Shown: one piece after another, positions 1 to 38,304 of the stretch
Layout: each line of letters opens with the position of its first letter
How positions within the stretch are numbered: position 1 is the stretch's first letter
DNA from: Nitrospirae bacterium RBG_16_64_22
GTDB lineage: Bacteria > Nitrospirota > RBG-16-64-22
DNA: 38,304 bases
Assembly (NCBI GenBank): GCA_001803795.1
Contig: MHEK01000094.1
Span: 4,758 to 43,061 of the forward strand
Direction: 5' to 3'
Made by a program: the position numbers and the translations under genes
Notes under the pieces: generated by a model
Seen by the model: only the letters and a program-made list of their open reading frames with translations
Database searches by the model: none
What the model was told of the DNA's origin: nothing

Positions 1-2
1 AC

Positions 3-377
3 GCATTCCGGTACGTCCGCTCCCGCTTCGTCGGCGCGCGGAAGGAATTCTTCGAATGCCTCCTCCTGGACGCCCGAAATCGGGCGAGACAGGTCGTCAC
101 CGTCTCGGAAGGGAGCCTGACGGGGTCGATCGTTCACCCGCGGGAGGCGTTTTCCCCCGCTCTCCGGGAGTCCGCGGCGGCCGTTCTGTTCGTCCACAAC
201 CATCCGAGCGGAGATCCGACACCGAGCCATGACGATATTCAACTCACCAAGCGGCTCGTCCAGACGGGGGAGATCCTGGGCATCCCCGTCCTCGATCACC
301 TTATCGTTGGGGATGGAGATGCGTACACGAGTCTGGCCGATCTTGGGCACGTCCCGCCTTCCCGGACGCGCGGCTAA
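3..377 (+). CDS. radC: RadC family JAB-domain protein, 5' truncated by window edge
   Basis: Frame 3 reads AFRYVRSRFVGARKEFFECLLLDARNRARQVVTVSEGSLTGSIVHPREAF...VLFVHNHPSGDPTPSHDDIQLTKRL...LGIPVLDHLIVGD, stop at 375-377; HNHPSG...D is the JAMM/JAB motif of RadC. Confidence 0.93.
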   Translation, partial: AFRYVRSRFVGARKEFFECLLLDARNRARQVVTVSEGSLTGSIVHPREAFSPALRESAAAVLFVHNHPSGDPTPSHDDIQLTKRLVQTGEILGIPVLDHLIVGDGDAYTSLADLGHVPPSRTRG

Positions 378-523
378 CAGGCCGCATAGAAACAGCAGCC
401 TGTTAGCGGTGCAGGGATGCACCGCCAAATCGCGAGGATTCTTTGTCGAGCGATTTGGAAGACTTGCGCGAATTCACTTCGCGCAAGTCGTGGCTGAAAA
501 AGCCATGGATGGACTTTTTCAGC
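373..523. repeat. Chain of five abutting stem-loops
   Basis: Stems: 373-382/398-407; 406-413/418-425 (GGGA loop); 425-433/450-458; 461-472/478-489; 493-502/514-523. Confidence 0.85.
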
Positions 524-1158
524 ATCCAGTTAAGTTCCTCCCCGCGGTCTTCCTCCCGGCGCTTCTTCTTGTCGGCGGGTGCGCCGGGCCTCTCCGCCCG
601 ACGATCCAGAAAAGCGGCGACGTCTGGATGCGCGCCGAGCCGCCGCAGGCCCTGGGTCCCGGCGCGCGGGTCGTCGTTCTGCCGGCGCTCTCGGACCCGG
701 GGAACGAGAGGAAAGCGTCCGTCGGCCTGGAGCTTCTCGTCGAAGAGATTCGAAGCAGACGCCCGGGGTGGACGCTGATCCCTGCCGAGACGCTTCTCGA
801 TCCCGCGGCGGCGGGGCCGGCCGGGCCAGCCGAGAAAGACGCGAGGGAAATCCTCGACCGCTCGACCGGCCGCCAGGGGATCTCCGAGGAGGACGCCCGG
901 AAGCTTTCGGCCCTCGCGGGCGCGACTCATCTCGTCCAGATCCGCCTCCTCTTCCTCAAGACCGAGGGGGAGGCCGAGGTCTCGTTCCTGACGACCGTCT
1001 TCCGGGCCGAAACGGGCCAGAAGGTCTGGGAAGGCACGGGGAGGGGCGTCGGCCGGCACACGATCTTCGGCCTGTTCGGCCCGATCTCCGTCCCCGTGTT
1101 CTTCCGGTCGATCGCGAAGGAGGCCGTGCAGGCCGTCGCGGACCGTCTTCCCGACTGA
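505..1158 (+). CDS. Putative lipoprotein (hypothetical)
   Basis: MDGLFQHPVKFLPAVFLPALLLVGGCAG: signal peptide with VGGC lipobox; start codon lies inside the last hairpin of the repeat. Confidence 0.65.
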   Translation: MDGLFQHPVKFLPAVFLPALLLVGGCAGPLRPTIQKSGDVWMRAEPPQALGPGARVVVLPALSDPGNERKASVGLELLVEEIRSRRPGWTLIPAETLLDPAAAGPAGPAEKDAREILDRSTGRQGISEEDARKLSALAGATHLVQIRLLFLKTEGEAEVSFLTTVFRAETGQKVWEGTGRGVGRHTIFGLFGPISVPVFFRSIAKEAVQAVADRLPD

Positions 1159-1246
1159 GTTTCCGCTTTACGGTCGTCTCCAGAGAAAGCGGCGGCCCCT
1201 CCACGACGGCCTTATGTCGCGGGGCAGGGCGGTCGATGAGACTATG

Positions 1247-1390
1247 ACATAGCGGCATAAATCTACTGCGCGTCTCCCATGCGGTGTTGGGCGGTGCTCG
1301 CGATCCTCACATACTGACGTGTATGCTCCGGTCGCTGTGCTCCGTCCGCCCCCGCCTGGAAGCCGCTCGTTGCGATTTATGCCGCTATGT
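1247..1390. repeat. Inverted-repeat bounded intergenic segment (MITE-like)
   Basis: acatagcggcataaatc (1247-1263) and gatttatgccgctatgt (1374-1390), 17-bp perfect inverted repeat. Confidence 0.7.
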
Positions 1391-2280
1391 ATTCTGAGCG
1401 TGTCGGGGGAGACCGCGTGGCGGTTCGATTCTTCGGCCAGTTCCTGATCGAAAAGGGATACCTCACGATGGAGCAGTTGGCGCGGGCCGTCTCCCTCCAG
1501 GAATCCCAGAACCACCGTTTCGGCGATCTGGCCGTCCAGATGGGCCTTCTTTCGCCGGAAGATGTCCGCCACGTCATCCAGGCCCAGCGGCGGATCGACC
1601 TTCCGTTCGGCGAGACCGCGCGCTATCTGGGCCTGATTGACGAATCGGCCGTCGAAAAAGTCCTTTCCGCCCAGAAGACCAACCGGCTTCAACTGGGGGA
1701 GGCCGCCGCCCGCCTGGGGTTCATGACGACCGAGGTTGTTTCCCGCGCCCTTGAGGAGTTCTGGGCGGAGGAAATGAGCCAGGCCGTCTCCATTCCTCCC
1801 TTGCCGCCGGACCTCCCGCACCACGCCGTGGTCCAGGCCCTTCTGGGAATCGTTTCCCGGCAGATCGTCCGTTTCGTGGGCCAGCCCGTGAGATACGGAC
1901 AGGGGGAGCGGGCGGGGGCGGAGGCGATCCGCTGGGACGGGATGGGGTGCCGGATCAGGCTCACGGGTTCGGCCGACGGATGGCTTCTCTTTCTCGTTCC
2001 GTCCGATCTTGCGGCGCGGATCGCCGGGCAGATGCTCGGCCTTCGGCCCGAGGAATTGTCTTCCGAAATGCCCGAAGAAGGGCTCAAGGAGTTCGTCAAT
2101 ATCGTCGCCGGCCACTGGTCGAGCCACGACGTCCATGGAGAAGCCGGTCCCGACATCGGATTCCCCGAGATGACTTCTTTCCCCCTGTCGATGGAGAGCG
2201 CTTCCGGCGTGCTCGTGCCGGCCCACACGCCTCTTCAATCGTTCGCGCTCGGCTTCTTCTCCGTCCGAAAAGCAGGATGA
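1387..2280 (+). CDS. GspE/MshEN N-terminal-like domain protein with C-terminal CheX-like domain
   Basis: FGQFLIEKGYLTMEQLARAVSLQE...FGDLAVQMGLLSPEDVRHVIQAQ repeats resemble T2SSE_N/MshEN; C-term ..LLGIVSRQIVRFVGQPV...LKEFVNIVAGHW.. resembles CheX. True start may be GTG near 1420. Confidence 0.6.
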   Translation: MYSERVGGDRVAVRFFGQFLIEKGYLTMEQLARAVSLQESQNHRFGDLAVQMGLLSPEDVRHVIQAQRRIDLPFGETARYLGLIDESAVEKVLSAQKTNRLQLGEAAARLGFMTTEVVSRALEEFWAEEMSQAVSIPPLPPDLPHHAVVQALLGIVSRQIVRFVGQPVRYGQGERAGAEAIRWDGMGCRIRLTGSADGWLLFLVPSDLAARIAGQMLGLRPEELSSEMPEEGLKEFVNIVAGHWSSHDVHGEAGPDIGFPEMTSFPLSMESASGVLVPAHTPLQSFALGFFSVRKAG

Positions 2281-2282
2281 AC

Positions 2283-2437
2283 ATAAAAACCGCAATTCAT
2301 TCACCGCGGAGGACGCGGAGGAACATCTTTTCGGGCGGTTTTGACGCTCACCTGCCCGGTGAGGTCGGTGTGTCTTCCAACCCCTGGAATTCCTTTGCGT
2401 TCTCTGCGTGCTCAGCGGTTCAACTGCTCTTTCTAGG
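2283..2437 (+). repeat. Palindromic dispersed element, copy A
   Basis: ataaaaaccgcaattcattcaccgcggagga...tcctttgcgttctctgcgtgctcagcggttcaactgctctttctagg; inverted homolog at 4309-4477. Confidence 0.85.
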
Positions 2438-2496
2438 ATGAATTCTCTTGTGACTCCTCCCCCCGTTCAGTAAAATTCCGGCCCTGTCTTTTCGAT

Positions 2497-2516
2497 TCCC
2501 CCCGGATCCGGGGGGA
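2497..2516. promoter_or_regulatory. 20-bp perfect palindrome upstream of purH
   Basis: tccccccggatccgggggga, ending 22 nt before the purH ATG. Confidence 0.5.
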
Positions 2517-2538
2517 CATCCGACACGCTGGGGGGTTC

Positions 2539-4119
2539 ATGGCATCACAAGCCAGGCGCGCGCTTATTTCCGTTTCCGACAAGCACGGCATCCTCGACTT
2601 GGCCCGCGGCCTTTCCGCCATGGGTTGGGAGATCGTTTCCACCGGCGGCACGGCCCGGGCGCTCGCTGAAGCGGGCCTGAACGTCCGGGATGTCGCCAGC
2701 GTGACCGGCTTTCCCGAAATGCTGGACGGACGGGTCAAGACGCTCCATCCGAAAGTCCACGGGGGACTCCTCGGTATCCGGAAGAACCCCTCGCACCGCG
2801 AGCAGATGGCGGCGCAAGGAATCGAACCGATCGACCTCGTCGCCGTGAATCTCTACCCGTTCGAGGAGACGATCGGGAGGCCCGGCGCGACGCTCGACGA
2901 GGCGATCGAGAACATCGACATCGGCGGCCCCGCCATGCTCCGGTCGGCGGCCAAGAACTTCCGCGACGTGATCGTTCTGGCCGACCCGCGCGACTACGCG
3001 GGCGTTCTGGCCGAGATCCAGAAGACGGGGGACCTGCCCGAGGCGGCGCGGTACGAGCTTGCGCGGAAAGTCTTCGCCCACACGGGCCGGTACGATGCCT
3101 TGATCGCGTCGTACCTCGAGCGGCGGGACGAGGCCGGGAGCCCCGTCAAAGCAGGGGAGATGCCTTCGCTCCTGACGCTCCAGTTCGAAAAGATCCAGGG
3201 CCTCCGCTACGGCGAGAACCCGCATCAGCGCGCCGCCTTCTATCGCGACATGGCGCCGTCCGCGCCGTCCATCGCCGCCGCCCGCGCGCTTCAGGGCAAG
3301 GAACTCTCGTTCAACAACGTCCTGGACGCCGACTCGGCGCTGGCCCTCGTGCTGGAGTTCGACGCCCCGGCGGCCGCGGTCATCAAGCACAACAATCCGT
3401 GCGGCGTCGCGACGGGCTCCCGGCTCGTCGAGGCCTACCGGAAGGCGAAGGCCACGGACCCCGTCTCCGCCTTCGGGGGCGTGATCGCCTTCAACCGGAA
3501 GGTCGACCAGGAGACGGCGGCGGAAGTGACGAGCCTGTTCGCCGAGGTCGTCATTGCGCCCGGATTCGACGCCCCGGCCCTGGCGGTTTTCGCGAAGAAG
3601 CCGGCCCTGCGCCTGTTGGACGTCGGCCCGAATCTGTCGCGTCCCGCTGGCGGGATCGATCTCAAGAAGGTGCGGGGAGGACTTCTTGTCCAGGAACGGG
3701 ACACGGGGCGGATCGAGGATTTTCCCTCGCTTGTCGTTCCGACCCGGCGGAGACCCACGGACGAGGAGATGGCCGGGATTGCCTTCGCCTGGCGGGTCGC
3801 CAAGCACGTGAAATCGAACGCGATCGTCTACGCCGTCGCGGGGCAGACGATAGGGATCGGGGCCGGCCAGATGAGCCGGGTCGATTCGGCGCGGCTGGGG
3901 ATCGTCAAGGCCGAATCGTCCGGCATGAGCGTCCGGGGAAGCGTGATGGCTTCGGACGCCTTCTTCCCGTTCCGGGACGGGATCGACGCGGCGGCCCAGG
4001 CCGGCGTCACGGCGATCGTCCAGCCGGGCGGGTCGGTCAAGGACGCGGAGGTCGTCGCCGCGGCGGACGAGCACGGCCTTGCGATGGTGTTTACGGGCAT
4101 GCGCCATTTCCGGCACTAG
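2539..4119 (+). CDS. purH: Bifunctional AICAR formyltransferase/IMP cyclohydrolase
   Basis: [42 protein letters not shown]...[13 protein letters not shown]; full-length PurH. Confidence 0.97.
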
Positions 4120-4124
4120 GCGGC

Positions 4125-4265
4125 CGCTCTGGCGATAACCGTCGCATCTCTTCATTCTCGGCTGGCTCGGCCGGCTCGGCCGGCGCCAATCCTCGACGTA
4201 TTTCACGATACGCCTCCGGTTGGCGCCTCCCTGCGGCCTCGATCTGCTCGGTTCTCGCCAGAGCG
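4125..4265. repeat. Nested inverted-repeat segment between purH and purD
   Basis: cgctctggcga (4125-4135) / tcgccagagcg (4255-4265), extended by aaccg/cggtt after one mismatch; inner ggcgccaa/ttggcgcc and cgtat/atacg. Confidence 0.6.
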
Positions 4266-4308
4266 ACGGTGATGGTTGGGGTTTTGAGCACGAAGAGGGC
4301 CGCATGAA

Positions 4309-4477
4309 CCTAGAAAAAGCAGTTGAACCGCGGAGCACGCAGAGGACGCAAAGGAGTTCATGGGATTGGAAGGCACATCGACCTCGCCAGACAGGCGAGC
4401 ATCAAAACCGCCCGAAAAGACGTTCCTCCCCCGATTGGATCGGGGTCCTCTGCGGTGAGTGAACTGCGGTTTTTAGG
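4309..4477 (-). repeat. Palindromic dispersed element, copy B (inverted relative to copy A)
   Basis: Reverse complement aligns over its length with 2283-2437; carries an additional ccccgat-tgg-atcgggg hairpin at 4429-4445. Confidence 0.85.
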
Positions 4478-5755
4478 ATGAAGATCCTCGTGATCGGATC
4501 CGGAGGGCGGGAGCACGCGCTGGCCTGGAAGATCGCCCAGTCGCCTCGCGTCACGAAGGTTGTCGTGGCGCCGGGAAACGGCGGGATCCGCCGGAGCTTC
4601 GAATACGCGGACGTCGGGACGGACGACATCGACGGGCTCGTCTCCCTGGCCGAGGGCGGGGGGTTCGACCTCGTGGTCGTCGGGCCGGAAGGGCCTCTCG
4701 TTCAAGGATTGGCGGACGCGCTTACGGAGAAGGGGATCCGGGTCTTCGGCCCGTCAAGAGGCGCGGCGGAGATCGAGGGGAGCAAGCGGTTCGCGAAGGA
4801 GTTCATGGCCCGCCACGGCATCCCGACGGCCGCGTTCGACGCGGCCGTCAGCCCAGAGGCCGCCCGGAAGATCGTCCGACGGTTCGGCCCGCCCGTCGTC
4901 GTCAAGGCGGATGGGCTCGCGGCGGGGAAGGGCGTCGTCGTCGCGGGCACGCTCGCGGAGGCGGACGCCGCGATCGAGACGATGATGGTCGAGAAGGCCT
5001 TTGGGAACGCGGCCGACTGCGTGGTCATCGAGGAGTGCCTGAGAGGGCGGGAGGCCTCGTTCATGGCCGTGAGCGACGGGATGTCGATCCTCCCTCTGGA
5101 GACGGCGCAGGATCACAAGCGGGTTGGGGACGGCGATACGGGACCCAACACAGGCGGCATGGGGGCTTTCTCTCCGGCGCCGGGGATCGGCCGGGCGCTC
5201 TTCGAGGAGGTCCAGGAGACGGTTCTTCGGAAAGCCGTCGCCGGCCTCCGAAAGGAAGGGCGCCCTTTCCGCGGGGTTCTTTACGCGGGGCTCATGCTGA
5301 CGGCGGACGGCCCCCGGGTCCTCGAGTTCAACGCGCGGTTCGGCGATCCGGAGACTCAGCCCGTCCTGATGCGGCTCGAATCCGACCTGGTCGATCTCAT
5401 GGAGGCGGCGGTGGATGGGAATCTTTCGCGCGCGAAAGCCGAATGGAAGAGCGACACGGCCGTCTGCGTCGTGGCCGCGGCGAAAGGGTACCCGGCCCGG
5501 CCCGAGACGGGCCAGGCGATCGAAGGACTGGACGAGGCGGCACGCTGGCCCCAGACCGTCGTGTTCCACGGGGGGACGAGGCTCGCCGGCGGCAGGATCG
5601 TCACGAGCGGCGGCCGCGTCCTGGGCGTGACGTCCCTCGGAAGGGACCTTGCGGAAGCCCGGCGACGGGCCTATGGGGCGATGGCCGAAATCCGCTATGA
5701 TGGCATGCACTACCGGCGCGACATCGGACTCTTGTCGCAGGGGGAGGCGAGATGA
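4478..5755 (+). CDS. purD: Phosphoribosylamine--glycine ligase
   Basis: MKILVIGSGGREHALAWKIAQSPRV...GPEGPLVQGLADALTEKGIRVFGPS. Confidence 0.97.
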   Translation: MKILVIGSGGREHALAWKIAQSPRVTKVVVAPGNGGIRRSFEYADVGTDDIDGLVSLAEGGGFDLVVVGPEGPLVQGLADALTEKGIRVFGPSRGAAEIEGSKRFAKEFMARHGIPTAAFDAAVSPEAARKIVRRFGPPVVVKADGLAAGKGVVVAGTLAEADAAIETMMVEKAFGNAADCVVIEECLRGREASFMAVSDGMSILPLETAQDHKRVGDGDTGPNTGGMGAFSPAPGIGRALFEEVQETVLRKAVAGLRKEGRPFRGVLYAGLMLTADGPRVLEFNARFGDPETQPVLMRLESDLVDLMEAAVDGNLSRAKAEWKSDTAVCVVAAAKGYPARPETGQAIEGLDEAARWPQTVVFHGGTRLAGGRIVTSGGRVLGVTSLGRDLAEARRRAYGAMAEIRYDGMHYRRDIGLLSQGEAR

Positions 5756-6282
5756 AAAAGCCGCGGCCGCGGGTCGGGATCGTGATGGGGAGCGACTCGG
5801 ACGCTCCCGTGATGGAAGAGGCGGCCAGGATCCTCGACACGTTCGGCGTTCCGTACGAGATGACGGTCACGTCCGCGCACCGGTCGCCGGCCCGGACGCG
5901 AACGATCGTTTCCCAGGCGGTCCGCGCCGGAGTCCGCGTCTTTATCGTCGGCGCGGGGGCGGCGGCCCACCTGCCCGGCGTCGTCGCCGCCGAGACGCCC
6001 CTTCCCGTCATCGGCGTGCCGATCGACTCCTCATCGCTCGCGGGCCTTGACGCCCTTCTGTCGATCGTCCAGATGCCCGGCGGGGTTCCCGTGGCGACGA
6101 TGGCCATCGGCAAAGCGGGGGCGAAGAATGCCGGTATCCTGGCGGTCCAGATCCTCGCCGAGGGAGACCCGGAGCTCCGGGCGCGTCTCGCCAAGTTCAA
6201 GGCCGGCCAGGAGACAGAAGTCGCCCAGCGGGCGGCCCGCCTGAAGAAGATTCGGGAGAGGGCGGCCGGCCCCGGGCGCTGA
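5752..6282 (+). CDS. purE: 5-(carboxyamino)imidazole ribonucleotide mutase (class I PurE)
   Basis: VGIVMGSDSDAPVMEEAARILDTFGVPYEMTVTSAHRSP...LLSIVQMPGGVPVATMAIGKAGAKNAG. Confidence 0.96.
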   Translation: MKKPRPRVGIVMGSDSDAPVMEEAARILDTFGVPYEMTVTSAHRSPARTRTIVSQAVRAGVRVFIVGAGAAAHLPGVVAAETPLPVIGVPIDSSSLAGLDALLSIVQMPGGVPVATMAIGKAGAKNAGILAVQILAEGDPELRARLAKFKAGQETEVAQRAARLKKIRERAAGPGR

Positions 6283-6293
6283 GGAGGCGGCGC

Positions 6294-6926
6294 GTGGAGC
6301 GGGTCCGGATCGAACCGGGAACGGAGGCGCAGGCCGTCGCCCGCGCGGCGGAAGTCGTCCGAACCGGGGGTCTGATCGCCTTCCCCACCGATACATATTA
6401 CGGGCTCGGCGCCGATCCGATGAACGAGCGGGCAATAGCCCGGATATTCGTTGCCAAGCGGAGGGCCCTGGAGAAGCCGGTGCTGATACTGATCGCCGAT
6501 CCGAGCGAGGTCGGCCGCTTCGCCGTCGATCCGCCCGAATCCGCGCGGCGCCTGATCGAAGCGTTCTGGCCGGGCCCGCTGACGCTGATCCTGAAAGCCG
6601 TTCCGGCCTTCCCGTCTCTCCTGCACGCGGGCACGGGGAGAATCGGAATTCGTTGTCCGGGCCTTCCGCTCGCGCGGGATCTCGCCCGGGCCGCGGGAGG
6701 GGCGATCACGGCGACCTCGGCCAACGTCTCCGGGAGGGGGCCGATCGACACGGCGGACGAAGTCGCCGCCCAGCTCGGAGACAGGATCGATCTTCTCCTT
6801 GACGCGGGCCGGACGCCGGGCGGGAAGGAATCGACGGTCGTTTCCGTGGAGTCGGGGGTCGTGAGAGTCGAGCGCGAGGGACGGATCGCCGAGGAGCAAA
6901 TCCGAACGGTGGTGGGGGGAAGCTGA
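6294..6926 (+). CDS. L-threonylcarbamoyladenylate synthase (Sua5/YrdC family)
   Basis: GGLIAFPTDTYYGLGADPMNERAIARIFVAKRRALEKPV...ATSANVSGRG; GTG start. Confidence 0.93.
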   Translation: MERVRIEPGTEAQAVARAAEVVRTGGLIAFPTDTYYGLGADPMNERAIARIFVAKRRALEKPVLILIADPSEVGRFAVDPPESARRLIEAFWPGPLTLILKAVPAFPSLLHAGTGRIGIRCPGLPLARDLARAAGGAITATSANVSGRGPIDTADEVAAQLGDRIDLLLDAGRTPGGKESTVVSVESGVVRVEREGRIAEEQIRTVVGGS

Positions 6927-6952
6927 GCGGTGGCGAAAGGGCGGAACGACTG

Positions 6953-7846
6953 ATGGAAGAGCTGGAATGGGTCATTCCCTTTGTGCCGAGCGAGGACGTT
7001 TTCTTGCTCGGGATCGTGCCCGGGATCGAGTGGGTGCTTGCGGCGGTCCTCGCGGTGTACGCGGCCCATTCCCTCTACGGGGGCCTTATTCCTCAGAGTC
7101 AGCTCTTCGGCCCCATATTCCGCGGACGGTCCGGCGCGGGCCGGGTCGTGGCGCTCACGTTTGATGACGGTCCTCATCCCACGGCGACACGCCAGGTTAT
7201 GGACATCCTGGAAGCGCGCGAGGCGCGAGGGACGTTCTTCGTCATCGGACGCCACGCGAAGGCCTATCCTGACATCGTGCGTGAAATCGTACGGCGGGGA
7301 CACGAGGTGGGAAACCACACGCAGAGCCATTCCTGGCTCATGGCGCTGGCGCTGTCCCGGAAGACGCGCGACGAGATCGAGAACTGCCAGGAGACGATCC
7401 TGAGAATCGCCGGCCTTCGGCCCCGGCTCTATAGACAGCCCATCGGGTTCAAGAATCCGTTTCTGTTTCGGCAACTGAAACGGTCCGGTCTCACGGCCAT
7501 CGGCTGGCAGGCCCGCGGGTTCGACTCGCACGCCGGCGATTCAGGCCCGGTCGTTCGGCGGATTCTCCGCAAGGTGCGGCAAGGAAGGATCATCGCCCTC
7601 CACGACGGGTGCGACATGGAAATGGGCCGGGATCGAACCGCCACGATCGAGGCCCTGTCGGCGGTCCTGGATGGGTTGGCGCGGGAGGGGTACCGGTTCA
7701 CGACTGTCTCCCGTCTGCTGGGAGAATCTCCCTATCAATCGGGGCTGCAGGATGGCACGGTTCAATCGCATCCGGCGCATCCGGCGCATCCGGGGAGAAG
7801 CGCGTTCGCCGTTCAGTCGGATTCCCCAAATCAGCCTGCGGCCTGA
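6953..7846 (+). CDS. Polysaccharide deacetylase family protein (CE4)
   Basis: VVALTFDDGPHPTATRQVMDILEAREARGTFFVIGRHA...GHEVGNHTQSHSW. Confidence 0.92.
   Translation: MEELEWVIPFVPSEDVFLLGIVPGIEWVLAAVLAVYAAHSLYGGLIPQSQLFGPIFRGRSGAGRVVALTFDDGPHPTATRQVMDILEAREARGTFFVIGRHAKAYPDIVREIVRRGHEVGNHTQSHSWLMALALSRKTRDEIENCQETILRIAGLRPRLYRQPIGFKNPFLFRQLKRSGLTAIGWQARGFDSHAGDSGPVVRRILRKVRQGRIIALHDGCDMEMGRDRTATIEALSAVLDGLAREGYRFTTVSRLLGESPYQSGLQDGTVQSHPAHPAHPGRSAFAVQSDSPNQPAA
7767..7793 (+). repeat. 9-bp tandem repeat (cgcatccgg x3)
   Basis: Three exact cgcatccgg units in the 3' end of the deacetylase ORF. Confidence 0.9.
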
Positions 7847-7904
7847 TGCCCGCCCGGCCCCTTGAAGCGCGGCCGGCCCGGCGTCAAGAAAAGCCCCCGA
7901 AGGA

Positions 7905-9440
7905 TTACAGCTCTCGGCTTAAGGCGTCCGGTTCCCAAAGGGCGATATGGGGCTGTCCGGTCCGGGTGGCGGCATCCCGGTGCCGCCGGGCGGCGACGCC
8001 GTCGGCTTGGGCGGCGTGCGCGACGGCCCGGCAGACGGCCCGGGTCACGCGCCGGTCGAAGATCGACGGGATGATGTGGTCCGGCAGTCGTTCGTCGGGC
8101 CGGATCATCGAGGCGATCGCCTCGGAGGCCGCGAGGAACATTCCCGGCGTGAAGCGTCTCGCCCGGGCGTCGAGCGCTCCCTTGAACAATCCGGGAAAGG
8201 CCAGGGCGTTGTTTACCTGATTGGGAAAATCGCTCCGCCCCGTTGCCGTCACGGCGGCGCCGGCCGCTTCGGCCTCGTCGGGCATGATCTCCGGATCGGG
8301 ATTGGCGAGGGCGAAGACGATCGGCCGGCCGGCCATTGACCTCACCATTCCGCCGCTCACGATTCCTCCCGCCGAAACGCCGATGAACGCGTCCGCGTCC
8401 TTCATCGCGTCCGCCAGGCTTCCCCGCCGCCCTTCCCGGTTGGTCCATGAAGCGAGGTCCGTCTTGGCCGGACCCAGGTCGGGGCGAGCCGGATGAATGA
8501 TTCCTCCCCGGTCGCAGACGATCAGATCGCGGACGGGTCGGCAGGTCTTCCCAGGAGCGTCTTGGCCAGGAGCGTCCTGGCCCTGAGCGTCCCGGCAGAG
8601 AAGGAGCCGGGCGATGGCCGATCCGGCCGCGCCCGCTCCGCACACGGCCACCCGGAGGTCCTCGAAGCGCTTTCCCACGACGGCGGCCGCGTTGAGGAGG
8701 CCGGCGCGGACGACGACGGCCGTCCCGTGCTGGTCGTCGTGCATGACGGGAATGCCGAGGTCGATCAGTCCCTCCTCGACCTTGAAACAGCGGGGCGCGG
8801 AGATATCCTCGAGATTGATCCCGCCGAAGACCGGCGCGATGAGACGGACCGTTCGAACGATCTCGTCGGGGTCTTGCGTGTCGAGGCAGATGGGAAAGGC
8901 ATTAAGCCCGGCCAGGGCCTTGAAGAGAAGCGCTTTCCCTTCCATGACGGGGAGGGCGGCGGCCGGTCCGATGTTTCCGAGTCCCAGGACGGCCGATCCG
9001 TCCGTCACGATTCCCACCGTGTTCCTCTTGATCGTCAGCGTATGGACTTGCTCGGGATGCTCCGCGATGGCGCGGGAGACGCGCGCCACGCCGGGCGTGT
9101 AGACCATGGAGAGATCGTCCCGGGTCTTGACCGGGACCCGGCCGACGATCTCGATCTTCCCGCCCATGTGCAGAAGGAACGTCCGGTCGGAAACTGAGGC
9201 AACGTGGACGCCGTCCACGGCCTTGAGGGCTTCGACGACGGCTTCCCCGTGGTGTTCGTCCCGCGCCTTGATCGTGAAGTCCCGCGTGACGCGCTCGGGG
9301 GCGACGCTCACGATGTCGACCGCGCCGATGTCGCCGCCGGCGCCGCCGATCGCCGACGTCACCCGCCCCAGCATCCCGACCTCGTTCTTGATTTCGAGAC
9401 GGATGGTGATGGAGTATCCGGCGCTGGGGCGGATCGACAT
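7905..9440 (-). CDS. NAD-dependent malic enzyme with N-terminal ACT domain
   Basis: YSITIRLEIKNEVGMLGRVTSAIG (ACT) then MVYTPGVARVSRAI...TVGIVTDGSAVLGLGNIGP...GIPVMHDDQHGTAVVV...CGAGAAGSAIARLL. Confidence 0.95.
   Translation of the reverse strand: MSIRPSAGYSITIRLEIKNEVGMLGRVTSAIGGAGGDIGAVDIVSVAPERVTRDFTIKARDEHHGEAVVEALKAVDGVHVASVSDRTFLLHMGGKIEIVGRVPVKTRDDLSMVYTPGVARVSRAIAEHPEQVHTLTIKRNTVGIVTDGSAVLGLGNIGPAAALPVMEGKALLFKALAGLNAFPICLDTQDPDEIVRTVRLIAPVFGGINLEDISAPRCFKVEEGLIDLGIPVMHDDQHGTAVVVRAGLLNAAAVVGKRFEDLRVAVCGAGAAGSAIARLLLCRDAQGQDAPGQDAPGKTCRPVRDLIVCDRGGIIHPARPDLGPAKTDLASWTNREGRRGSLADAMKDADAFIGVSAGGIVSGGMVRSMAGRPIVFALANPDPEIMPDEAEAAGAAVTATGRSDFPNQVNNALAFPGLFKGALDARARRFTPGMFLAASEAIASMIRPDERLPDHIIPSIFDRRVTRAVCRAVAHAAQADGVAARRHRDAATRTGQPHIALWEPDALSREL
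8551..8595 (-). repeat. 15-bp tandem repeat x3 inside the malic enzyme gene
   Basis: ccaggagcgtcttgg / ccaggagcgtcctgg / ccctgagcgtcccgg. Confidence 0.9.
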
Positions 9441-9499
9441 GGATGGGTGCGTCTAAGGTTGGGTTCGCGTTCCGGGACGACGCCAGACCGCCATGCCGA

Positions 9500-9787
9500 T
9501 CAGGCCTTGGCCGGCTCGGACGGCTTCGGACTTTCCGAAGAAGCCGAGTCCGCCTTCTTGTCCGCGGCTACGGCCGGCTTTTCCGATTCCGCGGCCTTCT
9601 TTCGGGACTCGGACGGGTAGTCGGTCGAGTACCACCCGCCTCCCTTCAACACGAAGGCGGCCGGGCCGATCACGCGCCGGACTGCCCCCTTGCAGGAGCG
9701 GCATTCCGTCAGAGGGTCCTCCGTGATCCTCTGGACCACCTCGAACCGGCCGCCGCAAGCGTCGCACTTGTACTCGTACGTGGGCAT
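9500..9787 (-). CDS. FmdB-type zinc ribbon protein
   Basis: MPTYEYKCDACGGRFEVVQRITEDPLTECRSCKGAVRRVIGPAAFVLKGGGWYSTDY. Confidence 0.94.
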   Translation of the reverse strand: MPTYEYKCDACGGRFEVVQRITEDPLTECRSCKGAVRRVIGPAAFVLKGGGWYSTDYPSESRKKAAESEKPAVAADKKADSASSESPKPSEPAKA

Positions 9788-9850
9788 TGATCGACTTCCT
9801 CCTCAGCCAGATACGGCCAAACTAGCACACGGACACGCCGCGGCGCAACG

Positions 9851-11344
9851 TCACCGCCGGCCGAGCCTCTTCTCAAGAAAGCTCAGCAGGAGCCGGACGG
9901 CGATTCCCGCGCTTCCCTTCGGAATGTACGGGAGGTCCTTCTCCGTCCAGGCCGTGCTCGCGATGTCGAGGTGGACCCAGGGGACCTTCCCGGCGAACGG
10001 CTTGAGGAAGATCCCCCCCACGATCGTCCCCGCCGAGCGGTCGCCGATGTTCTTGCAGTCGGCGATGTCGCTCTTGATCAGATCCTCGTACTCTTCCCAG
10101 AGGGGAAGCTCCCAGACCCTCTCGCCCGTCCGGTCGCCGGCCTCCTTCAGGGCATCCATGGCTTCCCGGCTCGTCCCCATCATGGCGATCGCCCTGTTCC
10201 CCACGGCGACCGAGCAGGCGCCCGTGAGCGTGGCGACGTCGACGATCAAATCCGGCTTGAGCGTCGCGGCGTAGTGGAGGGCGTCGGCCAGGATGAGGCG
10301 GCCTTCCGCGTCCGTGTTCAAGACCTCGATCGTCCTTCCGCTCATCGTCTTGAGGACGTCCCCTGGTTTGTACGCCTTGCCCGACGGCATGTTCTCGACG
10401 GCGGGCAGGATTCCGATCAGGCGGACCGGCAGGCGCAGGTCGGCCGCGGCCTGGATCGTCGCGAGGACGGCCGCCCCGCCCGACATGTCGTCCTTCATCT
10501 GGTCCATGCCGGCCGAGGGTTTGATCGAGATTCCTCCAGTGTCGAACGTGACCGTTTTCCCGACGAGGGCCACGGGCTTTCCCTTGCGCCCGCGGTACTC
10601 CGCCACGATCAGGCAGGGCGGCTCATCGCTTCCGCGGCCGACGCCCAGGATTCCCCCCATTTTCAGCCGCCGCAGGGCATCGCGTCCGAGGACTCGGACG
10701 GCGACCTTCCCCCGACGGCGAGCCATCGAGCGGGCCTGGGCCGCCATGTCTCTCGGCGTCATGTCGGACGACGGGTGGCTGATGAGGTCTCGGGCCCAGA
10801 GGACGGCCCGCGAGATCGTCCGGCCGCGCTCGGCGGCGCCGGCCAATCCGCGGGGGGGCGTCTTCGAGAAAAGAAGCGTGACCAGATCGAGGGGCGGTTT
10901 TCCGTTCTTCGATTTGGATTTGTATTTTTCGAATCTGTACGTGGAAAGATGAAATCCCTCGGCTACGGCCTGGACGATCTCGGCGGGGGAGGTCTCCTTG
11001 ACCTTCAGATCGGCGATATCCGTCGAGACGCGGGTCAGCCCGCGGTCGCGCGCTGCGCGGGCGGCCCGTCCCGCGGCCTGGCGGACGCGGTCGAGCGTCA
11101 GGTCTTCCGGCTTGCCGATCCCAACAAAGAGAACGTGTTTGACGGGGAGATCGGGAGCGGAGAGGTAGAGCGTGTCGCCGGGTTTTCCGGCGATCTCCTT
11201 CCGGCGAATCGCGGCGGAGAGGAGTCGCCCCAGTCGGCGATCCAGCTTCCGAAGCGGCGCGGAGAGGCGGTTTTCGGGAAGGGCGACGGCCAACAGATCT
11301 CCCCGGGCCGTTTCGTAAGAACCGCGGACGATTTGAACCTTCAT
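9851..11344 (-). CDS. pepA: Leucyl aminopeptidase (M17)
   Basis: VALVGKTVTFDTGGISIKPSAGMDQMKDDMSGGAAV...NTDAEGRLILADALHYA; start set at MKVQIVRGS. Confidence 0.95.
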   Translation of the reverse strand: MKVQIVRGSYETARGDLLAVALPENRLSAPLRKLDRRLGRLLSAAIRRKEIAGKPGDTLYLSAPDLPVKHVLFVGIGKPEDLTLDRVRQAAGRAARAARDRGLTRVSTDIADLKVKETSPAEIVQAVAEGFHLSTYRFEKYKSKSKNGKPPLDLVTLLFSKTPPRGLAGAAERGRTISRAVLWARDLISHPSSDMTPRDMAAQARSMARRRGKVAVRVLGRDALRRLKMGGILGVGRGSDEPPCLIVAEYRGRKGKPVALVGKTVTFDTGGISIKPSAGMDQMKDDMSGGAAVLATIQAAADLRLPVRLIGILPAVENMPSGKAYKPGDVLKTMSGRTIEVLNTDAEGRLILADALHYAATLKPDLIVDVATLTGACSVAVGNRAIAMMGTSREAMDALKEAGDRTGERVWELPLWEEYEDLIKSDIADCKNIGDRSAGTIVGGIFLKPFAGKVPWVHLDIASTAWTEKDLPYIPKGSAGIAVRLLLSFLEKRLGRR

Positions 11345-11515
11345 GCGATCTCCTTTGAGAGGACGTGTCGGGCGCGTCTCCTGCAATTATATCGGCCGGA
11401 AGGGATGACGATCAAGCGGCGAGAACGCGAAAACGTCGGCACAAACGCCGGTTGACTCGGTTTGGACGTTTATGCTAACACTTGCGCGAAGATGGACGGG
11501 GGCGTTCGGCATACG

Positions 11516-11550
11516 AACCGCTGAGGCCGTTGGGTCTCCGCGGTTTTTTT
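11516..11550 (+). terminator. Terminator/attenuator-like hairpin with T-tract in the csp leader
   Basis: aaccgctgag (11516-11525) / ctccgcggtt (11536-11545), one mismatch, run of seven T at 11544-11550. Confidence 0.5.
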
Positions 11551-11632
11551 CGCCCCCGATTCTTGGTCTGAGCTGCAAAGGGCCGGTGTTCGCCCCGGCT
11601 TTTGGGAGTTTCGGAGCAGGAGGAGGATCATC

Positions 11633-11839
11633 GTGGCAAGAGGACGGGTCAAGTGGTTCAACGACAAGAAAGGGTTCGGGTTCATCTCGCAGGACAACGG
11701 GTCGGATGTCTTCGTCCATTTCTCCGCGATCCAGGGGGACGGCTTCCGGACGCTCAAGGAAGGGGAAGAGGTCGAGTTCGATGTCCAGGAAGGGGCGAAG
11801 GGCTTGCAAGCCTCCAACGTCCGGCGGATCGGCTCTTAG
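11633..11839 (+). CDS. Cold-shock domain protein
   Basis: [49 protein letters not shown]. Confidence 0.97.
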
Positions 11840-11907
11840 CGTTCTCTTAATCCAGGCTTGTCGCGGCGGCCGGCTCGTCGGTCCCGGGAGCGCCGAGATG
11901 GGGTGCG

Positions 11908-12237
11908 GTGGAGAAGCGAAACAAGAATCGGCAGATCCGGCGCCTCCCCGTCCAGTACGGGAAGACCGCGTACGACCATGAAGCCTTTACGAGCAACATC
12001 TCCCCGACCGGATTGTTCCTCCGGACGATGGCGGCTTTTCCTTCCGGGACCAGGGTCCAGGTTCGATTGACGCTCCCCGACGGCCGGGTGCTGGAGCTGG
12101 CCGGCGCGATCATGTGGGCCCGCAAGACCGCCCCCCAGCTCGCCGAATCGATGAAGAGCGGCATGGGCGTCCGCCTCGACCCCTCCGCCCCCGCCTACGC
12201 AGCCTATCTCGAGTTCGTGAAGGGAATGGCGGGGTGA
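11908..12237 (+). CDS. PilZ-domain protein
   Basis: NISPTGLFLRTMAAFPSGTRVQVRLTLPDGRVLELAGAIMWARK...GMGVRL. Confidence 0.8.
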   Translation: MEKRNKNRQIRRLPVQYGKTAYDHEAFTSNISPTGLFLRTMAAFPSGTRVQVRLTLPDGRVLELAGAIMWARKTAPQLAESMKSGMGVRLDPSAPAYAAYLEFVKGMAG

Positions 12238-12505
12238 GGGCCCGAGATCCGATGCACAAATTAACATGCGCAAAACAATGCCGCTTCCATTCCTCTCCTC
12301 CGTGCACCACCCGGTTCCCGGCCTCGTGCTCGGAACGGGCACCGGGAGATTGCCGAGCCATGCACTTGTCCAGTCTGCCAGCGCGCAACTCCCGCCGGGT
12401 CCCCCGGATCGCCCCGAACAATGCGGTTTCAATTAGCCAACCAGGCGCTGGCGCAATGCTGTTTCGTTGCCGGAGGGTGGGGGGATCGGCGGCGGTCATT
12501 GTTGG

Positions 12506-12546
12506 TACCATGAAAATCGGATAGTATATTTTCCCATTTCATGGTA
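12506..12546. promoter_or_regulatory. Operator-like inverted repeat spanning an AT-rich promoter-like region
   Basis: taccatgaaa (12506-12515) / tttcatggta (12537-12546) around tagtatatt, just upstream of the ATG at 12557. Confidence 0.45.
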
Positions 12547-12556
12547 TGGTCCGGGC

Positions 12557-13735
12557 ATGATCGAACGTTCTCGGCTTCTCAACACCATCCGTAGAGCGTT
12601 GCGCCGCAGCCGTGTGGTTGCGCTGGTGGGGCCGCGTCAATGTGGGAAGACAACCCTGGCGCGCCAGATTGTCGCGCCGACCGCCGTCAATTATTTCGAT
12701 CTTGAAGACCCGGTCAGCCTTGTTCGCCTTGCCGAGCCAATGACGGCTCTCGCAGGGTTGCGCCGGGTGGTGGTGATCGACGAGGTGCAACGAAGGCCCG
12801 ATTTGTTCCCGATGTTGCGTGTATTGGCGGATCGCAAGCCGCTGCCGGCCCGCTTTCTCATCTTGGGCAGCGCGTCGCCGGAGCTCATGCGCCAATCGTC
12901 GGAGTCCCTGGCGGGTCGGCTTGAGACAATACCGCTGTCCGGGTTCAGTCTGGCTGAGGTTGGCGTGCCGGCGCTTAATCGGCATTGGCTGCGCGGCACG
13001 TTTCCGCGATCTTTTCTCGCCCGTTCAAACGCCGAGAGCGGCGCATGGCGGCAGCAGTTTATTCACACGTTCCTGGAGCGGGATCTGCCGCAGCTCGGCA
13101 TCGGCGTCCCGGCACCGGCACTGCTCCGATTCTGGACGATGCTGGCGCATTATCATGGCAACATTTGGAACGCGGCGGAACCGGCACGCTCACTGGGAGT
13201 CAGCGAACCGACGGTGAGGCGCTACCTGGACTTGCTGACCGGCCTCTTCATGGTGCGGCAACTCAAGCCCTGGCACGAGAATTTGAAGAAGCGCCAAGTG
13301 AAAGCGCCCAAGATTTACCTGCGCGACAGCGGGTTGCTGCATCGTCTCTTGGGTATCGGTGCCGAGAGGGATTTGCTCGCGCATCCGAAATGCGGCGCAT
13401 CGTGGGAGGGTTACGCCATGGAGGAGGCGCTCAAGGTGGCACAGCCGGATGAAGCGTACTTCTGGGCGACGCATCAGGGCGCCGAGCTGGACCTGCTGAT
13501 CTTCAAGGATGGCCGGAGGCTGGGGGTGGAAATCAAACGTATGGATGCGCCGGTGTTGACGCCCTCTATGCGCATTGCGCTTGAGGACCTTAAGCTGGAG
13601 CAGATCGTTGTGCTTTATCCCGGAAGAGTGCGCTATGCTTTGGCCGAGCGAGTCAACGTGATGCCGTTGAGCATGCTCGGGGAAGATGCCATGGCAATGT
13701 TTCCGCGGCCTGGACGGGGACGGAAGAAAGGCTAG
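12557..13735 (+). CDS. AAA+ ATPase with DUF4143 domain
   Basis: RRALRRSRVVALVGPRQCGKTTLARQIV (Walker A), RRVVVIDEVQRRPDLFPMLRVL (Walker B), RFLILGSASPELM; C-term DSGLLHRLLGI...GASWEGYAMEEAL. Confidence 0.93.
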   Translation: MIERSRLLNTIRRALRRSRVVALVGPRQCGKTTLARQIVAPTAVNYFDLEDPVSLVRLAEPMTALAGLRRVVVIDEVQRRPDLFPMLRVLADRKPLPARFLILGSASPELMRQSSESLAGRLETIPLSGFSLAEVGVPALNRHWLRGTFPRSFLARSNAESGAWRQQFIHTFLERDLPQLGIGVPAPALLRFWTMLAHYHGNIWNAAEPARSLGVSEPTVRRYLDLLTGLFMVRQLKPWHENLKKRQVKAPKIYLRDSGLLHRLLGIGAERDLLAHPKCGASWEGYAMEEALKVAQPDEAYFWATHQGAELDLLIFKDGRRLGVEIKRMDAPVLTPSMRIALEDLKLEQIVVLYPGRVRYALAERVNVMPLSMLGEDAMAMFPRPGRGRKKG

Positions 13736-13785
13736 GGCAGCCACGTCCCCCCGACCGCCCCCGGTAGTTCTGAAAAAAGGCCGGA

Positions 13786-15243
13786 TTATTGCGAATCTGT
13801 CGGGGGCTGGAGCTTCGCCTTGAGGATCTCGTTGACCTTGGCAGGGTTGGCTTTGCCGCCGCTCTTCTTCATCACCTGGCCGACGAAGAAGCCGAAGAGC
13901 TTCTCCTTCCCGCCGCGGTAGGCGGCGAGCTCGTTCGGATTGTCCGCCATGACCTGCTCGATCACCCGCTCGATCTCGCCCGCGTCCGAGACCTGGACGA
14001 GGCCCTTCTCCTTCACGACGATGGCGGCGTCCTTCCCGGACTTGAACATCTCTTCGAAGATCGTCTTCGCGATCTTCCCGCTGATCGTCCCGTCCGCGAT
14101 CAGCTTGAGCATTTCCGCCAGCCGCTCCGGCGTTACGGGCGAGGCGGCGATCTCTCCTCCGGCCTCGTTGAGGAAGCGTGTCAGGTCGCCCATGATCCAG
14201 TTCGCCGCGGTCTTCGGCTGGCCGGAGAGCCGGACGGTCTCCTCGAAATAGTCCGCCGCGGCGCGTTCCTCCGAGAGGAAGGCGGCGTCGTACTCCGATA
14301 GGCCGTACTCGCGCGCGAACCTCTCGCGCGTCGCGTCCGGAAGCTCGGGGAGCTCCCGCGCCCACGCCTCGACCTGCGCCCGTTCGAGGACGAGCGGGAC
14401 GAGGTCCGGCTCGGGGAAGTAGCGGTAGTCGTGGGCTTCCTCCTTGCTCCGCATCGAGACAGTGACGCCCCTGGCGGAGTCGAAGAGGCGCGTCTCCTGG
14501 ACGACCCGCCCCCCTCCCTCGACGACGGCGATCTGCCGCTCGATCTCATAAGCGATCGCCTGCTTGACGAACCGGAACGAGTTCACATTCTTGATCTCCG
14601 CCTTCGTGCCAAGAGCGTCCGACCCAGCGGGGCGGATGGAGACGTTCGCGTCGCACCGGAGAGACCCTTCTTCCATGTTCCCGTCGCAGACGTTCAGACA
14701 GCGGAGCGTGCTCCGGATCTTCTTCAGGTACGCCACGGCTTCCTCGGGGGTCCGTATCTCCGGCTCGCTCACGATCTCCATGAGGGGGACGCCGGAGCGG
14801 TTCAGGTCCACGCGCGACGTGTCGGCGCTCCCCTCGTGGATGTTCTTCCCGGCGTCCTCTTCGAGATGAATCCGATGCAGGGTGACCGTCCGCACGTCTC
14901 CGTCCACGACGATCTCGACGCGCCCTCCCTCGCAGACGGGCGACTCGTATTGCGAGATCTGGTACCCCTTGGGAAGGTCCGGGTAGAAATAGTTTTTTCG
15001 GGCGAACCGGCTCTCGGGCGCGATCTTCGAGTGGAACGCGAGACCCGTCTTGGCGATGTATTCGACGGCCTTCCGGTTCAACACGGGGAGGGCGCCCGGA
15101 AGGCCCAAACAGACGGGACAGGTCTGCGTGTTCGGCGGGGCGCCGAATCGGTTGGCGCAGGCGCAGAAGTTCTTCGATTCCGTCAGGAGCTGGGCGTGAA
15201 CCTCGAGACCGATGACGGCCTCGTACTTTGCCCCGGCGTTCAT
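13786..15243 (-). CDS. gatB: Asp-tRNA(Asn)/Glu-tRNA(Gln) amidotransferase subunit B
   Basis: [56 protein letters not shown]. Confidence 0.97.
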
Positions 15244-16718
15244 GCCGCGGATCCTTCCCCGGCGGCTGGAGGCTTCCTCTTGTGCCAGCCGCCCGCCTGC
15301 TCGTAGGCGTGGGCCGCGCGAAGGAGCGTCGGCTCGTCGAACGCCCTGGCCAGGAACTGAAGGCCGATCGGGAGGTTCCCCGAAGAGAATCCGCAAGGGA
15401 GCGAGAGTCCCGGGATCCCCGCCAGGTTCACGGAGATCGTAAAGATGTCGGAGAGGTACATCTGGAGGGGATCGGCCGTCTTCTCGCCGATCTTGAACGC
15501 GGGCGTCGGGGCCGTGGGCGTTACGATCACGTCCACGGTCTCGAACGCCCGGTCGAAGTCCTGCTTGATGAGCGTCCGGACCTGCTGGCCCTTCCGGTAG
15601 TAGGCCTCGTAATAGCCCGCGGAGAGGGCGTACGTGCCGAGCATGATCCGCCTCTTCACCTCCGCCCCGAACCCCTCCGACCGGCTCTCCATGTACATTT
15701 CCAGGAGATCGGAGGGGCGGCTCGTCCGATGGGCGTACTTGACGCCGTCGTACCGCGCGAGGTTGGACGAGGCCTCGGACGTGGCGAGAATGTAGTAGAC
15801 GGCGACGGCGTACGGCGTGTGCGGCAGAGACACCTCGCGAACGTCCGCGCCGAGACGTCGAAGGACGTCCACGCCGCCCAGGACGGCCTTCTCCACCTCC
15901 GGGTCCATCCCGGAGGTGAAATACTCCTTAGGGATCCCTATCCGGAGGCCCCGGACGTCTCCCGTCAGCGCCGCGGCGTGGCTCGGGACCGGGACGTCGG
16001 CGGAGGTGGAATCGGCCGGGTCTTTCCCCGCGATCGCGTCCAGGACAAGGGCCGCGTCGCGTACGTCCTTCGCCAGCGGCCCGATCTGGTCAAGCGAGGA
16101 GGCGAACGCGACGAGACCGTAGCGCGAAACGCGGCCGTAAGTCGGCTTGAGTCCGACGATCCCGCAACAGGCGGCCGGCTGGCGGATAGAGCCGCCCGTG
16201 TCGCTTCCGAGCGCAACGGCGCACATGTCGGCTGAGACGGCGGCGGCCGAGCCGCCGGACGATCCACCGGGGATCCGACCCGTGTTCCACGGGTTCCGCG
16301 TAACCTGGAAGGCGGAGTTCTCCGTGGACGAGCCCATGGCGAACTCGTCCAGGTTCGTCTTCCCGACGAAGACGGCGCCGGCCTTGTCGAGAGCGGATAC
16401 GACCGTGGCGTCGTACGGAGGCACGAAGTTCCCGAGGATCTTCGAGGCGCAGGTCGTCCGCGTCCCCCGCGTGCAGAGGTTGTCCTTGAGGGCGACCGGG
16501 ATTCCCGCGAGAGGGCCGGCCAGACCGCGCGCGATCCGCGCGTCGGCCGCGGCCGCCTGCTTCCGGGCTGTCTCTTCCATGAGCGTGAGGAAAGCCCGGA
16601 TGCCGGGATCGACCGCGCGGATGCGCGAGAGCGCCGCGTCCAGGACCTCCACGGCCTTGACCTCCTTCTTTCGAAGAAGATCCGAGAGTTCGTGAGCGGT
16701 TTTTTCCGTCAGGGACAA
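15240..16718 (-). CDS. gatA: Asp-tRNA(Asn)/Glu-tRNA(Gln) amidotransferase subunit A
   Basis: [26 protein letters not shown]...[32 protein letters not shown]; overlaps the gatB start by 4 bp. Confidence 0.97.
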
Positions 16719-16747
16719 CAGGAATTCCTCAAGTCTTGAAAGGAGCG

Positions 16748-17110
16748 CTACAGCCGGCCGCGGCGGGCGATCCGGTTCTTCTCGTCCACGACGATGATCG
16801 TGGGTTTGAACTTCTTGTGCTCTTCCTCAGGGTAGAGCTCGTAGCAGAAGATCACGATCCGGTCCCCTTTCTGCCCCTTGCGGGCGGTCGGGCCGTTGAG
16901 ACACATTTGCCCCGATCCTTTTCGCCCGGGGATGACGTACGTTTCGAACCGCTCGCCGTTGTTCAGGTTCGAGATCATCACCTGCTCGTATGGCAGGATC
17001 CCGGCGGCGTCCATGAGCAACCGGTCCACGGTGATGCTCCCCTCGTAGTTCAAGTCGGCGTCCGTGACCGTCGCCCGGTGGATCTTGGACCTCAGCATGA
17101 TTCGGTACAT
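16748..17110 (-). CDS. panD: Aspartate 1-decarboxylase
   Basis: [46 protein letters not shown] processing site and full family length. Confidence 0.96.
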
Positions 17111-17128
17111 TTGTTTCCTCTTCTTCTG

Positions 17129-17194
17129 ACCGCGGAGATCGCCGAGGCCGCCGAGAAACAAGGATATCTCCGGGTCCCCTGCGCCCTCCGAGGT
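17129..17194. repeat. Short degenerate copy of the accgcggag...ctc(t/c)g(c/a)ggt palindromic repeat type
   Basis: accgcggagatcgccgaggccgccgag...ctccgggtcccctgcgccctccgaggt. Confidence 0.5.
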
Positions 17195-17204
17195 GGATGG
17201 CGGC

Positions 17205-17492
17205 CTACTCGATGATCTTCGGCACCCGGAAGAACTCCCCGTCGGTGTCGGGGGCGTTGGCGAGCGCCTCCTCCCTCGGAAGGGAAGGCCTCGCGGCGTC
17301 CTCCCGCCAGACGTTCGACATGGGGATGACGTGGGACGTCGGCTGGACGTCCTTGGTGTCCAGCTCCGAGAGCTTCTCGACGTACTCCAGGATCTTGTCG
17401 AGCTGGTCGGTCATCTTCCCCGCCTCGTCCTCCGTGAGGGAGAGGCGGGCCAGGCGGGAGACGTGATCGACCTCTTTCCGCGAGATCTTCAT
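17205..17492 (-). CDS. gatC: Asp-tRNA(Asn)/Glu-tRNA(Gln) amidotransferase subunit C
   Basis: MKISRKEVDHVSRLARLSLTEDEAGKMTDQLDKILEYVEKLSELDTKDVQPTSHV. Confidence 0.95.
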   Translation of the reverse strand: MKISRKEVDHVSRLARLSLTEDEAGKMTDQLDKILEYVEKLSELDTKDVQPTSHVIPMSNVWREDAARPSLPREEALANAPDTDGEFFRVPKIIE

Positions 17493-19639
17493 CAGGCCGG
17501 CTCCAGGGGGGCGTACTTGAGGGAGAGCTTCTTGGTTCCGACGCGGGAGAAGGCGATCGTCACCTTGCGGTCCTCGCCCTCTCCCTCGAACGATCGGATG
17601 ATTCCCCGACCGAAGGTCGGATGGGACACTGATCTCCCGACCGGGAAGGGGTCGGCGTCCGATTCCGCAAGCGCGACGAAGGGGGCGCGGTCCCGTTCCC
17701 CGCGGTTCGCGGGCGGGTGGAGGGACGTCCGTTCCAGCAGGTCCTCCGGGATCTCGTCCAGGAAGCGCGAAGGGAGGTTCCACTGCGTGGAGCCGTAGAT
17801 GTGCCGGCTCTCGGCGTGGGAGAGATGGAGCTTTTCCATCGCCCGCGTGATGGCGACGTAGCAGAGGCGCCGCTCTTCCTCGAGGTCGTGGGGCGAGTCG
17901 GAGGAGCGGGCGTGCGGAAAGATTCCCTCTTCCATCCCCGTGACGAAGACAACCGGGAACTCGAGCCCCTTCGCGTTGTGCATCGTCATGAGCGTTACCG
18001 CCCTTCCGTCCGTCCCGGCCTGTTCGAGGTCCGTAATCAGGGCGACCTGGTCGAGGAACCCCGTGAGTGAGGGCTCGGGCGTCTCCGCCTCGTACTCCAT
18101 GACGGCGGTCACGAGCTCCTTCAGGTTCTCGACGCGCATCTGCGTCTCGAGGCTCTTGTCGGACTCGAGCTCCTTCAGGTAGCCGGTCCCCTCCAGAACG
18201 CGGCGGAGGATCTCGGAGGGAGGCAGGGTCTCGGCCCCTTTTCGGAGCGAAGCGAGAAGGCCCGCGAACCCCTCGATCTTGCCGCGCGGGGCGGGGGAGA
18301 GGGACGAGACGCAGGACGGATCGCCCAGGGCGCGGCCGAGCGATCCCCCGTGGGCCGCCTCCAGCCGGGCCAGCGTGGCCGGCCCGATCCCCCGGGCCGG
18401 AACGTTGATCACGCGCTTGAGCGCGAGGTCGTCGTCGGGATTGGCGATCAGCCGGAGGTAGGCGATCACGTCCTTGATCTCTTTCCGGTCGTAGAAGCGG
18501 AGCCCGCCGACGATCCGGTACGGAAGGCCGGCGTTGCGGAACGTCTCTTCGAAGATGCGCGACTGGGCGTTCGTCCGGTAGAGGACGACGCAGTCGGAAG
18601 TCGTCCCGCCGTCTTCCACGTGGCGCTGGACCGATCGGGCCACGAAGAGGGCCTCCATCCGTTCGTCCGGGGCGGCGACGCAGGCGATCCGCTCACCGCG
18701 GCTCCGGGCCGTCCAGAGCGACTTGGGTTTCCGCGCCGTGTTGTTCCGGACGACGGCCGTGGCGGCGTCCAGGATCTGCTGAGTGGAGCGGTAGTTCTGG
18801 TCGAGCGTGACGACGACCGCCTCGGGATAGTCGCGCTCGAAGGAGAGAATATTGGAAAGGTCCGCCCCGCGGAACCGGTAGATCGACTGGTCGTCGTCTC
18901 CCACGACGCAGAGGTTCCGGTGGGCGGCCGCGAGCGCGCGGACGAGCCTGTACTGCGCGTGGTTCGTGTCCTGGTACTCGTCGACCAGGATGTAGCGGAA
19001 ACGGTCCTGCCAGCGCGCGAGAACGTCGGGATGCGACTCGAACAGCCGGACGGCCGTCATGAGCAGGTCGTCGAAGTCGAGGGCCTGGATGTTCGAGAGG
19101 TGCCGCTGGTACATCTCGTAGACGCGGGCCGCCTTCGCGTCCAGGCCGAACGACTGCGTGCTCGCGAGCTGTCCGGGCCCGATCAGGCGGTTCTTCCAGT
19201 CGGAGATCCGGGGGCCGATGGCCCGGGGCGGGTAGAGCGACTCGTTGATGTTGAGTTCGCGGACGCACGCCTTGATGAGAGAGGAGCGGTCCTGCTCGTC
19301 GATGATCGTGAACGCCGGCTTGATCCCCGCCGCGGCCGCCTCGCGCCGGAGGATCCGGACGCAGGCCGAATGGAACGTGGAGACCCAGAGGCCGTCCACG
19401 GTCTGCCCCAGAAGGCGCCCGATGCGCTCGCGCATCTCTCCCGCCGCCTTGTTCGTGAACGTGACGGCGAGGACGCGGCCGGGCGGAACGCCGCGCGCCC
19501 GGACGAGATGGGCGATCCGGTGCGTGATCGTCCGCGTCTTGCCGCTGCCGGCCCCGGCCAGGATCAGGAGGGGTCCGGCTTCGTGGAGGACGGCCTGACG
19601 CTGGGGCGGGTTGAGGTGTTCGAGGAAATCGGTCGCCAT
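17492..19639 (-). CDS. UvrD/PcrA-family DNA helicase
   Basis: LNPPQRQAVLHEAGPLLILAGAGSGKTRTITHRIAHL...LVDEYQDTNHAQY...GDDDQSIYRFRGA...TMHNAKGLEFPVVFVTGMEEGIFPH. Confidence 0.97.
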   Translation of the reverse strand: MATDFLEHLNPPQRQAVLHEAGPLLILAGAGSGKTRTITHRIAHLVRARGVPPGRVLAVTFTNKAAGEMRERIGRLLGQTVDGLWVSTFHSACVRILRREAAAAGIKPAFTIIDEQDRSSLIKACVRELNINESLYPPRAIGPRISDWKNRLIGPGQLASTQSFGLDAKAARVYEMYQRHLSNIQALDFDDLLMTAVRLFESHPDVLARWQDRFRYILVDEYQDTNHAQYRLVRALAAAHRNLCVVGDDDQSIYRFRGADLSNILSFERDYPEAVVVTLDQNYRSTQQILDAATAVVRNNTARKPKSLWTARSRGERIACVAAPDERMEALFVARSVQRHVEDGGTTSDCVVLYRTNAQSRIFEETFRNAGLPYRIVGGLRFYDRKEIKDVIAYLRLIANPDDDLALKRVINVPARGIGPATLARLEAAHGGSLGRALGDPSCVSSLSPAPRGKIEGFAGLLASLRKGAETLPPSEILRRVLEGTGYLKELESDKSLETQMRVENLKELVTAVMEYEAETPEPSLTGFLDQVALITDLEQAGTDGRAVTLMTMHNAKGLEFPVVFVTGMEEGIFPHARSSDSPHDLEEERRLCYVAITRAMEKLHLSHAESRHIYGSTQWNLPSRFLDEIPEDLLERTSLHPPANRGERDRAPFVALAESDADPFPVGRSVSHPTFGRGIIRSFEGEGEDRKVTIAFSRVGTKKLSLKYAPLEPA

Positions 19640-19651
19640 GCCCTGCCGAAT

Positions 19652-21484
19652 TTACTCCACCGTCACGCTCTTGGCAAGGTTTCTCGGCTGGTCGACGTCG
19701 CATCCCTTCAGGTCCGCGATGTGATAGGCGAGAAGCTGGAGCGGAAGGGCGAAGAGGATCGGCGTGAGGAGCGGATGGGTCGCGGGAACGTCGAGGACCG
19801 CTTCGGCCCTCGCGCGGACCGATTCGTCCGCGCGGTCGGTCACGGCGATGATTCGCCCTCCGCGGGCCCGCACTTCCTCGAGGTTCGAGAGGACCTTCTC
19901 GTAGACGGCGTCATGAGGCGCGAGGACCACGACGGGGACCTGCTCGTCGATGAGGGCGATCGGTCCGTGCTTGAGCTCTCCGGCCGGATACCCTTCCGCG
20001 TGGATGTACGAGATCTCTTTGAGCTTGAGCGCCCCTTCGAGCGCCACGGGGAAGTTGATTCCCCGGCCCAGGTAGAGGAAGTCCCGCGACACCGCCAGCC
20101 GCCTCGCGAGGGCGGCGATCTCCCCCGAGCGGGCCAGGGCCTCCTCCATCCGGTGGGGAATCCGGATGAGTTCTTCGAGGAGGGAGCGGGCGGCGTCGTT
20201 CGTCAGCGTCCCGCGGCCCCGGCCGAGGCGGACGGCGAGGAGAAAGAGGGCCGCGAGTTGGGAGGTGAACGCTTTCGTGGAGGCGACGCCGATCTCCGGA
20301 CCGGCGTGCGTGTAGACGACCGCGTCGGCTTCCCGCGTGGCCGTGCTCCCGACGACGTTGCAGATCGCGACCGTCCTCGCCCCGCGGCGCCTGGCTTCGC
20401 GCTGGGCGGCCAGCGTATCGGCCGTCTCGCCCGACTGCGTGACCCCGACGAAGAGAGTGCCGGGGGGGATGAGGGGATCGCGGTAGCGGAACTCGGAAGC
20501 GATGTCGACCGTCACGGGAAGGCGGGCCAGCGCCTCGATCCAGTAGCGCGCGATGAGGCCCGCGTGCCAGGACGTCCCGCACGCCACGATGACGACCTGC
20601 TTGAGGTCCCGGACCGCGCTCTCGTCGAGCATGAAACCCTCGATCTCTACCTCGCCGCGCTCGAGCGAATAGCGGCCGAGGAGCGTGTCGGAGAACGAGC
20701 GGGGCTGTTCGTGGATCTCCTTGAGCATGAAGTGCTTGTACCCGCCGCGCTCGGCCATCACGGGGTTCCAGTCGATCCGGGTCGCGGTCTTCGGGCGGGG
20801 GTCCCCTTGGAGGCCGGTGATCTCGACGCCGCTCCGCGAGAGGACCGCCACATCCCCGTCGTCGAGGAAGATCACGTCGCGTGTGTACGGAAGGACAGCC
20901 GGGACATCCGACGCGAGGAACGACGCGCCGTCCCCGAGGCCTACGATGAGCGGGGATCCGTTGCGGGCCCCAACGACGAGGCCGGGCTCGCTCTCGGACA
21001 CGACGCCGATGGCGTACGTGCCCCGGACCTCGGCCAGGGCCGCCCGGACCGCCTCGGGCAGGGCGAGACCGCGCTTCGACTGGCGGTCGATCAGGTGGCA
21101 GAGGACCTCGGTGTCGGTCTCGGACATGAAGGTTCGGCCTTCGCCGAGTAGTTCCTTCTTGAGCTCCATGTGGTTCTCGATGATGCCGTTGTGGACGAGG
21201 ACGAGGCCGCCCACGCGGTGCGGGTGGGCGTTCGCCTCCGAGGGGGGGCCGTGCGTCGCCCAGCGGGTGTGGCCGATTCCGGTGGAGCCCTGGAGCGGCT
21301 CCTGTGAGACGACCTTCTCCAGGTTCGCGAGCTTTCCGGTGCTTCGCCTCAGCTCGATCCGCCCCGTTCCGTTCAGGACGGCGAGTCCGGCCGAGTCGTA
21401 CCCGCGGTACTCCAGGCGCTTCAGGCCGTCCAGGAGGATGGGAACGCTGTCGTCAGGTCCGATGTATCCGACGATTCCGCACAT
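19652..21484 (-). CDS. glmS: Glutamine--fructose-6-phosphate aminotransferase (isomerizing)
   Basis: MCGIVGYIGPDDSVPILLDGLKRLEYRGYDSAGLAV...QPRNLAKSVTVE. Confidence 0.98.
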   Translation of the reverse strand: MCGIVGYIGPDDSVPILLDGLKRLEYRGYDSAGLAVLNGTGRIELRRSTGKLANLEKVVSQEPLQGSTGIGHTRWATHGPPSEANAHPHRVGGLVLVHNGIIENHMELKKELLGEGRTFMSETDTEVLCHLIDRQSKRGLALPEAVRAALAEVRGTYAIGVVSESEPGLVVGARNGSPLIVGLGDGASFLASDVPAVLPYTRDVIFLDDGDVAVLSRSGVEITGLQGDPRPKTATRIDWNPVMAERGGYKHFMLKEIHEQPRSFSDTLLGRYSLERGEVEIEGFMLDESAVRDLKQVVIVACGTSWHAGLIARYWIEALARLPVTVDIASEFRYRDPLIPPGTLFVGVTQSGETADTLAAQREARRRGARTVAICNVVGSTATREADAVVYTHAGPEIGVASTKAFTSQLAALFLLAVRLGRGRGTLTNDAARSLLEELIRIPHRMEEALARSGEIAALARRLAVSRDFLYLGRGINFPVALEGALKLKEISYIHAEGYPAGELKHGPIALIDEQVPVVVLAPHDAVYEKVLSNLEEVRARGGRIIAVTDRADESVRARAEAVLDVPATHPLLTPILFALPLQLLAYHIADLKGCDVDQPRNLAKSVTVE

Positions 21485-21506
21485 TGAGGGGCTGGTCTCC
21501 TATTGC

Positions 21507-21542
21507 TGGTCAATGGTCAATAGTTAATGGTCAATGGTCAAA
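21507..21542. repeat. Heptamer (tggtcaa) microsatellite upstream of glmS
   Basis: tggtcaatggtcaatagttaatggtcaatggtcaa; followed by a second short repeat, caactccgagctcccaactccgaac. Confidence 0.8.
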
Positions 21543-21591
21543 AAGGGCCTTCCGTCCCTCCCCAACTCCGAGCTCCCAACTCCGAACCGAC

Positions 21592-23346
21592 CTACAGCCT
21601 CCGGTCGGCCAGGGAGAGGAGGGACTTGACCTCGTCCATCCACGCTTCCGTCTCGGCGCCGGACCGCTTCGTCGGGGCCGACTGCACCCAGTGAAGGAAA
21701 CGCGTCTCGTCGAGAATCCGCCGGAGAAGGTCCGGGAGCGAAAGGGCCTGGTAGACGGAAGAGAGCCGCCGGACGAACGCCACGAACTCCTCCAGGCGCT
21801 CCATCCGCGCCTCGGGGATCTCGCGCGCCAGGAGCTCCTTGAACTTGGAGAAGAAGGCTTCCTCGTACGAGACGGCGAAGCGCTCGAACTTCCCGATGAG
21901 CGGCATCTCCGCGATTTCGTCGAACTCGACCGGCTTGCGGCGGGCGGGCGGCTTCTTCCCGGACGCGATCTTTCCCTCGCGCCGGGCCTTGACGTACTCC
22001 TCCCGGTTCATCTGCGGGACCCGGCTGATCGCGAGGGCCCGCGGCGGAACGTCGTCGGTGACGGTCGTCCCGGCGGCCACGAGGGCCCCCCGGCCCACGG
22101 TGACGGGGGCGATGAACTGGGTGTCGCTGCCGATGAAGGCCTCGTCCTCGATCGTCGTGGGGTGCTTCTTCCGGCCGTCGTAGTTGCAGGTGATCGTTCC
22201 GGCCCCGATGTTGACGCGCTTTCCGATCGTGGCGTCGCCCAGGTAGGAGAGGTGGTTCGCCTTCGTTCCGGCTCCGAGCGTCGTCTTTTTCACCTCCACG
22301 TAGTTTCCCACGCGGACGTCCTCCATGAGGACCGAGCCGGGGCGGAGATGGGCGAACGGACCGACGACCGCGCCGCGGCCGACCTGGCTTCCGACGACGA
22401 CGGTCGAGTCGCGCACGGCGGCGGCGTCGGCGATCGTCGAGTCGGCGATCCGGACGTGCGGTCCGATGAGGCAGTTCCGCCCGATCGTCGTCCGTCCTTC
22501 GAGCGTCGCGCCGGGATAGACCGTCGTGTCCGGTCCGATCGTCACCGTCGCGTCGATGTACGTGGAGTCCGGGTCGATGACCGTGACGCCCTCGAGCATC
22601 AGCGTTTCGATGATCCGGCGGCGGACGACCCGTTCCGCCCGCGCGAGATCGATCCGGTTGTTGATCCCTTCGGTTTCTTCCGCGTTCGTCGCGAAGACGG
22701 AGGCCACGGCCTTGCGCTGGTCGACGGCGATCTTCACCACGTCGGTCAGGTAGTATTCCTTCTTGGCGTTGTCGTTCTTCACCTTCTCGAGCGCTTCGAA
22801 GAGGAAGGACGCGTCGAAGCAGTAGACGCCGGTGTTGATCTCCTGGATCTGGCGCTCGACGGGCGACGCGTCCCGCTCCTCCACGATCCGGGTGACCCTG
22901 CCTTCATCGTCCCGCACGATGCGGCCGTATCCGCGCGGGTCGGGGACCGTCGTCGTGAGGAGCGTCACGTCGGCGTTCTGTCCCTTGTGCGTCTTGATGA
23001 GCTGGCCGACCGTCCCGGCCGTGAGGAGGGGCGTGTCGCCGCAAAGAATGAGGATCGTCCCCCGCGACCTGGACAGGATCGGCTTGACCTGCAGGACGGC
23101 GTGGCCCGTGCCGAGCTGCTCCGCCTGGGAGACGATCTCGACCTTCCTTCCTTCCAGAGCCTTGCGGACCTCTTCTTTCTGGTGCCCGACGACGATGATC
23201 GTCCGGGCGACGCCGAGCTTGTCGAGGAGATTGAGGGGATAATGGATCATCGGAAGACCGGCGACCGGATGGAGGACCTTGGGCTTCTGCGACTTCATCC
23301 GCGTTCCCTGGCCCGCGGCCAGGATGACAGCCACCATGCGCTGCAT
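21592..23346 (-). CDS. glmU: Bifunctional GlmU with ~115-aa C-terminal extension
   Basis: MVAVILAAGQGTRMKSQKPKVLHPVAGLPMI plus left-handed beta-helix (NYVEVKKTTLGAGTKANHLSYLGDATIGKRVNIGAGTITCNYDG); extra C-terminal helical region. Confidence 0.95.
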   Translation of the reverse strand: MQRMVAVILAAGQGTRMKSQKPKVLHPVAGLPMIHYPLNLLDKLGVARTIIVVGHQKEEVRKALEGRKVEIVSQAEQLGTGHAVLQVKPILSRSRGTILILCGDTPLLTAGTVGQLIKTHKGQNADVTLLTTTVPDPRGYGRIVRDDEGRVTRIVEERDASPVERQIQEINTGVYCFDASFLFEALEKVKNDNAKKEYYLTDVVKIAVDQRKAVASVFATNAEETEGINNRIDLARAERVVRRRIIETLMLEGVTVIDPDSTYIDATVTIGPDTTVYPGATLEGRTTIGRNCLIGPHVRIADSTIADAAAVRDSTVVVGSQVGRGAVVGPFAHLRPGSVLMEDVRVGNYVEVKKTTLGAGTKANHLSYLGDATIGKRVNIGAGTITCNYDGRKKHPTTIEDEAFIGSDTQFIAPVTVGRGALVAAGTTVTDDVPPRALAISRVPQMNREEYVKARREGKIASGKKPPARRKPVEFDEIAEMPLIGKFERFAVSYEEAFFSKFKELLAREIPEARMERLEEFVAFVRRLSSVYQALSLPDLLRRILDETRFLHWVQSAPTKRSGAETEAWMDEVKSLLSLADRRL

Positions 23347-23350
23347 CGCT

Positions 23351-24043
23351 CTACCTCCCCGTGGGGGTGCCGGCGCCGGCCATCGCGCCCGCCTGCGCCG
23401 CGTTGGGCGAGGCCGTCAGGTCGGACGGAAACAGAGACCGGGCATTCAGGTCCGAAGGGGTCGCCGTGCCGCCGGAAAGGACCAGGCGGATCCCCTCTTC
23501 GATCGAGATCCCGGGATCGAGGACTTCGGACGTGCGGAAAAGGACGATCTCGCCAATGTAAAGGTGGTTCGTGGGGATGAAGACGGCCAAGACGGGGTCG
23601 ACGGAGCCGTCCGGGCGCCGGATGGTCGACCGGTCCGTGAGGAACCCGAACGAGTAAACGCCCGAGCGGGGATACTCCACCATGACGAACTTCTTGAAAG
23701 CCGTCTTGTTTGCGGGATTGAACGCGTCGATCAACTGCTTGACGGCCGTGTAGACGTTCTTGAAGATCGGGATCTTGAGCAGGAGGCGCTCGCCGAAATC
23801 GAGCAGGCGCTTGCCCACGACCGTCGCCGCCACGATCCCTACGAGGAAGACGATCACGAGACTCACGAGGAAACCGAGGCCGGGGATCGCCTCGCCCACG
23901 ATTCCCTTGAGCGGATCTCCGAGGAGCCGGTCGATCACGTTGAAGAAGGAGACGATTGCCGCGATCGTGAGGGCGAGCGGGATGACGATGAAGAGGCCGG
24001 TCAGGAACCGGGCCTTGAAATGGCCTGTCAAGGATGCAAGCAT
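23351..24043 (-). CDS. DUF502 family membrane protein
   Basis: FKARFLTGLFIVIPLALTIAAIVSFFNVIDRLLGD...IPIFKNVYTAVKQLIDAF...VYSFGFLT. Confidence 0.9.
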   Translation of the reverse strand: MLASLTGHFKARFLTGLFIVIPLALTIAAIVSFFNVIDRLLGDPLKGIVGEAIPGLGFLVSLVIVFLVGIVAATVVGKRLLDFGERLLLKIPIFKNVYTAVKQLIDAFNPANKTAFKKFVMVEYPRSGVYSFGFLTDRSTIRRPDGSVDPVLAVFIPTNHLYIGEIVLFRTSEVLDPGISIEEGIRLVLSGGTATPSDLNARSLFPSDLTASPNAAQAGAMAGAGTPTGR

Positions 24044-24206
24044 CGAGCACCTCTGTTTCCAAAGGTGTATATGTTAGCCCGTTTGCGCGAGGCGCGCAAG
24101 TCCCGTAACCCGTCGTCAGGCAAGGCTTTTCCTCGGAGGTTCGGAAGGCTTCCCGGGGGCACAAGCGTTCCGTCGGAGTTGTTGCCGACCGCCCCGGCAG
24201 GCACAT

Positions 24207-24235
24207 TTGACATTATCCTAGACTCTAGATACAAT
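24207..24235 (+). promoter_or_regulatory. Near-consensus sigma70-type promoter for the molybdoenzyme operon
   Basis: TTGACA (24207-24212), 17-nt spacer, TACAAT (24230-24235); ctaga-c-tctag inverted repeat inside the spacer (24218-24228). Confidence 0.65.
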
Positions 24236-24389
24236 ATATGCGGTTATCTTCTGCAATGAGTGAAGCTCCGTCGAGAGCTTGACGCTTCAATCCCGATCGG
24301 TTGATTCCCCCCGGCTTTCCGCACCCGCGGAGGATCTTGAGTCGGAAATGCTCCCAGTCATGCAACCACAGGCATTCTTGATTATCTTG

Positions 24390-24420
24390 ACGACGTCGTT
24401 CATGCCTCCGCTGAGGCATG
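24390..24420. promoter_or_regulatory. Palindrome plus adjacent hairpin in the operon leader
   Basis: acgacgtcgt (24390-24399) and catgcctc-cgct-gaggcatg (24401-24420). Confidence 0.5.
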
Positions 24421-24495
24421 TTGGTCTTGCGATGTTTGAAGAAGTTCGAGATACCGGAGCGTCGACGGTTGAGCATCTTTCAGGAGGGCCATCGT

Positions 24496-27420
24496 ATGAA
24501 GCTGCTTGAGAATTCCCTAACGCGGCGGACTTTCCTCAAGGTTTCTGGGACGATTGCGGTACTCTCGCAAATCCAGCCGGTGAGCGCGCAAGAGTGGCTC
24601 GCGCAAGTGGGCAAGTCCGGTTCCAAGCCGGATATGGTGGGCGACGGCGCCAAGATCGTGCGCAGCGTCTGCCTGATGTGCCACAGCGGTTGCGGCATTC
24701 AGTGCACCATCGTGAACGGCGAGCTGGTCAAGATCGACGGCAACCCCTATCACCCGAACACCTACGATTACGTGTCCAAGGGAGACATCGTCGAGGAAAG
24801 CGATCTCGACGGCGGCCTTGGCGGCAAGGACGTCGGCACGCTCTGCGCGAAAGGCCAGGCAGGCATCTACGCGCTCTACAGCCCGGCGCGCCTCAAACAT
24901 CCGCTCAAGCGAGTCGGGCCACGCGGGTCCGGGAAATGGAAAACCATCTCGTGGGACCAGGCGCTGAAAGAGATCACCGAGGGCGGCCTGCTCTTCAAGG
25001 GCGTGCCCGGCGAGGAGAAACGATTCGTCGAGGGCCTCAAGTCAATTCTGAACAACGATGCACCCCTCGGTCCCGAAGATTCGGACTACATGGACGAGGC
25101 GCCGCCCGAAGGCTGGGGCCCGAAGCGCAACCAGTTCGTGTGGGCGCACGGGCGCAACGAGCAGTCGCCGCTGACTCCGCGCTTCGTCGCTGGCGCGGCG
25201 GGGGTTCCGAACATGCTCAATCACTGCGACCGTTGCGCGGGAACCTTCTACAACGTCGTAGAGCACACGCTGAACGTGCCGCCTTACGAGATCGGCGCCT
25301 ATGCCGATTACGAGTACTGCACGTACCTCATCAGCGTGGGATCCAACATCACCCACGCCGATTACCCCGGGCAGACCCGGGCGCGTTACCTGCAAAAGTT
25401 TGCCAAACGCACCGGGCCTGACGCCAAGCTGTTCAAGCACGTCGTGGTGGACCCGTGGCTTTCCCCCGCCGCGGCAAAAACGCTCCAGTCCGGCAAGGGC
25501 GAGTGGATCCCGCTCAAGCCTTCGACCGACGCTTACTTCCTGGTGGGGATGATCCGCTGGATGATCGAGAGCAAGGCCTACAAGGCCGACTTCCTCGCGC
25601 TGCCGAACCAGCAGGCGGCGAAGAAGACCGGCCGTCGTAACTGGACCGACATGACCTACCTGGTCAGGACCAAGGAGCCCAAGCTGTATCTCACGGGCAG
25701 GGATGCGGGGCTGGGCCAGGCCGACTACGTTGTGCTGGTGGGCGGTAAGCCCACGCTGTTCCACGAAGTCGATGGGCCGGCCGACCTCGATGCCGAGGTC
25801 GAGATCAAGGGCGAGAAGTACAAGACGGTATTCCGCCTGCTGCGTGAGCGCGCGCAGGAGAAATCGCTGGAAGAGTGCGAGCGGGAATGCGACATTCCTG
25901 CCGGCACGATTGCGCATCTGGGGAAGGAGTTTTCCAGCGCCAAGCGGCCGGTGATCGAGATGTTCCGCGGCCCCATTCAGCAGTCGAACGGCTGGTATAA
26001 TGGCCAGGCATTGTGCATCCTCAACATGATGGTGGACAACATCGACCGCAAGGGCGGCTACATTCCCGGGCACAAGGCATACGCCGGCGACGTGAAAGGG
26101 CCCGGCCGCAAACCGAGCGGTGTTTCGGTGGATCGGCACAAGGACAAGTATCAGGGCAAGAAGCCGGTTTCCACGCGTCCGTGGTACCCGCTGGCGGTGC
26201 GTACCGTGACCAGCGAGTTTTTCTCGGCCGCAAAGATGGGTTATCCGTATCGCATCAAGGCCTACCTGAACTACTACAACGACCCGGCCTATACCCAGCC
26301 GTTCAACGCCCCGGTCATCGAGGCACTGCTCGACCTGAGAGCCATGCCGCTCACCTTCAGCATCGACGCCTACATGGGCGAAACCAGCCAACTGTGCGAC
26401 TACGTCCTGCCGGACACCGAATACCTCGAGCGCATCGGCGGCTTCAAGACCTACCCGCCTGTCAAGACGCGGGTCCAGGCCCTGCGGCAGCCGGTGATCG
26501 GCACCCTCGATCCGAAGACCAAGAACTACCGCGGCATCCATCCGGACGTGCAGACGGCGGACGATACGCTCATCCAGCTTGCCCTGCGTTGCGGCTTGCC
26601 GGGCTTCGGCAAGGATGGCGGCGGCCCAGGTGTCGACCTGTTCAACTCCTGGCAGTTCTGGAACGAGTTCTACAAGAACGGCGACTTCAAGGGCGAGCCG
26701 GGGCTGGATCCGGACAGCCGCCTGGTCAAGCTCGGCGGCAAGTTCGAGAACCCGGGCAAGCAGTACGAGGGCGACTACACGCGCTTCCCGGGTGGCCGGC
26801 AGGTGCGCGGCCTGCTGGCCTACGCCGCAAACGTGGCGGCGAACAAGAACAGCATGACGGGCAAGTTCTACGATGGTCTGCCGCTATACCGGTTCATCAT
26901 CGACTGCAAGGAGCAGCCGCTGGATCCCGCCCTGTGGAAGGAGTACCCGTTCCAGCTCCATACCCACAAGGATGCCTGGCACACCCAGACGCGCACCATG
27001 AACAACCTGTGGCTGGCCTCGATCAAGCCGCAGAACTACGCGGAGATGAATCCGGCCGACGCGCAGAAACTCGGCGTGGTGACCGGCGACTGGGTCAAGG
27101 TCAAATCGCCTTCGAGCAAGCACATCCCGTTCGTGGAGGTTTCCATGGGCGATGGCTGGTACAAGATGCAGGTGCGCGTCACCAGCCGCATCCGGCCCGG
27201 CGTCTTCTCGGTGAGCCAGTCCTACGGGCGCTGGGGCGCCGGAGGGAGAGCCTGGGCCGCGAACGGCAAGCCGCAATACAACGATAAGCGCATCGGCGCG
27301 GGCTACAGCATCAACCCGCTGTACATGGCAGACCCCGTCCTGGGGGACCGTTGCCTGATCGACCCGGTGGCGGGCGGCACCCAGAGCTATGGGACGCCGC
27401 TCCGTGTAGAAAAAGTCTAA
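24496..27420 (+). CDS. Tat-exported molybdopterin oxidoreductase catalytic subunit (DMSO reductase superfamily)
   Basis: AGGAGG RBS; MKLLENSLTRRTFLKVSG twin-arginine signal; CLMCHSGCGIQCTIVNGELVKIDGNPYHP...LCAKGQAGIYALYSPARLKHPLKRVG; C-terminal molybdopterin dinucleotide-binding region. Confidence 0.93.
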   Translation: MKLLENSLTRRTFLKVSGTIAVLSQIQPVSAQEWLAQVGKSGSKPDMVGDGAKIVRSVCLMCHSGCGIQCTIVNGELVKIDGNPYHPNTYDYVSKGDIVEESDLDGGLGGKDVGTLCAKGQAGIYALYSPARLKHPLKRVGPRGSGKWKTISWDQALKEITEGGLLFKGVPGEEKRFVEGLKSILNNDAPLGPEDSDYMDEAPPEGWGPKRNQFVWAHGRNEQSPLTPRFVAGAAGVPNMLNHCDRCAGTFYNVVEHTLNVPPYEIGAYADYEYCTYLISVGSNITHADYPGQTRARYLQKFAKRTGPDAKLFKHVVVDPWLSPAAAKTLQSGKGEWIPLKPSTDAYFLVGMIRWMIESKAYKADFLALPNQQAAKKTGRRNWTDMTYLVRTKEPKLYLTGRDAGLGQADYVVLVGGKPTLFHEVDGPADLDAEVEIKGEKYKTVFRLLRERAQEKSLEECERECDIPAGTIAHLGKEFSSAKRPVIEMFRGPIQQSNGWYNGQALCILNMMVDNIDRKGGYIPGHKAYAGDVKGPGRKPSGVSVDRHKDKYQGKKPVSTRPWYPLAVRTVTSEFFSAAKMGYPYRIKAYLNYYNDPAYTQPFNAPVIEALLDLRAMPLTFSIDAYMGETSQLCDYVLPDTEYLERIGGFKTYPPVKTRVQALRQPVIGTLDPKTKNYRGIHPDVQTADDTLIQLALRCGLPGFGKDGGGPGVDLFNSWQFWNEFYKNGDFKGEPGLDPDSRLVKLGGKFENPGKQYEGDYTRFPGGRQVRGLLAYAANVAANKNSMTGKFYDGLPLYRFIIDCKEQPLDPALWKEYPFQLHTHKDAWHTQTRTMNNLWLASIKPQNYAEMNPADAQKLGVVTGDWVKVKSPSSKHIPFVEVSMGDGWYKMQVRVTSRIRPGVFSVSQSYGRWGAGGRAWAANGKPQYNDKRIGAGYSINPLYMADPVLGDRCLIDPVAGGTQSYGTPLRVEKV

Positions 27421-27430
27421 GGAGGACATC

Positions 27431-28057
27431 ATGTCTGAATACAGCCCCGTCATTCCCCGCGAAGCCGTCGACCGGTCCTTTGCCAAGCAGGGCCCGAAGC
27501 AATATACGCTGTGGGTCGACATCGAGCATTGCATCGGCTGTAATGCCTGCACGATGGCCTGCAAGGCGGAGAACAACACGCCCATCGGCGTGGATTACAA
27601 CCGCGTGATCGAGATCGAGGAGGGTGATTTCCGCGATCCGCGGAAGGCGCCCAACGTCGGCGTCACCTTTGTGCCGATGCCCTGCATGCACTGCGGGCGG
27701 CCGGCCTGCCAGGCCGCCTGCCCGGTGGGCGCGATTACCAAGCGCAAGCAAGACGGCATCGTCCTCATCAACAAGGACAAGTGTATCGGCTGCCGCTACT
27801 GCGCCTGGGCTTGCCCTTACGGCGCGCCGCAGTTCAACGCGGAGGCGAAGATCATGGAGAAATGCACGCTGTGCGTCCATCGCGTCGAGAAAGGGCAGCT
27901 GCCCGCGTGTGTCAACACATGCCCCGCCAAGGTGAGGTTCTTCGGGGAGCTCAACGAGATCACGGTGCTCATGCGGGAGAAGCGCGCGCGCAGCTTCAGC
28001 ATCAGCGTCGCCGGAGCGGATACGAAACCGAGCGTGCAGTACACGATCCCCAGATAG
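27431..28057 (+). CDS. Four-cluster 4Fe-4S electron transfer subunit (DmsB/NrfC/TtrB type)
   Basis: CIGCNACTMACKAEN, CMHCGRPACQAACPVGAI, CIGCRYCAWACPYGAP, CTLCVHRVEKGQLPACVNTCP. Confidence 0.93.
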   Translation: MSEYSPVIPREAVDRSFAKQGPKQYTLWVDIEHCIGCNACTMACKAENNTPIGVDYNRVIEIEEGDFRDPRKAPNVGVTFVPMPCMHCGRPACQAACPVGAITKRKQDGIVLINKDKCIGCRYCAWACPYGAPQFNAEAKIMEKCTLCVHRVEKGQLPACVNTCPAKVRFFGELNEITVLMREKRARSFSISVAGADTKPSVQYTIPR

Positions 28058-28066
28058 CGGAGAGTT

Positions 28067-29260
28067 GTGTCGGCCGTGAACATGGACAACATTGTCGAGA
28101 TCCAGTGCGAGCCGCCGGTGCGCGTGGAGAACGAGCTGTGCTCGCGTTTCCGCTGCACGAAGTCGCAATGCGCGGCGTGCGCGGCCGTATGTCCGGTGCC
28201 GCGGGCCGTCCGCTTTGTCGAGCAGGGTGTCGAAATCACCGGCGCGTGCATTGCGTGTGACGCCTGCGCCTCGGCTTGCCCGAACGGGGCGATCCAACCT
28301 GCGGAGAGCGACCGGCGGCTGGCAGAACGCATGCGCGAGCGCGTACGGCCCCCGGCGGGATTCCGCATTGGCTGCGAGCGGGCGGAAGGTCCGGCAGATT
28401 TCGTCGTGCCTTGCTTGAGTCGTCTCACCGAAGCGGTCCTCCTGGAGCCGATTCGATGCGGGGCGGAGCGTGTCGAACTCCTCGCTCCTGACTGCTCGGG
28501 CTGCCAGCTTGAGAGGGCCGCGCCTCAGTGGGGGATGGTCCTGAACCTCGCGCGCGCCCTCTGCGAATCGGCGGGGTTCGACGCGGACCGCATTGTCCGG
28601 ACCGATGCGCCGAGGCGAAAGCGGGAGATGACGCGCATTCCTCTCAGTGCTCCCGGCTCGCGGCGCGCGATGTTCCGTGCCTTCGCCAAATGGACGGCGA
28701 AGACCGCTGCCGCGGCCATGCCGGATGCGGCGCCGGAGCAGACGGCGGCCGAGGCGTTCCGCGCCATCGTGCAGCGCCATCCGGAGAATCCCAAGAGGTC
28801 TCACTTGCTGGAGGTGTTGCAGAGTCTCCCCGGCGCCGAAGCGCAGCCGACAGTGGTTCCCGCCGCGGGAAAACCCTTCGCCCACCTTGAAGTCACCCCC
28901 GGGTGCGCGGGCTGCAACGTTTGCGAAACCCTCTGTCCCGTGGGTGCCCTCCGCCGCCGTGGAGAGAACGGTACATTTGCCCTCGACTTTGACCCCGCGC
29001 TGTGTACCGGGTGCCGCGTTTGTGAGGTTGCTTGCTTTCACAAGGCCGTTCGCGTTCGGGAAACGGTCGACCTCTCGGTTCTGTTTGAACGCCAGAGCGC
29101 CACGCTCATTTCCGCGACGCGGCGCACCTGCCGAGCCTGCCACGAGACCTTCCTGGGCGACGCATCGGAGTTCTGCCCGTCCTGTCTCGTCAGCGGCGAT
29201 CGTCGCGATGCGATCGCCAGGCGCTTCTTTCTGGGAGGAAATAGGGGTGATTGGTCATAA
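28067..29260 (+). CDS. Multi-cluster ferredoxin-like protein with C-terminal zinc-ribbon-like motif
   Basis: CSRFRCTKSQCAACAAVCP, CIACDACASACP, CSGC, CAGCNVCETLCPVGAL, CTGCRVCEVACFHKAV, CRACHETFLGDASEFCPSC. Confidence 0.8.
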   Translation: MSAVNMDNIVEIQCEPPVRVENELCSRFRCTKSQCAACAAVCPVPRAVRFVEQGVEITGACIACDACASACPNGAIQPAESDRRLAERMRERVRPPAGFRIGCERAEGPADFVVPCLSRLTEAVLLEPIRCGAERVELLAPDCSGCQLERAAPQWGMVLNLARALCESAGFDADRIVRTDAPRRKREMTRIPLSAPGSRRAMFRAFAKWTAKTAAAAMPDAAPEQTAAEAFRAIVQRHPENPKRSHLLEVLQSLPGAEAQPTVVPAAGKPFAHLEVTPGCAGCNVCETLCPVGALRRRGENGTFALDFDPALCTGCRVCEVACFHKAVRVRETVDLSVLFERQSATLISATRRTCRACHETFLGDASEFCPSCLVSGDRRDAIARRFFLGGNRGDWS

Positions 29261-29933
29261 GGAAATGCAGGCCGTCGCGGCGGGGCGGGCGAAGACCTAC
29301 GCGGTTCTCTCCGCGCTCTATTCGGTGCCGCCGTCGGAGGACCTGACGGCCATGATCCGAGCGGGCGCTCTTGTCGAGGAGGGGGCCTCTTCCCTCGGCG
29401 CGGCGGCGAAGGACCTGACCGCCGCCTTCCGCGATGCTGTCCTGGAGGATCGTCCGAACAACGAGCTTACGGCTGAACACACGCGTTTGTTCGTCCTGCC
29501 TTCCGGCGTGGTGCCCCACGAGTCGTTCTACCTTGACGAGAACAAGCGCGTGGGCGGTCGGGTGACGGTGGAGGTGCGGCGATATTACCAAGACGCCGCG
29601 GCCCAGATGACCAGCGCCTGCCTGGAGCTGCCCGACCACATGGGCGTCGAGCTGGAGTTCATGAAGTTCCTTTGCGAGATCGAGGAACAGTTCTGGAAGG
29701 AACCCAATCCGGACGGGCTGCAGAGGTGCCTTGATTTCCAGCACGGCTTTCTCACCGAGCACCTGTTGCGCTGGCACAGGCTCCTTTGCGAGAGGGTGAT
29801 CGCCGAGACGACGGCGGACGTGTACCGGGCAGTCGCCCGCCTCACCGTCGAGTTTCTGGAGGCCGAGCGGGCATTTGTGCCGGCATTGACCGAGGGAATT
29901 CGCTCCGAATGGAGGACAACATGCGAATCCTAG
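29247..29933 (+). CDS. TorD/DmsD-like molybdoenzyme chaperone
   Basis: RAKTYAVLSALYSVPPSEDL...EHTRLFVLPSGVVPHESFYLDE...ACLELPDHMGVELEFMKFLCEIEEQF; position beside the molybdoenzyme genes. Confidence 0.85.
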   Translation: MIGHKEMQAVAAGRAKTYAVLSALYSVPPSEDLTAMIRAGALVEEGASSLGAAAKDLTAAFRDAVLEDRPNNELTAEHTRLFVLPSGVVPHESFYLDENKRVGGRVTVEVRRYYQDAAAQMTSACLELPDHMGVELEFMKFLCEIEEQFWKEPNPDGLQRCLDFQHGFLTEHLLRWHRLLCERVIAETTADVYRAVARLTVEFLEAERAFVPALTEGIRSEWRTTCES

Positions 29934-30484
29934 TTGTAATCTTTGCGTGCCTGGCCCTCGCCTCGACGGCCGTGCCGGCGCTGGAACCCCAGACCCCCAT
30001 CGACTGGCCGCCGAAAGCAGTTCCCAACCAGCAGAAGGGCAAGGTTCCGGACTTCACCGGCAAGAACGCGCTCTGCCTCGCCTGCCACGGGTACATCATG
30101 GACGTGAAGACCGCACGCAAGAACGTTCCCAACCTGCACCGTCTGCACCTGGAATCGAAGAAGACCGCCTACCAGGGCGAGAACCGCGCCTGCCTCACCT
30201 GTCACGAGATGCACGCCCCCTCGGAAGAGAAGGAGCGCAAGCAAGAGGGCTGGTTCGTCATGGCCGACGTGTATCACCCCAATGCGCTGCTCGCTCCTGC
30301 GGGCTTTTGGAAGAAACTGATTGTGCGTCCGGGTGAGGGCGCGCAATACACCCGCGTCGAGGCGCTCCGGCCGGCGGATCCCCATCCGTACAAGCCCACG
30401 CTGAAACGCCTGGTCTGCGCCCAGTGCCACGGCCTCGACAGCAAGATCAAGACGTTCTACGGCGCGCCCGCGGGAGCCAATTAG
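29921..30484 (+). CDS. Exported triheme c-type cytochrome
   Basis: Signal peptide MRILVVIFACLALASTAVPA; CLACH, CLTCH, CAQCH. Confidence 0.88.
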   Translation: MRILVVIFACLALASTAVPALEPQTPIDWPPKAVPNQQKGKVPDFTGKNALCLACHGYIMDVKTARKNVPNLHRLHLESKKTAYQGENRACLTCHEMHAPSEEKERKQEGWFVMADVYHPNALLAPAGFWKKLIVRPGEGAQYTRVEALRPADPHPYKPTLKRLVCAQCHGLDSKIKTFYGAPAGAN

Positions 30485-30568
30485 CGCGGGTCACAGCGCG
30501 GCTCTCGGGCGGCAGCCGCACCCGGGAAGCCGGCCTCGGGCGGATCTCGGCTGGATTGGACAGGCATC

Positions 30569-32380
30569 GTGCGTCAAGCGAGTTACATCAGGCGGAGCAC
30601 TCCGGCGGTCGCCCTGATCGTGGGGTGGGTGCTCCTGGGCGGCGGAACCGTCGTCCAGGCGCAGGAGGCCGCTCCCGCCGAAAAGAGAGCCGGGGCCGCG
30701 GTTCAGCCGCACCGCGCTACGCCGGGCGGGGAAGTCCTGCGGCGGCTGCAGGAGCTGGAGGCCCAGGTCGCCCAATTCCAGGAGGAAATCGCAAGGCTTC
30801 GGGCGGAGCTTGCCCAGAAACAGGGGCCCGCGGCGGTGTCTCCCGTCCAGCAGAAGCCGGCCGCGGCCAAGGACGCGGCCGGCGGCGAGTGGGACGAGCC
30901 GGAAGTGGACAAGAAGCAGGAGGGGCGCGACGAGGAAGCCCGGCGGCGGCTCATGGCGCTCGAAACCCAAATGCGCAAGTTCTCCGCGGAGGCCGCCAAG
31001 CTGCAGGAAGCACTCCGGCAGAAAACCAACTTCGACTTCTCCGGCAAGTACAAGGCGCGCGTCAATTCGCGCCACAACTTCAACCTGGAGAACCCGCTGC
31101 AACAGTGGGAGTTCGACAGCGCCACCTACTTCGACCACCGCTTCCAGCTCCAGATCGACGCTTCCCATGAGGTCTTCCTGACCCGCCTCGTGCTGGACAA
31201 GGGCAACTTCGTCTTCGACTGGAAGGAGGACAGCGAGGGGACGCTGGAGCGCTGGGGCCAGTTCCAGACCGTCGGCGCCCCGCTGGTGCGCGAACTCTTC
31301 GTCCAATACACAGGGCCCTTCATGCTGCGCATCGGCCGCCAGAACTGGGACGTAGGGCGGGCGCTCACCTTGGAGGGCCCGATGGACGCGGTGCGTTTCC
31401 AGTACCCCCTGGGTCAACTGCCCTGGGGCCAGACCAGCTTCAGCGCCGGCTACATGGGTGTCGCCGGCGGCTGGCGCAACTACTCGAAGTTCCGCGAATC
31501 GGGCCCGCCGGCCGGATCGCGCGACGACCTCTTCAGCGCTTCTAACAAGCTGGACGCCTACTACCTGGATCTCGACATTCGCCCGTCGCGGGCCTTGCGG
31601 TTGCGGCCCTACCTGTTGAAGGCGGGTGACCGCGGCGGGCTCGGTGACGCGGACCTGAACCTGGACAAGGATTTCAACGCCGCCACCGCGCCGCGCGACG
31701 GCCGCTTCGAGCCGCTGTGGGCCGGGGTAGCCGCCTCTGCCGATCTGAAGAGATGGAAGTTCGACGCGGAAGCGGTCTCGCTCTCGGGCGACTACACCCA
31801 GGACCGCAAGGTCAGCGCCAACGCGTTGCTGCTCAAGGCCGCGCGCGACTTCGGCAAGGTCGGCTCCCTGAGGAACCTGGCGATGGGGCTCGAGTTCGGC
31901 CGCGGCTCGGGCAACGGAACGGCCGACGCCTCCACCGGCACGCTGCGCAACTTCAACGCGCTTTTCCTCTGCCGCGACCGGCATAAGTTCGGCAACATCT
32001 TCAGCGAGGACCTGCGCGCAGGCTACTTCCTGTGGGATAGCAACCTATCCAACATCACCTATGTACGCCTGGACGGGCCCTTCGAGCCCCTCAAGGACCT
32101 GAAGCTCAGGCCTGCGGTCGCACGCATCTGGACCACCGAGGAAGTGTTCGCGGGCCGCGGTCCTGTGTTCGACTGGAGCCGCGGCACGGCCACCTCCACG
32201 CGCAGGACCAAGGACGTGGGATGGGAGATCGACTTCGACGGCACCTATCCCCTGTTGCCGAAACTCGAAGGTTTCTTCTCCTTGGGCTACTTCCGCCCGG
32301 GGGCGGTGTATGCCCGCGCTGACGGCAACATTCCCAAGCGTGCCTTCGAAGTCATTCTCGGCGTGGAGTTCGGGTTCTGA
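30569..32380 (+). CDS. Outer-membrane porin-like protein with N-terminal coiled coil
   Basis: Signal peptide; coiled coil LRRLQELEAQVAQFQEEIARLRAEL; beta-barrel-like alternation (FDFSGKYKARVNSRHNFN..., FMLRIGRQNWDVGRAL), C-terminal AFEVILGVEFGF ending in Phe. Confidence 0.8.
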   Translation: MRQASYIRRSTPAVALIVGWVLLGGGTVVQAQEAAPAEKRAGAAVQPHRATPGGEVLRRLQELEAQVAQFQEEIARLRAELAQKQGPAAVSPVQQKPAAAKDAAGGEWDEPEVDKKQEGRDEEARRRLMALETQMRKFSAEAAKLQEALRQKTNFDFSGKYKARVNSRHNFNLENPLQQWEFDSATYFDHRFQLQIDASHEVFLTRLVLDKGNFVFDWKEDSEGTLERWGQFQTVGAPLVRELFVQYTGPFMLRIGRQNWDVGRALTLEGPMDAVRFQYPLGQLPWGQTSFSAGYMGVAGGWRNYSKFRESGPPAGSRDDLFSASNKLDAYYLDLDIRPSRALRLRPYLLKAGDRGGLGDADLNLDKDFNAATAPRDGRFEPLWAGVAASADLKRWKFDAEAVSLSGDYTQDRKVSANALLLKAARDFGKVGSLRNLAMGLEFGRGSGNGTADASTGTLRNFNALFLCRDRHKFGNIFSEDLRAGYFLWDSNLSNITYVRLDGPFEPLKDLKLRPAVARIWTTEEVFAGRGPVFDWSRGTATSTRRTKDVGWEIDFDGTYPLLPKLEGFFSLGYFRPGAVYARADGNIPKRAFEVILGVEFGF

Positions 32381-32382
32381 TC

Positions 32383-32478
32383 ATGCAACGGATTCACTTT
32401 GTCACGCTGTTCCTGTGCGGATGCTTCCTGTCCGCGCCGCCCACGGATGCGGATTTTGAAAGCCGATTTTTCCAGTGA
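32383..32478 (+). CDS. 31-aa putative lipoprotein/secreted small ORF
   Basis: MQRIHFVTLFLCGCFLSAPPTDADFESRFFQ*, 2 nt after the porin stop; hydrophobic stretch and Cys residues. Confidence 0.4.
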   Translation: MQRIHFVTLFLCGCFLSAPPTDADFESRFFQ

Positions 32479-32491
32479 AGGGAGGGTAGTC

Positions 32492-33424
32492 TTGAAACAT
32501 CTTCTAGTTGTTGTTCTTGTTGTGTGGAGCTCTCTCGGCTGGGCCGACGACGCGTCGATCGTGCGGATCACCCAGATCGACGGCAACGTCGAAATCCGCA
32601 GGAGCGGCGCCCACGACTGGAAGCCTGCGAAGGAGGGCGATGTCCTCGACCGCGGCGACCGCCTTGCCGCCAAGGACAAGTCAGCCGCCCTGCTTCTCTG
32701 GTCGAATGGCAGCATGGTGAAGGTCTATCCCAACACCGAGATCGCGCTGGGGGGAGTGAATTTCGACCTGGAGAAGAAAATGGAAAAGACGATCCTGGAT
32801 ATGGAGAAGGGGCGCATTTTCGTCAAGGCACAGGTACCAGAACACCTGTTCTGCGAATTCAAGGTCCGCATGGGAACGCTTTATGTGGCGACCCAGGGGG
32901 CGGAATGCGCCGTGGCGCACGATCCGGACAAGAAGAGCTACACGGCCTGGTCTCTGATCGGCGGATTGATTACGGACGTCGGCACCGAACGTATCCGGAT
33001 CGACGAGGGCCACCAGGGCACGATCCGCGCGGGGATCAAACCGACGAAGGGCGACGTAACGGCGATGGGTGAGAATATCAAACAGTCACTGACGAAAGTC
33101 TCCAAGGATCTCGGCGGCAGTCTGCTTACGGAGGATCTGGCTGGGGCCGCCGGCGGAAAACTCGCCGCGAAAATCGGTGGAGTGGCCAATCGTCGCGGCA
33201 ATGCGCCTTTCAAGGTGAACTTCAAGGCCATGATCAAGGGCGGCAGCGGAAAGATCAAGTCGATCACATGGGATTTCGGCGACGGTGAAGCCGCCGCGAC
33301 GAAGGAGGCCGAGCACACCTTCACGCAGGGGCTGTATGTCATCATCCTGCGCGTCGAGGATGAAAACGGCGACAAGGCCTCCGCTCAGACAAGCATCTCG
33401 GCAGAAGCAGAGTGTGGCTGCTGA
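32492..33424 (+). CDS. Exported FecR-domain protein with C-terminal PKD domain
   Basis: ITQIDGNVEIRRSGAHDWKPAKEGDVLDRGDRLAAKDKSAALLLWSNGSMVKVYPNTEI; ITWDFGDGEAAATKEAEHTFTQGLYVIILRVEDENGD (PKD). Confidence 0.82.
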   Translation: MKHLLVVVLVVWSSLGWADDASIVRITQIDGNVEIRRSGAHDWKPAKEGDVLDRGDRLAAKDKSAALLLWSNGSMVKVYPNTEIALGGVNFDLEKKMEKTILDMEKGRIFVKAQVPEHLFCEFKVRMGTLYVATQGAECAVAHDPDKKSYTAWSLIGGLITDVGTERIRIDEGHQGTIRAGIKPTKGDVTAMGENIKQSLTKVSKDLGGSLLTEDLAGAAGGKLAAKIGGVANRRGNAPFKVNFKAMIKGGSGKIKSITWDFGDGEAAATKEAEHTFTQGLYVIILRVEDENGDKASAQTSISAEAECGC

Positions 33425-33454
33425 CCGCCCTTTTTCCCGGCCATTTATCTCCTT

Positions 33455-33775
33455 ATGGGCATCGCCATGCTCTCCGGCTGGATGGAAGGCGAGGGCGGGG
33501 AGGCGCCGCCGGCCGTCGTCGGGGGGATCTTCATCGCGATCGCCCTGATCGGCATTCTCCTGACCCTCGCGTACGCGTCCCTCTTGGCTGTCGCCGGCCG
33601 GTTCCTCTCCAGGCGGAAACATCGCATCTTTTGCTTCGTCACAGCCGGATTGTCGCTTCTCTTCGCCCCGCTCGGCACGGCCCTCGGGGTCTTCACGATC
33701 ATCGTCCTCATGCGCGACTCCGTCCGGCTCCTCTTCGAGCCAGGCGCGCCGGAGGGAAGCGGATCGGCAGGATGA
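33455..33775 (+). CDS. Small hypothetical membrane protein
   Basis: Hydrophobic segments VVGGIFIAIALIGILLTLAYASLLAVAG and FCFVTAGLSLLFAPLGTALGVFTIIVLM. Confidence 0.5.
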   Translation: MGIAMLSGWMEGEGGEAPPAVVGGIFIAIALIGILLTLAYASLLAVAGRFLSRRKHRIFCFVTAGLSLLFAPLGTALGVFTIIVLMRDSVRLLFEPGAPEGSGSAG

Positions 33776-33920
33776 GGTATGAGTGTAATATGTGTTCCTG
33801 GCAGGAATGGGCAGCGGCGTGATGGGGACGCCTCCGAGGGGATGGCGTCGCGCGGTTTGACGGGCGGGGGGCGTGATGCTATGGTCTCGTCATGCGGATA
33901 CGCGGAGATCGGGATCGCTG

Positions 33921-35372
33921 ATGGGCCCTTCAACTTTTCCTGACCGTCACGCTAAGATCGTCTGCACGGTTGGGCCGGCGTCGAGCCCGCCCCGCGTTCT
34001 CGCTCGGCTCGCGCGCGCGGGGATGGACGTCGCGCGTCTCAACGCCTCGCACGGGACGCACGCCGGCCACGCGCGCGTGATCCGGGCGCTCCGCCTCCTG
34101 ACCCGGCGGACCGAAAAGCCGATCGGCATCCTCCTCGATCTCCAAGGGCCGCGGATCCGCGTGGGGAGGCTCGCGGCCCCCGTCTTTCTCAAGATCGGCG
34201 AGCGCGTGATGCTGGCCGCCGGCCAAGCGGCGGGCACGGACGGGATCCGCCGCGCCGGCGGTCTCGTCATCCCGTGCAGTTATCGGGGGCTCGCGCGCGA
34301 CGCACAGCCGGGCCATACGATCTTCATCGACGACGGGCGGATCCGCCTGGCCGTGGAAGAGACGCGGGGGGAGAAGGTCGTCTGCCGCGTCGAGGCGGGC
34401 GGAACGCTCACGTCGAACAAGGGGATGAACCTTCCGGGAGTCCCTCTCCGCGTTCCGACCGTCACGCCGAAGGACCTCGAAGACCTTGCGTTCGGGCTCC
34501 GGCAGGGCGTCGATTTCGTCGCCGTTTCCTTCGTCCGCCGGGGCGCCGAGGTGGCGGCGCTCAAGCGGAGGCTGGCCCGCGCCGGGGCGGAGGCGCCGGT
34601 CATCGCGAAGATCGAGAAGCCCGAGGCCATCGACGATCTGGACGCGATCCTGGCGGCGGCCGACGGTCTCATGGTCGCGCGGGGCGACCTGGGCGTGGAG
34701 TTTCCTCCCGAAAAGGTGCCCCTTCTCCAGAAGGAAATCATCGCGCGGGCCAACGCGGCGCGGAAGCCGGTCATCACGGCGACGCAGATGCTCGAATCGA
34801 TGATTTCGAGCCCCCGGCCGACGCGGGCCGAGGCCTCCGACGTGGCAAACGCCGTCTTCGACGGGACGGACGCCGTGATGCTCTCGGGTGAGACGGCGGC
34901 GGGGAAGTATCCCGTGGAGGCGGTCCAGGTGATGGACCGGATCGTCCGCGAGGCGGAGACGGGCCTTCTCTCCCACGGGCGGGAGGAGAGAAGCGAGGCG
35001 GGTCGGACGGTGTCCGCCGCCGAGGCCGTCACGATCGCCGCCGCGCGGATCGCCCGCCAGTCGGGGGCGCGGGCGATCGTCGGCTTCTCCCAGTCCGGAC
35101 TCACCGGGCGGTTGGTGGCTTCGTCCCGGCCGGAGATCCCCGCATACGTTTTCACGCCGCGGGCCGACACATGGTTCCGCATGACCCTTTGCAGAGGGGT
35201 TATCCCCCTCCGCCTCTCTTTCATGGCGAATACGGACCACCTCATCGATTCGGCCATCCGTGCCCTGAAAAAGGCCGGCAGGGTCAGGAAAGGAGACAGG
35301 CTCGTCTTCATCATGGGGGCCCCTCCATCGAAGAGAGGAACGACGAACCTGCTCAAGCTCCACGAAGCCTGA
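33921..35372 (+). CDS. pyk: Pyruvate kinase
   Basis: AKIVCTVGPASSPPRVLARLARAGMDVARLNASHGTH...VMVARGDLGVEFP-type motif, ATQMLESMISSPRPTRAEASDVANAVFDGTDAVMLSGETAAGKYP. Confidence 0.97.
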   Translation: MGPSTFPDRHAKIVCTVGPASSPPRVLARLARAGMDVARLNASHGTHAGHARVIRALRLLTRRTEKPIGILLDLQGPRIRVGRLAAPVFLKIGERVMLAAGQAAGTDGIRRAGGLVIPCSYRGLARDAQPGHTIFIDDGRIRLAVEETRGEKVVCRVEAGGTLTSNKGMNLPGVPLRVPTVTPKDLEDLAFGLRQGVDFVAVSFVRRGAEVAALKRRLARAGAEAPVIAKIEKPEAIDDLDAILAAADGLMVARGDLGVEFPPEKVPLLQKEIIARANAARKPVITATQMLESMISSPRPTRAEASDVANAVFDGTDAVMLSGETAAGKYPVEAVQVMDRIVREAETGLLSHGREERSEAGRTVSAAEAVTIAAARIARQSGARAIVGFSQSGLTGRLVASSRPEIPAYVFTPRADTWFRMTLCRGVIPLRLSFMANTDHLIDSAIRALKKAGRVRKGDRLVFIMGAPPSKRGTTNLLKLHEA

Positions 35373-35390
35373 GGGCGGCGCCGTCGGCGG

Positions 35391-35435
35391 TCGGACTTGT
35401 CAGACCTGTCAGACCTGTCGGATCGGTCGGACAAT
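35391..35435. repeat. 9-bp tandem repeat (tcagacctg-type)
   Basis: tcggacttg tcagacctg tcagacctg tcggatcgg tcggacaat. Confidence 0.85.
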
Positions 35436-36033
35436 GGGGAAGATTATGAGCAAATCGCATAACTTGATTCCACCGCATGGCGGGTACCGGAAGCTGCGGA
35501 GTTTCCAGTGCGCGCAGGCGGTGTACGACGCCACCGTGATCTTCTGTAACCGCTTCATCGAAAAGCGATCCCGCACGCATGACCAGATGGTCCAGGCCGC
35601 CAGGAGCGGCGCGCAGAACATCGCCGAAGGGAGCATGGCGTCCGCCACTTCCAAGAAGACGGAGCTGAAGCTGACGGGAGTGGCGCGGGCCAGCCTGGAG
35701 GAACTGCTCCTGGACTACGAGGATTTCCTGCGCCAGCGTGGACTGCGCGTCTGGCCAAAGGATTCGCCCGAAGCGCTGGAGGTCAGGAGGAAGTACCGGT
35801 CAGACGGTTCGGACGGGTCTGAGCAGTCCGACAGGTCTGACAAGTTCGATCCCTACGGCATTTCCACGGCTTCACCGGAGGCGGCGGCGAACACGCTTGT
35901 TTGCCTGGTCAACCAAGCGAGCTATCTCTTGGGACAGCAACTCAAGAAGCTGGAAGAGGCTTTTCTGAACGAAGGCGGCTTCTCGGAGCGGCTATACCGC
36001 GAACGCCAAGCCAGGAGGGGGAGCCGGCGGTGA
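35434..36033 (+). CDS. Four helix bundle protein (23S rRNA-associated/S23-like family)
   Basis: YRKLRSFQCAQAVYDATVIFCNRFIEKRSRTHDQMVQAARSGAQNIAEGSMASATSKKTELKLTGVARASLEELLLDYEDFLRQRGL...NTLVCLVNQASYLLGQQLKKLE. Confidence 0.85.
   Translation: MGKIMSKSHNLIPPHGGYRKLRSFQCAQAVYDATVIFCNRFIEKRSRTHDQMVQAARSGAQNIAEGSMASATSKKTELKLTGVARASLEELLLDYEDFLRQRGLRVWPKDSPEALEVRRKYRSDGSDGSEQSDRSDKFDPYGISTASPEAAANTLVCLVNQASYLLGQQLKKLEEAFLNEGGFSERLYRERQARRGSRR
35800..35844. repeat. 9-bp tandem repeat inside the four helix bundle gene (inverted relative to 35391-35435)
   Basis: tcagacggt tcggacggg tctgagcag tccgacagg tctgacaag, encoding SDGSDGSEQSDRSDK. Confidence 0.85.
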
Positions 36034-36227
36034 GGGAGATCCGTTCGCAAACCGTGGCGTCGCGGATGCCGGGAACGGCTTGGCAGAACGAGGACAACCT
36101 TTGCTTGCGAGGGGGAGGCGCGTTTCGTGAAACCGCTCAGCGACAGGCTCGCAGCCGCTTGAGGTGCCCTCGACAGTCAACGCTTTTCACTCTGAGCTGA
36201 CAGTTGGCCTGAACGCTGGGGAAGACA

Positions 36228-36531
36228 ATGAAAGCAACCGAGGCCAAGCTTCTCGAGTTTCTGAAGAAGTCACCGCAGTTCGTCATTCCGATCTATCAGC
36301 GCACATATAGCTGGAACGAGCGAGAGTGTCGGCAACTCTGGGACGACATCCTTCGCACAGGACTCAACGAGACAGTGACCGCCCATTTTGTGGGCTCCAT
36401 CGTCTATGTCGAGAAGGGTCTCTATCATTTATCGAGCCAGTCTCCGCTTCTTGTAATCGATGGCCAGCAGCGCTTAACGACCATCACTCTCCTTATCGAG
36501 GCCTTGGCGCGCCGGAACCTGTCAACGACTT
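36228..36531 (+). pseudogene. DUF262-domain gene fragment, truncated at the IS3-family element
   Basis: FLKKSPQFVIPIYQRTYSWNERECRQLWDDILRTG...HFVGSIVYVEKG...LLVIDGQQRLTTITLLIEALARR, then IS sequence. Confidence 0.85.
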
Positions 36532-36552
36532 TGAGACACCGACCACTGACAT

Positions 36553-37689
36553 TTACTGAGCCGTCCCTTCTGTAGCGGAGGCGACGGCCACGTACGATCG
36601 AGAAGAAGTAACGGACTTCAGCGAAGAGACGATGTCATTGGGAATGGGGTCGACCGATAGGTCGTCCGAGAGAGAGATCGTTGATCCTGTGCCATCCTGT
36701 GGAGCCGTTTTCGGCTGCGGAGGGTTGATCCACGCCGCCGACGGCAAAGCAGGTGGAGAAGGTGGCCGATGGACGAATCGTTCCGGATGATGCCCGTACG
36801 CGGCGAAGAGGGTCTGCTGCCTTGCGGCGGTGACCTCCGAAGCGCGTCCCTGATGGACGGCTTCGGGCGTCATCATGCCGATCCCCGAATGTCGATGCTC
36901 GGTGTTGTACCAGGTGAAGAAGTCCCGGCAGTACGCGCGAGCATCCTGTATGGATCCAAACCGATCAGGGAAGCTGGGGCGGTACTTGAGGGTCTTGAAC
37001 TGAGCCTCCGAGTAAGGGTTGTCGTTGGAGACCTGGGGCCTCGAGAGGGACTTTGTGACGCCGAGGTCGGAGAGCATCAACGCCACGGGCTTGCTGGTCA
37101 TAGGCGAGCCCCGGTCAGAGTGGATGATGAGCTGGCCCGGGAGGATACCTTCCTTGCGGCACGTCTCCTCGATGAGCCGCTTGGCCAGCGAGGAGTTTTC
37201 TTCCCGCGCGAGAAGCCAGCCGGCGGCGTAGCGGCTGTAAATGTCCAGGAGCACATAGAGATAGAAGTAGGTCCACTTCACCGGACCGAGCAGCTTGGTG
37301 ATGTCCCACGACCAGACTTGGTTGGGGGCCGTGGCGAGCAACTCGGGTTTGTGGTAGTTGGGATGGCGGAGTTGATCGCGCCGTTCACGGACCTCCTGGT
37401 TCTCTGCGAGGATGCGGTACATCGTGCGCTCCGAGCAGAGGTACTGCCCCTCGTCGAGAAGCGTGGCATAGACCTCGGCCGGCGCGCGATCGACGAAGCG
37501 CGGTTCGTGGAGAATCGCAAGGGCCCCCTGTCGTTCCTGCCGCGAGAGGGTTCGGCTCGGTGTCCTTCTGCGGTGCGGCCCGTGGCGCGGACGCAGCGTG
37601 CGGTAGTACGTGGCACGGGCAAGACCCATCGCGGTGCAGGTGGGCGCGATCCCGAGCCGGGGACCCATGTTGGTGACGGTGTCGATCAC
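36553..37689 (-). CDS. IS3-family transposase OrfB (rve/DDE integrase core)
   Basis: VWSWDITKLLGPVKWTYFYLYVLLDIYSRYAAGWLL...IIHSDRGSPMTSKPVA...SRPQVSNDNPYSEAQFKTLKY...RHSGIGMMTPEAVH. Confidence 0.95.
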   Translation of the reverse strand: MIDTVTNMGPRLGIAPTCTAMGLARATYYRTLRPRHGPHRRRTPSRTLSRQERQGALAILHEPRFVDRAPAEVYATLLDEGQYLCSERTMYRILAENQEVRERRDQLRHPNYHKPELLATAPNQVWSWDITKLLGPVKWTYFYLYVLLDIYSRYAAGWLLAREENSSLAKRLIEETCRKEGILPGQLIIHSDRGSPMTSKPVALMLSDLGVTKSLSRPQVSNDNPYSEAQFKTLKYRPSFPDRFGSIQDARAYCRDFFTWYNTEHRHSGIGMMTPEAVHQGRASEVTAARQQTLFAAYGHHPERFVHRPPSPPALPSAAWINPPQPKTAPQDGTGSTISLSDDLSVDPIPNDIVSSLKSVTSSRSYVAVASATEGTAQ

Positions 37690-38210
37690 TGCTTGTCGTC
37701 GCTTTCTGGGAGACGAATCCCCAGTATCTCGGATACTTTTTTTTGGAGCCCGATGATGGCTTCGGCCCGTTCGACACGGGCCGAGAGGCGTGCGATCTCC
37801 CGATCCTTGGCGGCGAGTTCGCGATCGCGGGGGTCAGGCGCCGTTGCCTTGGGTCCCCGCTTCTTCGGCGCGAGTCCGGCGAGTTCACCCCGGTCGCGGG
37901 CCGCACGCCAGGTCTTCAGGCTGGAGGAGTACACGCCCTCCCTCCGGAGCAGAGCCCCGAGCTCGCCGGGACGGCAGGCATCGGCCTGCTTCAGGAATTT
38001 CCGCTTGTACTCGGCGGTGAACCGGCGTCGCTTGGGCCGATCAGGAACCTCCGGGTCGGGGGCTGTCCCAGGGACCCCCGCGGCGAGAGGGTCGTCGGGG
38101 GAGACGGAGGGAGCCCGTAGGGCGACCGGAGTTTCCCCCGCCCTCCGCATCCCCTCCAAGGACTCCAACGGTGGCATCTTCATCGCTCTAAACCTCCCCG
38201 CCCTACTCAC
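37686..38210 (-). CDS. IS3-family transposase OrfA (HTH)
   Basis: KRRRFTAEYKRKFLKQADACRPGELGALLRREGVYSSSLKTWRAARDRGEL plus C-terminal coiled coil; GTGA overlap with orfB. Confidence 0.92.
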   Translation of the reverse strand: MSRAGRFRAMKMPPLESLEGMRRAGETPVALRAPSVSPDDPLAAGVPGTAPDPEVPDRPKRRRFTAEYKRKFLKQADACRPGELGALLRREGVYSSSLKTWRAARDRGELAGLAPKKRGPKATAPDPRDRELAAKDREIARLSARVERAEAIIGLQKKVSEILGIRLPESDDKQ

Positions 38211-38304
38211 TAAACTCCAGGGGGGTCAGTGTCTCATCTATATTGGCAGAGAGGGCAGGGGGAGGGCGGTCAATATGCCGACCGGGATAGATACCGCTCC
38301 TGGA

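Follow-up and report, generated by a model that had tools for sequence, protein, structure and literature searches.

Relatives of the molybdoenzymes TtrA, SrdA, PsrA and SrrA act on sulfur, selenium or arsenic species (PMC7331816), and a survey has described a seemingly novel lineage that is sister to TtrA/SrdA (PMC10100899). For SerABC-type bacteria there is no agreement on the enzyme that carries out the second step of selenate respiration, with reviews naming many unrelated candidates; the sole dedicated respiratory selenite enzyme that those reviews name is Srr, which comes from a Bacillus. The window considered here, a stretch of 38,304 nucleotides from the 2.38 Mb metagenome-assembled genome (118 contigs) of Nitrospirae bacterium RBG_16_64_22, contains a molybdoenzyme module that resembles these systems in part. 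With the TtrABC/SrdBCA/alternative arsenate reductase lineage it shares a Tat-exported molybdenum enzyme (A) with an FS0 cluster, an aligned cysteine in the Mo-ligand column and a four-cluster partner subunit (B), and within the module family the arrangement of B, NrfD and A as neighbours is found, as in the TtrA/SrdA lineage. Unlike members of that lineage, A is at most 36% identical to the nearest sequences found and has an extra Cys/Sec at position 244, and the module has its own TorD, ferredoxin, cytochrome, porin and FecR-PKD protein while lacking an anchor gene at the window locus.

Gene content of the locus

ORF analysis of the window together with Pfam and NCBIfam matches places seven genes at 24496-33424, all on the + strand, between DUF502 and glmU-like genes upstream and pyk downstream, flanks that agree with those given in an earlier note on this DNA. 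The catalytic Mo-bisPGD subunit A (24496..27420, 974 amino acids; PF00384, PF01568 and PF04879, above cut-offs) starts at the ATG at 24496 and has a twin-arginine signal, TRRTFLK, and an FS0 [4Fe-4S] motif, C59-x2-C62-x3-C66...C117. A longer open reading frame from 24418 is a mechanical frame only and position 24207 is intergenic. The DmsB-type electron-transfer subunit B (27431..28057; Fer4_11, 1e-29; TIGR02951, 176 bits) has 16 cysteines in four motifs, positioned for four [4Fe-4S] clusters. It is followed by a 397-residue cytoplasmic ferredoxin, Fd (28067..29260; Fer4_7 and Fer4, with a NapF-like match at 2e-9), which has two pairs of 4Fe-4S motifs and a C-terminal CxxC...CxxC and in whose sequence no signal peptide was found. 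Next are a TorD/NarJ-family assembly chaperone (29247..29933; PF02613, 5e-24; TIGR03482, 3e-16) and a periplasmic triheme cytochrome c (29921..30484; PF14537, 4e-7) with exactly three CXXCH motifs, CLACH, CLTCH and CAQCH. The last two genes encode an outer-membrane porin with an N-terminal coiled coil and an AlgE-like barrel (30569..32380; PF13372, 3.5e-13) and a FecR-PKD protein (32492..33424, TTG start; PF04773 and PF18911) with a Sec signal peptide and a C-terminal C-x-C-COOH.

In gene order the intergenic distances are 10 nt, 9 nt, two overlaps, 84 nt and 111 nt. The earlier note was right about the 84 nt between the cytochrome and porin genes, though not in calling this the only large gap, since the porin and FecR genes are well separated too, unless FecR starts further upstream at the TTG at 32399, which is unlikely. 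Likewise, the genes are co-directional as it described, but the supported module genes number seven rather than eight. The candidate for an eighth, an ORF of 106 amino acids at 33455-33775, was rejected because it has neither a Pfam or NCBIfam match nor a homologue near any orthologous module. As regards the criteria for a complex iron-sulfur molybdoenzyme (CISM), a Mo-bisPGD subunit with an N-terminal 4Fe-4S domain and a four-cluster subunit are both present; the window locus has no gene for a membrane anchor or quinol dehydrogenase alongside those for A and B.

A conserved clade of molybdoenzymes

None of the curated models recognises A as a member of its family. The best is TtrA (NF011567) with 359 bits against a cut-off of 1750, followed by PhsA (NF012032; 190 bits, cut-off 694) and ArrA (NF041714; 76 bits, cut-off 1600). 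In the tree the module A proteins form one clade on a long stem with an SH-aLRT of 100. Its sister, with moderate support (84), is a small number of Desulfacinum-like sequences that branch outside the Proteus TtrA-like and Thalassobacillus SrdA-like rows, these two labels having been assigned from gene order and similarity. The nearest non-orthologous relatives of A are at most 36% identical. Both the NCBIfam scores and the tree thus leave A in no characterised clade, and the proposal that this is a new respiratory module with a molybdoenzyme outside the curated clades is supported, A having its own conserved clade. Among the A-like proteins, the TtrA-like L064 and L067 have an arginine in the column of the Mo-ligand cysteine and are possibly non-catalytic or altered in metal binding. 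On a Citrobacter freundii plasmid (L165, 1573-6968), an operon for a DsrO-like protein, a membrane protein and a molybdoenzyme of the TtrA-like group lies by arsenite-efflux genes; it is possible that this encodes an alternative arsenate reductase.

A scan of the genome collection recovered about 29 A orthologues, 68-94% identical, after which identity drops to 36%. About 20 other genomes have these seven genes, all on one strand and in an unchanged order, with A-B-Fd-TorD-cytochrome-porin-FecR kept at loci with complete flanks. Full-order loci occur in 13 Pseudomonadota, six Nitrospirota and one member of the Lindowbacteria, in addition to the window and a congener of its genome, G002. Such recurrence is far beyond chance. 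The check proposed earlier, whether the gene order recurs, therefore has a clear answer, with the cytochrome, porin and FecR genes travelling with the molybdoenzyme in other genomes. There is some variation: in the Planctomycetota copy the cytochrome gene comes after that for FecR, in the Armatimonadota copy the porin was not detected, and in some loci a small PKD-only protein is encoded before FecR. In Nitrospirota the cytochrome is a different protein that has the C-terminal heme motif in common. No description of this module was found in the literature on SerABDC with selenite reduction or on selenate reduction in Nitrospirota.

Within the genus of the window genome the module is patchy, one congener (G001) being without it and the other, G002, having it beside different genes than in the window. 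The window A is 94% identical to that of a Muproteobacterium as against 86-87% to that of G002, and it nests inside the Pseudomonadota in the tree. This closer relationship to the Muproteobacterium than to the congener, from within the Pseudomonadota, points to horizontal gain of the module by the window genome.

The Cys/Sec-x-x-Cys motif and predicted selenoproteins

The presumed Mo ligand of A is Cys247 (codon 25234..25236, + strand), in the column of the conserved cysteine of TtrA/PsrA/ArrA-like proteins. When aligned via the PhsA-like protein of the window genome (G000_C10), it corresponds to chain residue 173 of PsrA (2vpw), a residue known to bind the Mo. Three residues before it is Cys244 (25225..25227, + strand), which is specific to the clade and gives a CxxC or UxxC motif: every module A with coverage has either a cysteine or a TGA codon at position 244, as opposed to T, V, S or G in all outgroup rows. 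The in-frame TGA at position 244 (codon about 245) is present in seven Nitrospirota orthologues (L048-L051, L058, L060 and L061). In B, six Nitrospirota orthologues (L048-L051, L059 and L107) have an in-frame TGA at codon 88, which in the window encodes Cys88 (27692..27694, + strand), the second cysteine of a 4Fe-4S motif and an Fe-S ligand.

In all of the TGA copies a hairpin follows the TGA at both sites, within the published consensus limits for a bSECIS (PMC13188914). The SECIS-like hairpin of A has 8 bp and a GUGU loop (25 nt, -7.7 kcal) and that of B 6 bp and a GGUCG loop (29 nt, -9.2 kcal). Synonymous randomisation yielded a hairpin in 4 of 1000 cases for A and 24 of 1000 for B. In the cysteine copies of A the hairpin is absent or weak, with the exception of one close relative; several cysteine copies of B retain a similar hairpin, which makes that of B less strong as evidence. 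Every TGA-bearing genome has SelA, which is missing from three carriers with cysteine at both positions, and a tRNA-Sec scoring 66-75 bits is present in all of the TGA genomes except G082, where the best match is borderline, only reaching the 47-bit cut-off. Pseudogenes or sequencing errors were rejected as an explanation of the TGA codons, since exactly these cysteine positions are common to seven genomes for A and six for B, as was a general recoding of TGA, since ordinary genes in the same loci also end in TGA.

On this evidence the Nitrospirota A and B proteins are predicted to be selenoproteins of two unlisted families, one of them with selenocysteine at an Fe-S ligand position; neither an A-type nor a B-type subunit is among the 119 prokaryotic selenoprotein families tabulated in 2026 (PMC13188914). 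The predicted Nitrospirota A would resemble selenocysteine-containing FdhA in being a molybdoenzyme selenoprotein. In FdhA, however, the selenocysteine is itself the metal ligand (UHxP), whereas that of the module is three residues before the ligand column, with a second in B. Elsewhere in the window genome a further molybdoenzyme frame, 1124 codons long, contains a single in-frame TGA (G000:C75, L007). Given the SelA and tRNA-Sec of this genome, it is probably a selenoprotein such as a formate dehydrogenase.

Genomic neighbours, proposed substrate and mechanism

The window locus has no gene for an NrfD- or NapC-type quinol dehydrogenase. This had been noticed earlier as the lack of any NrfD/DmsC/NapC-type enzyme and holds for the window, but not for the family, in which relatives encode NrfD or NapC/NirT beside the module. 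The corollary of an obligatory electron supply from a shared cytochrome pool is consequently not supported as a general rule. In the Nitrospirota operon, genes for a tetraheme cytochrome, an Fe-S subunit and NrfD come first, followed directly by A. In G002 a separate operon for NrfD, an Fe-S protein (B) and a TtrA-like A protein of 1083 residues (G002:C52, L029:7625-12830) stops about 50 bases upstream of the module; nothing equivalent to this operon was detected in the window genome. Cytochrome c554, NapC/NirT and MoaA are commonly encoded downstream in Pseudomonadota. Divergent to the module or upstream of it are genes for a PhnD-type binding protein, a histidine kinase and a regulator of the NtrC family, which would fit with oxyanion sensing. 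In the window genome the NrfD genes are located on contigs other than that of the module, while a NapC-like gene shares the contig of the module but is outside the window.

In ten of the 14 Pseudomonadota carriers an A-B-D-C operon for a type II enzyme of the Ser/Clr clade is on the contig of the module. It is close downstream in nine and, in Sedimenticola, some 15 kb distant with the same orientation. One of these genomes, G067, has a contig break within the module, with only the FecR end on the type II contig. Pairwise identity among the linked type II A subunits is 79-96%. These subunits are also equally close, at 80-84%, to Ideonella ClrA and to the presumed Sedimenticola SerA, so that their substrate is not nameable from the sequence alone, and the A-subunit tree, in which the forks are poorly supported, fails to separate SerA from ClrA. 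Chlorate reduction was rejected as the main reading of the linked enzyme and is unlikely, since chlorite dismutase (Cld) is absent from seven of the ten linked genomes and in the other three is on the contig of a separate PcrA-type gene. Sedimenticola selenatireducens, which respires selenate, is the one cultured carrier that was found, and its three type II genes have been assigned as ClrA, SerA (with serABDC organisation) and PcrA (PMC5052931). By elimination the copy on the contig of the module would be SerA, as the other two match ClrA (90%) and PcrA with Cld. Among 398 genomes of one order, the Ser/Clr-clade enzyme is found in two and the module in three, which include both enzyme carriers; the sample was centred on a genome chosen as a module carrier and the counts are small, making this supportive rather than a formal test. 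The linkage is seen only in Pseudomonadota, no Ser/Clr-clade enzyme having been detected in the Nitrospirota, Lindowbacteria, Armatimonadota or Muproteobacteria carriers, or near the module in the window. The module and SerABDC/ClrABDC, frequent genomic neighbours that would both supply oxyanion respiration, are nevertheless distinct, with A scoring only 100 of the 985 bits of the type II model TIGR03479.

Two further type II enzymes are present in the window genome. One (G000:C97, L159:5045-8161) is 78% identical to an enzyme in the module-carrying Planctomycetota genome, and the other (G000:C117, L161:4069-6906) is 67% identical to a protein encoded upstream of the module in one of the Rhodocyclales. 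They were dropped as evidence of co-occurrence because G001 has both enzymes and not the module.

That the module exists, is conserved and is distinct has good support, and it is likely to be a respiratory reductase of a chalcogen oxyanion. The earlier statement that the substrate could not be deduced from sequence was too pessimistic, since the gene neighbourhoods, with the Ser/Clr-clade operon on the same contig in most Pseudomonadota carriers, point to selenium oxyanions. The best single guess, with a chance that we put at a little short of even, is that A represents a new periplasmic CISM clade and a putative terminal reductase of selenite (Se(IV) to Se(0)). A fuller version is held more tentatively: the module would encode the dedicated respiratory selenite reductase by which SerABDC-type selenate respiration is brought to completion in Gram-negatives, with Cys/Sec-x-x-Cys at the Mo, with A and B of Nitrospirota as selenoproteins in which the selenocysteine of B is a 4Fe-4S ligand, and with a FecR-PKD CxC that carries or caps the chalcogen product. 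SrrA of Bacillus selenitireducens would share with the module its proposed substrate and the family of Cys-ligated periplasmic Mo enzymes. Against the selenite reading, this known selenite reductase is in the PsrA/PhsA lineage and not in that nearest the module clade (PMC7331816); A is nearer to TtrA-like proteins by tree and scores and has other partners, and SrrA is set apart on the basis of its position in published trees only.

The affinity with TtrA and PhsA, the nearest curated models (359 and 190 bits), could instead indicate a reductase of tetrathionate, thiosulfate or polysulfide whose linkage to selenate reductase is incidental, and several carriers are named for sulfur-metabolising genera (Sulfuritalea, Sulfurisoma). 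This seems unlikely given that all of the scores are far under the family cut-offs, that the Cys244 signature is missing from TtrA-like and PsrA-like proteins and that the linkage to the Ser/Clr-clade operon is repeated. A second selenate (or tellurate) reductase would account for a module that is beside selenate-type genes in some genomes and alone in other phyla, and the related TtrA/SrdA lineage includes the selenate reductase SrdA (PMC7331816). We consider it distinctly unlikely, as a genome with SerABDC has little need of another such enzyme in the same cluster, and the extra active-site Cys/Sec would seem better suited to the thiol chemistry of Se(IV). PhnD-type sensors serve arsenic systems too and an ArsR-family regulator is encoded upstream of the module in Sedimenticola, features that would suit a reductase of arsenate or antimonate, or an enzyme working oxidatively. 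ArrA and an alternative archaeal arsenate reductase are also among the related lineages (PMC7331816), but the ArrA model gives just 76 bits and Sedimenticola does not respire arsenate (PMC5052931), leaving this quite improbable.

Very improbable is an extracellular electron-transfer module like Shewanella dmsEFABGH, in which the porin and cytochrome would form a wire through the outer membrane. The two clusters are alike in combining a molybdoenzyme, Fe-S subunit, chaperone, cytochrome and porin, and the porin and cytochrome genes of the module are adjacent and conserved. The analogy, drawn in the earlier note, finds no support in the proteins themselves. The porin was modelled at a mean pLDDT of 64, with higher values over most of the barrel, as a coiled coil at the N-terminus and a barrel of about 16-18 strands. 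Among solved structures AlgE matches it best (Foldseek E 6e-18) and no MtrB-type conduit is among its 50 best structural matches, which fits a solute or anion channel rather than an electron conduit. The cytochrome is small, with one to three hemes across the family, and a DmsE-type decaheme cytochrome was not found (20 bits against a cut-off of 192). The FecR-PKD protein is a further difference.

In the model of the FecR-PKD protein (pLDDT 84.9) the last residues are left as a tail, and the terminal C-x-C, with C308 and C310 invariant, is present in all intact copies, the Armatimonadota frame running beyond it. Tails of this kind are known in sulfur carriers such as SoxY, and by analogy we speculate that the terminal CxC could bind a chalcogen.

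For the preferred selenite reading, we infer an electron path and roles for the porin and FecR-PKD protein from these features. TorD and the NapF-like ferredoxin would help A and B to mature in the cytoplasm, after which A, with its Tat signal, would carry B across the membrane. Electrons from quinol would exit by way of an NrfD/Fe-S anchor or a NapC/NirT cytochrome, whose genes adjoin the module in relatives and lie elsewhere in the window genome, and pass via small c-type cytochromes to the four clusters of B, then FS0 and the Mo. The substrate would be reduced at the Mo site with the thiol/selenol pair of Cys/Sec244-x-x-Cys247. The AlgE-like porin may pass anions or product through the outer membrane, and the exported FecR-PKD protein may hold or cap the chalcogen product by its terminal CxC. 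In many Pseudomonadota the module would act after a SerABDC-type selenate reductase.

What is new is a conserved seven-gene module with an unclassified molybdoenzyme that is a good candidate for the missing selenite-breathing enzyme. Its position beside a presumed selenate reductase in environmental bacteria lets the question of the selenite step be tested directly with a strain in culture. With the Nitrospirota versions, two predicted selenoprotein families join the 2026 inventory of 119 (PMC13188914), and the invariant Cys244 and the terminal CxC provide simple markers for the module in metagenomes, for example from selenium-polluted groundwater.
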